Source: Methylocella sp. (GTDB taxonomy: Bacteria > Pseudomonadota > Alphaproteobacteria > Rhizobiales > Beijerinckiaceae). From it: a DNA stretch of 64,000 nucleotides. Below, piece after piece: positions 1 through 64,000 of this stretch. How positions within the stretch are numbered: position 1 is the stretch's first letter; each line of letters starts with the position of its first letter. A model generated the notes under the pieces. It worked only from the letters and a program-made list of their open reading frames with translations, was not told where the DNA came from and did no database searches. The translations under genes and the position numbers were made by a program. The DNA lies in assembly GCA_037200525.1 (NCBI GenBank), contig JBBCGG010000001.1, positions 4,580,501 through 4,644,500 of the forward strand, written 5' to 3'.

Positions 1-609
1 GCGCATTGGCGCCAGAGCCTGGGATCGACCATGCATTGCGTCGCAGGCGACGGCGTCGGCATCCTCGCCGGCGCCGTGCTCGCGCGCGTCTTCGGCCTGA
101 CTGGCTTCGCCGAAATCGCTCTCGAATATGCCCTTGGTTTCCTCTTCGGATGGATGGTGTTCCAGGCCCTGTTCATGCGTGAGATGGCCGGCGGCTCCTA
201 TACGCGCTCGCTCGCCAGCACCTTCGTCCCGGAACTCCTGTCCATGAATCTGCTGATGACGGGCATGGCGCCGACGATGATGATCCTGCAGACGCAGCTC
301 GGCAGAGGCGCCGATCCGAAAACAGTTGCGTTTTGGTTCGTCATGTCGATGGCGCTGCTGGTGGGCGCCATCTTCGCCTATCCGATCAACTGGTGGCTCG
401 TCCGTTACAATCTAAAGCACGGCATGATGACTGTCCGCCCCGCGAGCGCTTCATCTATCACCGCGGCGCCATCACCCCACGGCCACACCGAATACGCCGA
501 GATGACGCGCCCAATAAAACCGCAGCCCCCGGTCATCGTCATGGCCCTACTTTCGTTTCTCGCTTTTGCGGTTAGCCTGCTAATCACCTCAATTGCCGCG
601 CCGATGTGA
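1..609 (+). CDS. DUF4396 family membrane protein, 5' end outside window
   Basis: The reading frame is open from base 1, so the ATG at 31 is probably internal: the ten codons before it read in frame as AHWRQSLGST and run straight into the HCVAGDGVGI segment, which looks like the conserved His/Cys-containing core of DUF4396 proteins. Hydrophobic segments near window residues 10-30, 40-60, 75-95, 110-130 and a last one at the C-terminus indicate a polytopic inner-membrane protein. The second-last segment is followed by the sequence NWWLVRYNLKHGM, typical of the family. Between the last two helices lies a polar, proline-rich linker. No function is established for the family; some members sit near copper or cytochrome oxidase genes. 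The N-terminal part cannot be judged here. Confidence 0.8.
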   Translation, partial: AHWRQSLGSTMHCVAGDGVGILAGAVLARVFGLTGFAEIALEYALGFLFGWMVFQALFMREMAGGSYTRSLASTFVPELLSMNLLMTGMAPTMMILQTQLGRGADPKTVAFWFVMSMALLVGAIFAYPINWWLVRYNLKHGMMTVRPASASSITAAPSPHGHTEYAEMTRPIKPQPPVIVMALLSFLAFAVSLLITSIAAPM

Positions 610-876
610 ATCCTATCAGGCCGCGTGGTGCTCGGTCATGGCAGCTGCGGCGCCGTCAAGGCCACGGTGACGGCGCCAGAAAGCCGATACATTGCCAGGC
701 CGCTGGAAAAGTCACTCTTCTGTCCTAATCGCCGCCCGGCGTCACCAGTCCAACGCCGCAGCGAACCGGGCTCGCTGGAATACCCATACCCCCCCACCGC
801 TGACCGCTCGCATCCCCCGTGGAGGGGGCTGCGCTCCCCCGTTTCGGGGATGCCTAGGGGATTCGCTTCGCTTTAT

Positions 877-955
877 GCCAATCACGCTTGTCTATGCGGC
901 CGTGGTCTATTTTGCGTTCCGCGGCAAGGTCCGGCTCGACTCTGAATGTCATTAG
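877..955 (+). pseudogene. remnant of cytochrome bd oxidase subunit II C-terminus
   Basis: Twenty-six codons ending at a TAG read MPITLVYAAVVYFAFRGKVR and then LDSECH. This closely resembles the last transmembrane helix and tail of cytochrome bd ubiquinol oxidase subunit II, which typically ends in a helix followed by FRGKVR and a short tail closing with H. The in-frame codons upstream (back to about 692) are not CydB-like, and 610-876 is GC-rich sequence with runs of C and no other gene that I can support. I infer that most of a cydB gene was deleted, leaving its 3' end just upstream of the lutA ribosome-binding site (GGAG near 957). The family assignment rests on a short match only. Confidence 0.6.
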
Positions 956-967
956 CGGAGATTCGTC

Positions 968-1711
968 ATGCGCGTTGGCCTCTTTATCCCTTGCTACATG
1001 GATGCATTTGAGCCTGAGGTCGGCGTCGCCACGCTCGAGCTGCTGGAACGGTTCGGGTGCGAGGTCGACTATCCCTTTGACCAAACCTGCTGCGGGCAGC
1101 CCATGACGAACACGGGCTGTCACGCTGAAGCAGCCGCAACCGAGGCCCTCTTCGCGAAAAACTTCTCGGACTACGATTATGTGGTTGGTCCTTCAGGGAG
1201 CTGCGTCCATCAGATCAGGGCTCATATGACAGCGATCGAACAGACCGAGGCTGTGAAAGCCGTACGCGAACGCACGTTCGAGCTTACTGAATTTCTGCAC
1301 GACATCCTTAAGGTCGAGGATTTTCCGTGGGCGGAATTCCCACATAAAGTGGGCATCCATTATAATTGCAATTCATTGCGCGGCATCGGGCTCGCGAGTC
1401 CGTCCGAACTGCGCGGGCCTTTCTTCTCGAAGCCGCGCGATCTCCTAGCGAAGGTCAAGGGCATCGAATTCGTCGAGCCGGCCCGTCCCGACGAGTGTTG
1501 CGGCTTCGGCGGCGCCTTCTGCGTCTTCGAACCTTCTGTGTCGGCCAAGATGGGCTACGACAAGGTCACCGACCATGCCCAGGCGGGCGCCGAATATATC
1601 GTCTCGGCCGACTCCTCCTGCATGATGCATCAGAAAGGCTGCGCCGAGCGGATCGGCGTGCCGATCAAATTCATCCACATTGCCCGCATCCTCAATGGAG
1701 GCGCGGCATGA
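968..1711 (+). CDS. lutA: LutA/YkgE-type iron-sulfur protein of lactate utilization
   Basis: A 247-residue protein with two CCG-type cysteine-rich domains: CYMDAF near residue 9, QTCCGQP near 40, and the second domain with HYNCNSLRG near 133 and ECCGFGGAFC near 175. These cysteines bind Fe-S clusters in the LutA/GlpC/HdrB family. LutA works with LutB and LutC in the cytoplasm as an Fe-S, NAD-independent L-lactate dehydrogenase feeding the respiratory chain. In many relatives the residue after the central cysteine is His (CHSLR); here it is Asn. The ATG at 968 has a GGAG ribosome-binding site. The stop overlaps the lutB start by four bases (ATGA), so the three lut genes are translationally coupled. 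Confidence 0.9.
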   Translation: MRVGLFIPCYMDAFEPEVGVATLELLERFGCEVDYPFDQTCCGQPMTNTGCHAEAAATEALFAKNFSDYDYVVGPSGSCVHQIRAHMTAIEQTEAVKAVRERTFELTEFLHDILKVEDFPWAEFPHKVGIHYNCNSLRGIGLASPSELRGPFFSKPRDLLAKVKGIEFVEPARPDECCGFGGAFCVFEPSVSAKMGYDKVTDHAQAGAEYIVSADSSCMMHQKGCAERIGVPIKFIHIARILNGGAA

Positions 1712-3318
1712 CCCGGGAAGCCGACAACGCGCCGGGCGCGAACGCCGCCTCTGGGCACGGCATGATCCACCCCGATCTCCTGAGCGACCATCGCGAGGGC
1801 GCTGTCGGACAGGACGGGCAGCGTCTTGACCATGCGGAAGGAACCTCGCGACCCATGCGGTCCAGGATCCGAGAGCCGCAGCCGCGCGGCGCGCGCGTTC
1901 ACGGATCGAGCCCGATCGACCAGAGCGAGGCCGCGGCCCGCTTCATCGCCGCCACCGAACATGAGAAGATGCACGACGAACGTCTGTGGGATCTGCGCAA
2001 GAAGCGCGACCGCGTTATGCACTGCATCGAGGAATGGGAGGAATTGCGCGAGCTCGCCTCGCAAATCAAGCAGCACACGCTCGCCAATCTCGATCAATAT
2101 CTCGAACAATTCGAGGCGGCCGCCACCGCCAACGGCGTCACCGTCCATTGGGCGGCGGACGGCGCCGAGCACAACAAAATTGTGCATGGCATCCTGCGCG
2201 ACCACGGCGCCAAGACCTTGATCAAATCGAAATCGATGCTAACCGAAGAGTGCGGCATGCGCTCCTATATGGCGAGCGTCGGCATCGAGGTGATCGAGAC
2301 CGATCTCGGCGAACGCATCCAGCAGCTCGACAACGAAGACCCGAGCCATGTCGTGGTTCCAGCCGTCCACAAGCTGCGCGGCGATGTCGCCGAGGTGTTT
2401 GCGCGAGAATTCGGGACCGACCCGGACAATGATGACGTGCATTACCTTGCCGAACAACAGCGGCAGGCCACCCGCCCGCTGATCCTCGGAGCGGACGCCG
2501 GCATGACCGGCGCCAATTTCGCGGTCGCCGAGACCGGCAGTTTCGTGATCTGTACGAACGAGGGCAATGCGGACTTGTCCGCCAACGTGCCACGCCTGCA
2601 TATCGCATCGATCGGCATCGAGAAGCTCATTCCCCGCATCGAACATCTCGGGGTGTTTGTGCGGCTCCTGTCGCGCAGCGCGCTCGGCTCGCCGATGACG
2701 CAATACACCTCGCACTTCCGGGCGCCGCGGCGCGGCGGCGAAATGCACATCGTGCTCGTCGACAACGGCCGCACCGCCCGTCTTGGCATGGAAGAATTCT
2801 GGACATCGCTCAAATGTATCCGCTGCGGCGCCTGCATGAATACCTATCCGGTGTACCGTCGAAGCGGAGGGCTGAGCTACGGCGCAACTTATTCTGGGCC
2901 GATTGGCCTCATTCTGGATCCGACCTTCGATCGACGGAAATATTCGGCTCTCCCGTTTTCATCTTCCCTGAACGGGTCCTGCAGCAATGTCTGCCCGGTC
3001 AAGATCAATATTCACGAGCAGATCTTCGCCTGGCGAAAGGTGATGTCCGAGACCCACGAAATCCCGCTCATGAAGGCTGCGATGATGAAGGCGGCCGGCG
3101 AGCTCTTGTCGCAGCCTGCGCTATATCGAGCGGCGATCACCGCGGCGGACTCGGCCTTGCGGCATCTGCCAAAGTTCCTGATCTACAATCCGATAAATAC
3201 CTGGACGCGCGGACGCGAGATGCCGGAGGCGCCAAAACAAACCTTCCATTCATGGTGGAAGCAGCATCGCATGGAGGGGAAGGCCGGCGCAGCCCCGCAG
3301 GATGGAGGCGGAGCATGA
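1708..3318 (+). CDS. lutB: LutB-type iron-sulfur lactate utilization protein
   Basis: From the ATG overlapping the lutA stop this is 536 residues. Recognisable LutB homology begins near residue 72 (SEAAARFIAATEHEKMHDER) and covers the LUD domain, including TLIKSKSMLTEECGMR and ADAGMTGANFAVAETGS. Then come the ferredoxin-like cysteine sets CIRCGACMNTYPVY (near residue 371) and CSNVCPVKI (near 427), followed by the helical tail. The first roughly 70 residues are Pro/Arg-rich and look unlike LutB; later in-frame ATGs (1762, 1855) could be the true start, or the 5' part was altered by indels. The enzyme part appears intact. It ends in an ATGA overlap with lutC. Role: Fe-S electron-transfer subunit of lactate oxidation. 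Confidence 0.9.
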   Translation: MTREADNAPGANAASGHGMIHPDLLSDHREGAVGQDGQRLDHAEGTSRPMRSRIREPQPRGARVHGSSPIDQSEAAARFIAATEHEKMHDERLWDLRKKRDRVMHCIEEWEELRELASQIKQHTLANLDQYLEQFEAAATANGVTVHWAADGAEHNKIVHGILRDHGAKTLIKSKSMLTEECGMRSYMASVGIEVIETDLGERIQQLDNEDPSHVVVPAVHKLRGDVAEVFAREFGTDPDNDDVHYLAEQQRQATRPLILGADAGMTGANFAVAETGSFVICTNEGNADLSANVPRLHIASIGIEKLIPRIEHLGVFVRLLSRSALGSPMTQYTSHFRAPRRGGEMHIVLVDNGRTARLGMEEFWTSLKCIRCGACMNTYPVYRRSGGLSYGATYSGPIGLILDPTFDRRKYSALPFSSSLNGSCSNVCPVKINIHEQIFAWRKVMSETHEIPLMKAAMMKAAGELLSQPALYRAAITAADSALRHLPKFLIYNPINTWTRGREMPEAPKQTFHSWWKQHRMEGKAGAAPQDGGGA

Positions 3319-3926
3319 GCGCGCGCGAAGCCATATTCGCTGCAATTGCGGCCAATCGGCCGTCGGGAAGGCATGATCTGCCGGCCGTGCCTCGCTTCGC
3401 CGTTCCCGACCCGGACAAGGATCGCATCCGGGCGTTCAAGACGAACCTCGTCGCGATGGGCGGAAGGCTCATGGACGCGGGACCGGCAAATGATCCCCTC
3501 GCGCCGCTTCGGGCCCGTCTGGCCGCCGCCGCGGTGGTATGCTCGGCAGCGCCCGAGATTGACGGCAGACGCGATCTTGCCACTGTCGCAAAACCGCATG
3601 ACCTTGCCGACGTCGACATCGCGGTGGTCCGTGCGGCCTTTGGCATCGCCGAAACCGGTTCTGTGTTGTTAACTGAGAGTGAGCTGCATGTGAATGCGCT
3701 TGCATATTTGGCGCAGCACCTCATCGTCCTGCTTGATCCCGAAGACATCGTGGCCAGCACGCAGGATGCCTATCGTCGGCCGGAATTGCACACGGCGCAT
3801 TATGCTTCGTTCCATACAGGCCCATCCGCTACGGCCGACATCGAAGGCGTGCTGATTCATGGCGCGCAGGGCGTTCGATCTCTTACGGTTCTATTGTCGC
3901 CGCGCGGCGCAGACGCAGGACGCTGA
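3315..3926 (+). CDS. lutC: LutC-type LUD-domain lactate utilization protein
   Basis: A 203-residue LUD-domain protein, the usual LutC length. The ATG at 3315 overlaps the lutB stop (ATGA). Characteristic motifs are VAKPHDLADVDIAVVRAAFG followed by IAETGSVLL, then HYASFHTGPSATADIEGVLI near residue 165 and GVRSLTVLL near the end. LutC is the third partner of LutABC; its exact biochemical role is not settled, but the triple is required together for lactate growth where tested. It is the last gene of the operon; 27 bases downstream the convergent efflux operon ends. Confidence 0.92.
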   Translation: MSAREAIFAAIAANRPSGRHDLPAVPRFAVPDPDKDRIRAFKTNLVAMGGRLMDAGPANDPLAPLRARLAAAAVVCSAAPEIDGRRDLATVAKPHDLADVDIAVVRAAFGIAETGSVLLTESELHVNALAYLAQHLIVLLDPEDIVASTQDAYRRPELHTAHYASFHTGPSATADIEGVLIHGAQGVRSLTVLLSPRGADAGR

Positions 3927-3953
3927 GACGTCGTCCCGTCATCGCCCGCGGTC

Positions 3954-5483
3954 CTACTGGGGCGCAGCTCCCAGCGTTCCCGTCGAAAGCGCCAGCGTTG
4001 CGGCCGCCGATAGCGTCGTGCTGTAGGCATCGGTGGCCGCGTTCTTCGCTTGCAGAAGTTGGGTTTCAGACAAAATAAGGTCCGTGATGGAGCCGACGCC
4101 GCTGCGATAGGCCGCCAGCGCCGCGTCGAACGTCGTCTGTGCGGCGGTTGTCAGGCTTTGCGAAGCGGCATAAGCAGAAAGCCCGGTATGCAGCGCGTTA
4201 TCAGAGAGCACGATCTGGCGGACCGCTTCTTCACGCACCCGCGCCATCCGGGCATCTGCGCTGTCGGCTTCGGCGCGCGCCTGCTCCAAAGTCGCGGCGC
4301 GAGTCCCGCCGTCATAGAGCGGAACGGCCACGCCGCCGAAAATGCTGCCGCCGAGGCGATTGCTGGTGATGTTGACGGCCGGCGGTTGCTGGCCGGCGGA
4401 TGGAAGCGCCGTCACGTCCAGGTTTCCCGAATTGTAGGTGCCGTTCCCCGAAAGGAACAGTTTCGGCAAGAACTCGGCCTCCGCCGCCCGCACGTTTGCG
4501 AGACTCGCCTTTTGGGCGGCGTAGGCGCTCTGTACGTCGGGCCGGCGAGCGAGGGATTCGGAGATGATCGTTTCGACTGGCGCCGTCATCGACTGCGAGA
4601 GCCTTCGACCTGACACGTCGGCGATCTTGATCTTCGTGAGCGGCGAAAGCCCCATCGCCGTGATCAAGGCGAGATAAGCGTCCTGAGCCCCTCCGGTGGC
4701 TTCGACCACCGCCAGGTTTGCTTGCGCGGTGCCTTGGCGGGCCTGGGCAACCTCGATCACCGTCCCGATCCCATGCTTCTGACGGTCTTCTGCGGCGGCC
4801 TGAACAGCTTGCGCGTTTTTCAGCGACTGAGCGGCCGTCGCGAGGCGGGCCCGGGCGGCGGCGTGCTTATAGAATGCCAGGGCGACGCTATAGATGACTT
4901 GCTGATGCGCTGCGGTGAAGGCGATGTTCGAGATCAACGACGCCTGTTTCGCCGCATCGACCACGGCGGCGCGCTCCCCGAAATCAAACAGAAGCCATTG
5001 CAGGGAAACGGCCGAAACCGTGCCGTTTGCCGATCCACTGCTATTGAAGCTCGTGTTGAGCGCCGATTGGCTCCCACTGCTGCCTTGAAGGCCGCCGATA
5101 ACGCCCAAGGTGATCCGCGGGAGATAGGCGCTTTGCGCGATGCCAGCAGCGAGCGCCACGCGCCGAGCATCGTTCCAGGCGATCTGCGTGGTTGGATTGT
5201 TCGATTCCGCGAGATCGATCAGCTCCGGGAGAGAATAGACCTTGACGATGTCAACCACGGACGGCGGCGGAACGCCCGCGAGCGCGGGATTTGCGGGCAG
5301 CACGTAGTTGTTTGCAGCGCCCGAGGCCCCCCGCTCGCCGGCGATGATCTCGCCGTCTGCGGTTGTGGCCGGCGTCCAAGGCCGATCAGGCCGCTCCGGC
5401 GCCATGTCGATCGCCGAAGTCGCACAGCTGGCCAGCCAGAGCGAGGACAGGACGATGACGATGGATCCTTCACGCCCGCGCAT
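3954..5483 (-). CDS. TolC-like outer membrane efflux lipoprotein
   Basis: A 509-residue outer membrane factor. The chosen ATG at 5483 follows an AAGGGG ribosome-binding site and starts a lipoprotein signal peptide (IVIVLSSLWLASCATS), with Cys near residue 20 as the likely lipidated residue; the frame is open further upstream but that part has no homology. Two repeats of the alpha-barrel OEP domain are visible, with long Ala/Gln-rich helices (for example QARQGTAQANLAVVEATGGA and, in the second half, EQARAEADSADARMARVREE). It overlaps the end of the FUSC gene by 14 bases, so it is the last gene of the pump operon. It should form the trimeric outer-membrane channel for the HlyD/FUSC pump. Confidence 0.9.
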   Translation of the reverse strand: MRGREGSIVIVLSSLWLASCATSAIDMAPERPDRPWTPATTADGEIIAGERGASGAANNYVLPANPALAGVPPPSVVDIVKVYSLPELIDLAESNNPTTQIAWNDARRVALAAGIAQSAYLPRITLGVIGGLQGSSGSQSALNTSFNSSGSANGTVSAVSLQWLLFDFGERAAVVDAAKQASLISNIAFTAAHQQVIYSVALAFYKHAAARARLATAAQSLKNAQAVQAAAEDRQKHGIGTVIEVAQARQGTAQANLAVVEATGGAQDAYLALITAMGLSPLTKIKIADVSGRRLSQSMTAPVETIISESLARRPDVQSAYAAQKASLANVRAAEAEFLPKLFLSGNGTYNSGNLDVTALPSAGQQPPAVNITSNRLGGSIFGGVAVPLYDGGTRAATLEQARAEADSADARMARVREEAVRQIVLSDNALHTGLSAYAASQSLTTAAQTTFDAALAAYRSGVGSITDLILSETQLLQAKNAATDAYSTTLSAAATLALSTGTLGAAPQ

Positions 5484-7485
5484 AGTCACCCCTTTCTCCC
5501 ACATCACCTTCGCATGGTTGGGCCGCCATTTGCTCGAGCTTTGTGAGGGGAGCTTCGATGAACGCGAATGCCGCGTCGGAGGCGGCCGACCCAGTAGTTG
5601 GGCCCCGTCCGAGAGAGGCGTCCTCCGTCCCAGCGTCGGGCGGCGCCGGATGTGCGCCGAACTCCTCCGCCAGCCGATCGAGCCGGCGGGCGACGCCGCC
5701 GGAGGCAATGGGGTCTTGGTCGGCCCCGATCAGCAACGGCCCTTGCAACGACGAAAGGGCGTCGGCGACTTCCCGCCGCCGGTCGAGCCAGCCTTCCGCC
5801 GATCGGATTGAGGAAGGCTCATAGCGCGTGAGATCGAGATCTTGTTCAATGGCGCCGAGCGCCGTCTGCGCCTCAGTGGCGAGCGCCCAGCGCTTGGGCC
5901 GGGTTACCGCCGAGGCCAAGGCGGCTAGCCGACGAAGCAGCGCGGCGATAGCGGGATCGATGCGGTCGGCGACGCTGACCGGCCAGACCAAAGTGAAGAC
6001 GACCGCGACGACAAGGTTGCCGAAGAGGATGCCGATGACCCGGTCGCGCGCGATGGTCATGTCAAAGGCGGGGGCCGAGCCCTGGACCACGCTGAGGAAA
6101 AAGGCGAAAGCGAGCTGGAAGCCGACATAGGAGATGCGGGGGCTGCCGGCGGCTATCCAGCCCGAAACAAGCGCGGCCAGGAAGACGATGATCATCAAGG
6201 CGCCGATGGAGGTGACGGTCGGCATCAGAAAGATGATGGCCGCGAGGCCCGCGGCCGCGCCGACCAGGGAGCCTAGAATGCGGAGCGTCAGCTTCTCAAC
6301 CGTCTCCGCCGTAGTGCCAAGAGAGATGATGTAGCAGGTGATCAGGCAGGTATGGATGCCGGGCCAGTCGAGCAGCGAATAAACGACGTAGCAGAACATC
6401 GCCGCGCCTGTGGTCTTCAAGGCATATTGGACATGCGCAGGATTGGTGAACGCGTCGGGAACGAAAAAACCTCCCTTGGCCGCCGGCTCCGGTGGCGGCT
6501 GTGGCAGCGGGGGCTCCGCGAAAGTGGTCAGCGCTACCCGCAATTCCGCAAGCGACGCCGCCGCGAACGGCGATAATGCTGGCTCGTCCTCGGCATTCTC
6601 CAAGGTTACGTCAACCGGATACGCGCCCTTGTGGAGGATCGCCGCCATCTCGTCGAGCGTCATGGCGATTCGTTCGGAGAGCGCTGCGGGCAGCAGCGGT
6701 TCCGGACCACGCGTGATGACGTCCACCACCGACAGGATCACGGCGGTCGCTTGCGTCGCCTGCCGCAGGGCGGCGATTTCCTGCGGGGGCGACGTTTTCT
6801 CGGCGCCGGCCACTTTCAGCCACGCCGGTATCTCGCCGGACCCTTCGTGCAGGCATTCCTCGAACGCCTTGCGCGCGCGGGCGTCAGGCGCGCGAAGCAA
6901 CGTGGCGCCAAGCTGGAGGCGACGCGCCAGCGCACGCTCCGCCAACCGCCGCGGCGGCGGCCCGAGAACGAAGTTGACCACGATGGAGACGCCGGCGGGT
7001 ATGCCTACGAAGAGCCAAGCATAAAGAAGCGCCCGGGTCGCGATCTCACCCATATTCGCCGTGCCAAGCAGGTCCAGCGCGTAAGCCGTTATCAGGGCGA
7101 CGATTGCTGCGACCGGTTTGAGTTTGCTTGCGGATGCGGCGAACAGCAAGCCTAACGAGATGAGAGTCATCGCGACAACGCGCCAAAACGGCCTGTCGAT
7201 GACCTGCGTGGTTATCGCCAACACAAAGCCGATGACCAGGGTGATCAGCAGGAGCATCACGATGCTCACGACGATGCTCGTCGCCCGGTCTGGCTTGACT
7301 ACGAAGAAAGCGACATAAGCGGTGAGCGCCGGCTCAGGCGTCTGGTAGATCTCGACGACCAGTGTGGTCAGGGCGCAGATCAACGCCAGTCGGGCGGCGA
7401 ACTCGAGTCGCCCGGGAAACGGCGCCAGGAGCGGCAGCAACCCTCGAAGGGCCGAAGGGCCTCGCTCACTTGCAGGCGGCGCCAT
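5470..7485 (-). CDS. FUSC-family inner-membrane exporter (AaeB/fusaric acid resistance type)
   Basis: A 671-residue protein with the duplicated FUSC architecture: an N-terminal set of about six membrane helices (residues 25-175), a cytosolic segment (about 180-350), a second helix set (about 365-510), and a C-terminal cytosolic region. Lengths and layout match AaeB and fusaric acid resistance pumps, which export aromatic or weak-acid compounds using an adaptor protein. ATG at 7485 overlaps the HlyD gene end by 20 bases, and its own end overlaps the outer-membrane factor gene, showing tight coupling. The substrate cannot be read from the sequence; aromatic carboxylic acids or similar toxic organics are the family expectation. 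Confidence 0.88.
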   Translation of the reverse strand: MAPPASERGPSALRGLLPLLAPFPGRLEFAARLALICALTTLVVEIYQTPEPALTAYVAFFVVKPDRATSIVVSIVMLLLITLVIGFVLAITTQVIDRPFWRVVAMTLISLGLLFAASASKLKPVAAIVALITAYALDLLGTANMGEIATRALLYAWLFVGIPAGVSIVVNFVLGPPPRRLAERALARRLQLGATLLRAPDARARKAFEECLHEGSGEIPAWLKVAGAEKTSPPQEIAALRQATQATAVILSVVDVITRGPEPLLPAALSERIAMTLDEMAAILHKGAYPVDVTLENAEDEPALSPFAAASLAELRVALTTFAEPPLPQPPPEPAAKGGFFVPDAFTNPAHVQYALKTTGAAMFCYVVYSLLDWPGIHTCLITCYIISLGTTAETVEKLTLRILGSLVGAAAGLAAIIFLMPTVTSIGALMIIVFLAALVSGWIAAGSPRISYVGFQLAFAFFLSVVQGSAPAFDMTIARDRVIGILFGNLVVAVVFTLVWPVSVADRIDPAIAALLRRLAALASAVTRPKRWALATEAQTALGAIEQDLDLTRYEPSSIRSAEGWLDRRREVADALSSLQGPLLIGADQDPIASGGVARRLDRLAEEFGAHPAPPDAGTEDASLGRGPTTGSAASDAAFAFIEAPLTKLEQMAAQPCEGDVGERGDYARA

Positions 7486-8515
7486 ATTTCACCTCAACGA
7501 CGGCGGTGGCGCCCAACCTCATGAGCCCCTGAGGCGGGTCTTCAAGGCGAACGCGAACAGGAAAGCGCTGGGCGACCCTCACCCAATTGAGCGAAGGCTC
7601 AACGTAAGGGACCGAGCGCGGAAGGTTGACGCGGTCGGTGTCGAGCACGCCCGAGCCGATGCCTTGAACGATCCCTTTGATCGGCTGCGTGCGGTCAACC
7701 ATCGAGAAGGCAGTGACGCAATCGCCGACCGCAATGGCGTGAAGATCGATCTCGCGGAAGTTCGCGACCGCGTACCATTCGTCGTCATTAGTCAGGGTAA
7801 ACAAGCTCTGCGACGGCGCGATCATCTCGCCTGTCAAGACCGTCAGCCCGACGACGCGTCCCGCGTGAGGGGCGCGCACGGTGGTATCCGCCAGAGCGCG
7901 CTGCGCGATGCCGAGCGCGGCCTGCTGCGCGCGAACTGTCGCCTCGGCTCCCGCGTCCGTGTCGATCGCCTGGATGGCGGCCGCTTGCTGCTCGCGGGCC
8001 TGCTGAAGCGACGTCGTCGCATCCCGTTGCGCCGTTTGAGCCTGGTCGAGTTGCTGGGTCGGCACATAGCCCTTGGCTGCGAGCGGGCGAAGCCGTTCGA
8101 CGGTGCGCGTGGCGAGGTCGAGATTAGTCGTGGCGCGCCGCACCTGATCGGTCGCAACGGTCGCGGCGGAACGCTGGGTCGAGATCGCGCGGCGCCGCGT
8201 CTCGAGAGCGGCTTGCGCCAAATCGAGATTAGCCTCCGCCTGTTGCACCGCGAGGCGGTAAGGCTCCGGGTCGATCTGGAAGAGTAGATCGCCCTCGGCG
8301 ACATGGACGTTCTCCGCAACCGGCAGCTCGATGATCCGGCCGCCGACCGCCGGAGCCACATGGACGACGTCGGCATCGATCGTCGCATCGTCGGTCGAGG
8401 GCATGATCGAGCGCCGATGCTCCGCATAGAGCCCGAAGACGATCGCCGCCGCGATGATTGCGAGTGAGATCAGCGTAGCCCACGGGGCATGACGGCGCGC
8501 GCCTGCAGCCTTCAT
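7466..8515 (-). CDS. HlyD/EmrA-type membrane fusion protein of the efflux pump
   Basis: A 349-residue periplasmic adaptor. One membrane anchor lies near residues 13-33, followed by the N-terminal biotinyl-lipoyl-like half (STDDATIDADVVHVAPAVGG, residues about 42-61), a long Ala/Gln-rich coiled-coil hairpin (about 95-195), and the C-terminal lipoyl half plus beta-barrel (VRAPHAGRVVGLTVLTGEM). The ATG at 8515 is preferred over upstream in-frame codons because it lies 2 bases after the DUF1656 stop and begins MKAAG before the anchor. This adaptor links the FUSC inner-membrane component to the TolC-like channel. Confidence 0.9.
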   Translation of the reverse strand: MKAAGARRHAPWATLISLAIIAAAIVFGLYAEHRRSIMPSTDDATIDADVVHVAPAVGGRIIELPVAENVHVAEGDLLFQIDPEPYRLAVQQAEANLDLAQAALETRRRAISTQRSAATVATDQVRRATTNLDLATRTVERLRPLAAKGYVPTQQLDQAQTAQRDATTSLQQAREQQAAAIQAIDTDAGAEATVRAQQAALGIAQRALADTTVRAPHAGRVVGLTVLTGEMIAPSQSLFTLTNDDEWYAVANFREIDLHAIAVGDCVTAFSMVDRTQPIKGIVQGIGSGVLDTDRVNLPRSVPYVEPSLNWVRVAQRFPVRVRLEDPPQGLMRLGATAVVEVKYGAACK

Positions 8516-8517
8516 GG

Positions 8518-8790
8518 CTACTGTCCAAACCAGAGCAGCCATGCGAGAAGGGCGAAGCAGACCCCGATCGATGCGCAGACGAAAAGCTGAAATGGCAGAA
8601 CGCCGGCAAGACCCGTGACGATGAATGCCGCGCGGGCGCCGATCGCCGCGATGATCCCAATCAGCGCGCAGACCATCCAGGCCGGGAAATATGCGCCGAC
8701 CAGTGAGAACGAAGGTGCTCCACGCTCACGGCACCCGCTCAGAACGATCGAGATCAATGGCGTCAGGGAAAATATGTTGGGCCGCATCAT
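8518..8790 (-). CDS. DUF1656 (AaeX-like) small membrane protein of the pump operon
   Basis: A 90-residue protein with two or three hydrophobic helices (about residues 31-53 and 60-86), matching DUF1656/AaeX, which is almost always the first gene of aaeXAB-type efflux operons. It sits 2 bases upstream of the HlyD gene. Its role in the pump is unknown. Two consecutive ATGs (8790, 8787) are possible starts; neither has a strong ribosome-binding site. The 280 bases upstream (8791-9070) separate this operon from the tail of the ThDP-enzyme gene and hold the presumed operon promoter; I see no gene or clear operator there. Confidence 0.82.
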   Translation of the reverse strand: MMRPNIFSLTPLISIVLSGCRERGAPSFSLVGAYFPAWMVCALIGIIAAIGARAAFIVTGLAGVLPFQLFVCASIGVCFALLAWLLWFGQ

Positions 8791-9070
8791 GATCTGGAGT
8801 TCGAGGACGTCCGCGGGGGCAGACGAATAACGGTCGGCGTCGCCGCAGCCCCCGCGTGGTGGTTTCCCCCTCGGACCTACGCCAGCACGCTCCTTCGCCG
8901 GTAGCCTAATGCAATCACTGATTTTTGAAAAGCTTGCTCAGCGAACGCCACCGACCCCTCCATAAAATCTTGTGAGCGACCGAACTCTCGTTGCAGGCCG
9001 CTTTCCAGAGGAGGCTCCACGGCGAGATGATTCCGCGCCGCGGGGGCGACCTATCTTCATGGGAACGCAG

Positions 9071-10789
9071 TCAGGGGATATTCTCGACAATCATCTCCCA
9101 CACGTCGTGACCTCTGCCATGCAGCATCGCCTTGGCGCTGTAGACCGCCATGCCGACGACAGCTTCAGGCGAGACGAAAGGCGAAGGCGGCGACACCAAC
9201 TGCATTGGCTCCACTTTCACATGAAGCAACGCCGGTCCGGGCTGTTCGAGCCAGGCCCGGACGGCTGCGTCGAGTTCGCCAGCCTTCGAAATGCTGTGGC
9301 CCCAGAGACCCATCGCTTTCGCGACGTCGCCGAAATTGGGATTCTTCAGATCCGTATAGACAGGCGACAATCCGGCGGCCTTCTGCTCGATTTCGACAAA
9401 CCCGAGCTTGCCATTGTCGTAGACGACAATCTTGATCGGCAGGTTCTCCTGCACCGCAGTCAATAGATCGCCCAGCAGCATCGCGAGCCCGCCATCGCCC
9501 GACAGAGAAATCACCTGCCGGCCGGGCTGGCACTTCTGCAGTCCGAGCGCCGATGGCATCCCGCCCGCCATCGTGCCATGGAGCAGGCTGGCGAAAGTCC
9601 GGCGTTTGCCGCCGGTGTCGATGTGGCGAACCATCCAAACCGTCGGCGTCCCGTCGTCTGCGGCGAACAGCGCGTCCTCGGCGGCATATTTGTTGATCAC
9701 CTTGGTCAAATAGGTGCCGGAAATGGCGGAGTCAGGAGCCGACGCGGTTTCAGCCTTCGCCGACGCTGCGTCCTTTTGAAAACGCTCCACATGGGCTGTT
9801 AGAAACGCGTTGTCCTCATGCTGTTCGAGGCGCGGCAGCAGAGCTTCCAAGGTCGTCTTGATATTGCCAACCGCCCCGACCGCCACCGGATGACGCCGGC
9901 CTAGATGCGTCGGGTCGATATCGATCTGTATGATTTTGGCCCTATTTGGATAGAACTGGCTCCAGGCGAAATCCGCCCCGAGCAGAAGCAGCACATCGCA
10001 GTCGAGGATGGCGTGGTAACCAGCGCCGCCGCCGATCATTCCGGTCATGCCGACATTATAGGGGTTGTCGTATTCGAGGAAATCCTTGCCGCGAGACGTG
10101 TGGGCCATTGGAGCCTTCAACCGCGCGGCGGTAGCCACCACCTCATCATGGGCGCCTTGGCAGCCTGCGCCCGCGTAGACGGTGATCGCCTTGCTCTCGT
10201 TGAGGATGGCGGCGATCTCATCAAGATCCTCGTCGCTCGGGCGAATGACCGCGCGCTTTGCATGGACGGCATACGGGGCTTCATCGTGAAACTCTGCGTT
10301 GGCGACATCCGCGGGCACAATGAGCACGGCCACGCCACGTTTGGTTAGCGCCGCCTGACAGGCGGCCACCGTCTTACGGCGAGCCTGCTCCGGCGTCAGG
10401 ATCATCTCGCAAAAGACGCTGCAGCCCTTGAAGACGTCATTGAAATCGATCTCCTGGATGGACTCGAACCCTAGATCGCGTCGCACGATCTGGGTCGCGA
10501 TCAGCAGGACCGGCGCCCGATTGCGATTGGCCTCATAGAGGCCGTTGATGAAATGCAGGCTGCCTGGGCCGCAACTACCTGCGCAGGCCGTGAGGCGCCC
10601 GGTCAGCGAAGCTTCGGCGGCCGCTGCGAAAGCGCCGGCCTCTTCATGCCGCATATGCACCCAATCGATGCCGCTGCTGTTGAGGGAGTGGGCAATCCTG
10701 TTCATTGTGTCGCCGACGATCCCGTAGCATGTCTTCACGCCGGCTGCTTGCAGCGTCTCGACCAGCACATCAGCCACTCTTTTACTCAT
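9071..10789 (-). CDS. thiamine diphosphate enzyme, pyruvate dehydrogenase (quinone)/pyruvate oxidase-like
   Basis: A 572-residue ThDP-dependent enzyme with the three classic domains: pyrimidine-binding (catalytic Glu in HMRHEEAGAF near residue 50), central FAD/nucleotide domain (about 190-335), and pyrophosphate-binding domain with the SGDGG motif near residue 420 followed about 27 residues later by the NGKLG segment. Length and pattern fit PoxB-like pyruvate:quinone oxidoreductase, which makes acetate and CO2 and passes electrons to quinone; acetolactate synthase-like or other ThDP enzymes are alternatives. The C-terminus lacks an obvious amphipathic lipid-binding helix as in E. coli PoxB. 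The ATG at 10789 has an AGG-type ribosome-binding site; the upstream frame extension has no homology. Confidence 0.83.
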   Translation of the reverse strand: MSKRVADVLVETLQAAGVKTCYGIVGDTMNRIAHSLNSSGIDWVHMRHEEAGAFAAAAEASLTGRLTACAGSCGPGSLHFINGLYEANRNRAPVLLIATQIVRRDLGFESIQEIDFNDVFKGCSVFCEMILTPEQARRKTVAACQAALTKRGVAVLIVPADVANAEFHDEAPYAVHAKRAVIRPSDEDLDEIAAILNESKAITVYAGAGCQGAHDEVVATAARLKAPMAHTSRGKDFLEYDNPYNVGMTGMIGGGAGYHAILDCDVLLLLGADFAWSQFYPNRAKIIQIDIDPTHLGRRHPVAVGAVGNIKTTLEALLPRLEQHEDNAFLTAHVERFQKDAASAKAETASAPDSAISGTYLTKVINKYAAEDALFAADDGTPTVWMVRHIDTGGKRRTFASLLHGTMAGGMPSALGLQKCQPGRQVISLSGDGGLAMLLGDLLTAVQENLPIKIVVYDNGKLGFVEIEQKAAGLSPVYTDLKNPNFGDVAKAMGLWGHSISKAGELDAAVRAWLEQPGPALLHVKVEPMQLVSPPSPFVSPEAVVGMAVYSAKAMLHGRGHDVWEMIVENIP

Positions 10790-11096
10790 TGAGAGAACCT
10801 CGCGTTTCGCTGGGCTATGTCCGAGAGCCGCCATACCGGCCTCCCATGTCGCGTCCGACCGCGCCTCTCCGCAAAGAGCAATCGGCCCCTGCGCTCGGCT
10901 GTCAAGTCGGGCAAAGCCCGCTCGCCGGATTCTGCGCTGAAGGCGCAGCTGGACAAATCCCCTCGATGGGGGGTCGCGCTGCTCGATTTGGGGGAACCGT
11001 AAGCGCCGCAGGATGATATCGCGGCAATCCGAACATGCGTTCGCAAAGCGACCTCCCGTCACGCCCGCCAGCACGGTGAGATGGTTTCACAGGCGC
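10790..11096. other. intergenic region upstream of the ThDP enzyme
   Basis: Three hundred and seven bases between the end of the frameshifted regulator gene and the ThDP enzyme, both minus strand. I see no credible gene. A TTGACA box lies on the minus strand at 10898-10903, which could be a -35 element for the ThDP enzyme, but the matching -10 is poor. No inverted repeat stands out. Confidence 0.4.
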
Positions 11097-14000
11097 TCAG
11101 ACAGTCGGGCGCGATCCGCTGCGGCGTTCGAATGTCAAGCGGAGCGCGTGGCCCTCCGGCAAGGTCTCGGCCAGACGATTTCTTAGGGCTGCGCCCAGGC
11201 GGACGTGCGTTCCCGCCCCACAGACGTCGCCCGCGGCCTCGTATACCATTGCGCCAGTCGCGTGGACCCGCCATTCGGCGAGCGGAGCTTGCACCCCCTC
11301 ACATGCAGCTAATGCCTTCAGGAGGTGGTCGATCGCCTCGGATGTTTTACTGCAGGATAAGGCGGCCCGCGCGCGCGCTTCCCACGCCAGAGCCTGCCAG
11401 GCGCGCTCGTTGGTTTGCATCGCCAAATCACAGAGGCGCTCCGCGCGCGCCCGCGCCGCCGCTTGATCGCCATCGGCGATAAGGAGATTGACCATCCCCC
11501 ACTCCAACACAAGGCGCCAATACCAATCGAGATGCACCGGTTGGCTTTCCATCTCGCCTTCGGCTCCGCGCAAATAATCCAGCGCCGCAGCATTGTTTCC
11601 AAGACCTACCTCGGCCAAGCCGCAAAAGATCAGCGAGATTCTGCGTTCGACAGGCAAGATGCGGATGGCTTCGGAGGCGTCGCCTTCGGACGGACCGCAA
11701 GCCTGCAGGACGCCTTCGAAATCCATGGCTTGGAAAAGCAAGACGCCGCGGTAGAGCCGGAGGGAATGAGCCGCGGAAGGTTCGCCGTTTCTTTCGAAGG
11801 CGGCGATGCCGGCGTCGAATTCCGTCAATGCTGCGCCAAATTCGCCCAGAGAGAGCAAAGACCAAGGCACGCCAAAGTGACGAATCCAGGCCGTTCGGGC
11901 CAGGTCGGCTTCGACAAGATTCTCAGGACTCTCGCTCAGCAGACGGTAGCTCTCCGCCACCAGATCGTGGGCCTCTTGGTACCGTGTCGAAATCATGCAT
12001 ATCATGCTGAAGTTGGCCTGCGCCCAGGCGACGGTGGGATGGTCGCCATGTTTCTTCAGCCGGATAAGCGCTTCCTCGCATCGGCGAGCGTCGGCCCGGT
12101 TCCAGCCAGATCCCCAGATGCGCCGCACATAGGCGGTGATCCGCGTGACATCCTGTTGTATCGGATCGGCTTGCTTCTCACAGAGGGCCAAAACCTGATC
12201 GAGAACTTGAAGGCTGCGAACGAGATCGTGCCAACCGAGCGCATAGGATAGGCCAACAAGCGCTCGGCACTGAGCGCTAACGTCGCCATGTTGGCTGGCC
12301 TTCTCCGCAAGCTGTTCATAGCTCTCTTGGGCCATGGGGTCATGGGCCGCGACCTGAATAGCGGCGCGCCGTTCCAGAAATTCAATTTCAGCGGGAATTC
12401 GGGCGCTGTCGGCAAGGTTTGCCGCCAGTTTGACGGCGAGGTCGAGAATTGCCAAGGCATCGTGGGGAGCAAATCGGCTGTTTGCGATGCGCAAGGCGGA
12501 ACGCAGGTAATCCAGCGCTTTTGACCAATCTCGCGCGGAGGCAAAATGTTGCGCGAAGCGAATGGCCTGATCATTGCGCTGATCTGGCGGATAAATCTCC
12601 TCGAGCCGCTCGCCAATCGCGCGATGCAGGCGCGCCCGACGCACCTGGCCAATCCCCTCGTATAGAACTTGTCGGAAAACCACGTGAGTGAAAGCGTAGG
12701 TGCGAACGAGTTCGTTGTTCGGAAGAGTGAGTAGTTCGCCTCGCCGAACCGTGAATGCGGTGAAACCCTCGCAGATCGCTTCGAAAGATTGCTCGTCCAT
12801 CTTGGCGGCGGGCGCTGCCGTTGCGGGATCGAAGTGGTTTCCGGCCACGCTTGCAGCTTCAAGCACTCGTCGCTGCTCGCCGGTCATCTTTTCGATTTTT
12901 GCCTCGATGAGGCGCCCAAGAGTCGGGGGCGTTTCGAACGCCGACTTGTCAAGGGGAGTAAGGGTACGCCAACCATGCGCCGTACGCGCGATGACTCCGC
13001 GCTCAAGCAAATAATCCAAGGTAACCCGCATGAACAACGGATTGCCGCCGGTGCGCTCCTTGATAAACTGTGTGAACTCCAAAGGGATGGGTTCGCCGTC
13101 CGCACCGCCCATTAGCACGTCGGCTATTGCGGGCGTCGATAGAGGAGCAAGTTCGAACTCGCTGCAGTATTTGCGCAACGCAAGATCATGCGCCATCTGA
13201 CTCAGAGGGTGGCGAGCAGTCTTCAAGTCCTCCGGCCGATAGGTGGCGATCAGCATGATTTTTGCAGACGAACGACGACGGCATAGCGCTGACAGGAAAT
13301 CGATGGTCGCAAAATCGGCCCAGTGAAGATCTTCAAGCACCAGCAGCAACGGGCGCTCCGTCGCCAAGGTCTCGAAGAGGCTGCAGGCCTCGCGCACCAT
13401 CCGGCTTCGGGCGCCTGGAACGATTTGCTGCCGCAACGCTGTCCGCTGTGCAATCGAGATTTGGGCCGGCATCTGGATTGCCCAGGAGGGCGCCAAAGCG
13501 ACCAGAGTCCCGAATGATCCCGGCGCCGGCGGCGCCTTTGCACAAACCGCCAAGCGCCTCAAGTATCGGATAGTAGGGTTCGGCCCCCGCGAAGCCCTCG
13601 ATGCAGTGGCCCTGAGCCACGACAAGATCGGGCTGCCTGCGCGCTTCTGCAAGAAATTGCTGGACCAGGGTCGTTTTGCCGATCCCCGGTTCGCCGCTGA
13701 TGAACGCCGCCTGGGGTTCGCCTGACGCCGCCCGTTGAAGCAACGCCAGAAGCTGCCGCAGAGGCTCGGCGCGCCCGGCGAACACGCCAAGCTCGACGAC
13801 GGCTTCGCGCTTATTCGCCAGCGAAGCGAAACCATTGATCGGGCCGATGAAGCGATAGCCTCGACCCCGCTGGGTCTCGATAAAGCGGGGGCTGGCGCTC
13901 TTGTCGCCGAGCGCGCTCCGGATGGCGAGAATATGGCTTTTCAGGACCTCCGGCTGAACGTGCACGTCATGCCATAGGGCTCCAAGAAGTTCTCCGTGGG

Positions 14001-14154
14001 TCACCAGCCGGCCGGGATTTTCAACCAAGTAGCGAAGAACGTCGAAGGTCTTTGGCGTCAGGTTGAGGCGCTCTTCCACACCGGTCGCGGTAGTCCGCCA
14101 CAAGCACAGATTAATGGGGTCGATCCGAAACGACGTTTCCATCATAGCGGTCAT
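11097..14154 (-). pseudogene. winged-helix/AAA ATPase/TPR transcriptional regulator, frameshifted
   Basis: Two overlapping frames together encode one regulator of about 1018 residues. The first (from ATG 14154) has an OmpR-type winged helix at residues about 5-105 (LNLTPKTFDVLRYLVENPGR and RFIETQRGRGYRFIG), then an ATPase domain with the Walker A ISGEPGIGKTT. The second frame carries the Walker B (LLLVLEDLHWAD), the rest of the ATPase and a long TPR-like helical C-terminus ending at 11097. Homology moves from one frame to the other near 13511. Removing one G from the GGG run at 13509-13511 (minus-strand sense) joins ...AGIIR with TLVALAPSWAIQMP and restores one continuous protein. This may be a true mutation or a base-calling error. 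The family couples ATP-dependent signal sensing to DNA binding. Confidence 0.82.
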
Positions 14155-14188
14155 AGGATGAGCTTCCTTTTGGCGCGGCTTGCGGACA

Positions 14189-15889
14189 TCATAGCAACCC
14201 CAGCGACTTAGCTTGAGATACAGCCTCCATGCGAGTGCCGACGCCCAGCTTTAAAAAGACGCGCTTGACGTGCGATTTCACGGTTTCAGGCGAGATCTTA
14301 AGGCTCTGGGCGATCCGCTTGTTAGACAAGCCCCGGCTGATCATTGCAAGGATGTCGCCCTCCCGTGTCGTCAATACGTCGCTGATGCGGCGGCCGGGTT
14401 CAGCGGAAAGGCGCTTCGCGCAGCGAGCGTCCCACCGCGAAAGGAGGCTTCCAAGAAAAGGTAGCATCTCGCGATCCGTCGAACCGGGCGTTTCGGCATA
14501 GTTATAGGCCCGCCCTAGAAGCGCGCCCAATCCCGCGCCGCCTTCCAGAAAGACCTGATAGAGGCCTGCCACCGCTCCTGATTTGATCATGTGGAAAAAC
14601 AGCGCGTCCGCTTCCTCGGATTCGCCGATAACCGCGAGCATCTCCGCCAGTTCCACCGCCAGTTGGCACGCGACATACAGATTCTTTTTTTCGACGGCGT
14701 GGTGATAAAGCAGCCGCAACGTCGTCACCGCCTCGCTCGAGGGAGCCTCGGCCCAGCATACCCGCCAGCGGGCGAGCATGCGATATCGCATTACTTCAGA
14801 GCCAGAATGCCCGGATCGTGGACGATGCGTCTCGACATAACCATCAAGGCATTCAACGCTGAGGCGAGCTTCCCTCATCCGGCCCAATTGCAGCAGTAAC
14901 AAAATGCGTTCGGCCGCGCATGCGGCAACGAGCCTTGGCCACTCGCGGCGCTCCCCCAAAGCCTCGGCTTCGCGAAGCAACAACGCTACGAAGTCATATT
15001 GCATCCTGTGCCTGGCGATTCGCGTAAGGACTAGGTACGCGCGCAGGGCGCATTCAATCGAGCCCTCCGCATTGATCGCTGGAAGCCGATCGCGGATGAT
15101 TATTTCGGCTTCGTCCAGACAGCCTTCTTCGTAAAGCACCTGGGCTATTAGACACGCGGGAAGCGCCGCGATGCCCCCGGCGGCCGGGAGCGCAGTTTCA
15201 GCAATATATAAGGCATCCGACGCCAGTCGCTTCGCGGTAGCAAAGTGCAGGTGGTCGAGCGCCATTGCCGCCTCGATCGATAGATCGAGCACCGCTGATA
15301 TCGTCCCGGACTTCGGCGAGCGAGCGCCGGGTCGACGCCGCGGTAACGAATAGAAAGAGTCGAACTTGCCGAGTTGCCAAAAACCGAAGCGACAGAGAGT
15401 TGCGGCATGGTGATCTTGAGCCCCTCCTCTACCTCTCAGATAGGACGCCGCCATCGCTAGAGCCGCAAGACCGTCATCCTGAAAGGCGAGGCCGGCCGCC
15501 CGAAGCAACTCTATCGCCGGGCGAAACCGTTTGGAGACCGCGGGAGACGCGTCGCCAAGTTGTAGCTCGATCCAGTCGATCGAGCCAAAGGCCTCGTTGA
15601 TCTGCAACGCCAATATCATGCGCCAGGCTCGCACTAAGCCTCGCTTGATTTGCGGTAGCGAGGCGCCAGTATGATTCCGCGGCGTTTTGCGGCGCCAAAG
15701 GAAGTCGAGCGTTGGTTCTCTGCAGCCGCATTCCTGCTGCAAGGAGAGGCCGGGGTCCGCGTCTTCATTGAGAGCGCCGCGCGGCGCGGGGAATGGCGTT
15801 GACGTCTTAAATGGCGTGAGGGTTGGTTGCGAACCCCGAACGCGGGACGCGTCTTCGCCTTGATGCTCTGGAATGCTCCCCTCCGCCAT
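14189..15889 (-). CDS. LuxR-type transcriptional regulator with helical sensory region
   Basis: Up to 566 residues. The C-terminus is a clear LuxR/GerE helix-turn-helix: VLTTREGDILAMISRGLSNK, then RIAQSLKISPETVKSHVKRV. The bulk (about residues 85-480) is an alpha-helical, TPR-like domain of the MalT type, but no N-terminal ATPase is present, so it is shorter than MalT/LAL regulators. The first about 80 residues look unrelated to the family; an internal ATG at 15619 (MILALQ) is a reasonable alternative start. It is adjacent to, and same-strand with, the winged-helix ATPase regulator (34 bases), suggesting that both act on the local ThDP enzyme or the efflux operon. The ligand is unknown. Confidence 0.75.
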   Translation of the reverse strand: MAEGSIPEHQGEDASRVRGSQPTLTPFKTSTPFPAPRGALNEDADPGLSLQQECGCREPTLDFLWRRKTPRNHTGASLPQIKRGLVRAWRMILALQINEAFGSIDWIELQLGDASPAVSKRFRPAIELLRAAGLAFQDDGLAALAMAASYLRGRGGAQDHHAATLCRFGFWQLGKFDSFYSLPRRRPGARSPKSGTISAVLDLSIEAAMALDHLHFATAKRLASDALYIAETALPAAGGIAALPACLIAQVLYEEGCLDEAEIIIRDRLPAINAEGSIECALRAYLVLTRIARHRMQYDFVALLLREAEALGERREWPRLVAACAAERILLLLQLGRMREARLSVECLDGYVETHRPRSGHSGSEVMRYRMLARWRVCWAEAPSSEAVTTLRLLYHHAVEKKNLYVACQLAVELAEMLAVIGESEEADALFFHMIKSGAVAGLYQVFLEGGAGLGALLGRAYNYAETPGSTDREMLPFLGSLLSRWDARCAKRLSAEPGRRISDVLTTREGDILAMISRGLSNKRIAQSLKISPETVKSHVKRVFLKLGVGTRMEAVSQAKSLGLL

Positions 15890-16340
15890 GAAACGATCCC
15901 GCTCTAGTACTTTGGCGAGACCCCGGTCAGCCGAACGCTGCGATAGGGGAAGTGATCGCCGTCAGACGCTAGACTCAAAATCTTCGTCAGTCGTGATTTT
16001 CAGGTATTATTTGAGTAAAGTTTTGGTATTTCTCGGTGTTTGATCGGTCTTGACCCTCTAGCGACCCAGCGCCATCGGATCGAGGTAGCGAAGGAACTCA
16101 GCATCTCGCCGAGCGAGGCTGCTGTAGACGCGTCCGCCCAATCTAGTTTGCCAGAGGGATGCAATCGGCATTCCCCCAATTCCCACGTTCATTCCCCTGG
16201 AAAGGGGATTGGTAGTGAACTCGGGTGAGGCGCAAGATTCAGGATGGATGTATTCTGTCGACGGGATCGTCTGAGCGACGTTGCGCCTGTTAATTCGGTG
16301 ATGATGTCTCCGGCGCGCTCTCAGCGCGACAGACGTCTGC
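15890..16340. other. intergenic region between LuxR regulator and IS3 element
   Basis: About 450 bases without a credible gene. It should hold the promoter of the minus-strand LuxR regulator (AT-richer stretch around 15990-16045). A small perfect inverted repeat, TCCCCT-GGAA-AGGGGA, lies at 16193-16208. No TauE N-terminal coding sequence is recognisable here, although the C-terminal half of such a gene lies directly beyond the IS. Confidence 0.4.
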
Positions 16341-16407
16341 TGGTCTGCCCCCTGAAAAGTGATCCTCCGTGAAGTATGGGCTTATGAGCCTGATGGAGGA
16401 CTGCGCA

Positions 16408-16686
16408 ATGCCGAGGAAAAGACAGAAGGCGGAAGAGATCGTCGCGAAGCTACGGCAAGTCGAAGTGCTTAGCGCGCAAGGGCGACCGGTCGCGGAGGCG
16501 ATCCGCTCGATAGGGGTGACGGAAGTTACATACTATCGATGGCGGTCGGAATACGGCGGCCTGAAGGGCGATCAGGTGAAGCGGCTGAAGGAGCTGGAGG
16601 CGGAGAATACGCGGCTCCGTCGAGCGGTGTCCGATTTGACGCTTGAGAAGCTGATCCTGAAAGAGGCTGCCTCGGGAAACTTCTGA
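16408..16686 (+). CDS. IS3 transposase OrfA (helix-turn-helix)
   Basis: A 92-residue protein starting MPRKRQKAEEIVAKLR, with an N-terminal helix-turn-helix (PVAEAIRSIGVTEVTYYRWR) and a leucine-zipper-like C-terminus (KRLKELEAENTRLRRAVSDL). This is the OrfA of IS3/IS407 elements, which binds the IS ends. The ATG at 16408 is chosen because it gives the standard MPRKR-type start; the frame is open a little further upstream. It ends at a TGA where the OrfB frame (-1) is already open, the usual programmed frameshift arrangement. Confidence 0.9.
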   Translation: MPRKRQKAEEIVAKLRQVEVLSAQGRPVAEAIRSIGVTEVTYYRWRSEYGGLKGDQVKRLKELEAENTRLRRAVSDLTLEKLILKEAASGNF

Positions 16687-17576
16687 GCTCCGCGCGTCGT
16701 CGCGCCTGCGTGGAGCATGTGATCGCCGAACATGGCGTTTCCGAGCGGTTCGCTTGCCGGGTTCTCGGTCAGCATCGCTCCACGCAGCGCAAGGTTCCGA
16801 CCAAGCCCGATGACGAAGCGGCATTGATCGCCGACATCACGGCGCTCGCCATCCAGTACGGCCGCTATGGCTACCGCCGCATCACGGCGATGTTGTGGGA
16901 GCGAGGCTGGAAGGTCAACGTCAAACGGGTCGAGCGGATCTGGCGACGCGAGGGGCTGAAAGTTCCGGCCAGACAACCCAAGCGCGGGCGTCTCTGGCTC
17001 AATGACGGCTCGTGCGTCCGGCTGCGCCCGCAATGCCCCAACCACGTCTGGTCCTATGACTTCGTCGAGGACCGCACTCATGATGGCAGGAAATATCGCA
17101 TGCTGAATATCATCGACGAATTTACCCGCGAATGCATCGCGATCAGGATTAACCGGAAGCTGAAGGCAGCGGACGTCATCGACGTTCTCTCGGACCTCTT
17201 CATCTTGCGAGGGGTTCCGATCCACATTCGTTCCGACAACGGCCCGGAGTTCATCGCCAAGGCGTTGCGTGACTGGATTGCCGCCGTCGGCGCGAAGACC
17301 GCCTACATCATGCCGGGCAGTCCCTGGGAGAACGGCTATTGCGAGAGCTTCAACTCGAAGCTGCGCGACGAGCTTTTGAATGGTGAAATCTTCTACACTC
17401 TCAAGGAGGCGAAGGTCGTCATTGAGCGATGGCGACGCCACTACAACACCGTGCGCCCGCACTCATCGCTGGGCTACAAGCCGCCAGCCCCGGAGACCCT
17501 GCAATGGCCGGCTTCGCAATCCGGACCAGCTTCGCCCGCCACGCCAGCAATAGCGCCAGGGCCGACAATGCACTAA
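16680..17576 (+). CDS. IS3 transposase OrfB (DDE integrase domain), expressed by -1 frameshift
   Basis: The OrfB frame is open before its first ATG (16710) and overlaps the OrfA end, reading LLSSARRRACVEHV, as in OrfAB fusion transposases of the IS407 group. It contains an HTH_21-like segment (YGYRRITAMLWERGW) and the rve integrase core with DDE residues in HVWSYDFVEDRT, IRSDNGPEF and WENGYCESFNSKLRDE. The protein looks full length (about 290 residues in the OrfB part), so the element may still be active. It is made as a fusion with OrfA by ribosomal slippage; the coordinates given start at the overlap. Confidence 0.88.
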   Translation, partial: LLSSARRRACVEHVIAEHGVSERFACRVLGQHRSTQRKVPTKPDDEAALIADITALAIQYGRYGYRRITAMLWERGWKVNVKRVERIWRREGLKVPARQPKRGRLWLNDGSCVRLRPQCPNHVWSYDFVEDRTHDGRKYRMLNIIDEFTRECIAIRINRKLKAADVIDVLSDLFILRGVPIHIRSDNGPEFIAKALRDWIAAVGAKTAYIMPGSPWENGYCESFNSKLRDELLNGEIFYTLKEAKVVIERWRRHYNTVRPHSSLGYKPPAPETLQWPASQSGPASPATPAIAPGPTMH

Positions 17577-17612
17577 CATTCAAACTGGATCACCCCATGG
17601 GGGCAGGCCACG

Positions 17613-18143
17613 ATCTCGGCGCAACAGATGCTCTCGCGTCGGCGCGAAACGGCTGACGCCGGCGCGCCGAACATGCGGGGTTGGGCGACGATGTTGCGCC
17701 TGCATTCAAGCTTCCCTGATTCTGAAATTGGACGAAACGTACCGTACAACGTCGGGCGCCTACCGCTCGGCTTGTTGCTGATGTATGGGGCGGGCTTGAT
17801 TTCCGCTCTTCTCGGCATTGGCAGCGGGGTGCTCAAAATCCCTGCGATGGACACGGCCTTGCGGCTTCCGATCAAGGTCTCGTCCGCGACCTCCAACTTC
17901 ATGATCGGGGCGACAGCCGCCGCTAGCGCCAGAGCCTACTTCGTGCGAGGCGATATCGACGCAGGCGTTGCCGGCCCAGTCGCGCTCGGCTCGGTCGCCG
18001 GGGCGCTTATGGGCGCGCGCCTCCTGTTGGCGATACCGGCCGCCAAGCTGCGCATCTTCTTCGCCCTCGTGCTCGCGTTGTTGGCCCTGCAAATGCTGAT
18101 GACTGCTTGTGGCGTCCACACTATCCCAAGAGATGGTGCGTGA
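17613..18143 (+). pseudogene. C-terminal half of a TauE/SafE-family exporter, truncated by the IS3 element
   Basis: From the IS border the frame reads ISAQQMLSRRRE and then the C-terminal half of a TauE/SafE permease: LLLMYGAGLISALLGIGSGV, then ATSNFMIGATAAAS and further helices to the end. The family's N-terminal three or four helices are absent, and they are not found on the other side of the IS. I infer that the IS inserted in the gene and that the 5' part was then lost. An internal ATG (17628) could start a half protein, but a functional transporter is unlikely. The 3' end overlaps the DUF1634 gene by GTGA, a standard pairing for this TauE subgroup. Confidence 0.8.
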
Positions 18144-18448
18144 GCGAACGAGCCGGAAATCACTCAGGACGCGAACGGGCGATCGCCGGCCTGCTCTGGT
18201 ACGGCACTTGGGTCGCTTCAGCCGTCATCTTCCTAGGAATAGCGCTCAACCTAGAGCGCATACCCTTTCTTTTTGGTCTGAGCGGCTCAGCCGTGATCAA
18301 AGCGGGCATCGCCCTGTTTATTCTCCTTCCCGTCGCGCGCGTCGCATTGATGTTGCTGATTTTCCTGCGCGAGCGGGATTACGCATTCACGACGATTTCG
18401 GCCCTGGTCCTGACGATCATCGCGGCCGGATTTCTGCTGGGGCTGTAA
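18140..18448 (+). CDS. DUF1634 family membrane protein
   Basis: A 102-residue protein starting at a GTG that overlaps the TauE stop (GTGA). It has three hydrophobic helices (about residues 16-36, 48-71 and 79-101) with the sequences LWYGTWVASAVIFLGIALN and IALFILLPVARVALMLLIF, matching DUF1634. This family is commonly encoded immediately after TauE/SafE-type exporters and is thought to be an accessory subunit. With its partner gene truncated, it is probably orphaned; its expression would depend on readthrough from the IS. Confidence 0.75.
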   Translation: MSERAGNHSGRERAIAGLLWYGTWVASAVIFLGIALNLERIPFLFGLSGSAVIKAGIALFILLPVARVALMLLIFLRERDYAFTTISALVLTIIAAGFLLGL

Positions 18449-18768
18449 CCAATCTCGGCAAGGAGCTAAGAGGCCACAGGCCGATGGCCGATTATTCTCT
18501 AACGCTTGATCGACACAATAGGGCAATTGATCATCAATATTTCGGCAGGGACCACCTTCGCCTTAAGCGCTGTGTCGAGGCTGTGCACCGAGGCCCACGC
18601 CGCGCTATCGTAGACAACCCGCAGCCACAGCGGCGAGTAGCCTTCATCGCCTGGCATCGTGGCCACGACGTTATGTGTCTGCCTGGAATTCGGCTCAGTT
18701 TGGAACTCTGTCCCGCCGTTTGGATCCCCAGGATTGACGGTGAAACCGTCGTAAATCGGCGACACTAG

Positions 18769-19604
18769 GGCCCAGACCCATAAAATGGTTGGCGTGACAG
18801 GCGGATTGTGATTCACAGCTTCCGAAAGGAAGCGACTATGAATCGGGATCAATTCTGGCTGACGGACGCGCAGTTCGCGAAGATCGCGCCGCATCTTCCC
18901 ACGGACACGCGCGGCAAGGCGGGCGTCGATGATCGCCGGGTGGTCAGCGGGATCATTCATGTGCTGAAATCTGGCGGACGCTGGATTGACGCGCCGCTGG
19001 AGTACGGGCCAAAGAAGACTCTCTACAATCGCTACGTTCGCTGGGCTGCTAAGGGCGTTTGGATCGATCTGTTCCACGCGCTTGCGCAAGCAGGCGGGCC
19101 GCCGGCGCAGGTCCTCATCGACTCCTCGGCGGTCAAGGCGCATCGCTCGGCCAGTGGCGGCAAAGGGGGGAGAAGAATCAGGCCATCGGCCGTTCGCGCG
19201 GCGGGCGCACAACCAAAATCCACGCATTGACCGATGCGGACTGCCGCCCGCTGTCTTTCATGCTCACCGGCGGCCAAATCGCCGATTGCTCGGCGGGCGC
19301 GGAGCTTATCGCGCGACTTCCTCCTTGCGAAATCCTCCATGGCGACAAGGGCTACGACGCAAATGCGATCCGTCGGCAGGTCGAGGAGCGCGGAGCTATG
19401 CCGAATATCCCGCCCAAGGCCAATCGCAGGTGGAAGAACTGCTTCTCGCCCTTCCTCTATCGAAACCGCAACGCCATCGAACGCATGTTCTGCCGCCTGA
19501 AAGACTTCAGGCGCGTGGCTACCCGCTACGACCGAAACGCCATAAACTTCCTCGCGACAGTCTGCATCGCCGCTACCGTCAGCTACTGGTTGTGAGTCTG
19601 GACC
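18769..19604 (+). mobile_element. IS5-family element (IS427-like) with CTAG target duplication
   Basis: An 836-base element. Inverted repeats: left GGCCCAGACCCATAA from 18769, right (reverse complement from 19604) GGTCCAGACTCACAA. The target duplication CTAG is at 18765-18768 and 19605-19608. Precise removal restores an open reading frame in the flanking gene, which confirms the boundaries and suggests a fairly recent insertion. Confidence 0.93.
18838..19595 (+). CDS. IS5/IS427-type transposase in two frames
   Basis: The first frame (ATG 18838 to 19230) gives MNRDQFWLTDAQFAKIAPHL, with the first catalytic Asp in VLIDSSAVKAHR. The second (-1) frame, open to 19595, carries the rest (GRTTKIHALTDADCRPLSFM, then GDKGYDANAIR with the second Asp and NAIERMFCRLKDFRRVATRY with the Glu). 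The switch lies at the slippery CAAAGGGGGG at 19161-19170, typical for IS427-group programmed frameshifting. The complete protein of about 250 residues has all DDE residues, so it may be active. Confidence 0.88.
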
Positions 19605-20344
19605 CTAGAACGTCCTCTCCTGACACCGACAATGGTGCCTCTTCGAAGAGAAAATACTTTGCGACTTGGCCTTGATACCAGGCGCGTTGCAGTTCCGGAT
19701 TTCCATGGTTGAAGCGCAAGCTCGCGCGCGACCTATCCGGCACGACCGGCATATTGATGAGCTTGTCCGTCTTTTCCAATCTGTAGCCGGCCTGCAGCAA
19801 GGAAGCTGCGTCCGTTATTGTATTGGGCACATAATCTTTTGAGACCCATACTTTCCAAACCTGCCGGAAATCATTATAGCCCTTCTCGCCCGGCGCCGTG
19901 TCAACAATATTGAGCTGACCCGCCACGCGCTTTTCCTCTCCCTCGCGGAACAAGATGTAGACTGGCGCCGGTTGGGTGCTCTGCACGTCCAGGTGATAGT
20001 AGAGCACCGGCTCTCCCGTGGGCGATAACCCCAGCGTGTTGAACGGTTGAACGTTGAAGTCGATTGGCTCATTCGCACCAGGAAGACCTTTGACCGTCGA
20101 ACGCTGCAAAAGGGTGCCTGCCTTGTCGCTGAAACGATCCACCGACGCTATCGGCGCGCGATCTGGATCCTTAGGCTCCGATGCGGCTTGCGCAGACCCA
20201 CTAATTACCGTTGACCAGGCAACGGCGATCAAGAATGCAATGCGGATATTCATGAGCGGTCTCCAGATTTAAGTCTATCGAACTGAGCGGCGTAATTTAG
20301 GGAGACGTGATGAGCTTGCCGATGTCAGACGCCGGCTATCGAAT

Positions 20345-20839
20345 TCAATTGCCTTTTATCTCCAGCGCCGCATGCGTCAGATCCTGCTTCAGCAGGTAGA
20401 ACGAAGCGGCGAGGAAAAGGATATCCTTCACCAGGAAGGCCACCAGCAGATTCATGGCTGGAAAGCCGCCCGCCTCTGCCGCCCACGCATTGGGAAGGAA
20501 CGGAATGATGGTGACTGTGCCGAGAAAGGTGACGCTCGAGCCGAGCGCCCCCAGGATTCCGAGCCTACGGTTCCAGAAGCCCAGGAAGATTAGCGTACCA
20601 AATAGCCATTCCGTAGCGCCGAGGAAAAAACCGGCGCCGCGAACGCCGAAGGCCGGGATCAGCCAGAAAACCAGCGGGCTGTGGCTGATGAACGGGGTGA
20701 TCTGATGCGCTTCAAAGCTAAACCACTTCTGATAGCCGAATATAAGAAATGAAAAAACCATCGCGGCGCGAATAATGCGATAGTCCAGATCGCTCTTGAA
20801 CAGGCCAAGCTTGGACAAATAAAAAATAAGCGAGTTCAA
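20345..20839 (-). CDS. DUF417 (YkgB/RclC-like) inner-membrane protein
   Basis: A 164-residue protein with four hydrophobic segments (about residues 25-42, 57-100, 102-118 and 130-152). The core FLIFGYQKWFSFEAHQITPF, followed by ISHSPLVFW, and the later GATEWLFGTLIFLG segment are typical of DUF417. The start is a TTG at 20839 with an excellent AAGGAG ribosome-binding site seven bases upstream; no ATG fits as well. E. coli RclC of this family belongs to the reactive-chlorine response, and other members accompany electrophile or oxidative stress genes. It lies 20 bases downstream of a twin-arginine mini-protein gene and upstream of the IS-split secreted protein gene. A second DUF417 copy is at 24178. 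Confidence 0.83.
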   Translation of the reverse strand: MNSLIFYLSKLGLFKSDLDYRIIRAAMVFSFLIFGYQKWFSFEAHQITPFISHSPLVFWLIPAFGVRGAGFFLGATEWLFGTLIFLGFWNRRLGILGALGSSVTFLGTVTIIPFLPNAWAAEAGGFPAMNLLVAFLVKDILFLAASFYLLKQDLTHAALEIKGN

Positions 20840-20859
20840 GATGTTTCTCCTTCTCGTTC

Positions 20860-21021
20860 CTACGCGCCGCCGTCGAATAGTCGCCGCAGCGAGGCCGGAC
20901 AAGTCGGCGCCCGCTCCAGATCTTCGTCATGGATTGCAGCAACTGCCGCATTCACCGCTCCAGCCGCTGCGCCGCCCACGAGAAAGGATCGGCGGCCAAC
21001 TCTGAAAGTTTCTTCGCTCAC
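20860..21021 (-). CDS. 53-residue twin-arginine signal mini-protein
   Basis: A small GTG-initiated frame reads VSEETFRVGRRSFLVGGAAA, then GAVNAAVAAIHDE and a polar tail ending LRRLFDGGA. The GRRSFLVGG sequence followed by a small hydrophobic stretch is a good twin-arginine (Tat) signal. A GAAGG-type ribosome-binding site precedes the GTG, and an in-frame TAG lies just upstream, fixing the start. The stop is 20 bases before the DUF417 gene, so the two look co-transcribed. It may be a short Tat-exported protein, or the remaining N-terminus of a Tat-exported enzyme whose body was lost. No homolog is recognised. Confidence 0.55.
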   Translation of the reverse strand: MSEETFRVGRRSFLVGGAAAGAVNAAVAAIHDEDLERAPTCPASLRRLFDGGA

Positions 21022-21358
21022 GCCCTACCTTCGCAAGCAGGCGCTCAAGAGATCATCCTACTGGACTTTCAGCCATAGCAACCAAGTCTTGCCGCCATCC
21101 ATCCGCGACAGGAGCGATTTGGTACTCGCCCCCGGAACTGGCCACAAGAAGGCACTTTTCTCTCAATTACTTACTATTTGATAAGTATGAGGCTACGTTC
21201 CTTTGTAGTAAGGCTCTCGCTGCAAAGCTGCATGCTGTCGTCGGACGCCTCGAGACGGGCGGCCACGTCAGTATCCGCGTCCCGCCGATGCGTATAGACA
21301 CGACATCGCAAGTGAATTTAACAGACTTCAGTTGTTTTATCTCTGCAGCAGCGACTCC
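21022..21358. other. divergent promoter region between the DUF417 operon and the small secreted gene array
   Basis: No gene is supported. The palindrome at 21168-21187 lies here. Bases around 21240-21300 contain a degenerate stretch (CAGTATCCGC...CCGATGCG) that resembles 22760-22795, where the same position upstream of the fourth array gene reads as the end of a short frame (ACRDAIRQYPHLSDADI then stop). The two stretches appear to be copies of one decayed ancestral sequence. Confidence 0.4.
21168..21187. promoter_or_regulatory. palindrome upstream of the Tat/DUF417 operon, candidate operator
   Basis: TACTTACTATTTGATAAGTA has perfect six-base arms (TACTTA/TAAGTA) around an eight-base AT-rich centre. 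It is 146 bases upstream of the GTG of the minus-strand operon and 333 bases upstream of the first small secreted gene on the other strand. Its shape resembles sites of HxlR-type electrophile/quinone sensors (TTAC-type half sites). That assignment is inference, and no HxlR gene is present in the window. Confidence 0.4.
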
Positions 21359-21519
21359 GCATTGCAGCGATATGCGCTTACCTCCTAGTCAGTTACTGAC
21401 TATATTGTAAGCAAAGAGCCTAAATATTTCTCACAAATTTGGAACCGAGTTGTGACAGGCGCCGTTTACTAGCTGAACGCGCGCTTTACAGGCCGCCGAC
21501 ATTTTCGGGAGTTGAAACT
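21359..21519 (+). repeat. duplicated promoter segment, copy 1
   Basis: This segment before the first small secreted gene is related to 22836-22993 before the fourth. Both begin with GCATTGCAGCGATATGC, carry an inverted repeat with a TAGT...ACTA core, then ATTGTAAG, CCTAAATA and a GGGAGTT ribosome-binding region just before the ATG. Conservation across about 160 bases indicates that the gene was duplicated with its control region. Confidence 0.7.
21386..21402. promoter_or_regulatory. perfect palindrome upstream of small secreted protein 1
   Basis: TAGTCAGTTACTGACTA has perfect seven-base arms (TAGTCAG/CTGACTA) around TTA, 117 bases before the ATG. The equivalent spot before the fourth paralog (22861-22881) keeps the outer arms (TTTAGT/ACTAAA). 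Position and conservation suggest an operator or activator site. Confidence 0.5.
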
Positions 21520-21765
21520 ATGAACATCTTCAAGCTATTAGCCGTCACCGCGATCGTTGCAGGCTCCACGGGTTTTGTTGAGGCGAAGCAGGCTCGCTCG
21601 CATTTTTATGATCGGCAGCCTGCACAAGAAGAAGGCATCACCACGGGCCGCTCTGTCGGCGTCGAGACTCAGAATCTACCGCCTGTCGGAGTCCAGCAGT
21701 TGCCCCCAGCGCGCGGATCGTTTGAACCGCTGCCGCCAGCGCGTGGTCCCTACGAGGTCTATTGA
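21520..21765 (+). CDS. small secreted protein, array paralog 1
   Basis: An 81-residue protein: signal peptide MNIFKLLAVTAIVAGSTG with predicted cleavage after VEA, then KQARSHFYDRQPAQEEG, a central RSVGVETQ, and a C-terminus with two copies of a PPARG motif (QQLPPARGSFEPLPPARGPYEVY). The ATG at 21520 follows GGGAGTTGAAACT. Three further paralogs follow on the same strand. The mature part is only about 60 residues, polar, with no cysteine and no known domain. The family is unknown to me. The conserved C-terminal ARGPFEIY-type tail could be a recognition or processing signal; that is speculation. Confidence 0.72.
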   Translation: MNIFKLLAVTAIVAGSTGFVEAKQARSHFYDRQPAQEEGITTGRSVGVETQNLPPVGVQQLPPARGSFEPLPPARGPYEVY

Positions 21766-21794
21766 TATCGCGACAAGCTGCTAAGCGGCGATTT

Positions 21795-21827
21795 AAGGGG
21801 CGGAAAAAGCAATCCCGCCTCTTCCTT
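21795..21827 (+). terminator. stem-loop after paralog 1
   Basis: GGGGCGG (about 21797-21803) can pair with CCGCCTC (about 21815-21821). It is followed by CTTCCTTTGG rather than a T run. Equivalent stem-loops follow paralogs 3 and 4, so it is probably a transcript 3' end or stability element. Confidence 0.45.
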
Positions 21828-21902
21828 TGGCGAAACCGTTCATCACACGACAGATCGACGCAGCGATCACTCCAGGCCATCTGACATTAAGGAGTTAAAA
21901 TC

Positions 21903-22118
21903 ATGAACATCTTCAAGCTGTCGTTTGCCGCCGCCATCGTTGCCGGCTCCGCAAATTTCGCAGAAGCAAAGCAGGCGAGCTTATATTCATACGATCAGCA
22001 GTATGCGCAGGAAGAAAGCATTGTTTTGAGCCGCTCGGTCGGCGGCGGGATTCAGAATACATCGCATAGCGCAGTCGAGCGGCTGCGCCCGGCGCGCGGC
22101 CCCTTCGAGATCTATTGA
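21903..22118 (+). CDS. small secreted protein, array paralog 2
   Basis: A 71-residue paralog: signal peptide MNIFKLSFAAAIVAGSANF, cleavage after AEA, then KQASLYSYDQQYAQEES, a central SRSVGGGIQN, and the tail RPARGPFEIY. The ATG at 21903 has an AGGAG ribosome-binding site. It lies 137 bases after paralog 1, so it may be on the same transcript or have its own promoter. No cysteines and no known domain. The strong conservation of EAKQA, AQEE, RSVG and ARGPFEIY between copies shows selection on both ends of the mature peptide. Confidence 0.72.
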   Translation: MNIFKLSFAAAIVAGSANFAEAKQASLYSYDQQYAQEESIVLSRSVGGGIQNTSHSAVERLRPARGPFEIY

Positions 22119-22276
22119 GATCGCGACAACTATTCGACGACTGCCACGCAGCAACGCTTCTGCTGACGCCCTTTAGGGCCAAATTTTCCTCAACGCCGGA
22201 CGTCAGCGCCAACCGTGACTTCAAACCACGGATGCCGATGGCCGCGCAAATTACAAATTCGATCGGAGTTTTAGCC

Positions 22277-22498
22277 ATGAAAATCGTCACATTGTCATTC
22301 GCGGCGGCAGTCACCGTCACATCCTTCGGAATTGCCGAAGCCAACCAGCTTCGGCCCGATCATTCAGCCGCAGGCGCCTGGGCGCAGGGTAATGTTGGTG
22401 GGGGGCGTTCGGTCGGCGTTATTGGGCAGGGAAGTCTATACGACATGGACCGGCCTCGCTCTTTTGGCCCGGCGCGCGGCCCCTTCGAGATCTATTAA
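22277..22498 (+). CDS. small secreted protein, array paralog 3
   Basis: A 73-residue paralog from the ATG at 22277 (the frame is open upstream, but only this start gives a signal peptide). The signal MKIVTLSFAAAVTVTSFGI ends in AEA, followed by NQLRPDHSAAGAWAQGN, GGGRSVGV and the tail GPARGPFEIY. It is the most divergent in the N-terminal mature half but keeps RSVG and the tail exactly. A stem-loop follows at 22533-22557. Function unknown. Confidence 0.7.
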   Translation: MKIVTLSFAAAVTVTSFGIAEANQLRPDHSAAGAWAQGNVGGGRSVGVIGQGSLYDMDRPRSFGPARGPFEIY

Positions 22499-22532
22499 GT
22501 CTCGAAAGCGCTGACTGCAATTACCGAATTGG

Positions 22533-22557
22533 AGGGGCGGGAGCGATTCCGTCCCTT
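22533..22557 (+). terminator. stem-loop after paralog 3
   Basis: AGGGGCGGGA pairs imperfectly with TTCCGTCCCT around the loop GCGA; nearly the same stem-loop is found at 23305-23336 after paralog 4. It has no long T run, so it could be a weak terminator or a 3'-end stabiliser. Confidence 0.5.
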
Positions 22558-22835
22558 TCGCATGCGACCATGGCGGAAGCGGGTCTCCCCCGCGGCGGTC
22601 TGCTCCGCCATGGCAAGGCGAAGGCTCTAGCCGACAGGGTGCTTCGAACGGTCGAAGACGGGCAGATACCCCAGCCGGGAAGACGGCTTTTCGGTCAGTT
22701 CTGCGGATTCGCCTCGATGTCGCCGGACGCATCGAGGCGTGCCGCGACGCCATCCGGCAGTATCCGCATCTCTCCGATGCGGATATATAGAACCTCGCGA
22801 GTGCATTAAACAAATTTCCCTACAACTGCGGCTCT
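22558..22835. other. decayed spacer between array paralogs 3 and 4
   Basis: A perfect ten-base inverted repeat CCATGGCGGA/TCCGCCATGG lies at 22568-22577 and 22604-22613. Downstream, a plus-strand frame ending at about 22791 reads FRSVLRIRLDVAGRIEACRD, then AIRQYPHLSDADI and stop. This resembles the end of a small antitoxin-like (DUF433-type) or other helical protein, but it has no credible start. A related scrap is seen upstream of paralog 1. I treat it as a gene remnant carried along with the duplication. Confidence 0.35.
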
Positions 22836-22993
22836 GCATTGCAGCGATATGCTCTTACCATTTAGTACGTTAATGACTAAATTGTAAGTAAATAACCTAA
22901 ATAGTTCTAAAAATTTTGGAACTTAGTAGTATATATCGCAGTTTATTGGCCGAACTGGCGATCCAATACTCGTCATTTTTGGGAGTTAAAACT
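22836..22993 (+). repeat. duplicated promoter segment, copy 2
   Basis: Counterpart of 21359-21519. It begins with GCATTGCAGCGATATGC at 22836-22852 and contains the imperfect palindrome TTTAGT...ACTAAA at 22861-22881, then ATTGTAAGTAAATAACC and GGGAGTTAAAACT before the ATG of paralog 4. The shared elements mark it as a promoter copy. Confidence 0.7.
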
Positions 22994-23209
22994 ATGAACG
23001 TCCTCAGGCTGTTAATCGTCGCCACGATTGTCGCAGGCTCCACGGGTTTTGCTGAGGCGAAACAGGCTCGTTCGCATTTTTATGATCAGCGGCCTGCGCA
23101 AGAAGAAGGCCTCACCACAGGCCGCTCGGTCGGCGGCGAGAGTCCAGCTTCCAGCGAGAACGACTGGTTCACCACCATCATCCAGGAAAACCAGGGATAT
23201 TCGAAGTGA
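22994..23209 (+). CDS. small secreted protein, array paralog 4 with altered C-terminus
   Basis: A 71-residue paralog most like copy 1: signal MNVLRLLIVATIVAGSTG, cleavage after AEA, then KQARSHFYDQRPAQEEG and TTGRSVGG. After this the sequence departs: ESPASSENDWFTTIIQENQG replaces the PARGPFEIY tail. The loss of the otherwise invariant tail in the copy with the best conserved N-terminus suggests either new specificity or decay. The ATG follows GGGAGTTAAAACT. A strong stem-loop follows at 23305. Confidence 0.7.
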   Translation: MNVLRLLIVATIVAGSTGFAEAKQARSHFYDQRPAQEEGLTTGRSVGGESPASSENDWFTTIIQENQGYSK

Positions 23210-23304
23210 GCGAGCGGCAGTCGGATATTTCTAAAGGCCGCATCTGTGCATTGCAAACCGAGCGCACGGATGTTTGCGGTCTGCGATTGCCGAGTTTGGA
23301 GTTT

Positions 23305-23336
23305 CGAAAGGGGCGGAAGCGATTCCGTCCCTTTCG
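23305..23336 (+). terminator. strong stem-loop after paralog 4
   Basis: CGAAAGGGGCGGAA pairs with TTCCGTCCCTTTCG (one mismatch in 14) around the tetraloop GCGA. It is followed by CATGCC, not a T run. This is the best-formed of the array stem-loops. Confidence 0.55.
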
Positions 23337-23445
23337 CATGCCACATGTTAGTTGAGCGATGATCACCTCTTTTTGACCAAGTCGCCGGCGGAACTGGTCC
23401 ATCCAAACTGGAGTTGGCTCGCCGTAATCAACACCAGGAGGACTC

Positions 23446-23832
23446 ATGAAAAGACTTGGCATATTTGCTAGCGCCATTGCGCTTAGCGTGGCGGTGATTT
23501 GTAGCGGTCCGGCCTTCGCAGCGGGAGGCGGCCGAGGCGCAGGCAGTGGGGCCGGAGGCGCCGCCGGAGCCGGCGCTGTGGGTCATGGCGCAGGCGGAGT
23601 CGGATCCGGCGCGGGTGGCGCGGGTCTTGGCGCCGGCGGTGCAGGCCTTGGCGGCACCGGCATTGGCGGAAACGGCGCAGGCGCAGGCGGCCTAGGCGAA
23701 GGCCGGTCGAGCACTGGACCGGGCGAAGGCGATCTTGGGACGCTAGGCGGTTCTGGCGTGGGTGGAGCCGGCGTCGGAGGCCCAGGCGCCGTTGACGGGA
23801 TGCCTAGTTCGGGCGTTAACGGCCGTCCATAG
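23446..23832 (+). CDS. secreted glycine-rich protein
   Basis: A 128-residue protein with signal peptide MKRLGIFASAIALSVAVICS and cleavage after AFA. The mature part is about half glycine, built of irregular GAGG/GLGG/GSGAGG repeats with Ala and Val, and ends GMPSSGVNGRP. It lacks the Ca-binding nonapeptide of RTX proteins and has no cysteine. An AGGAGG ribosome-binding site precedes the ATG. It may be a structural envelope or matrix protein; the family cannot be named because low-complexity glycine-rich proteins are hard to classify. Same strand and region as the small secreted paralogs; a terminator follows. Confidence 0.75.
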   Translation: MKRLGIFASAIALSVAVICSGPAFAAGGGRGAGSGAGGAAGAGAVGHGAGGVGSGAGGAGLGAGGAGLGGTGIGGNGAGAGGLGEGRSSTGPGEGDLGTLGGSGVGGAGVGGPGAVDGMPSSGVNGRP

Positions 23833-23858
23833 GACCACAGCCCATTAAAGAATTTATG

Positions 23859-23881
23859 GTGCTGGCGTTAGAGCCAGCGCC
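23859..23881 (+). terminator. stem-loop after the glycine-rich protein gene
   Basis: GGTGCTGGC pairs with GCCAGCGCC around GTTAGA, followed by ATTTAC. Its position 27 bases after the stop suits an intrinsic terminator, although the T tract is short. The rest of the spacer up to 24177 (about 300 bases) shows no gene I can support. Confidence 0.55.
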
Positions 23882-24177
23882 ATTTACGAGGCGCTTCCGA
23901 TATTCATCTCGCTGGCGAGTTCGACGTCGGTCTTTGATACTCTCGCTCATGGATGGTGCACGCGCGATCGCTTCCTGCAGGGCCCATCATTGGTCTCGAA
24001 CCGACGCTGGATATCGGCCGCATTGAGCAACCTGATGCGACCGTCTTTCACTTCAAATTTCCGCGTAGATCGCGAAGCAGATTTGCCAGAGGCGAGAAGC
24101 CACCCGCGTTTGTAACAAAATCGCCAATCAGACCGAAGAGGAGAAAGCGTAGGTCAAAAAAAGGGAGACGCTCCAGG

Positions 24178-24660
24178 ATGTCGGTATATTTCAAGATTGC
24201 GGAACGTGGCGCTGGGTCCTATCGGATGCTGGCGATTTTGCGCTGGGTCATGGTCTTGACCTTCCTATCCTTTGGCGTCCAAAAGTTTACGCCGCAGTCA
24301 GCCGAAGGCATTGTGCAATACATTAGCAACAGCCCTTTTGTTTGGTGGCTCTCCATCTTCGGCGTGAGAGGCGAAGCCTACCTCCTCGGCGTTGTCGAAC
24401 TTAGCACGGCTGTTCTGTTCGCGGCAGGCGCGTTCAGCCCGTTGATATCGGCGCTTGGGTCGCTCATGGGCGTAGCGACATTCCTTATTACCTGGTCGTT
24501 CTTCTTCACAACGCCTGGCGTCGTGCATTGGAGTCTCTCGACCGATCCGATCGCGTGGAATTTGACGGGCGAATTCCTGTTCAAGGACATCGTGCTGCTC
24601 AGCGTCTGCCTCGTGCTGTTCTTGGCTTCGCTGTCTCGGAATGTCCAACAAAAGTCATGA
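24178..24660 (+). CDS. second DUF417 (YkgB/RclC-like) inner-membrane protein
   Basis: A 160-residue DUF417 protein. ATG at 24178 follows a GGGAGA ribosome-binding site; the upstream open frame is basic and unlike the family. Membrane segments lie near residues 18-35, 50-93, 96-115 and 126-150. Family-typical motifs: FLSFGVQKFTPQSAEGIVQY, ISNSPFVWWLSIFGVRGEAY and the C-terminal GEFLFKDIVLLSVCLVLFLA. It is a diverged paralog of the copy at 20345; the two flank the secreted-protein array in opposite orientations. Expected to be an envelope stress-related membrane protein; mechanism unknown. Confidence 0.82.
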   Translation: MSVYFKIAERGAGSYRMLAILRWVMVLTFLSFGVQKFTPQSAEGIVQYISNSPFVWWLSIFGVRGEAYLLGVVELSTAVLFAAGAFSPLISALGSLMGVATFLITWSFFFTTPGVVHWSLSTDPIAWNLTGEFLFKDIVLLSVCLVLFLASLSRNVQQKS

Positions 24661-24721
24661 ACCATTTCGGCGGCGAAACGCCATTGTCGTTTGATGATCG
24701 TCCAGGACATGCGTCGGCACA

Positions 24722-24867
24722 TTACATTGTCGGCGGCAGGAGGATGCCCCGCACCGTCCGCGCGTCGCGCCAAATGCGAATAAGCGCGCCATGCGGAAGT
24801 CCCTGCACATCGAGTTTCGATTGTAACCATTCAATCGCTCGCCAAACAACTCTGTTGCTTAATAGCC
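24722..24867 (-). pseudogene. C-terminal gene fragment cut by IS5 copy 2
   Basis: On the minus strand a frame coming out of the IS reads SNRVVWRAIEWLQSKLDVQG, then LPHGALIRIWRDARTVRGIL and ends LPPTM. It looks like real protein sequence, with balanced hydrophobic and charged residues, but has no start on this side. Across the IS and its CTAG duplication the same frame continues only a few codons before a stop. It is probably the remaining 3' end of an unidentified gene. Confidence 0.3.
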
Positions 24868-24871
24868 CTAG

Positions 24872-25702
24872 GCTCAGGACCTATTAAATTTGCCTGAGAT
24901 GTGATTCCTGGTCTCCGCATGGGGAGGCTGGGATGAGTGATTTGTTTTTGTTGGGCGAGCGGCAGATGGCGCGGCTTGCGCCGCATTTTCCTCTGTCGCA
25001 TGGCGTTCCGCGGGTTGACGACCGTCGGGTGGTCAGCGGAATCGTCTATGTGATCCGCAACGGCCTGCAATGGAAAGATGCGCCCAAGGATTACGGGCCG
25101 CACAAGACGCTTTACAATCGCTTCATCCGCTGGAGCCGGCTCGGCGTCTTCGACCGCATATTCGCCGCGCTCGCTGGCGAAGGTCCAAAGCCCGAGCGCA
25201 TCATGATCGACGCCACGCATCTGAAGGCGCATCGCACAGCGGCGAGCCTGCTCAAAAAGGGGCTCTTCCCCGCCGTATCGGGCGCACGAAAGGCGGACTG
25301 AACTCGAAGCTCCACGTCGTTTGCGACGGCGCCGGCAAGCCCCTCGTCATGTTGCTCTCGGAGGGCCAGATGAGCGACCACAAGGGCGCGCGGCTGATGC
25401 TCAAGGCTTTACCGCCCGCTTCAATGTTGATCGCCGACAGGGGCTACGACAGCAACTGGTTCCGCGCCGCGCTGAAGGCCAGGGGCGTCGAGCCCTGCAT
25501 CCCGCCAACCAGAAGCCGCAAGCTTCCCATTGCCTATGACAAGACGCTCTACCGCCAGCGTCACAAAATCGAGAACATGTTCGCCAAGCTCAAGGACTGG
25601 CGGCGCATCGCAACCCGCTATGATCGATGCGCCCACACCTTCTTCTCCGCCATCTGCATCGCAGCCGCCGTCCTCTTCTATCTCAATCAATGAGTCCTGA
25701 GC
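24872..25702 (+). mobile_element. IS5-family element (IS427-like) copy 2 with CTAG duplication
   Basis: An 831-base element. Inverted repeats: GCTCAGGACCTATTAA from 24872 and, reverse complemented from 25702, GCTCAGGACTCATTGA. CTAG target duplications are at 24868-24871 and 25703-25706. It is related to, but clearly a different element from, the copy at 18769 (different ends and a different transposase), yet it uses the same CTAG target. Confidence 0.92.
24933..25693 (+). CDS. IS5/IS427-type transposase, copy 2, in two frames
   Basis: The first frame (24933-25301) starts MSDLFLLGERQMARLAPHFP and includes IMIDATHLKAHR with the first Asp. The second (-1) frame, open to 25693, contains GLNSKLHVVCDGAGKPLVML, ADRGYDSNWFR with the second Asp and HKIENMFAKLKDWRRIATRY with the Glu. 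The change of frame occurs at CTCAAAAAGG (25251-25260), a slippery site. All catalytic residues are present, so the element may be functional. Confidence 0.87.
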
Positions 25703-25815
25703 CTAGACAGCGATGATCGCGCGGCGTGCAACAGGGGCGACACTACGGGCCCCGCCATCAATCAATTGTGTCATCATCTGACAAACACTTGCCTCGAGTC
25801 TGCGGTTCCTCCTTA

Positions 25816-26704
25816 GAGTCCGTTTGACAACTATGGGTGGGTTATCCGGCGGATCAACAAGCCGGCCATAGCGACCTCGATCATGGCGTGAGAGACGTCT
25901 ATCCGGGCCTCGTAGTCTCGGACGAGACGCCTGTGGCGGGTCATCCATCCGAAGGTCCGTTCGACGACCCATCGTCTCGGCAGAATCACGAATGCGGCCT
26001 CGGTACGCCGCACGATCTCGACGGTGAAGTCGAGAAAAGCCGCTTTGTCGAGCAGTCGCTGGCGATCGTAGGCGCTGTCGGCGAACAGGTGTTTGACCCG
26101 CGGCCAGCGTTTTTGGATGGCCTCAAGAACGGCTTGCGCGCCTGTGCTGTCGGCGATATCGGCCGTGGTGAGATTGACCATCAGCAGACGTCCGTCGGCG
26201 TCGACCGCGATATGGCGTTTGCGCCCGACGATCTTCTTGGCGCCGTCGAACCCGCGTGTTCCCTGCGGCGCCGGGGCTTTGACGGACTGGCTGTCGAGCA
26301 CCGCCGCGCTCGGTTCGGCGTTGCGGCCCGTCCGCGCGCGGTCGATCATCAAGGCGACATCGTGAAGGGTGCGAAACATCAGACGCCGGGTCAGGCGGCG
26401 AAACCACCAGTACACCGTCTGCCAGGGCGGGAAGTGAACCGGCAGCATCCGCCACTCACATCCCGACCGCACCAGATACCGGATGGCGTTCAAAACTTCG
26501 CGCAGGTCTGTCCGTCGGGGGCTTCCGGTCGCTCCCGCCTTCGGCAGAAACGGCTCGACCGAAGACCATTCCTCATCAGTCAGGTCGCTCGGATAGCGCT
26601 TCGTCTTCTTCTCAATCTTGGCCATTCGGCCACGGCTCTTGGCTGTCCACATCGAAAGCGTGAATCATAACCAAAGAACCATGTCAAAGTTGTCAAACAG
26701 ACTC
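25816..26704 (-). mobile_element. IS5-family element (IS1031/ISL2-like) with TTA duplication
   Basis: An 889-base element with ends GAGTCCGTTTGACAACT from 25816 and, reverse complemented from 26704, GAGTCTGTTTGACAACT. Target duplication TTA lies at 25813-25815 and 26705-26707. It lies only 110 bases from IS copy 2 and 32 bases before the glycosyltransferase gene, so it may have displaced that gene's native promoter. Confidence 0.92.
25831..26625 (-). CDS. IS5-family transposase (single ORF)
   Basis: A 264-residue DDE transposase starting MAKIEKKTKRYPSDLTDEEW (ATG 26625). It has the DUF4096-type N-terminus (SGCEWRMLPVHFPPWQTVYW) and the catalytic Asp in AVLDSQSVKAP, the Asp in LFADSAYDRQRL and the Glu in WVVERTFGWMTRHRRLVRDY. 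Complete and probably active. It is unlike the two-frame transposases at 18838 and 24933. Confidence 0.92.
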   Translation of the reverse strand: MAKIEKKTKRYPSDLTDEEWSSVEPFLPKAGATGSPRRTDLREVLNAIRYLVRSGCEWRMLPVHFPPWQTVYWWFRRLTRRLMFRTLHDVALMIDRARTGRNAEPSAAVLDSQSVKAPAPQGTRGFDGAKKIVGRKRHIAVDADGRLLMVNLTTADIADSTGAQAVLEAIQKRWPRVKHLFADSAYDRQRLLDKAAFLDFTVEIVRRTEAAFVILPRRWVVERTFGWMTRHRRLVRDYEARIDVSHAMIEVAMAGLLIRRITHP

Positions 26705-26736
26705 TTAGGGCCTGCAGATCAAGGAGATCACGTTCT

Positions 26737-28011
26737 ATGCCCTATAATTTTCTTGTGGCCTCTTGGGGAGGCCCGGGCCACCTCGGCCCGACGCTGACTG
26801 CCGCGCAACAGTTGCGCAGTAAGGGCCATGACGTTCGCTTCATTTCGCGTCCAGACGCGCGCGCCGCAGTGGAGGCCGCCGGATTCGGATTCGTTACTTG
26901 GCGGCGAACGCCTAGCTTCTCACCCATTGCGCCGAACGGCGGCGATCTGCAAAAAGCCTACGATCATCTTCTATTTGGCCCCGCCGCCGCTCGCGCAGCC
27001 GACACGCGGGAAGAAATCGAGAGAACGCCAACCGACGCCCTGCTCGCCGATGTGGGTCTAGTCGGTTCTGGGTCGGCGGCGGAAGCCGCCGGCATACCTT
27101 GCGCGTTGCTCACGCCGACCATTAGCTTGCGGCCTCTGCCAGGCGTGCCCCCGTTGCTCAGCGGCATGCGGCCGCCGCGCACGCCCGAAGAGCGCGCCGA
27201 AGTCGAGGCCGCAAGCAGCCGGTTCGTCGCCGTGATGAATGAGTGGCTGCCAATGCTGAACGAAGCGCGCGCGGGTCAGAGTCTCTCCCCATTAAGCCAT
27301 GTGTTGGAGCTATTTGATCGTCCCGCGCGACTTTTGCTTGCGACTAGCGCGGCGTTCGATTTTCCCGCTGATTACCTTCCCAAGAATGTGAGGTACATCG
27401 GTCCATTATTGGATGCCTCCGACTGGTCTCAGCCCTGGACGTCGCCCTGGCCTCATGGATCGGACCGTCCCCGCGCATTGGTGTCTTTCAGCACCACCGA
27501 TCAAAACCAAGCCGATGCGCTGCAACGCACTGCGAACGCGGTGGCCAATATCGGCATGGACGGGCTTGTGACGGTTGGGCCTGCCTTGGAAGGCGTGACG
27601 CTGAATGCGCCGAAAAACATAACGTTCTTGGCGAGCGCGCCGCATGATGCGGTGATGAAGGAAGTATCATTGGTCGTGACCCACGGTGGTCATGGGACGG
27701 TGAGCCGCGCGCTCTCGCATAGTCTGCCGCTTCTGATCATGCCGATGGGACGCGACCAGGACGACATTGCATTGCGGGTGGAAACCCATGGGGCCGGGCT
27801 GACCTTGCCGCCTGCGGCCTCCGAAACGGAAATCGCCGCGGCGTTGAACCGCCTCCGCAGCGAGCCGCATTTCATGGTCGCCGCACGCCGGTTGGGAAAG
27901 GCCATCGCCGACGATATCAAAGCGAAACGCCTTGTTCTTGAGATGGAGGAGATTGTCGAAGCCCAGCGTTCGATGCGGCCGGACGCCGCCGAGCGCCTGG
28001 TCCAAAGCTGA
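26737..28011 (+). CDS. GT1-family glycosyltransferase (UGT/MGT type)
   Basis: A 424-residue GT-B glycosyltransferase. The N-terminal Rossmann half begins FLVASWGGPGHLGPTLTAAQ, a typical acceptor-domain start. The C-terminal donor-binding half has the GT1 signature VVTHGGHGTVSRALSHSLPL followed by PMGRDQDDIALRVETHGAG. Such enzymes transfer sugars from nucleotide donors to small hydrophobic acceptors (polyketides, carotenoids, lipids, drugs). An AAGGAG ribosome-binding site lies ten bases before the ATG. No acceptor-synthesis genes are adjacent, so the substrate is open. The IS end immediately upstream may drive or disrupt its expression. Confidence 0.85.
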   Translation: MPYNFLVASWGGPGHLGPTLTAAQQLRSKGHDVRFISRPDARAAVEAAGFGFVTWRRTPSFSPIAPNGGDLQKAYDHLLFGPAAARAADTREEIERTPTDALLADVGLVGSGSAAEAAGIPCALLTPTISLRPLPGVPPLLSGMRPPRTPEERAEVEAASSRFVAVMNEWLPMLNEARAGQSLSPLSHVLELFDRPARLLLATSAAFDFPADYLPKNVRYIGPLLDASDWSQPWTSPWPHGSDRPRALVSFSTTDQNQADALQRTANAVANIGMDGLVTVGPALEGVTLNAPKNITFLASAPHDAVMKEVSLVVTHGGHGTVSRALSHSLPLLIMPMGRDQDDIALRVETHGAGLTLPPAASETEIAAALNRLRSEPHFMVAARRLGKAIADDIKAKRLVLEMEEIVEAQRSMRPDAAERLVQS

Positions 28012-28100
28012 GCTTGTCGAAATCAAAAGGACCTCGTTGCTGGATGGCCGCTGGCGCTCAGAGGATGCGCCAGCGGGCGGAACGGTATATAGTGTCGGTC

Positions 28101-29354
28101 ATGATGCTAAAACGCGCATGGGCATATTTGGCGCCGAAGCCCTGGTCCGAAAAAGACCGTAAGGGGCGTTGGATTTTCGCGAGGCTGGCCGTCGCCGCGA
28201 TGCTGCTGCATCTCTTCAGCGGATCGCCGGCGCTAGCGCAAGCTGACCCCTTTGGCTGGTTTACTCACTTGTTTCAAGCCCCGCCCGAGGCGCCGAGCCA
28301 TGTCATGAAGAAGAGGCCGGACATCCATCGGGGCGCCCCGAGACGTTCCTTCTCCGAGCGCGAGCGACCAAGGCCGGCTTGGCGGCCCAGCGGAAGGCCG
28401 AGCGAAAGCGTGGCTGAAAAGCCGCCGGAAAAACCCGCCGTCGCGCCAAGCTATTTCGTGGCGGTGCTCGGCGATAGTCTTGGGCAGATGCTGGGGCAAG
28501 GATTGACCGCGGCGTTCGGCAACCGACCCGAGGTCGCCATCCTGCGCAAGGCGAAGGAAAATACCGGCCTCGTGCGCGACGACTTTTACGATTGGGTGAA
28601 GGCGACGCAGGACTTGCTCGCCAGCAATGAGAAGATCGATTTCGCCGTCATGATGATTGGCAGCAACGACCGGCAAGTTCTCCGCGATGGCAAGGACGCC
28701 CTTGAGCCCCGTTCGCCGCAATGGAACGAGGCCTATGCGCATCGCATCGAGACCATCGCCGGGATGTTCCGCGATAAAAAGATTCCGCTGATATGGGTCG
28801 GCCTGCCGGTTTTAAAAAGCGAGCGTCTATCCGCCGACGCTTCCGCCTTTAACGATCTCTATCGCGAATATGCCGCCAAGGCCGGAGCGACATATGTCGA
28901 TATCTGGGAGGCTTTCGCCACGGAGGGCGGCGAATACAGCGCTCTCGGGCCGGACGTTGATGGTCAGATCGTGCGCCTGCGCGCCGCCGACGGCATCCAT
29001 TTCACCAAGGCCGGCGCGCTCAAGCTGGCGCATTTTGTCGAGCCAGACATCCGGCGCAATCTGGATGAAGTGCTGCCTCCGCCCGCTCAGCCGGACAATC
29101 CCGCGATCTCCGCGCCGGCCGAGGCGAGCCTGCCCCCCGCCGACGGGGCAGCTCCGAGCGAACCTGCGCCGCCGCCGCCAAAACCCCTCGCCGGTCCCAT
29201 CCTGCCTTTGACCGGAGCGGTCCGGGCGCCCGGCGGAGAATTGGCGTCCCGCGCCGTGAATGCTCAGGCCGCGGCCAAACAGACTTTGCGGCAGGACCAG
29301 CAGACTGAACCCAAACCCGGCCGATCCGACGATTTCAGTTGGCCAAGGCCATAA
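28101..29354 (+). CDS. DUF459/SGNH-hydrolase-fold exported protein
   Basis: A 417-residue protein from the ATG at 28101 (the in-frame 28104 ATG is equally possible; upstream codons overlap the glycosyltransferase end and look non-coding). A membrane/signal segment near residues 24-45 ends in ALAQ. A Pro/Arg-rich linker follows, then the SGNH-type domain with block I AVLGDSLGQMLGQ, block III MMIGSNDRQ and block V DGIHFTKAGALKLAHF; the C-terminus is Pro/Ala-rich. This matches DUF459, periplasmic proteins related to SGNH esterases, possibly acting on cell-envelope polysaccharide O-acetyl groups. The exact substrate is unknown. Confidence 0.82.
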   Translation: MMLKRAWAYLAPKPWSEKDRKGRWIFARLAVAAMLLHLFSGSPALAQADPFGWFTHLFQAPPEAPSHVMKKRPDIHRGAPRRSFSERERPRPAWRPSGRPSESVAEKPPEKPAVAPSYFVAVLGDSLGQMLGQGLTAAFGNRPEVAILRKAKENTGLVRDDFYDWVKATQDLLASNEKIDFAVMMIGSNDRQVLRDGKDALEPRSPQWNEAYAHRIETIAGMFRDKKIPLIWVGLPVLKSERLSADASAFNDLYREYAAKAGATYVDIWEAFATEGGEYSALGPDVDGQIVRLRAADGIHFTKAGALKLAHFVEPDIRRNLDEVLPPPAQPDNPAISAPAEASLPPADGAAPSEPAPPPPKPLAGPILPLTGAVRAPGGELASRAVNAQAAAKQTLRQDQQTEPKPGRSDDFSWPRP

Positions 29355-29487
29355 AAGATCTCTTCAAGCAGCAATATTGAAAGTCTGATCGGGAATCCTG
29401 TTCTTGGCGATGGAACAATCCGCACAGCTTAGGCGTTGTGGTCGCAGCTAGGACGAAGCATCGAAGCTGTCGAGCGGGAGTTCCAGG

Positions 29488-30108
29488 ATGTTCCAAATTA
29501 AGAGCACGTTTTTTGTCGTCGCCTCCATGGGGCTGTTGCTGTCAACTGGAGCGTGGGCCTTTGACGCCGGGTCATCGCCAGCTCTTGTGAATGGCGAGGC
29601 TCAGTCAAAGTCCCAGATTCAAAAAGTGAATTTGCCGACAGAGCTCAACCGCGAAATCCCAACGACGCGAACATTGGTCAAAGACCCGACGGAAGAACGC
29701 CCCGGCACGATCACGATCGACACCAAAAATCGCTATCTCTATCTGTCGATGGAGGGCGGCGAGGCGATGCGCTATGACGTCGGCGTCGGCCGCGATGGTT
29801 TCTCCTGGCAAGGCCGCGCTTATATCGGCCGCCGCGCCGAGTGGCCGACCTGGACTCCGCCTTCGGACATGCTGAAGCGCCGTCCTGATCTGCCCAAAGT
29901 CATGCAAGGCGGCATCGAAAATCCGCTCGGCGCCCGCGCAATGTATCTCTACAACAATCACGGCGACACGATGTATCGCATTCACGGCACCAATGAGCCG
30001 GATACGATCGGCCAAGCGGTGTCCTCGGGGTGCATTCGCCTCCTCAACAAAGACATCGTCGATCTCTATGAACGCATCAAGGTCGGTGCGATAGTTGTCG
30101 TTCTTTAA
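29488..30108 (+). CDS. L,D-transpeptidase (YkuD family)
   Basis: A 206-residue exported protein: signal peptide MFQIKSTFFVVASMGLLLST with cleavage after WAF/AFA, a short linker, then a YkuD catalytic domain (about residues 72-206) with the active-site pattern HGTNEPDTIGQAVSSGCIRL, where His, Ser and Cys are all present. Such enzymes make 3-3 peptidoglycan cross-links or anchor lipoproteins in the periplasm. A TPPSDMLKRRPDLPK insert shared with the paralog at 40148 is typical of alphaproteobacterial ErfK-type enzymes. ATG at 29488 follows a GGGAG ribosome-binding site. Confidence 0.9.
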   Translation: MFQIKSTFFVVASMGLLLSTGAWAFDAGSSPALVNGEAQSKSQIQKVNLPTELNREIPTTRTLVKDPTEERPGTITIDTKNRYLYLSMEGGEAMRYDVGVGRDGFSWQGRAYIGRRAEWPTWTPPSDMLKRRPDLPKVMQGGIENPLGARAMYLYNNHGDTMYRIHGTNEPDTIGQAVSSGCIRLLNKDIVDLYERIKVGAIVVVL

Positions 30109-30171
30109 ATTCCAATAGAGTTTTGCATGCGTCAGCGGCCCTTGCGGCCGCTGATTGCGTTTGAGGGCGGC

Positions 30172-31191
30172 TCATTCAGAATTCCCGCGCCCCTGCGCCG
30201 AAATAGATGCGAGGCTCGTCGCAAAACGGTCGGTTCCGACCAACGAACCTGGAACGAAGGCATCGAATGCGGCCCAGAATTGCTCGCGAAAGGAGTCCCT
30301 CTCCATCATTATTTCGTGGCGGGCGTGACGTAGCGTTATGCAGCGTCCGGCCTTGAGTCGGCTGGCGAAAGCCTCCGTCGCCACCGTGTCGACCACGGCG
30401 TCGGAACCGGCCGCGAGAATCAAGACAGGGGTCAGAATCCGGCGCGGATATTCGGCATCCTCGAATCGGCGCATGAGCCTGAAGGCTGCCGCCGCCCAGC
30501 CAATCGTCGGACCGCCAATCGCAAGGTCCGGAGCGACCGCCGCTAATTCTGCGGCGCGGGCGTAGCGGGTCGGATCGGAGGTCAAGACATTCCCTGCGAA
30601 ACGATGCAGGAGGTAGGGTTTGGGGCCGCCGGCCCCTGGCGCGAAGGCGCGCCCGAATCCCACTAGGGCAAGACCCCGCGCGAGCGTGCGCGCGACGCGC
30701 CCGAAGCGGCGCCTCTGCAGGCCGATCATCGGCGCGGTCAAGACGATGCGCTCGAATGCCGAACGGCCGGCGCGGGCCTGCTCCAGAAGAACGGCTCCCC
30801 CCATCGAATGGCCAAGGGCGAAGAACGGCAGCCGTCCAAAGGGTTCAAGGACGTGGCTTCGCAGCGCGTCGAGATCGCGCTGATAGGCCGCAAAATGTGC
30901 GACATGACCTTTAGCTGAATTGGAAACAAGGCGGTCGGAGCGCCCCTGCCCGCGCCAATCCAGCGCGACGACGTCAAAATTCCGATCCAGCAATTGTCCG
31001 ATGACCTCGAAGTATTTTTCGATGAATTCGGCGCGCCCCGGCAGAATCGCAATCGTGCCGGCGCAGGTCCCGGCGCAGCTCCAGCGCGCCGCGCGCAAAT
31101 TTAGCTTGTCCCGCGTCGGGATGCTCATGACAATGGCGCCGGGAGGCGCCGGATTGGCGGCGGTCGTGCAAAGCTCCATCGCATCGCTCAC
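30172..31191 (-). CDS. alpha/beta hydrolase, lysophospholipase (PldB) type
   Basis: About 339 residues. The catalytic nucleophile motif is GHSMGG (in PFFALGHSMGGAVLLEQARA), with the family opening LPGRAEFIEKYFEVIGQL and VALDWRGQGRSDR and a C-terminal LRHARHEIMME carrying the likely catalytic His. This matches the PldB/serine aminopeptidase S33-like lysophospholipases of Rhizobiales. The start is uncertain: GTG at 31191 has a GAGG ribosome-binding site; ATGs at 31179 and 31233 are alternatives. No signal peptide is evident. It converges with the L,D-transpeptidase gene. Confidence 0.82.
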   Translation of the reverse strand: MSDAMELCTTAANPAPPGAIVMSIPTRDKLNLRAARWSCAGTCAGTIAILPGRAEFIEKYFEVIGQLLDRNFDVVALDWRGQGRSDRLVSNSAKGHVAHFAAYQRDLDALRSHVLEPFGRLPFFALGHSMGGAVLLEQARAGRSAFERIVLTAPMIGLQRRRFGRVARTLARGLALVGFGRAFAPGAGGPKPYLLHRFAGNVLTSDPTRYARAAELAAVAPDLAIGGPTIGWAAAAFRLMRRFEDAEYPRRILTPVLILAAGSDAVVDTVATEAFASRLKAGRCITLRHARHEIMMERDSFREQFWAAFDAFVPGSLVGTDRFATSLASISAQGRGNSE

Positions 31192-31424
31192 TTTTATGGC
31201 CTCTATTTCAAGGTCGCCGGTCCGGCGGGACATGCTGACGCTAAAGTCTTGGCAGCAGACTTGACAGTCTTGTTCCGCTTCTTGGCTTTTTGATATCCCA
31301 ATTCTCAAGTTGCGTTCGCTAAAGCCTCTTGCAACGGAAAGCGCGATCCCTACATCAGTCCTGTGCGGGCCGCTTCGGGACGCGCATATGCCGGGACTTG
31401 CTGGATTAGATCCTTAGTCAAGTC

Positions 31425-31471
31425 TCGTGTCGCTTCAAAACGTGTCGCTTCAATTCAAGGAGGATATGCAG
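31425..31471 (+). promoter_or_regulatory. hsp20 leader with possible thermosensor pairing
   Basis: The leader just before the Hsp20 start repeats GTGTCGCTTCAA twice (from 31427 and 31442) and ends with AAGGAGG. A TCGCTT stretch close upstream could pair loosely with the ribosome-binding site, as in ROSE-type RNA thermometers that control hsp20 genes in rhizobia (U(U/C)GCU motif). Pairing was judged by eye only. Confidence 0.3.
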
Positions 31472-31951
31472 ATGCGTCAGTTTGATCTTTCTCCCCTCTA
31501 TCGCTCGACCATAGGGTTTGATCGCCTGTTTAACATGCTCGATCAGGCTGCGGGCCTCGACGCCGCGCCGAGCTACCCGCCGTATGATATCGAACGCACG
31601 GGGGAAGACGCCTATCGAATTTCGATCGCCGTCGCCGGGTTCGCCGAAAAGGAACTTGCTGTCGAGACCAAGGATAACACATTGAGCGTTCGTGGTTTGC
31701 GTTGCCCTCCGAAGGAAGGCGAGCAGACTAAGGCAGAGATGCTCTATCGGGGCATAGCCTCGCGCGCGTTTGAGCGCCGGTTTCAGCTTGCCGATCATGT
31801 TCTCGTAACCAGCGCCAGCCTCGAAAATGGCTTGCTCCATATCGATCTGCTGCGCGAAGTTCCGGAGGCGCGCAAGCCGCGTCAGATTCCGATCGGCACA
31901 TCCCATGCTGAGGCTGGTCCCCAGGTCGTCTCAACGCAAAAAGCTGCGTAA
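31472..31951 (+). CDS. Hsp20/alpha-crystallin small heat shock protein
   Basis: A 159-residue small heat shock protein starting MRQFDLSPLYRSTIGFDRLF; the ATG at 31472 is eight bases after a perfect AAGGAGG. The alpha-crystallin domain covers about residues 37-135 (YPPYDIERTGEDAYRISIAV, then AGFAEKELAVE and ASRAFERRFQLADHV). The C-terminal IPI motif (KPRQIPIG) needed for oligomer assembly is present. It matches the HspA/IbpA-like class A proteins of Rhizobiales. It prevents aggregation of unfolded proteins in the cytoplasm. Monocistronic: a strong terminator follows. Confidence 0.94.
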   Translation: MRQFDLSPLYRSTIGFDRLFNMLDQAAGLDAAPSYPPYDIERTGEDAYRISIAVAGFAEKELAVETKDNTLSVRGLRCPPKEGEQTKAEMLYRGIASRAFERRFQLADHVLVTSASLENGLLHIDLLREVPEARKPRQIPIGTSHAEAGPQVVSTQKAA

Positions 31952-31983
31952 TTCAGCTGGCTCGCTTCAGCGGGTCCCAAAAC

Positions 31984-32011
31984 GGGCGCCTCCATCGGGG
32001 GCGCCTTTTTT
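31984..32011 (+). terminator. intrinsic terminator after hsp20
   Basis: GGCGCC pairs with GGCGCC in GGGCGCCTCCATCGGGGGCG, with extra G-C pairs, followed by CCTTTTTTACG. This is a classic GC stem with a six-T tract, 32 bases after the hsp20 stop. Confidence 0.85.
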
Positions 32012-32054
32012 ACGCTGTCGCCGGCCGAGTCGTCGCCTGCGAAAGGGGACCGTC

Positions 32055-33110
32055 TCAAGCTGCGCTGACCAGACTTATGAACCGCTCCACATCGGCCTCC
32101 GGCGTCGCGAAAGATGTCACCAGCCGGGCGAAAACTTCATCTTCCGCCAGCGGGTCCTCGCCGAAATCGCGGGAGGTCCAATCATAATAATGCACGCCCG
32201 CAGCCCTCAGCGCCGCATGGGTCTTCCGCGGCAAGACCGCGAAAACCTCATTGATCTGGCGCGGCCAAGGCAGCCGCACGCCGGGAGCCTGCGCCAAACC
32301 TTGCGCCAAGCGAATCGCGCGCGCGTTCGCGGTTGAAGCGTTCTCCAGCCAATGGTTGCCGTCGAGATAGGCGATCATTTGCGCGCCGAGAAAACGCCCT
32401 TTCGACATGGTGTGGCCGCTACGCTTGCGTTGAAACGGCAGGGATTGGGCTTTACCCGAATCAAAAACGACCACCGCCTCGCAAGCGAGCGCGCCATTCT
32501 TGGTCGCGCCCAAGGACAGAACGTCGACGCCCGCTTTCCAGCTCATCTGCGCTGGCGTGCAATTCAGGGAGACCAGCGCGTTCGCAAAGCGCGCGCCGTC
32601 CATATGGACGCTGACCCCAGCTTCATGCGCAAGTCTGGCGAGTTCCTCCAGCTCGGCGCGGGTGTAGAGCGTGCCGCATTCGGTCGCCTGCGAAAGCGAC
32701 AAGGCGGAAGGCTGAACCTGTTTCACGGAACCGCGTGGAAAAGCCGCAAACGCCGTGGCGAGATCCGCCGGCGCCATCTTGCCAGCGCGGCCGGGGATGC
32801 CGACAAGTTTGGCTCCGGCCGTGAACATTTCAGGCGCGCCGCATTCATCCTCCATGATATGCGACCCCTTGTGGCAGAAAATCGCTCCCCACGGCGGGCA
32901 GAGCGCGCCCAGCGCCAAAGCATTCGCCGCGGTGCCCGTGGCGACCAGATAAACGGCGACCTCGGTTTCGAAAACGGCGCTGAGACGTTCGGAGGCCTTA
33001 ACGCTAAAAGGATCTTCCCCATACGCCGGAGACGCGCCCGCATTTGCCGCCTTGATCGCCGCGAAGATGGGTTCGCTCACGCCGGCGGTATTGTCGCTGG
33101 TAAAATTCAT
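32055..33110 (-). CDS. ltaE: low-specificity L-threonine aldolase
   Basis: A 351-residue PLP enzyme of the beta-eliminating lyase fold. Motifs: MNFTSDNTAGVSEPIFAAIK at the start, VATGTAANALAL near residue 55, HMDGARFANALVSL near residue 170, and the PLP lysine in LSLGATKNGALACEAVV near residue 205. Length and sequence fit threonine aldolases that split threonine to glycine and acetaldehyde; related activity on other beta-hydroxy amino acids is common. The ATG at 33110 opens directly with conserved sequence. Convergent with hsp20, divergent from gltB. Confidence 0.9.
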   Translation of the reverse strand: MNFTSDNTAGVSEPIFAAIKAANAGASPAYGEDPFSVKASERLSAVFETEVAVYLVATGTAANALALGALCPPWGAIFCHKGSHIMEDECGAPEMFTAGAKLVGIPGRAGKMAPADLATAFAAFPRGSVKQVQPSALSLSQATECGTLYTRAELEELARLAHEAGVSVHMDGARFANALVSLNCTPAQMSWKAGVDVLSLGATKNGALACEAVVVFDSGKAQSLPFQRKRSGHTMSKGRFLGAQMIAYLDGNHWLENASTANARAIRLAQGLAQAPGVRLPWPRQINEVFAVLPRKTHAALRAAGVHYYDWTSRDFGEDPLAEDEVFARLVTSFATPEADVERFISLVSAA

Positions 33111-33660
33111 TCCGATTCAATCCCGCAAAGTAGAGAGGGGCCGGCAAGTTTCGAAAGAGGAACGCCATGCCGCAGGCTCGATAGCATGAACGGCGCGCCG
33201 GCCTCTACGGCAAAGACGCGCAGGCTCACGCTCGAAGGCCAGCGCTCAAAGGCCGTGTCGGACGGCGTATTATTTTGGATTTGCTCCAAAATCGACGGCT
33301 TCCGCCTCTTGTTAACGGCCGCGAAATGCCATATTTTCCTATCCGTATAGGACAGTGCTGCTGACGTGTCTTTTGGAAAGCGGCGCTTGACTTCACGCTC
33401 ACTTCATGGCTTGGCGCTTGCATAGGTTGCGACTATTGCACGGTCGCGCCTATGAAACCCCACAGGTTCGAAGGCCCCTTGGTCGGCGAAGCAACAGGCC
33501 CGCAAAAACTGCGCCAAAGCGATCAAAGGGACCAATGCCGAAACAAAGCGATGCTCTTCAGCGCGCAAGGGCCAAAAACCCGTCAAGATCGCCGAGAGGC
33601 CGGCTTTTGGCGAATGATATCCCCGCCTCATATCTGCGACATGTGTGAGAGAGCTAGATA
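33111..33660. other. divergent promoter region between ltaE and gltB
   Basis: Five hundred and fifty bases without a credible gene. It should hold the ltaE promoter (minus) and the gltB promoter and leader (plus). A small perfect inverted repeat TTTTGGA/TCCAAAA lies at 33273-33279 and 33285-33291. I could not identify a convincing sigma-70 pair or an NtrC/sigma-54 (GG-N10-GC) site by eye. No tRNA was found. Confidence 0.4.
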
Positions 33661-36600
33661 ATGACCGACCCGATCTCCAATCTCGCGCCTCGTTACGAAA
33701 GCTCTCGCGACCCAGGTCTGCCCGCGGACCAAGGTCTCTATTCTTCCGCCAACGAACATGACGCCTGCGGGGTTGGTTTCGTCGCCAACATGCACAATCA
33801 GAAGTCGCATGAAATTATCGAGATGGGTCTCCAGATCCTGCTCAATCTCGACCATCGCGGGGCGGTCGGAGCCGATCCCAAAGCGGGCGACGGCTGCGGC
33901 ATACTGGTTCAGATTCCGCATGATTTCTTCGCTGAGAAGACGCGCGAACTTGGCTTCGAATTGCCGGCCCCGGGCGAGTACGCCGTTGGCGCGATGTTTC
34001 TTCCGCGCGATCCCGAAGGCCGCAGAATCGTCGAAGAGATCGTTGAAAGAGTGATCGCCGAAGAGGGTCAGATCTTTCTTGGCTGGCGCGACACGCCGAT
34101 TGATTCCTCAGACCTTGGCGAAAGCATCAAGCCGAGCGAGCCCGTCAGCCGGCAGATTTTCATCAAGCGCGGACCGTATGTCGAAGACCAGACCGTCTTC
34201 GAGCGGCGGCTTTTCATCCTGCGCAAAGTGATCTCGAATACAGTCTACAATCTGAGCGACCCGCGCACCCCCGGTTTTTATCCCGTCTCGCTGTCATCCC
34301 GGACGCTGGTCTATAAAGGCCTGCTGCTGGCGCGGCAGCTCGGCCAATATTACAGAGATCTCGCCGATCCGAAATTCGCATCGGCGCTGGCGCTGGTGCA
34401 TCAGCGCTTTTCGACCAATACTTTTCCGACCTGGTCGCTGTCGCATCCGTATCGGATGGTCGCCCATAATGGCGAAATCAATACGCTGCGCGGCAACGTC
34501 AACTGGATGGCGGCGCGGCAGGCTTCGGTCGCATCCGGCCTCTTTGGCAACGACATCAGCAAGCTGTGGCCGATTTCCTATGAAGGCCAGTCGGATACCG
34601 CCTGTTTCGACAACGCGCTCGAATTTCTCGTCCAGGGCGGATATTCGCTCGCCCACGCGATGATGATGATGATCCCGGAGGCCTGGGCCGGCAATCCGTT
34701 GATGGATGACGCCCGTCGCTCCTTCTACGAATATCACGCCGCCATGATGGAGCCCTGGGACGGCCCGGCGGCGGTCGCTTTCACCGATGGGCGCCAGATC
34801 GGCGCGACGCTCGATCGCAACGGGCTGCGCCCGGCGCGCTACATAGTCACCGATGACGGGCTGGTGGTCCTTGCTTCGGAGGTCGGCGTCCTGCCGATTC
34901 CGGAGGAGCGCATCATCGCCAAATGGCGGCTGCAGCCGGGCAAGATGCTTCTCGTCGATCTGGAGCAAGGCCGCATCATCTCCGATGACGACATGAAGAG
35001 TGAGCTCGCGACATCGCATCCTTACGCCGAATGGCTGAAGAACACGCAAATCGTGCTTGAGGATCTGGCTCATGTCGAGCCGCGCTCGACCCGCACCGAC
35101 GTGTCCTTGCTCGATCGTCAGCAGGCGTTCGGCTATACGCAAGAAGACCTGTCCGTGTTGATGTCGCCGATGGCGGTGACCGGGCAGGAAGCGGTCGGCT
35201 CGATGGGCACGGATACGCCGATCTCGGCGCTGTCCACGGTCTCAAAGCCGCTGTTCACCTATTTCAAGCAGAACTTCGCGCAAGTGACCAATCCGCCGAT
35301 CGACCCGATCCGCGAAGAACTGGTCATGAGCCTTGTGTCCTTCATCGGGCCGCGCCCGAATATTCTGGATCATGAAGGCAATTCCAAGCGCAAGCGACTC
35401 GAAGTCCGCCAGCCGATCCTGACCAACAGCGATCTCGAAAAAATCCGTTCGATCGGTCATTTCGAGGAGGCCTTCGACAGCAAGACGCTCGACATTACCT
35501 ATAAGTCCGACATGGGCGCCGAGGGCATGAAGGACGCCTTGAACCGTCTCTGCGATCGCGCCGATCAGGCGGTAATGGGCGGCTTCAACATCATCGTCCT
35601 GTCCGATCGTCTCGTTGGTCCAGATCGCATCCCGATCCCGTCGCTCCTGGCGACGGCCGCCGTGCATCATCATCTGATCCGCAACGGATTGCGCACTTCC
35701 GTCGGCCTCGTCGTCGAGACCGGCGAGGCCCGCGAAGTGCATCATTTCGCACTGCTCGCCGGCTATGGCGCCGAGGCGATCAATCCTTACCTCGCGTTCG
35801 AAACCCTCGTTGCTATGGCGGATGACTTTCCCGACGAGGTCGACGGCTATGAAGCGGGCAAACGCTTCATCAAATCGGTCGACAAGGGCTTGCTAAAAGT
35901 CATGTCGAAAATGGGCATTTCGACCTACCAGTCCTATTGCGGCGCGCAGATTTTCGACGCCGTCGGTCTCGCCGAAGACTTTGTCGCGCGGTACTTCACC
36001 GGAACCGCGACGCGGATCGGCGGCGTCGGCCTCGCGGAGATCGCCCAGGAAACGGTGCGCAGGCATCAGGACGCCTTCGGCGATGCGCCAGTCTATCGCA
36101 ACGCGCTGAACATCGGCGGCGACTACGCCTTCCGTACGCGCGGCGAAGCGCATTCATGGTCGCCGCAATCCGTGACGCTGCTGCAGCATGCGGTGCGCGG
36201 CAACAATCTGGAAAGCTACAAATCCTACGCCGCGCTTCTCAACGACGAGAGCGAGCGTCCCCTGACCATCCGCTCGCTGTTCCGCATCAAAACCGCGGAG
36301 GAAGACGGCCGCACGCCCGTGCCGCTCGACGAGGTTGAGCCTGCCGCCGCGATCGTTCGCCGGTTCTCGACGGGCGCCATGTCTTATGGCTCCATCTCGC
36401 GCGAAGCGCATACGACTTTGGCGATCGCCATGAATCGCATCGGCGGCAAATCCAACACCGGCGAAGGCGGCGAGGAATCCGATCGCTATAAGCCGCTTGC
36501 CAACGGCGATTCGATGCGGTCGGCGATCAAACAGATCGCTTCGGGCCGCTTCGGCGTCACGACCGAGTATCTCGTCAATTCCGACATGATGCAGATCAAG

Positions 36601-38349
36601 ATGGCGCAAGGCGCAAAGCCTGGCGAAGGCGGTCAACTGCCAGGCCATAAGGTCGATGCGGTGATCGCCAAAGTGCGTCACTCGACCCAAGGCGTTGGCC
36701 TGATTTCGCCGCCTCCCCATCATGACATCTATTCGATCGAAGACTTGGCGCAGCTCATCTCCGATCTCAAGAACGTCAACTCGCAAGCCCTCGTCTCGGT
36801 CAAACTCGTCTCCGAGGTCGGCGTCGGCACAATTGCGGCCGGGGTCTCGAAGGCTAGAGCCGATCATGTCACCATCTCCGGCTTCGAAGGTGGCACGGGA
36901 GCGTCTCCGCTTACCTCGATCAAACATGCAGGCGGCCCGTGGGAGATCGGGCTCGCCGAAACGCAGCAGACCTTGGTTCTGAACCGGCTTCGCTCGCGCA
37001 TCGCCGTCCAGGTCGACGGCGGATTGCGCACCGGGCGAGACGTCGTCATCGGCGCGCTTCTCGGCGCCGACGAATTTGGTTTTGCAACTGCGGCGCTGAT
37101 CGCCACGGGCTGCATCATGATGCGCAAGTGCCATCTGAACACCTGCCCGGTGGGCGTCGCGACGCAGGATCCGGTGCTGCGCAAGCGTTTCGTCGGTCTG
37201 CCCGAGCACGTCATCAATTTCTTCTTCTTCGTCGCCGAAGAAGTTCGCGGCCTGATGGCGCAGATGGGCTATCGCAGCATCAATGAGATGGTCGGTCAGA
37301 TGCAGATGCTCGACAAGCAAAAGGCGATCGCGCACTGGAAGGCTCGCGGGCTCGATTTCTCGAAATTGTTCCACAAGCCGCAGGCGGCGCCGGATCAAAC
37401 AATCTATCATTCGATCCCGCAAAATCACGGACTCGACAAGGTTCTCGATCGCAGCCTGATAGAGAAGGCCAAGGCCGCCATTGAAACCGGCGCGAAAGTC
37501 ACGATCGAGACCCCTATCCGCAACACCGACCGCACTACCGGCGGCATGCTGTCCGGCGAGATCGCGCGGCGCTATGGCCACGCAGGACTGCCGGCCGGAA
37601 CCATCCAAATCCTTGCAAAAGGAACGGCGGGGCAGAGCTTCGGCGCATGGCTCGCCGCCGGCGTCACGCTCGAACTCGAGGGACAGGCGAATGATTACGT
37701 CGGTAAGGGATTGTCCGGCGGAAAGATCATCATTCGTCCTGCGGCGGCGATGAAGATCGCTGCAGCCGATGCGATCATCGTCGGCAATACCGCGCTCTAT
37801 GGCGCGATCGCCGGAGAGTGCTATTTCAGCGGCGTCGCCGGCGAGCGCTTCGCGGTGCGCAACTCCGGGGCCGTCGCGGTGGTCGAAGGCGTCGGCGATC
37901 ACGGCTGCGAATATATGACGGGCGGCGTTGTCGTCGTCATTGGCCGGACCGGGCGTAATTTCGCCGCCGGCATGTCGGGCGGCATCGCCTATGTGTTGGA
38001 CGAGGATGACGACTTCGCCGCGCGCTGCAACCAGGCCATGGTCGAGCTTCAACCTCTCGCCGAAGAAGAAGAAGTGATGCAAACGAGCTATCACCAGGGC
38101 GGAGATCTCGACGCCCATGGCCGCGTCGACGTAATGGATGACATGACGCGCTTCGACGCCGAACGTCTACATCAGCTGATCACGCAGCACGCCGAATTTA
38201 CGGGCTCAGCGCGGGCTCGGCTGATCCTGGACAATTGGGGCGACTACAAACAAAAATTCCGCAAAATTATGCCCGTGGAATATCGCCGCGCCATTGAGGA
38301 AATGAGACTGGAGCAGGATCAGAAGCTTCTCGCGGCAGTGGGGATTTGA
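33661..38349 (+). CDS. gltB: glutamate synthase (NADPH) large subunit
   Basis: A 1562-residue protein, full length for GltB. The N-terminal glutaminase domain starts at Cys36 after a 35-residue propeptide ([20 protein letters not shown]). The central domain (about 470-780) and FMN-binding synthase domain (about 800-1210; [20 protein letters not shown] and [13 protein letters not shown]) follow, with the 3Fe-4S cysteines in [19 protein letters not shown]. The GXGXG beta-helix domain forms the C-terminus. It makes two glutamates from glutamine and 2-oxoglutarate in the cytoplasm with GltD. The 137-base gap to gltD suggests one operon. Confidence 0.97.
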
Positions 38350-38485
38350 TCGGCGCGTCAGCTGAGACAATGCCGCCGGGATGGTTGGTTTCCCACTTGA
38401 CGCAGCCGCAATTTCCGTCTGTTCGTCGAGTTCAAAAACCAGTCATCGTGGATTTTGCGCGATCGCGTCCGGTAGAGAGGCTTTT

Positions 38486-39904
38486 ATGGGTAAGGTGACA
38501 GGATTCTTGGAAATCGACCGACGCGATCGGCGCTACGCGCCGGCCTCCGATCGGATTCGCCATTACAAGGAGTTTCTGATCCCGCTCTCGGAAGAGGCGA
38601 CGAAGGATCAGGCCGCGCGCTGCATGAATTGCGGCATTCCTTTTTGTCAATCTGGCTGTCCCGTCAACAATCAGATCCCAGACTGGAACGATCTTGTCTA
38701 TCGTTCCGATTGGCAAGAGGCTGCGCGCAACCTTCATTCGACCAATAATTTTCCTGAATTTACCGGCCGCGTCTGCCCTGCGCCTTGCGAAGCCTCCTGC
38801 ACTCTCAACCTCAACGACAATCCCGTAACGATCAAGACGATCGAATGCGCGATCATCGACCGCGCTTTCGCCAATGGTTGGGTGACGCCGGAGATCGCCA
38901 CGGTCAAAACAGGCAAGAAGATCGCCATCGTCGGCTCCGGTCCAGCCGGGCTTGCCTGCGCGCAACAACTCGCCCGCGTTGGGCATGAAGTGCATCTCTA
39001 CGAGAAACACGGCAAGGCCGGCGGCCTGCTGCGCTATGGCATTCCGGACTTCAAGATGGAGAAACATTTGATCGACCGGCGCGTCGATCAGATGCAGGCG
39101 GAAGGCGTCAATTTGCATGTCAACGTCAACGTCGGCGTCGATATTGCTGCATCTGCCCTGCTCGACGATTTTGATGCAGTCGTCCTTGCGGGCGGCGCGG
39201 AGAAGCCGCGCGATCTTCCCATTCCCGGCCGCGATCTTTCCGGCGTATATTTTGCGATGGAGTTCTTGCCGCAGCAAAATCGCCGGATAAGCAAAGAACC
39301 GGTTCAAAGCAACGAACCAATTTTAGCGGCGGGCAAACATGTCGTCGTGATTGGCGGCGGCGACACCGGCTCCGATTGCATCGGCACTTCAATTCGCCAG
39401 GGCGCCCTTTCGGTGACGCAACTCGAGATCATGCCGCAGCCGCCTGAAAAGGAAAACAAGCTGCTGACGTGGCCGAATTGGCCTTTGAAGCTGCGCACGT
39501 CCTCTTCCCAGGAAGAGGGAGCCAAACGCGATTTCTCGGTGCTGACCAAACAGTTCATTGGCGAAGACGGCTTCGTCAAAAAAATCGCTTGCGTGCACGT
39601 CGACGAGAAAATGCAGGAGATTCCCGGCAGTTCTTTCGACCTGAAGGCAGATCTCGTCTTGCTCGCCATGGGATTCGTTTCGCCGGTGCATGAGGGACTT
39701 TTGGAAAGTCTAGCCGTGACGCTCAATGCGCGCGGCAATGTCGCCGCCGATCAGTTGACCTACAAGACCTCGCTCGCCAAGGTTTTCACCTGTGGCGATA
39801 TGAGGCGCGGGCAATCCTTGGTCGTGTGGGCGATCCGGGAAGGCCGGCAAGCGGCGCAAGCAGTGGATACGTTTCTGATGGGCTCCAGCCTGCTGCCAAG
39901 ATAG
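38486..39904 (+). CDS. gltD: glutamate synthase (NADPH) small subunit
   Basis: A 472-residue GltD. ATG 38486 follows an AGAGAGG ribosome-binding site and opens with [20 protein letters not shown]. The N-terminal cysteine-rich region ([20 protein letters not shown] and [14 protein letters not shown]) binds two 4Fe-4S clusters. The FAD site is [20 protein letters not shown] near residue 151 and the NADPH site [17 protein letters not shown] near residue 291. It passes electrons from NADPH to GltB. The usual GltD ATG..GD motif appears as [20 protein letters not shown] near the end. Confidence 0.97.
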
Positions 39905-39990
39905 GGCGCAAGACCCCGCCCCGTTCGACGTGCCTCAGCGCAAGCCATGAGGCTTGATTTCGGCGGGCGCCGGTCTGGGCGACCATCGTC

Positions 39991-40014
39991 CAAAGTCGGG
40001 CGGACCCGACTTTG
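39991..40014 (+). terminator. stem-loop after gltD
   Basis: CAAAGTCGGG pairs perfectly with CCCGACTTTG around CGGA, followed by AAAAAG on the plus strand. It lies 87 bases after the gltD stop. The flanking A and T are symmetric, so it could serve transcripts from both sides; a dispersed palindromic repeat is an alternative. Confidence 0.55.
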
Positions 40015-40147
40015 AAAAAGTCATCCCAAAGCGCGAATGCTCGCAAACCGGACCATGAGGGACTGTGGCGCCCCCCGCACCTCTCGCGCCTCGTCAAGGC
40101 CGGGGGGCGGCGTAGGGCTCCAACCAGGGGCCAGATCCCAGATCAGT

Positions 40148-40951
40148 TCACAGAACAACCACCCGTGCGCCGACGCCGACGCGCTGATAGAGATCAATGA
40201 CGTCGGCATTCATCATGCGGATGCAGCCTGAAGACACGGCTTTTCCTATCGTATCAGGCTCATTTGTGCCGTGGATGCGAAACAACGTATCCTTGTTGCC
40301 CTGAAACAAATAGAGCGCCCTCGCGCCGAGCGGATTTTCAAGACCGCCATCCATGGATTCCGGCAAATCCGGGCGGCGCTTCAACATTTCCTTCGGCGGA
40401 ATCCATCGCGGCCATTCGGCCTTGCGGCCTACCCGGGCTGTGCCCTTCCACTCAAACCCCTGACGTCCGACGCCAATCCCGTACTGGATCGCCTCCCCGT
40501 TCGGCTGGATCAGATAAAGATGCCGCGTGCGCGTATCGACAACAATGGTGCCTGGCGGCTCATTGGTCGGGTTGGCGATGCGCGCGGCCGTCCTCTCGTT
40601 CGGATTGACTCCAAGCTCGAGATCGCCGCGGTCCGAAGGTCCGCCATAACCAGGCTCACGGTAAGCGGACTGCCCCCTTGGCTGGGCATAGGAAGATCCG
40701 CCCCCATAATATTGATCGTAATAGTTGTCCTGTTGGCTCCCCGCGTAAGGGCGCCCGCCATAGGGCTGCGCGGGCGGTCCGACGGGGGCGTCGGGGTAAG
40801 CCGGATAGGCGTAAGGCGGATAGGCGGGATAGGCCTGATAGCCGGAATAGCTTCGCCATTGGGCGAACGCTGGGGCCGGCGCCAGCGTCATCAAAGCGAC
40901 GACCGATATGGCCAAGCTTGCGACGAAAACGGTCAACGTTGCGCTACGCAT
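40148..40951 (-). CDS. L,D-transpeptidase (YkuD family) with Pro/Tyr-rich linker
   Basis: A 267-residue exported enzyme. ATG 40951 begins the signal peptide MRSATLTVFVASLAISVVAL, cleaved after AFA. Residues about 32-110 form a Tyr/Pro/Gly-rich linker (YPAYPPYAYPAYPDAP), perhaps spanning the periplasm or cell wall. The YkuD domain follows with HGTNEPDTIGKAVSSGCIRM, so the catalytic His and Cys are intact. The catalytic half is closely similar to the protein at 29488 (shared MLKRRPDLP and ENPLGARA). It probably cross-links peptidoglycan. It converges with gltD. Confidence 0.9.
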   Translation of the reverse strand: MRSATLTVFVASLAISVVALMTLAPAPAFAQWRSYSGYQAYPAYPPYAYPAYPDAPVGPPAQPYGGRPYAGSQQDNYYDQYYGGGSSYAQPRGQSAYREPGYGGPSDRGDLELGVNPNERTAARIANPTNEPPGTIVVDTRTRHLYLIQPNGEAIQYGIGVGRQGFEWKGTARVGRKAEWPRWIPPKEMLKRRPDLPESMDGGLENPLGARALYLFQGNKDTLFRIHGTNEPDTIGKAVSSGCIRMMNADVIDLYQRVGVGARVVVL

Positions 40952-41158
40952 GATGAAACCCAGGTTCACTACGGCCCAGGAGGATGGCACGCGATACGGC
41001 CAAAGAAAACTGCAAAAGCGGCAATGGCCTTCACGATCGATGTGATGATCGATCGCTTCGACGATAAGACTTAATCAACCTGTCTCGAACCTTGCGCCGT
41101 CAGCGCCAAGGCGCTCGCTCGTCCCAGGGCCCGAAGACGCGCAGATGGACATATGATG

Positions 41159-41200
41159 CAAAAAAAGTGGGAGCATGATCGATGGATCATGCTCCCACTT
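41159..41200 (-). terminator. terminator of the rpoBC operon
   Basis: AAGTGGGAGCATGATC and GATCATGCTCCCACTT form a perfect 16-base stem around a four-base loop (41165-41200). On the minus strand it is followed by TTTTTT. It lies about 68 bases downstream of the rpoC stop and is an unusually strong intrinsic terminator. Confidence 0.9.
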
Positions 41201-41267
41201 CAATTATTCTCCGATTGGCTTCCCGCCGCTTCGGCTTCCTCCGGGGCGCGGCGGAAGCCGAATTGCG

Positions 41268-45464
<4,197 letters not shown>

Positions 45465-45534
45465 TGCCATCTCCTGATGCTTGGGCCTGCGCGGCGATCG
45501 CCCCCGGGCCTCTTGCCGGAAACCAAAAAACACA

Positions 45535-45569
45535 GAGCGGCGCGCAGCATCCGGGCGCGCGCGCCGCTC
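45535..45569 (-). other. GC-rich hairpin in the rpoB-rpoC gap
   Basis: GAGCGGCGCGC pairs with GCGCGCCGCTC around a short loop. There is no T run on the minus strand, so it is more likely an RNA processing or pausing element between rpoB and rpoC than a terminator. Confidence 0.5.
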
Positions 45570-45582
45570 TATTGCGGTACGA

Positions 45583-48500
45583 TTATTCGGCCGCCTCGGC
45601 TGGCGTTGGCCCGACAAGCTTCGCTGTCGAGGTCAACTCAACGTTGAGGCAAAGCGAACGCATCTCTTTAACCAGCACATTGAAGCTCTCAGGAATGCCA
45701 GACTCGAAAGCGTCGTCGCCGCGCACAATCGACTCATAGACCTTGGTGCGTCCGGCGACGTCGTCGGACTTCACCGTCAACATTTCCTGCAGCGTATAGG
45801 CCGCTCCATAGGCCTCAAGCGCCCACACTTCCATTTCACCAAAACGCTGGCCGCCGAACTGAGCCTTGCCGCCGAGAGGCTGCTGCGTAACCAAGCTGTA
45901 GGGCCCGATCGAGCGCGCATGGATCTTGTCGTCGACGAGGTGATGCAGCTTCAACATATATATGTAGCCGACCGTCACTTTTCGATCGAAAGCCTCGCCT
46001 GTGCGTCCATCATAAAGGACCACCTGACCCGAGGCGTCGAGTCCGGCCTCCTCGAGCATTTCGACGATGTCCTTTTCGTGGGCGCCATCGAACACCGGCG
46101 TCGCGATCGGCACGCCGCGGCGAAGATTCTCGCCGAGCTCCACGACGGTTTCGTCGTCAAGTTCGCCGATCTCCTTTTCCGCATCATAGATCTTGCTCAG
46201 CTTCTTGCGCAGAGGAGCCGTATCTTGATCGCGCAGATAGGAATTGACCGTTTCAGCCACTTGCTTGCCAAGACCGGCGCAAGCCCAACCGAGATGAGTC
46301 TCCAGAATCTGGCCGACATTCATCCGGCTCGGCACGCCGAGCGGATTCAAGACGATATCAACCGGCTGACCGTCGGCGAGGAAAGGCATATCTTCCTGCG
46401 GCACGATTTTGGAGACGACTCCCTTATTGCCGTGCCGTCCCGCCATCTTGTCGCCCGGCTGAATCTTGCGCTTCACCGCGACGAAAACCTTCACCATCTT
46501 CATCACGCCCGGCGATAGCTCATCGCCGCGCTGAAGCTTTTCGACCTTGTCGAGGAAGCGGCTTTCGAGGCCCTTTTTCGACTCGTCATATTGCTTCCGC
46601 ATGGCTTCGAGTTCGGCCATGATCTGATCGTTCTCGATCGCGAAGATCCACCATTGCGAGCGCGGATACTCTTCGATGAGCTCCTTCGTGAGCACGGTGT
46701 CCTTCTTGAAGCCTTTGGGCCCCACGATCGCCTTCTTGCCGGCGAGGATGTCGAGCACGCGCGCATAGACGTTACGGTCGAGAATGGCGAGCTCGTCGTC
46801 GCGGTCCTTCGCCAGACGTTCGATCTCCTCGCGTTCGATCGCTTGAGCGCGTTCGTCCTTGTCGACGCCGTGACGGTTGAACACTCGCACTTCGACGATC
46901 GTTCCCTGCACGCCCGGCGGGACGCGCAGCGAAGTGTCGCGAACGTCGGATGCTTTCTCGCCAAAGATCGCCCGCAATAGCTTTTCTTCCGGCGTCATCG
47001 GGCTTTCACCCTTTGGCGTGATTTTACCGACGAGAATGTCGCCCGCCTGCACCTCAGCGCCTATATATACGATGCCGGCCTCGTCGAGATTCTTCAAAGC
47101 CTCTTCCGAGACGTTGGGAATGTCGCGAGTGATTTCCTCCGGACCGAGCTTGGTGTCGCGCGCCATCACCTCGAATTCGTCGATGTGGATCGAGGTAAAG
47201 ACATCGTCCTTGACGATGCGTTCGTTGAGAAGGATCGAATCCTCGAAGTTATAGCCATTCCACGGCATGAAGGCGACGAGGACATTGCGTCCGAGCGCCA
47301 GATCGCCGAGGTCGGTCGAGGGACCGTCCGCAATGATGTCGCCCTTGCGCACGAAATCGCCGACCCGCACCAGAGGCTTCTGGTTGACGCAGGTGGACTG
47401 GTTCGAACGCTGGAACTTCATCAACCGATAAATATCGACGCCCGGCTTGCCGGCGTCTGATTCCTCAGTCGCCCGAATGACGATGCGGGTGGCGTCGATC
47501 TGGTCGATATAGCCTGTCCGGCGCGCCGCGATGGCCGCGCCCGAATCCCGCGCGACGATCGCCTCCATGCCGGTGCCGACGAGCGGCGCATCAGCTCGCA
47601 CCAATGGCACGGCCTGACGCTGCATGTTGGATCCCATGAGCGCGCGATTGGCGTCATCGTTCTCCAAGAATGGAATCAACGCGGCGGCCACCGACACCAG
47701 TTGCTTGGGCGAAACGTCCATGAAGTCGACGCGTTCGCGCGGCACCATGACGACATCGCCGGAATGGCGGCAAACGACAAGATCCTCAGTCAGCCGGCTC
47801 TGTTCATCGAGCGGCGCATTGGCTTGCGCGACGTAATATTTGCCTTCTTCCATCGCCGACAAATAGACCACCTCATCAGTGACCTGATTGTCCTTGATGC
47901 GGCGATAAGGCGCTTCGATGAAGCCATATTTATTAACGCGCGCGAAGGTCGCGAGCGAATTGATCAGTCCGATATTCGGGCCTTCCGGCGTCTCGATCGG
48001 GCAGATGCGCCCATAGTGAGTCGGATGCACGTCGCGCACTTCGAAACCGGCGCGCTCACGCGTCAGACCGCCCGGGCCAAGCGCCGAAAGACGCCGCTTG
48101 TGGGTGATCTCCGACAATGGATTGGTCTGATCCATGAACTGCGACAATTGCGACGAGCCGAAGAACTCCCGCACCGAGGCGGCGGCGGGCTTCGCATTGA
48201 TCAGATCCTGCGGCATCACCGTATCTATGTCGACCGAGGACATGCGCTCCTTGATGGCGCGCTCCATCCGCAACAAGCCTAGTCGATACTGGTTCTCCAT
48301 GAGTTCGCCGACCGAGCGCACCCGACGGTTGCCGAGATGGTCGATATCGTCGATCTCGCCACGCCCGTCGCGAAGATCAACGAGCGCCCGCACGACGGCG
48401 ACAATGTCTTCCTTGCGCAGGGTGCGCACCGTATCGGCGGCGTCGAGATCCATGCGCATATTCATCTTGACGCGGCCGACGGCGGAGAGGTCATAGCGCT

Positions 48501-49713
48501 CCGGGTCGAAGAACAGCGAGTTGAACATGGCTTCCGCCGAATCGAGCGTCGGCGGCTCGCCGGGACGCATGACGCGGTAAATGTCGAATAGAGCCTCCTC
48601 GCGCGAGCTGTTCTTGTCGACGGCGAGCGTATTGCGAATGTATGGCCCGATATTGATGTGATCGATATCGAGCAGCGGCAGTTCGTTGAAACCAGCCTCG
48701 ATCAGCAGCGGCAAAGTCTTGACGCTGATTTCGTCGCCGGCCTCGGCGAAGATTTCGCCCGTGCTCGGATCATAAAGATCGACGGCGATATATTGGCCGT
48801 AAAGGTCCTCGTCCTGCACGCGCAAAAACTTCAGGCCGCGCTCGGCGAGTTGCCGCGCGGTGCGAACGGTGAGCTTCTTGCCGGCTTCGAGCACAACTTC
48901 GCCCGTTTCCGCGTCGAGCATGTCGACGACGGCCTTGATGCCTTTCAGACGCTCGGGATCGAACGGCTGACGCCAACCATCCTTGTCGCGCGTAAAGAGA
49001 ATGGTCTTGTAGAAGGTCGAGAGAATCTCTTCCCCGTCCATGCCGAGCGCATAGAGCACCGACGTCGCAGGAATTTTGCGGCGGCGATCGATGCGCGCAT
49101 AAACAATGTCCTTGGCGTCAAATTCGATATCGAGCCAGGAGCCGCGATAGGGAATGATCCGCGCCGCGAATAGGAGCTTGCCGGAAGAATGGCTCTTGCC
49201 TTTGTCGTGATCGAAAAACACCCCAGGCGAACGATGCATCTGCGAGACAATGACGCGCTCAGTCCCGTTGACGATGAACGTGCCGTTCATCGTCATCAGG
49301 GGCATGTCGCCCATGTAGACGTCCTGCTCCTTGATGTCCTTGACCGATCGCGCGGCTGTGTCGGGATCGACATCGAACACGATAAGGCGCAAGGTCACCT
49401 TCAGCGGCGCGGCGAAGGTCATGCCGCGCTGGCGGCACTCGTCGACGTCGTATTTCGGCGGTTCAAATTCGTATTTGACGAATTCGAGGAGCGCCGTATT
49501 GGAAAAATCGGCGATCGGAAAGACTGACTTAAAGACGGATTGCAGTCCCTCATCCGGACGGCCGCCTTGCGGCTCGTCGATGAGAAGAAACTGATCATAA
49601 GAGGCTTTTTGAACTTCGATCAGATTGGGCATTTCCGCGACTTCGCGGATATTGCCGAAAAATTTGCGGATACGCTTACGGCCGGTGAACGTCTGCGCCA
49701 AATGATGAGCCAT
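45583..49713 (-). CDS. rpoB: RNA polymerase beta subunit
   Basis: A 1376-residue beta subunit starting [20 protein letters not shown] (ATG 49713). All major blocks are present: fork and rifampicin region ([20 protein letters not shown], then [10 protein letters not shown] near residue 530), [20 protein letters not shown], and the C-terminal [20 protein letters not shown] and [20 protein letters not shown]. The rifampicin-pocket residues look wild type by eye (Gln, Asp, His and Ser conserved). The alphaproteobacterial inserts bring it to the expected length. Cotranscribed with rpoC. Confidence 0.98.
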
Positions 49714-49882
49714 GTCGCTCTCGCACCTCGTCAAAACGGCGATGATCCCGCACGGAAAATCGCCTCATCCGCGCCCAGCCTGGACGCTGGACGGTCGGGA
49801 CTTGTTCGGGGCCCCCCGCGCCGCGGCGAAAAGGCCGCGAGCGAATTTGCCGCAAGGTTCGAACATACCTTCCGGCAATAGA

Positions 49883-49916
49883 GCGACGGTCCCCCTGTTC
49901 CCATGGGGACCGTCGC
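49883..49916 (-). other. perfect hairpin between rplL and rpoB
   Basis: GCGACGGTCCCC pairs perfectly with GGGGACCGTCGC around a ten-base loop. It occupies the position of the rplL-rpoB attenuator/processing site known in other bacteria. No T run follows on the minus strand (TCTATTG), so partial termination or RNase III processing is the likely role. Confidence 0.6.
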
Positions 49917-49948
49917 TTTGCAAAATTAGACCGCCACTGCGATCGGAA

Positions 49949-50326
49949 TCACTTGAACTCGACTTTCGCGCCAGCCTTTTCGAGAGCGGCCTTGATCTTC
50001 TCGGCCTCCTCTTTGGTGGCGCCTTCCTTTACGGGCTTCGGAGCCGCTTCGACCAGATCCTTCGCCTCTTTCAGGCCAAGACCCGTCACAGCGCGGACCT
50101 CTTTAATGACTTCAATCTTCTTGTCGCCGATAGAGGCGAGGATGACGGTGAACTCCGTCTGCTCTTCGGCCGGGGCGGCGGCCGCGGCGGCGCCAGGTCC
50201 GGCGGCTACCGCAACGGCTGCGGCGGCAGAAACGCCCCACTTCTCTTCGAGCAGCTTGGCGAGCTCTGCGGCCTCAAGCACGGTGAGGCTCGACAAGTCA
50301 TCGACGATCTTTTCCAAATTAGCCAT
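49949..50326 (-). CDS. rplL: ribosomal protein bL12 (L7/L12)
   Basis: A 125-residue acidic protein: N-terminal dimerisation region ([20 protein letters not shown]), an Ala/Pro-rich hinge (about 37-55), and the globular C-terminal domain with [33 protein letters not shown], which recruits translation factors. Full length. It is 54 bases downstream of rplJ, as in the standard rplJL operon. Confidence 0.98.
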
Positions 50327-50380
50327 GTCTACTTCCTTCGATAGGTCAATTGTTGTGTGTTGTCTTTGAAGATTGCGTCG

Positions 50381-50893
50381 TCAGGCGGCTTTGTCGGCAT
50401 AGGCCGCAAAAACGCGCGCGAGCTTGGCGGCCGGCGCGGTGGTGACCTGTGCGAGCTTCGTCGCCGGGGCCTTGAGCAGACCGACGATTTTGCCGCGCAA
50501 TTCATCCAAGGACGGCAGCGTCGCGAGCGATCGCACGGCGTCCACGTTCAAGGCGGTCTTTCCCATGGCGCCGCCGAGGATCACGAGCTTTTCGTTCTCC
50601 TTCGCGAAACCCACCGCAACTTTAGCCGCAGCGACCGGATCGTCCGAATAGGCGATCAGGGTCTGCCCTCGCATCAGGCCCGAGATCGAGGCGACCTCCG
50701 AGCCTTCGAGCGCAATCTTGACAAGACGGTTCTTGGCGACCTGCACAGTGGCTCCAGCCGCACGCATCTGCTTGCGCAGCGTCTGCATCTGAGCCACGGT
50801 GAGGCCGGAATAATGCGCAACTACAACCACGGACGTCGTCTTAAAGATATCGGCCAGGGAAGCGACGCATTCTTTCTTTTCCGCTCTGTCCAC
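50381..50893 (-). CDS. rplJ: ribosomal protein uL10
   Basis: A 170-residue L10 starting at a GTG ([20 protein letters not shown]) with an AAGGAG ribosome-binding site. The GTG is preferred because it gives the universal MDRAEKKE-type N-terminus; a longer open frame upstream has no homology. The middle part ([20 protein letters not shown]) and C-terminal L12-binding helix are present. It anchors L12 dimers on the ribosome stalk. Confidence 0.97.
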
Positions 50894-51584
50894 AGTGCTT
50901 TCTCCTTGCGCGGGCGCCAAACCTGCTTCGGCGCGCCCGCGGGCTGCAATTGCCGTTCTTGGACCGCCGGGCGAACCCGCGCCAAAAACAGCGCTGTGCC
51001 TGTCCCCGGAACGAACAAACCGATCCGGACAGAGGGAGTAGACCAAAATCGAAGGATGAGGCCGGGCGAGCCGTCCGTACATCCAAAATCCGGTTATTAC
51101 CCCGTCTATGCTGGCCCCTTTGGCCTATCCGATGGGAACCGGATCGACGTTCGGAGATTAAGCTGGAGCTCATCGCAACAATGAGTCCGGCGCCGGCAGT
51201 CTTGGACAGGACATGGCCGGAAAGAGATAGGAGTCGCCACCTATCCTCCGGCCTATCCACCGCATCACAAGCGTCTTTTGTCGCCGACAAGTCGAACTTG
51301 AAAGCTAAAACTCAAGGCGTCTCGCTTAGCGGAAGCTTTTATTGGGTGCGGCGCCGCCACGCTTAATCGGCACCGAACCCTCTATCTAAACCAACTAGAT
51401 CGAGATGCCAAGACCCCGTCAGCGGATTTTCGCTCATGTCAAGCGAGAATTTTCGCGACCGGTCCTTGCCCAAGGCGATCAACGCCTCGGACCATGATGC
51501 GCCCAGATTGAGGCGATCATGGCCAACTCTTTGTTTTAATGCGCGAATCCAGTGGAAAGGCATGAGGCTTTCCAGATCGGCGCT
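50894..51584 (-). promoter_or_regulatory. rplJ leader region (expected L10-binding leader)
   Basis: Six hundred and ninety bases between rplA and rplJ without a credible gene. In most bacteria an L10(L12)-binding leader that autoregulates rplJL lies directly upstream of rplJ, and a promoter separates it from rplKA. A TTGACA box occurs on the minus strand at 51437-51442, but the matching -10 is weak. I could not fold the leader by hand, so the regulatory role is known from the family, not shown here. Confidence 0.45.
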
Positions 51585-52280
51585 CTATATATTCACGCTC
51601 GCGGGATCAATTTTGACCCCGGGACCCATGGTCGACGAGATGGCGACGCGCTGAATATAGGTGCCTTTGGCGCCTTGCGGCTTGGCCTTGGCCACAGCAT
51701 CAACGAAAGCGGCGATATTGGCGATGAGCATATCCTCGTCGAACGAAGCCTTCCCCACGCTGCCTTGAACGATGCCGGCCTTTTCGACGCGAAACTCGAC
51801 AGCTCCGCCTTTCGACGCCTTGACGGCGGCTGTGATGTCCATGGTGACCGTGCCAACCTTCGGGTTGGGCATCAGACCGCGCGGACCCAGCACTTTGCCG
51901 AGCCTGCCGACGAGCGGCATCATATCCGGCGTCGCGATGCAACGGTCAAAAGCGATCGTTCCGGCCTGAACCGTCGCGACCAGCTCTTCCGCCCCGACAA
52001 TGTCGGCCCCTCCTGCCTTGGCCTCATCCGCTTTGGGACCGCGCGCGAAAACGGCGACGCGCAACGTCCGCCCCGTGCCGTTCGGCAAATTGACGACGCC
52101 GCGCACCATCTGATCGGCGTGCTTCGGGTCGACGCCAAGATTCATGGCGATCCCGACGGTCTCGTCGAACTTGGCGTTGGCGCGCTCCTTCACCAGCTTG
52201 ATCGCTTCCGCGAGCGGATAGAGCTTAATCCGGTCAATGCCTTCACGCGCCTTGACCACGCGCTTTCCAACATGCGCCAT
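51585..52280 (-). CDS. rplA: ribosomal protein uL1
   Basis: A 231-residue L1, full length. It starts [20 protein letters not shown] and contains [20 protein letters not shown], the signature around [20 protein letters not shown], and the final [11 protein letters not shown]. It binds 23S rRNA at the stalk and in many bacteria represses its own operon. Six bases downstream of rplK. Confidence 0.98.
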
Positions 52281-52286
52281 TTTTCT

Positions 52287-52715
52287 CTACCCCACTATCT
52301 CAAGGCCCATCGAACGGGCGGAGCCTTCGATCATCGTCATCGCGGCGGCGACCGTTGCGCAATTGAGATCCGGCAATTTCTTTTCGGCGATTTCTTGAAT
52401 CTGCGCCTTCGATATCTTGCCGGCGAAACCACGGCCGGTCGTCTTCGATCCGGAAGTGATGCCCGAAGCCTTTTTCAAGAAATAGGATACCGGCGGCAGC
52501 TTCATTTCGAAGACGAACGACCGATCCGCGAAAGCCGTGATTACGACCGGGATAGGCGTCCCCTTCTCCATTTGCGCGGTTCGCGCATTGAAGGCCTTGC
52601 AAAATTCCATGATGTTCAAGCCGCGCTGACCCAGCGCGGGGCCGATCGGGGGCGACGGATTGGCCGCCCCGGCCGGCACCTGAAGCTTCACGTAACCCGT
52701 GATCTTCTTCGCCAT
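52287..52715 (-). CDS. rplK: ribosomal protein uL11
   Basis: A 142-residue L11, full length: [20 protein letters not shown], the [20 protein letters not shown] segment and the C-terminal RNA-binding domain ([20 protein letters not shown]) with the final [14 protein letters not shown]. It forms the GTPase-associated centre and is needed for RelA/Rel activation. It lies 166 bases after nusG. Confidence 0.98.
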
Positions 52716-52881
52716 ACCTTAAACTCCCAAACAAAGCCGACCCTCTTCGGGCGCGGCGGTTGCGGTCGTGGTCAGACAGGATTCCGGCGTGGCGCGCCGG
52801 GCCTTGTCTCCCACGTCTGACGCGAACGGGATCTCCCCCGGCCGCGCAATTCAGGCGACGTCAGCCGCCTGAAAACCGAAC

Positions 52882-53412
52882 TCAGACCTTCTCGACCTGA
52901 GCATATTCCAATTCGACGGGCGTCGCCCGACCGAAAATCGACACAGCGACTTTGACCCGCGAACGGCTTTCGTCAACCTCTTCGACGATGCCGTTGAAGG
53001 AGGCGAAGGGCCCATCGGCGACCCGCACGGTCTCGCCGATTTCGAACGAGATCGACGCTCTCGGCCTCTCGACGCCCTCGGCGACCTGACCCTTGATCCG
53101 GTCGGCCTCGGAGTCGGATATCGGCATCGGCTTCTTGTCGGCGCCAAGAAATCCCGTCACCTTCGGCGTGTTCTTGATCAGATGATAGATATCGTCGGAC
53201 AGATCGCATCTGACGAGAACGTAGCCGGGAAAAAACTTGCGCTCGGAATTGATCTTCCGGCCGCGCCGAATTTCCACGACCTGCTCGGTCGGCACCAGAA
53301 TTTCCTCGAACTTGGCGGTAAGTCCCCGCTGCGCCGCCTGCTCTTTGATGGATTCGGCGACCTTTTTCTCAAAATTCGAATAAGCGTGGACGATATACCA
53401 GCGCATGCTCAT
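52882..53412 (-). CDS. nusG: transcription termination/antitermination factor NusG
   Basis: A 176-residue NusG from ATG 53412 (MSMRWYIVHAYSNFEKKVAE; the ATG two codons later is an alternative). The NGN domain covers residues 4-110 (KFFPGYVLVRCDLSDDIYHL, then IKNTPKVTGFLG) and the KOW domain the C-terminus (GETVRVADGPFASFNGIVEE). It binds RNA polymerase and couples to Rho and S10. Between secE and rplK as usual. Confidence 0.97.
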   Translation of the reverse strand: MSMRWYIVHAYSNFEKKVAESIKEQAAQRGLTAKFEEILVPTEQVVEIRRGRKINSERKFFPGYVLVRCDLSDDIYHLIKNTPKVTGFLGADKKPMPISDSEADRIKGQVAEGVERPRASISFEIGETVRVADGPFASFNGIVEEVDESRSRVKVAVSIFGRATPVELEYAQVEKV

Positions 53413-53444
53413 CGGGGCAGCTTCCAACCTTTGTTGATTCGCGC

Positions 53445-53636
53445 TCAATGGCCGATGCTCAGGACGAAAGTGACCAAAAGGCGAAGTCCCTGATCAACCG
53501 TCACAAAGAACAGGCTCGCGAACAGAACCATGAGAATCACGAGGCCGGTCGTGATCAATGTTTCGCGCCGGGTCGGCCATGTGACCTTGCCGGCTTCGGT
53601 GCGAACTTCCTGAATGAACTGAAAAGGGTTTGCCAT
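53445..53636 (-). CDS. secE: preprotein translocase subunit SecE
   Basis: A 63-residue single-helix SecE starting MANPFQFIQEVRTEAGKVTW (ATG 53636). The conserved cytosolic amphipathic stretch EVRTEAGKVTWPTRRET is followed by one membrane helix (about 30-55). It is 32 bases before nusG. The common neighbouring tRNA-Trp is not present in the 156 bases upstream. Confidence 0.95.
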   Translation of the reverse strand: MANPFQFIQEVRTEAGKVTWPTRRETLITTGLVILMVLFASLFFVTVDQGLRLLVTFVLSIGH

Positions 53637-53792
53637 TGCCCAACAAAGACCTCGGCGCGCCCAAAGGCCGCGCAAAAAAAATCAGGGCGCGAAGCCTAAA
53701 GGCCGCGCGCCACTTCGCCCCAATATAATCAAGCCTGCGCGGAACGCAAACTCAATTTTCTCGCGGCCTCGGCCAGCCCCACCTGCAGGGCT

Positions 53793-54509
53793 TCAGTCCG
53801 GCAGGCAACGCCGATGCGGTATGGCGTAAACCGCTTCGCGGCCGACCACATGGGCGAGAGTTTCCAAGCTTCCGCCAAAGAGCGGCTCAAAGGCCGCGTC
53901 GTGCAGGTTGAGCCCCCCGGCAAAGGCGCCGAAAGCGGGCAGCACGCAGCGCTCGCCATTGCTGACGAAACTGCGGCGGCGCACCGAGCCGCCGCGCCCT
54001 GCAACTTTGGCGACCGGATGGAGATGCCCGGCGATTTCTCCCATGCGCCGCCCGGCGCGCGGCTCGTGGCGAAACACAATATCCCCCATCGCCAGCTCCG
54101 CTCTCGCCTCCCCCGGCAGCCCGGCCGGCAAAATCGCGTCATGATTGCCGGCGATCCAGATCCACTCGCGTCCCCTGTGCAAAGCGCGAATCGTGCGGCG
54201 ATCTTCGCCGCAGAGGCGCTCGCCTGCGCGCGAATCATGAAAGGAATCCCCGAGCGCCACGACGCAGCGAGGCTGGTAGAAAGCGATCAGCCGCGCCAGC
54301 GCCGCCAAAGTCGAAGCAGTGTCGTAAGGCGGAAGCAGAACGCCTCTCGCCGCGAAAGCGGAACCCTTCTCCAAATGCAGGTCGGCGACGATCAGAACGC
54401 CTTCTTCGCCCCAGTACAGAGCGCCGGCCGGATCGGCCAGGAAATGCGCGCCCAAAACGGCGACGACCGCCGCCGGTCGATCGCGTTTGCGGGGAACGTC
54501 TTGGTTCAT
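53793..54509 (-). CDS. pdeM: ligase-associated DNA damage response endonuclease PdeM
   Basis: A 238-residue calcineurin-like metallophosphoesterase. Metal-binding motifs in order: VADLHLEKG near residue 42, VALGDSFHDSRAGERL near residue 86, WIAGNHDAI near residue 118 and GEIAGHLHPVAKV near residue 158. This matches PdeM, whose gene lies with the helicase, exonuclease and ligase of the ligase-associated repair system. The ATG at 54509 shares its A with the helicase stop (TGATG), so the two are translationally coupled. Confidence 0.93.
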   Translation of the reverse strand: MNQDVPRKRDRPAAVVAVLGAHFLADPAGALYWGEEGVLIVADLHLEKGSAFAARGVLLPPYDTASTLAALARLIAFYQPRCVVALGDSFHDSRAGERLCGEDRRTIRALHRGREWIWIAGNHDAILPAGLPGEARAELAMGDIVFRHEPRAGRRMGEIAGHLHPVAKVAGRGGSVRRRSFVSNGERCVLPAFGAFAGGLNLHDAAFEPLFGGSLETLAHVVGREAVYAIPHRRCLPD

Positions 54510-57112
54510 CAATGGATGGTTCTCTTTCGACTTTTCGCGCGGATCGCGCCCCGCCCGGCAACTTCCCTGGCAGTCTGTTTCGCGGGAATGATTTCAGCAA
54601 GTCCGAGAGGAGGTTGGTCGGCAAGAACTTCCTCAACCAGACTGCCCGCAGCTTCGGCGAGAATTGCATCCTGCGCCTCGCCATAAACGGTTTCGCGCCC
54701 GATTTCGAGCAGGATCGGCGCCGCCAGCGGCGAGACGCGATTCAGCGCCTTATGAATGATTTTGCCTTGCACGCGGACAAGCATATGCGCCAAACGGTCG
54801 ATGTCGAGAAGCCCCGTCGCCGCATCGGCGCGAGCGGCTTGCAGCAGAATATGCTGCGGCTCGTGCCGGCGGAGCACGTCATAAATAAGGTCGGTCGAGA
54901 TTTTTAACTGCCGTCCGGTTTTCTCGCGCCCAATGAAATTGCGCTCTATCAATCCGGATATGATCGCGCAATTTCGAAAGGTGCGCTTCATCAGCGACGA
55001 TTCCTCCAACCATTCCTCAAGATCATCGCCAAGCATGTCCCGCCCGAGCAGATCTTCGAGACGAACGGCGCCCTTCTTGGACAGTTCTCCAAGATCGGTC
55101 AGCGACCAGACGCACAACGCATAATCATTGGCAACGAACCCGAGCGGCTTCAGCCCCGCGCGCTCCATCCGGCGCGTCAGCAGCATCCCGAGCGTCGTAT
55201 GCGCAAGACGGCCCTCGAAGGGATAGAGCGCAAGATAGAATCGCTCGCCGCGCGGAAATGATTCGACCAACAATTCGCTTGCCGGCGGCAGAATCGAGCG
55301 TTGCCGTTGCAATTCGAGCCATTGCGCAACCTGCTCCGGCAAGGCGCTCCAGGCTGTGGAATCGGACAAAAGTCTGCGCACGCGCATCGCCAGATGGGTC
55401 GAAAGCGGGAATTTTCCGCCCGCATAAGATGGGATTTTCGGCGCGTCAGAGGCCGCGCGGGAGACCAGGGCCTCATTCTCGACGATGCCTTGCAGCGCCA
55501 AAATCTCTCCGCCGAACAAAAACGTATCCTTCGGCGCCAGCATTTCGATGAAAGCTTCCTCGATCTCGCCCAGCACCCGGCCGCCCCGCCGCAAGGGACC
55601 CGTATAGGCCGACGTTGGTTTGGCGCCGCCGGGCACGAGCCGCACCTTCAGGAGATCGGCCTCGACGATGGTCCCGACATTCATGCGGTAGGATTGCGCG
55701 ACGCGGCCATTGGCGACCCGCCAGCGGCCATCCTTCATCTGCTTGATCTTTGCGAAGCGCTCATAGGTTTTCAACGCATATCCGCCGGTGGCGACAAAGC
55801 CAAGCGCCGCGTCGAACATCTCTCGACTCAGTTTGGCGTAAGGTTCGGCGGATATGATCTCCATATAGAGTGCATCCGCGGCGAAAGGCTCCGCGCAAGC
55901 CGCGCCTAAAATGTGTTGGCACAGCACGTCGAGCGCCCCTGCCCGCGCCAGCGCCGTATCCTGCGCCCCTTCTCTCGCGGCGTCGATGGCGGCGCGGCAT
56001 TCCAGCACCTCGAACCGGTTGGCGGGTACGAGAATCGCGCGGGACGGTTCGTCCAGCCGATGGTTGGCGCGTCCGATCCGCTGCGTCAGACGGCTTGCGC
56101 CCTTAGGAGCCCCGACGTTGATGACGAGATCGACATCGCCCCAGTCGACGCCAAGATCGAGCGTTGACGTGCAGACCACCGCCTTCAGTTTGCCGGCCGC
56201 CATCGCCGCCTCGACGCGGCGGCGCTGCGCGACATTGAGCGAGCCATGATGCAGCGCGATCGCCAAGTCGTCCTCGTTTCGCCGCCATAACTCCTGGAAA
56301 ATAAACTCCGCCTGCGCCCGCGTATTGACGAAGACGAGGCTCATCTTCGCAGCTTTGATAGCGGCGTAAATCTCGGCCAGCGCATGGCGGGCGCTATGTC
56401 CGGCCCAAGGCAAATGCTCCCGCGTATCCAAAATCGAAAGATCGGCGGCAGCGCCTGGCTCCGCGAGGACCAGTGCAGCGTCGGCGCCCGGCGTCCCCCG
56501 CGGCGTCAGCCAGCGCTGCAACTCCGCCGGGTCGCGCACGGTCGCCGACAACCCGATGGCGGTGAGATGAGGAGCGATCGTCCGCAGTCGCGCGAGCCCA
56601 AGGCAAAGGAGATCGCCGCGCTTCGTCGCGGCGATGGCGTGCAATTCATCGAATATGACGCGACGCAATCCGGCGAAGAAATGCTGCGCGTCGGGGCTGG
56701 CGATCAGCAGAGCGAGTTGCTCGGGCGTCGTCAGCAGAATGTCCGGCGGATAACGGCGCTGGCGCTGGCGTTTCGAGGCGGAGGTGTCGCCCGTTCTTGT
56801 CTCGACGCGCGCTCCAAGGCGCATCTCGGCAATCGGCGTCTCGAGATTGCGCTGCACGTCTACCGCCAACGCTTTCAGCGGCGATATGTAAAGGGTGTGG
56901 AGGCCGCGCCGGTTCGGCGGCTGTTCAAGATCGACGAGGGTCGGCAAGAATCCCGCAAGCGTCTTGCCAGCCCCCGTCGGCGCAATGAGAAGGGTGTTTT
57001 GGCCTTCGCGCGCGAAGCGCAATAGCTCGATTTGATGCTTCCGGGGCGTCCAGCCGCGCGCTGAAAACCAGTTCAGAAAACGCGGCGGAAGCTCGAAGGC
57101 CGAACCTTTCAC
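54509..57112 (-). CDS. lhr: ligase-associated DNA damage response DEXH-box helicase (Lhr core type)
   Basis: An 867-residue superfamily 2 helicase. Walker A APTGAGKTLAGF lies near residue 44, the DEXH box VIFDELHAIAATKRGDLLCL near residue 140, motif III LSATVRDPAE, and motif VI TQRIGRANHR near residue 335. The Lhr-specific winged-helix and beta-barrel regions follow. The start is a GTG (57112), which opens directly with KGSAFELPPRFLNWFSARGW. The length fits Lhr-Core, a 3'-5' helicase that prefers RNA:DNA hybrids. It is the upstream partner of pdeM and functionally linked to the exonuclease and ligase at 59153-61842. Confidence 0.94.
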   Translation of the reverse strand: MKGSAFELPPRFLNWFSARGWTPRKHQIELLRFAREGQNTLLIAPTGAGKTLAGFLPTLVDLEQPPNRRGLHTLYISPLKALAVDVQRNLETPIAEMRLGARVETRTGDTSASKRQRQRRYPPDILLTTPEQLALLIASPDAQHFFAGLRRVIFDELHAIAATKRGDLLCLGLARLRTIAPHLTAIGLSATVRDPAELQRWLTPRGTPGADAALVLAEPGAAADLSILDTREHLPWAGHSARHALAEIYAAIKAAKMSLVFVNTRAQAEFIFQELWRRNEDDLAIALHHGSLNVAQRRRVEAAMAAGKLKAVVCTSTLDLGVDWGDVDLVINVGAPKGASRLTQRIGRANHRLDEPSRAILVPANRFEVLECRAAIDAAREGAQDTALARAGALDVLCQHILGAACAEPFAADALYMEIISAEPYAKLSREMFDAALGFVATGGYALKTYERFAKIKQMKDGRWRVANGRVAQSYRMNVGTIVEADLLKVRLVPGGAKPTSAYTGPLRRGGRVLGEIEEAFIEMLAPKDTFLFGGEILALQGIVENEALVSRAASDAPKIPSYAGGKFPLSTHLAMRVRRLLSDSTAWSALPEQVAQWLELQRQRSILPPASELLVESFPRGERFYLALYPFEGRLAHTTLGMLLTRRMERAGLKPLGFVANDYALCVWSLTDLGELSKKGAVRLEDLLGRDMLGDDLEEWLEESSLMKRTFRNCAIISGLIERNFIGREKTGRQLKISTDLIYDVLRRHEPQHILLQAARADAATGLLDIDRLAHMLVRVQGKIIHKALNRVSPLAAPILLEIGRETVYGEAQDAILAEAAGSLVEEVLADQPPLGLAEIIPAKQTAREVAGRGAIRAKSRKRTIH

Positions 57113-57130
57113 AAAACGCCCCGGAATGTT

Positions 57131-58141
57131 TTATGCGCGGGCCACGACCACGAGGCCCGGAACGTCGAAGCCGGCGTCCCTTCGCGCCGAGACCGGCTCC
57201 ATTAGGCAAACGCGCAGGCCAACCGCTTCGAGGGTCTCCTTCACATAAGCATCGCTGTGGAAAAATCTCAGGTCAGGGCCAATCTTATACGTTCCCTCCA
57301 AGGCGCGCTGCACCGTGAAAGCGAAGAATCCGTCCGGCGCAAGCGTGCGGGCGGCGGCCGCGAAGACAGGCGCCAGATCGCCGACATACATGAACACGTC
57401 GCCGGCCAGAATAAGATTGGCGCTGAGGGGTGGCTCAAGCCCGAGAAAATCGTCCATCGTGGCCGTTTCGAGTCGGTCGTAAATCGCTTTCTTCCGCGCA
57501 ACCTCAATCATGCCGGGAGAGAGATCAACGCCGCTTAGATGCTCGCTTGAGCCGCGAAAGGCCGCGCCGCAAAGGCCGGTGCCGCAGCCAAGATCGATGA
57601 GTTGATCAAATCGCCCAGCCCCGAGCCGCGTCAAAGCGTCGGTGAGCAGAGCGGGTCCCCGATAGGCGAGTTGATTGACGAGATGCGCATCGAAACGATC
57701 GGCATATTGATCGAACAGCCCTTGAATATAAAATTTCGACGCCGTTTTGGGCGTCTCTCCAACGCCAAGACGGGCAAGATGAAGTTCGGCGCCGAATTCA
57801 CCCGCTGCGTCGATCGCCGCCAGGCGCCGAAGCGCCGCCGCCGCCTCTTTTGCGCGGCCAGATTTTTCATAGGCGGTCGCCAGCGCCAACCATAGCGGCG
57901 CCCAATCTGGCGCCAGCTCGCAAGCCTGCTCCAAAACCTCGGATGCCGTTTCGTGATCGCCTTCGGCGGCGATGGCGCGGGCATAAAGATAACGGCGATC
58001 GACCACCACGTCGCCAGAAGAGCGCCTTATCGGCGGGAGCCAATTCTGACTCGAGTTCTTGGCGATTGGTTCTGATAACGGCATTTTTTGACCCCAAATT
58101 TCTCTCCACGAATTGAACTGATTCGTTGATCCTTCATTCAT
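57131..58141 (-). CDS. TPR-containing class I SAM-dependent methyltransferase
   Basis: A 336-residue protein. Residues about 40-120 form two TPR-like helical hairpins (YARAIAAEGDHETASEVLEQ). The methyltransferase domain follows: SAM-binding LIDLGCGTGLCGAAFRG near residue 188, GVDLSPGMIEVARKKAIYDR, and the post-I region DFLGLEPPLSANLILAGDVF. Such TPR-methyltransferase proteins are common in Rhizobiales; the substrate is unknown. The first ATG is at 58141 (a GTG at 58144 is also possible). It ends 18 bases upstream of the lhr start on the same strand, so it could be the first gene of the repair operon. Confidence 0.85.
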   Translation of the reverse strand: MNEGSTNQFNSWREIWGQKMPLSEPIAKNSSQNWLPPIRRSSGDVVVDRRYLYARAIAAEGDHETASEVLEQACELAPDWAPLWLALATAYEKSGRAKEAAAALRRLAAIDAAGEFGAELHLARLGVGETPKTASKFYIQGLFDQYADRFDAHLVNQLAYRGPALLTDALTRLGAGRFDQLIDLGCGTGLCGAAFRGSSEHLSGVDLSPGMIEVARKKAIYDRLETATMDDFLGLEPPLSANLILAGDVFMYVGDLAPVFAAAARTLAPDGFFAFTVQRALEGTYKIGPDLRFFHSDAYVKETLEAVGLRVCLMEPVSARRDAGFDVPGLVVVARA

Positions 58142-58223
58142 CACAGGTTCAGGCTCGTGGCTGCATCTTGGCCATGAAGCGTTGGTCTCAGGAGGCCGCG
58201 CCGAACGTCAGGGAGAACTTGAA

Positions 58224-58592
58224 ATGATCAGCAATTTGAAGAAAGGCGCCATCGCGACCGTCGCCGCCGCGTCGCTAGGGCTCGCCAGCGCCGCGACTGC
58301 AACGCCCGCGGCTGCCGCCGCCTTTCACGGCGGTTTTCATGGCGGCGGCTGGCATGGAGGCGGCTGGCGCGGCGCGGGGTGGCATGGCGGATATTGGCGC
58401 GGCGGCCGCTGGTATGGCGGCGGCTGGGGCGTCCCGCTCGCGGCTGGCCTCGCAGTCGGGGCTCTCGCTGGAGCCGCCGCCTATCCTTATTATGGTTATG
58501 GCGCTTATGGCGGCTGCTACGTTCAGAACCAGCCTACTTATGACGGTTGGGGACGATTCGTCGGCTATCAGCCGGCCCGCGTTTGCTATTGA
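58224..58592 (+). CDS. secreted Gly/His/Trp-rich small protein
   Basis: A 122-residue protein. ATG 58224 has a GGGAGA ribosome-binding site and starts a signal peptide (MISNLKKGAIATVAAASLGL, cleavage after AAA). It is followed by a repeat region of HGG/WHGG/WRGG units (FHGGGWHGGGWRGAGWHGG), a hydrophobic stretch (AAGLAVGALAGAAAYPYYGY), and a C-terminal YCVQNQ-type end with two Cys (CYVQNQPTYDGWGRF, then PARVCY). Similar small proteins are widespread in Rhizobiales with unknown function; His-rich repeats could bind metal. It is divergent from the methyltransferase gene and followed by a strong terminator. Confidence 0.85.
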   Translation: MISNLKKGAIATVAAASLGLASAATATPAAAAAFHGGFHGGGWHGGGWRGAGWHGGYWRGGRWYGGGWGVPLAAGLAVGALAGAAAYPYYGYGAYGGCYVQNQPTYDGWGRFVGYQPARVCY

Positions 58593-58615
58593 GCGCTTGC
58601 GCCCCATCTTAGGAT

Positions 58616-58653
58616 AGAAGCCCCGTCGGTTTGGCGGGGCTTCTATATTTTTT
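58616..58653 (+). terminator. intrinsic terminator after the His/Gly-rich protein
   Basis: AGAAGCCCCG pairs perfectly with CGGGGCTTCT around TCGGTTTGG, followed by ATATTTTTTC. A textbook terminator 24 bases after the stop. Confidence 0.9.
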
Positions 58654-58786
58654 CAAATTTTTTCTGGCTGAGCCGCAACCTTTCGTCTTGCGTGGCGTTG
58701 TTACTTGTGTATTGCCGCACAGCACTTGTCGGGTTTTCGGGGGAATATCCTTCGAGCAAACGTGGCGGGTGGAAGGAGCAGAGCTC

Positions 58787-59089
58787 ATGGTCAAATCGCG
58801 CAAAACAATCGGAATGCATGCCCTCAAGCTCACCATGGCTGCGATTGCCGTATCCTGCTTGGGCGCAGCTGTTTTCGCGGCTCCGCTGACGATCACCCCG
58901 AAGAGCAAGATTGCCTATAATGGCCAGATGGTCGAGCACCGCAGCGCTTATGAGTCGCTGACCAAGGGTCCGGCCATGGAGCTGGGCCGCGCCGGGCCGG
59001 GCGAAGATGAAGATTGCGTTCGCGTTACGCGGATGATGGGCCCTGATGGCCGGATCTATGTGACCCGCGGCCTCGTCTGCTCCGATTAG
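58787..59089 (+). CDS. small secreted protein of unknown function
   Basis: A 100-residue protein from ATG 58787 (AAGGAG site ten bases upstream). It has a signal peptide (residues about 9-33, LKLTMAAIAVSCLGAAVFA) and a mature part of about 67 residues with two Cys (EDCVRVTRMMGPDGRIYVTR and GLVCSD). I do not recognise it; similar small conserved exported proteins are common in Rhizobiales. It lies between the terminator of the previous gene and the exonuclease gene, and could be cotranscribed with the latter (63 bases). Confidence 0.72.
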   Translation: MVKSRKTIGMHALKLTMAAIAVSCLGAAVFAAPLTITPKSKIAYNGQMVEHRSAYESLTKGPAMELGRAGPGEDEDCVRVTRMMGPDGRIYVTRGLVCSD

Positions 59090-59152
59090 AAGTTTCCGCT
59101 TTGATGGTCGGCGCGCCTTGCGGGCCATGCCTTCGAACCCTATTTCCCGCCG

Positions 59153-60187
59153 ATGGCGTCGGATAACCCTCTCTCCCTTGCGCCCGCCGGGCTTTATTGC
59201 CCTGCGGGCGATTTTTTTATCGATCCGCTGCGCCCTGTTCACCGCGCGCTGGTTACCCACGCCCATTCCGATCATGCGCGGCCAGGACACGGCCAAGTCC
59301 TAGCCACCCGGGAAACGCTGGCGATAATGGCGATCCGCCTGGGAGCCAGTTTTTGCGGCGCGGCGCAATCCGTAGCCTATGGCGAAGCGCTGAGGCTGGG
59401 AGAAGTCGAGGTCAGCTTCCATCCGGCCGGGCACGTCCTCGGCTCAGCTCAAATTCGTCTGGCGAACCGCGCCCAAACCGTCGTCGTGTCCGGCGACTAC
59501 AAGCGCGAGGCCGACCCGACCTGCACGGGCTTCGAGCCGCTTTCCTGCGATGTCTTCATCACTGAGGCGACCTTTGGCCTGCCGGTGTTCCGGCATTCGC
59601 AAACTGGCGATGAAATCGCCAAGCTTCTCGCCTCGCAACGATTGTTTCCAGAGCGGACCCATCTCGTCGGCGCCTATGCGCTCGGAAAAGCGCAACGGAT
59701 GATGGCCCTGCTCAGGGCGGCCGGCTACGAGCGGCCGATCTACGTTCACGGCGCGATCGAAAAGCTGACCGATTTCTATGCGAGCGAAGGCGTAGAGCTT
59801 GGCGAGATTCGCAAGGTCTCGGCCTATGATCGGGGAAAGCTGGGCGGCGAGATCGTGATCTGTCCGCCTGGGGCCTTGCAGGATCTCTGGTCGCGCAAAT
59901 TTCCCGACCCCATTGCGGCTTTCGCCTCGGGCTGGATGCGGGTGCGGGCCAGGGCGCGTCAACGCGGCGTCGAACTCCCGCTGGTCATTTCAGATCATGC
60001 TGACTGGGATGGGCTCATCGCCACCATCCGCGAGACGGGATGCCGGAAGGTTCTCGTGACGCATGGCGAAGCGGATGCGCTGGTGCATTGGGCGCGGGGG
60101 GCAGGCATCGAAGCCGACCCTTTGCATCTCCTTGGCTACGGCGACGAAGATGCGGATGCGGCGCCCGCTTCAGGGGAGAGCGCTTGA
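59153..60187 (+). CDS. ligase-associated DNA damage response exonuclease
   Basis: A 344-residue metallo-beta-lactamase/beta-CASP nuclease. The metal motif is LVTHAHSDHARPGHG near residue 34; HPAGHVLGSAQIRL near 89 and VSGDYKREADPTC near 111 provide further ligands, and the beta-CASP part includes GAYALGKAQRM near residue 172 and ISDHADWDGL near residue 280. This matches the exonuclease of the ligase-associated repair set. It ends in a TTGA overlap with the ligase gene, so the pair is coupled. The start at 59153 opens directly with conserved sequence. Confidence 0.92.
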   Translation: MASDNPLSLAPAGLYCPAGDFFIDPLRPVHRALVTHAHSDHARPGHGQVLATRETLAIMAIRLGASFCGAAQSVAYGEALRLGEVEVSFHPAGHVLGSAQIRLANRAQTVVVSGDYKREADPTCTGFEPLSCDVFITEATFGLPVFRHSQTGDEIAKLLASQRLFPERTHLVGAYALGKAQRMMALLRAAGYERPIYVHGAIEKLTDFYASEGVELGEIRKVSAYDRGKLGGEIVICPPGALQDLWSRKFPDPIAAFASGWMRVRARARQRGVELPLVISDHADWDGLIATIRETGCRKVLVTHGEADALVHWARGAGIEADPLHLLGYGDEDADAAPASGESA

Positions 60188-61842
60188 ATCATTTCGCTTT
60201 TCTTCTCGATCGACTGGGATTTGAGCCGTCCCGCCTCGGCAAGCTCCGCCTGATGACGGAATATTTCGGCGCGACGCTCGATCCCGAACGCGGCTATGCC
60301 CTCGCCGCGCTGACCGGCGCGCTGTCGTTCCAGCACGCCAAACCCGCCCTTATCCGCGGCCTCATCGCTGAACGCGTCGATCCGGTTCTATTTGATCTTT
60401 CCTATGATTTCGTCGGCGATCTTTCCGAAACCGTCGCCCTCCTTTGGCCAACTCCAAATGGTGCGCCAGCCGGCCAAGGCGCAAATCACGCACCGTTGAT
60501 GCTGTCCGAAGTCGTGCGCGAACTGGGTTCAACGAGCAAGCTTAGCCTGCCGGCAAAGCTTAGCGGCTGGCTCGACGCTCTGGATGAAATCGGGCGATGG
60601 GCGTTGCTAAAGCTTATCACCGGCTCGCTGCGGATCGGCGTCTCGGCGCGGCTGGCGAAAACCGCGCTTGCTGACCTCGGCGGCAAGGCTGTCAATGAAA
60701 TTGAGGAAGTCTGGCACGGATCGGCACCACCCTATCTCGATCTTTTCGCTTGGCTCGAGGGCCGCGAAGAACGCCCGGATCCGTCCGATCCCGCGCCGTT
60801 CCATCCCGCCATGCTGGCTCACGCCATCGAGCCCAAAGACTTCGATGAACTTCTGCCATCGGAGTTCCTGGCGGAATGGAAATGGGACGGCATAAGGGTT
60901 CAGGCGGTGAGCGGGGTCGCCGCCGACGGACGAAAGACGACGCGGCTGTTCTCCCGCACCGGCGAAGATATTTCCCCGGCGTTCCCCGATCTGACGCAGG
61001 CGTTGTGGGACATCGACGTCCAAACCTATTCGCTGGATGGCGAATTGCTGATTTTGCGCGAGGGCCGCGTCGAGCCCTTTGGCGTGCTGCAACAGCGGCT
61101 CAACCGCAAGACGGTCTCGGCCAAATTGCTCGCCGATTTTCCAGCCTGTATTCGCGCCTATGATCTGCTTCGCGAGGGCGAGGAGGACCTGCGCCCGCTT
61201 CCCTTTCTTGAGCGACGCAAACGGCTTTGCGCCTTCGTTGAGAATGTGCGCTGCCCGCGCCTCGATCTATCGCCCCTGGTCCCGTTCGACTCCTGGGCGG
61301 AGCTTGCCGAGGCTCGTCGCGCGCCGGGCTCTTTTGGGGCAGAAGACGACGCCGAAGCCATTGAGGGGTTGATGCTGAAACGCGCCGATTCGATCTACAC
61401 GCCAGGCCGGCCAAAAGGGCTTTGGTATAAATGGAAGCGCGATCCTTTCAGAGTCGATGCCGTATTGATGTACGCCCAGCGCGGCCACGGCAAACGCTCA
61501 TCCTTCTATTCCGACTATACCTTCGGCGTCTGGCGGCAGGACGGCGAAGGCGCGCATTTGATTCCAGTCGGCAAGTCTTATTTCGGCTTTACTGACGCCG
61601 AACTTGTCGAACTCGACCGCTATGTTCGCAACAATACGGCTAACCGGTTTGGGCCGGTGCGCGAGGTCACGCACGGCGGCGAGGAGGGCCTCGTCCTCGA
61701 GATCGCATTCGAGGGGTTGAACCGCTCGAGCCGGCACAAATCGGGCGTCGCGATGCGCTTTCCGCGCGTCGCGCGCATTCGCTGGGATAAGCCGGCCCGC
61801 GAAGCCGATCGGATCGAGAGCCTGGAGGCGTTGCTGAAATAG
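60184..61842 (+). CDS. ATP-dependent DNA ligase of the ligase-associated repair system
   Basis: A 552-residue ligase beginning at a TTG (60184) that overlaps the exonuclease stop (TTGA). The family-typical N-terminus (NHFAFLLDRLGFEPSRLGKL) supports this start. An N-terminal DNA-binding domain spans about 1-190; the adenylation domain has the nucleotidyl lysine in AEWKWDGIRVQAV near residue 234, with DGELLILREG and EGLMLKRADSIYTPGRPKGL, then WYKWKRDPFRVD; the OB domain forms the C-terminus. This is the cisplatin-response/LigC-like class. It acts with PdeM, the helicase and the exonuclease encoded divergently at 53793-57112. Confidence 0.93.
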   Translation: MNHFAFLLDRLGFEPSRLGKLRLMTEYFGATLDPERGYALAALTGALSFQHAKPALIRGLIAERVDPVLFDLSYDFVGDLSETVALLWPTPNGAPAGQGANHAPLMLSEVVRELGSTSKLSLPAKLSGWLDALDEIGRWALLKLITGSLRIGVSARLAKTALADLGGKAVNEIEEVWHGSAPPYLDLFAWLEGREERPDPSDPAPFHPAMLAHAIEPKDFDELLPSEFLAEWKWDGIRVQAVSGVAADGRKTTRLFSRTGEDISPAFPDLTQALWDIDVQTYSLDGELLILREGRVEPFGVLQQRLNRKTVSAKLLADFPACIRAYDLLREGEEDLRPLPFLERRKRLCAFVENVRCPRLDLSPLVPFDSWAELAEARRAPGSFGAEDDAEAIEGLMLKRADSIYTPGRPKGLWYKWKRDPFRVDAVLMYAQRGHGKRSSFYSDYTFGVWRQDGEGAHLIPVGKSYFGFTDAELVELDRYVRNNTANRFGPVREVTHGGEEGLVLEIAFEGLNRSSRHKSGVAMRFPRVARIRWDKPAREADRIESLEALLK

Positions 61843-61954
61843 GGCCGATATTTTGGGAACTGCGGGCGCGAGCGAATCCTGTCGAGGTGTACTTGCGATA
61901 TCAATGGCTTAGAAAACCTGCACGCCCCGAGGGATTCGTGGCCGGGGGTTAACT

Positions 61955-62278
61955 TTAGTCTTGCGGCGTTCCGAAGACGGCGCGTCGTCTGAGGAGGCGG
62001 TCTGCCTCGATCTCCTTTTCAAACTCCTCGTATATGACGATGCTGTGCGCCAGGTTGAGGCAGTGCTCTTCAAGATCGCCGGATGCGAATTGGCTCTCAA
62101 GCCCCATCTCGTTGAACAGGGCGGCGTATTCCTCCTGCTGCATATCCCAGCCTTTGTGCTCGGTGATGTACAGGTCAATTTCACCTTGGAACATTCGCTG
62201 AGCCAAGGCTTCGATCTTGGCCACTATTGCCGGATCGTTTGCGTCAGTTGTCCTGCTGATATTTGGCATGCCAATCAT
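61955..62278 (-). CDS. hypothetical acidic protein
   Basis: A 107-residue acidic, largely helical protein. ATG 62278 has a GGAG ribosome-binding site. Blocks rich in Glu/Asp and aromatic residues (MFQGEIDLYITEHKGWDMQQ and EEHCLNLAHSIVIYEEFEKE) suggest a compact helical fold. No signal peptide, no membrane helix, no motif I recognise. It could be the distal gene of a short minus-strand unit with the gene at 62778, but the 500-base gap argues against it. Confidence 0.6.
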   Translation of the reverse strand: MIGMPNISRTTDANDPAIVAKIEALAQRMFQGEIDLYITEHKGWDMQQEEYAALFNEMGLESQFASGDLEEHCLNLAHSIVIYEEFEKEIEADRLLRRRAVFGTPQD

Positions 62279-62777
62279 TTTGCTTCTCCAATAGGGTTGC
62301 TAGTCGGAGCGCTTGGCGTCACGCACGCCGTGCGTCGCCCAGCGCTTCCGTCCTTCCAAATTTGTTGGTGTTCGATAATGTCGCGCGCGGGGATTGAGCT
62401 AAATCGCCTGAAGGGCCTCGACGCATCGCCGGCAGCAGTTCTTCCCCTGCGGAGCTATTTGTTGGGGCGAGCGCATCGCTCCTTCTCCGCATAAAAAGTT
62501 TCTGCCCAGACAGCAACAAACGCTAAATCGGCGCAATGCTCCCAAAGCTTTTTCGCAGTGGATCTCACCTTGAAATAGGAGCTCCCTCGGACCCTCGACC
62601 TCTGGCGACTTCGATTGATCTTGTTTCGTCAGGCATTTTGAAAAATCTCCGTTGAGGGTGCGATTATCAAAGCCTGTACGCAGCCAGTGTCGGAGTAATC
62701 CACCGGAGAGCTGGGGGTTCCCCGGTAATTTCTGGGCTTCAGCGGGCATCGGCATTATGGCGCCCGCTTTAGAGGGT
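62279..62777. other. gene-poor stretch
   Basis: About 500 bases between two minus-strand hypothetical genes. Apart from the doubtful small frame at 62455-62568, it includes a second short candidate start with a GGAG site near 62635 (MPDETRSIEVARG..., 23 residues). I see no RNA gene or repeat. Confidence 0.35.
62455..62568 (-). CDS. possible 37-residue protein
   Basis: A GTG-initiated frame reads MRSTAKKLWEHCADLAFVAV followed by WAETFYAEKERCARPNK. Its composition is protein-like, and a GGGAG lies upstream at longer than ideal spacing (13 bases). The frame remains open some codons further upstream. No homology is recognised; this is a weak call. Confidence 0.25.
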   Translation of the reverse strand: MRSTAKKLWEHCADLAFVAVWAETFYAEKERCARPNK

Positions 62778-63083
62778 TCACCTCAGCCGAACGCCAAAAT
62801 CATTTCGCTGCCGCTCCAGGTGATGCAACGTGCGCGGAAAATGCTCTAGCCAATCGACCCAGAGCTGCAGTTGTTCCTTCGAATCAAAGAAGCTCCAGTC
62901 TTCCATTTCGGAGGCTACAATTTGTTCTGTGCTGGCCAGAACCATTCTGGGAAGGCCGGGAGGACCACCGTTTGGGGAGTCATATTTGATGAGATATATA
63001 CTAGGCGAGACTTCCTCGGCGACCTCCCCCGTTCGATAATGTTCGGCATCGACGATATGAACGAATTTTCCTGTTAAACTCAT
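62778..63083 (-). CDS. hypothetical small protein
   Basis: A 101-residue protein from ATG 63083 (GAGG ribosome-binding site), starting MSLTGKFVHIVDAEHYRTGE. The first half looks like an SH3-like beta barrel (VEEVSPSIYLIKYDSPNG-type strand pattern around residues 22-45); the second half is helical with many Trp/Glu (EMEDWSFFDSKEQLQLWVDW). No family recognised, no signal peptide. The longer upstream frame to 63149 lacks a better start. Confidence 0.6.
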   Translation of the reverse strand: MSLTGKFVHIVDAEHYRTGEVAEEVSPSIYLIKYDSPNGGPPGLPRMVLASTEQIVASEMEDWSFFDSKEQLQLWVDWLEHFPRTLHHLERQRNDFGVRLR

Positions 63084-63698
63084 TTTGAAAACCTCAATTA
63101 GAGAAGCTCCCTGGCGCTCGTGAGTGATGTTGTGTTTTGCAATGAACAAGGATGTCCAGTCCTCAAAAGGCCTTGGCGGCGCGTCCCCGGTCGGAACAGC
63201 CTCTTACAATATGGTCACTCATGAATAGGACGGCCACATGTGGCGACGACCAGGCGAGGCTGTGGCTGCACTGGCGCAGCACTTGGGAACGGCAGGCGCG
63301 AAACAGGCGGCAAGGTGGCGGCAAACGGGCGATAAACGCGCTTGCCTTATTTCGGCCTCGCATATCTACTGATATGAGAAGTTGACGCTGACGCCTGCTT
63401 AAAGCAGAATCACAGGCTCGCTCTGGAAAAACGATGGTTGAGTTTTGCTGCGGCCGAGCCAACGCTAAGTTAAGTGATGATTTTCGAACGCCGTGCCTGT
63501 ATAGGTGAAAAATAGCGCCTCCCGGATGTTGTTTGGGAAGGTATCTCAATTCACACTTGCGCTGGGAGTTGGTGTCGGACGCGAAGAGTCAATGGATATC
63601 GCGCTGCCGCAAATGGCATCCTGAAGCGTGAGACTTTCACTTCGCGAGCGGTTCACGCAAAGTTCTTTGCGCGCTCGATATGAAGTTAGGACCATTTC
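63084..63698. other. region upstream of chvI without a clear gene
   Basis: About 615 bases. Open frames here on both strands are short, Arg/Ser-rich and not protein-like. The stretch should include the chvI promoter. I see no tRNA and no strong hairpin. Confidence 0.4.
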
Positions 63699-64000
63699 AT
63701 GCCCGTGATTGCCCTGGTCGATGATGACCGCAATATCCTTACCTCCGTGTCGATCGCCCTCGAAGGCGAAGGCTACCGGGTTCAAACCTACACCGATGGC
63801 TCAACCGCCCTCGACGGTTTGAAAAGCGATCCGCCCGATCTCGCGATCTTCGATATTAAGATGCCGCGAATGGACGGTATGGAGCTGTTGCGCCGCTTGC
63901 GGCAGAAATCCGACCTTCCGGTGATTTTTCTGACTTCCAAGGATGAGGAAATAGACGAACTGTTCGGCCTCAAAATGGGCGCCGACGATTTCATCCGCAA
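63699..64000 (+). CDS. chvI: ChvI-type response regulator, 3' end outside window
   Basis: The frame from ATG 63699 is open to the window end (100 complete codons). It begins [20 protein letters not shown]; the acidic pocket is DDD at residues 8-10 and the phosphoacceptor Asp52 is in [20 protein letters not shown]. The segment [20 protein letters not shown] and GADDF that follows is nearly diagnostic of ChvI. ChvI, with the sensor ChvG and periplasmic ExoR, controls envelope, acid and host-related responses in Rhizobiales. The DNA-binding domain and chvG lie beyond 64000. Confidence 0.9.

Follow-up and report, generated by a model that had tools for sequence, protein, structure and literature searches.

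The stretch of DNA analysed here (the window, 64,000 nucleotides of contig JBBCGG010000001.1 of a Methylocella sp. genome) contains four short genes in tandem on the forward strand, P1 (21520–21765, 81 aa), P2 (21903–22118, 71 aa), P3 (22277–22498, 73 aa) and P4 (22994–23209, 71 aa), each encoding a putative secreted precursor with a signal-like N-terminus. The main features that a sequence-only reading had assigned to these proteins are present: the signal-like segment ends in (V/A)EA, followed by KQ in three of the four proteins and by NQ in P3; RSVG is found in all four; and P1–P3 end in a tail of the pattern ARGP[FY]E[IV]Y (ARGPFEIY in P2 and P3, ARGPYEVY in P1). In P1 the tail motif is repeated (PPARGSFEP, PPARGPYEVY), i.e., PPARG occurs twice. 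P4 retains the signal peptide and GRSVG and lacks the tail. The suggestion that P4 had exchanged its tail for another sequence is not borne out, there being no sign that P4 acquired some other shared tail. The resemblance of P4 to P1 and the remaining copies fades at about codon 49, with the 3′ hairpin retained despite this loss. Hairpins follow P1 (21796–21822, plus strand, in DNA common to the prophage copies described below), P3 (22531–22558, plus strand, –18.6 kcal/mol) and P4 (23305–23336, plus strand, nearly the same as that of P3). They lack a clear T run, the first two are not flagged by a terminator scan, and the promoter and terminator scan as a whole does not rise above shuffled sequences.

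The four genes belong to a paralogous family, as had been proposed, with nine members at six loci of the host genome (one contig, 5.24 Mb), eight of which carry the tail. The members outside the window are located at genome positions 1691829, 1861907, 2809113, 3066171 and 4575165; the nearest paralog of P2 is the copy at 4575165–4575377 (82% identity) and that of P3 the copy at 2809113–2809349. A search of 15 genomes of the genus with a degenerate tail pattern identifies only the eight tailed paralogs of this genome and two more genes, one in each of two other genomes of the genus, referred to below as the M. tundrae-type copies; homologs do exist in relatives, and the reversed pattern, used as a control, has no match in the same 15 genomes. 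Profile searches of samples of 298 and 397 family genomes confine the convincing members to this genus. In the order-wide profile search, the only one of the 397 sampled genomes that matched is the host genome itself, and the 14 weak loci outside the genus (11 at E 0.002–0.01, plus three) are all tailless, none being judged to share the architecture. More distant genes, with a signal peptide and GRS[VIT]G followed by other C-termini, are present in genomes G009, G002 and G014 and as a tandem pair in the host genome. The sequence-only reading knew no named family of this kind, and the window proteins indeed match nothing in Pfam, NCBIfam, PHROGs and PADLOC apart from a sub-threshold hit of P4 to COX16 (E 0.097). 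A PDB search returns a single match (E 0.72), to a signal segment. The gene was not found in the public phage, viral-contig and plasmid collections searched, and a search started with P2 against a collection of genome contigs yields nothing of use. The tail strings do not occur in the literature searched, nor did we find a publication on small secreted proteins of Methylocella. In these searches the family appears restricted to Methylocella. We found no description of it, of its amplification in a phage slot, or of another cargo family that likewise carries GRSVG (see below); prophage cargo genes as a kind are already known.

Conservation is concentrated at the two ends of the proteins and the middle is variable, as had been noticed in the window copies. 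With segment borders that were picked after the alignment was seen, the mean pairwise identity of the ten tailed proteins is 0.55 in the signal segment, 0.35 in the N-terminal mature segment, 0.76 around GRSVG, 0.26 in the variable part and 0.79 in the tail, and the respective pN/pS values over the 45 pairs are 0.43, 0.60, 0.32, 0.87 and 0.26. In all 45 pairs, which are not independent of one another, the tail has a smaller proportion of nonsynonymous differences (pN) than the variable part. A pooled version rested on four chosen pairs, and in the two pairs that include the 1691829 copy, for which the final nine residues of one member served as the tail, tail dN is not clearly below that of the middle (0.181 versus 0.193 and 0.247 versus 0.201); the comparison was therefore extended to all 45 pairs of one alignment.

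Nei-Gojobori counts for 13 pairs give dN/dS below 0.5 in ten, i.e., not near 1 for most; two pairs are not below this value (1.11 and 0.50) and one is saturated. Fisher tests were applied to eight pairs and are significant in six (p about 1e-3 or less): P2/4575165 (0.16), P1/3066171 (0.20), P1/1691829 (0.35), 3066171/1691829 (0.22), P3/2809113 (0.36) and, over its first 49 codons, P4/3066171 (0.21). P1/P4 (0.48, p 0.1) and the pair of copies of the M. tundrae type (1.11, from eight changes, p 0.69) are non-significant. The ratios calculated without a Fisher test are 0.19 for P4/1691829, 0.45 for P2/3066171, 0.40 for P1/P2 and 0.50 for the distant G014/G002 pair, 1861907/G014 being the saturated one. 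By segment, dN/dS is 0.77–0.96 for the signal in three pairs and 0.58–0.59 for the mature part in two. Most paralog pairs are therefore under purifying selection, which is strongest in the tail. The notion that these ORFs are unselected remains of decaying phages could draw on the lost tail of P4, the decay of the phage genes beside the array, the ratio of 1.11 in the M. tundrae-type pair and the weak constraint on the variable part (pN/pS 0.87 over the 45 pairs); however, it is very improbable in view of the five full-length pairs at 0.16–0.36 (Fisher p 1e-3 to 1e-6) and of the consistently lower tail pN. It is largely refuted for P1–P3 and could hold for P4.

The copy at 1691829–1692071 lies in an HK97-type prophage of the same genome, antisense to the head genes. 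The order of genes at this locus is head maturation protease, major capsid protein, a phrog_5707 gene (for which we use the working label deco), the peptide gene, orfY, orfX (a tail-fibre-like ORF) and head-tail adaptor; genes for a primase, a tail protein and an endolysin are located at a greater distance. The phage nature of orfY follows from its detection in 11 of 21 related viral contigs (E up to 0.01). Two decayed prophages, at 3066171 and 4575165, show the same arrangement, in which remains of deco and of orfY lie on opposite sides of the peptide gene; the former locus also retains connector remains. The distance from deco to orfX is 740 bp here versus 1483–2166 bp in the four of the 21 viral contigs that have both genes. 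The slot before orfY holds other genes in the four of these contigs that were read; two such slot ORFs were scanned, and one of them hits a PHROG classified under morons as a glycosyltransferase.

This location resembles that of prophage morons, for which PMC7067206 describes antisense placement as characteristic. The peptide gene is enclosed by conserved phage genes within a prophage, its slot varies among related phages, and its orientation is antisense. The base composition, in contrast, is not unlike that of the phage: the G+C content of the prophage copy is 0.614 (0.569 in its upstream part), not distinct from the 0.61–0.66 of the phage genes measured. With the morons of PMC7067206 and PMC6469090 the gene shares the orientation antisense to the lytic genes, the variable prophage slot, the lack of a recognised role in the phage life cycle and a product that probably acts on the host. 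Unlike those morons, the present family is in none of the libraries searched, has copies outside prophages and reaches nine members in one genome. Two other kinds of element were considered for these loci. A gene transfer agent was rejected, the element having primase and endolysin genes and, at the tape-measure position, an ORF of 1036 aa without a PHROG match. Spread of the IS or MITE type was rejected as well, the DNA common to the array and the three outside copies being phage DNA.

The array in the window is flanked by remains of the same phage genes. Phage-slot DNA aligns to window positions 21238–21828 with 71% identity over 609 columns. Upstream of P1, two tblastn pieces in two frames of the minus strand (21237–21331, E 0.066 each, 52% and 65% identity) point to a relic of orfY, which is weak when taken alone (E 0.07). 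The 3′ end of deco is recognisable after P3 (22620–22683, minus strand, 85% over 65 columns, E 1e-11), with alignment scores of 52–75 against maxima of 27–31 in 200 shuffles each. Upstream of P4 there is a decayed orfY with two in-frame stops (22653–22817, minus strand, tblastn 55% over 55 aa, E 3e-10), the final residues of which coincide with part of the deco relic and are possibly spurious. The resulting order is orfY relic, P1, P2, P3, deco relic, then orfY relic, P4 and a gene for a Gly-rich protein. Since this is the phage order reversed, two successive relics of the cargo slot are the best reading of the array. The array thus appears to be prophage-derived, an origin that is well supported and that the sequence-only reading had missed, as it had missed the occurrence of GRSVG in another secreted family.

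A tree of 13 proteins has a branch (85/96; recovered in 84% of 200 bootstrap trees) that separates P1, P2, P4 and the three prophage copies from the others, with P3 entered as non-phage though it lies inside the array; if P3 is counted as phage-linked, no branch sets the group apart. P3 joins the non-phage copy 2809113 (99/100). Being part of the array and yet grouped with a non-phage copy, P3 would have arrived separately or be older. The copies at 1861907 and 2809113 and the two of the M. tundrae type are situated among chromosomal genes (SecD, DsbA-like, DMFA2_C, solute-binding protein), and orfY was not found in the four 20-kb loci around 1861907, 2809113 and the G014 and G002 copies (best E 0.13). 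At the G014 locus, a PQQ-dehydrogenase-like gene near the peptide gene is apparently split over two frames (L064 12098–14874). A link to methanol oxidation, considered on account of this gene and a solute-binding protein near the same copy, was rejected, with none such seen at the other, partly scanned loci.

Several of the copies are preceded by sites that resemble promoters of the EcfG type. The site of P1 (21441–21466, plus strand, GGAAC-N17-CGTT) matches all nine letters and lies 79 nt before the ATG; that of P4 (22918–22943, plus strand, GGAAC-N17-AGTT) matches eight of nine, 76 nt before the ATG. At the matching place the 4575165 and 3066171 copies score 8/9 each, the latter with GGTAC, P2 scores 7/9, the copy in the intact prophage 5/9, and the remaining tailed genes (non-phage and M. 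tundrae-type) 5–6. Among 4000 random stretches of 150 nt, a score of 9 occurs in 0.15%, of at least 8 in 2.3% and of at least 7 in 26%; the four high-scoring regions are homologous and therefore not independent. PMC7083833 gives the motif as GGAAC-N16-CGTT, with a nearly invariant AAC in the –35 element and a flexible –10 element, which fits P1, P4 and the 4575165 copy better than the 3066171 copy. All three genomes examined encode NepR, with one occurrence of the exact motif in each 3.1-kb nepR locus. The presence of NepR and of GGAAC-N16/17-NGTT sites (GGTAC in one) before four of the six genes of the phage clade is reminiscent of the EcfG (PhyR-NepR) regulon, whereas in the other copies the site is absent or damaged. 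Some copies may accordingly be induced by stress through these EcfG-like promoters.

The copies among chromosomal genes and without an orfY relic, together with a promoter type that suggests host stress control of some copies, are what would be expected if these were envelope or stress proteins of the host, unrelated to phage function, whose genes the prophages merely duplicated by recombination. This explanation is rather unlikely, considering that at three loci the gene occupies the same phage slot in antisense orientation, and that both cargo slots of one prophage took up secreted genes with GRSVG, a combination suggesting that carriage pays.

The second of these slots, between the protease and capsid genes, spans 947 bp in the intact prophage. 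In eight of 13 relatives the gap is 94–159 bp and in the other five 326–674 bp, a count over the 21 viral contigs that leaves out five with negative estimates and three without the protease. In the prophage the gap contains two antisense ORFs for putative secreted proteins, each with EGRSVG. A profile of this Gly-rich family identifies five genes in the host genome but none in 396 further genomes of the bacterial family. The Gly-rich window gene beside P4 (23446–23832, plus strand) and the second of the two prophage ORFs are joined to it by their N-termini only, giving a count of seven: the window gene, L023 6790–7083 and 7199–7513, and genome 3228262, 3212494, 3504510 and 2556541. The window gene, missed by the profile, has EGRSST in place of EGRSVG and is probably a diverged member, with relatives in the protease-capsid slot of the prophage. 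Exact GRSVG is present in five of the seven members, and a cysteine-containing tail of the type NGNGxxCxPPxxCN (e.g., NGNGTGCxPPxTCNQ) also in five. The two families share the signal peptide, [E/Q]GRSVG some 20–45 residues from the end, and carriage by the same prophage; the Gly-rich proteins differ in their own tail, with its cysteines, and in the Gly-rich body.

Among the 453 short ORFs with a crude signal peptide in an even 400-kb sample of the genome, GRS[VIAT]G is found in two, the same number as the reversed motif, and one of these two belongs to the Gly-rich family. The motif is therefore rare genome-wide yet recurrent in these families. Two further small secreted ORFs in tandem (1217294–1217518 and 1216962–1217186, L068) contain GRSTG or GRSVG and a common tail, NCxRNxPSVSxNGNPSLSxTxxCR. 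A speculative and doubtful extension of these observations would regard GRSVG as a common sorting or processing module of Methylocella small secreted proteins, recognised by an unknown shared receptor or protease, and the tails ARGP[FY]xxY, NGNGxxCxPPxxCN and PSVSxNGNPSLS...CR as clade-specific, constrained ligands of a phage-shuffled repertoire, the genes for which temperate phages would repeatedly pick up and amplify.

The sequence-only reading had proposed a secreted peptide system. The part of this proposal that stands is a family with Sec-type N-termini; a dedicated system does not emerge, no recurrent processing, transporter, export, receptor or immunity gene being seen beside the copies (18 ORFs at five loci were scanned against Pfam and the others assessed by eye). 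This result bears directly on the possibility of a signalling or antimicrobial peptide, released from its precursor by cleavage at GRSVG or the tail, with a partner that senses or exports it. Such a peptide is compatible with the conserved ends and variable middle and with the occurrence of GRSVG in the Gly-rich family and in further small secreted ORFs, but the neighbourhoods and the lack of cysteines in the ten tailed proteins make it markedly unlikely. A RiPP or signalling cluster was set aside on the same partly scanned neighbourhoods, with no recurrent enzyme, transporter or receptor as a neighbour: the short precursors with conserved ends and a variable middle resemble RiPPs and signalling peptides, whereas the Sec-type signal, the absence of cysteines and the absence of a modification or export cluster among the genes seen set the present proteins apart.

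A glycosyltransferase is a type of gene able to alter receptors, and the glycosyltransferase-like gene in the slot of a related phage is among the observations that bring to mind a phage-exclusion factor, i.e., a secreted or periplasmic protein that masks a receptor or blocks DNA entry of related phages. The position of a small exported protein antisense within the head genes, which PMC7067206 presents as a usual place for such cargo, agrees with this idea; on the other hand, the six proteins scanned with PADLOC gave no match, none of the libraries searched revealed homology to a known exclusion protein, and non-phage copies exist. An exclusion function as such is thus unlikely.

Taken together, these findings are somewhat in favour of a secreted protein, restricted to one lineage and probably disordered, that was taken up as prophage cargo (a moron) and amplified there, with selection keeping the peptide genes of the slot relics and the tail being the likely binding part. 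The mature proteins are short (about 49–59 aa, assuming cleavage after residue 22), hydrophilic, cysteine-free in the ten tailed members and rich in P, G, S, Q and N, a composition that makes disorder probable. Under this scenario, an ancestral copy would have moved from outside into a temperate phage of the HK97 type, taking up the cargo slot antisense between deco and orfY and thereby becoming a moron. Recombination among prophage copies would then have amplified the peptide gene, and the window array would represent two successive slot relics in which selection kept the peptide genes while the phage genes decayed. The lysogen would make the protein, from some copies by way of a promoter of the EcfG (general stress) type, and export it through Sec. 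The protein would act at the envelope or outside the cell, where GRSVG and above all the C-terminal ARGP[FY]xxY would bind, presumably with the middle as a spacer. Carriage by the phage is most economically explained by lysogenic conversion in a broad sense, through stress fitness or phage exclusion; the non-phage copies lend some probability to a purely host role.

If this reconstruction is right, the locus offers an example, readable from decay, of an orphan secreted family that expands as prophage cargo, through duplication within the slot and retention by selection after phage decay. It also brings to light two unnamed small-protein families in methanotrophs with a common motif, one of them with a nearly invariant tail, so that the partner of the tail should be directly searchable by pull-down.

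Genes of other kinds surround the array. Two DUF417 membrane proteins flank it (window 20345–20902 on the minus strand and 24178–24660 on the plus strand), and transposase-like ORFs, named by eye, are found at 16369–17576, 18808–19595, 24933–25693 and 25831–26652. The window also contains two elements of 839–844 bp, near-identical copies of which are present elsewhere in the genome.
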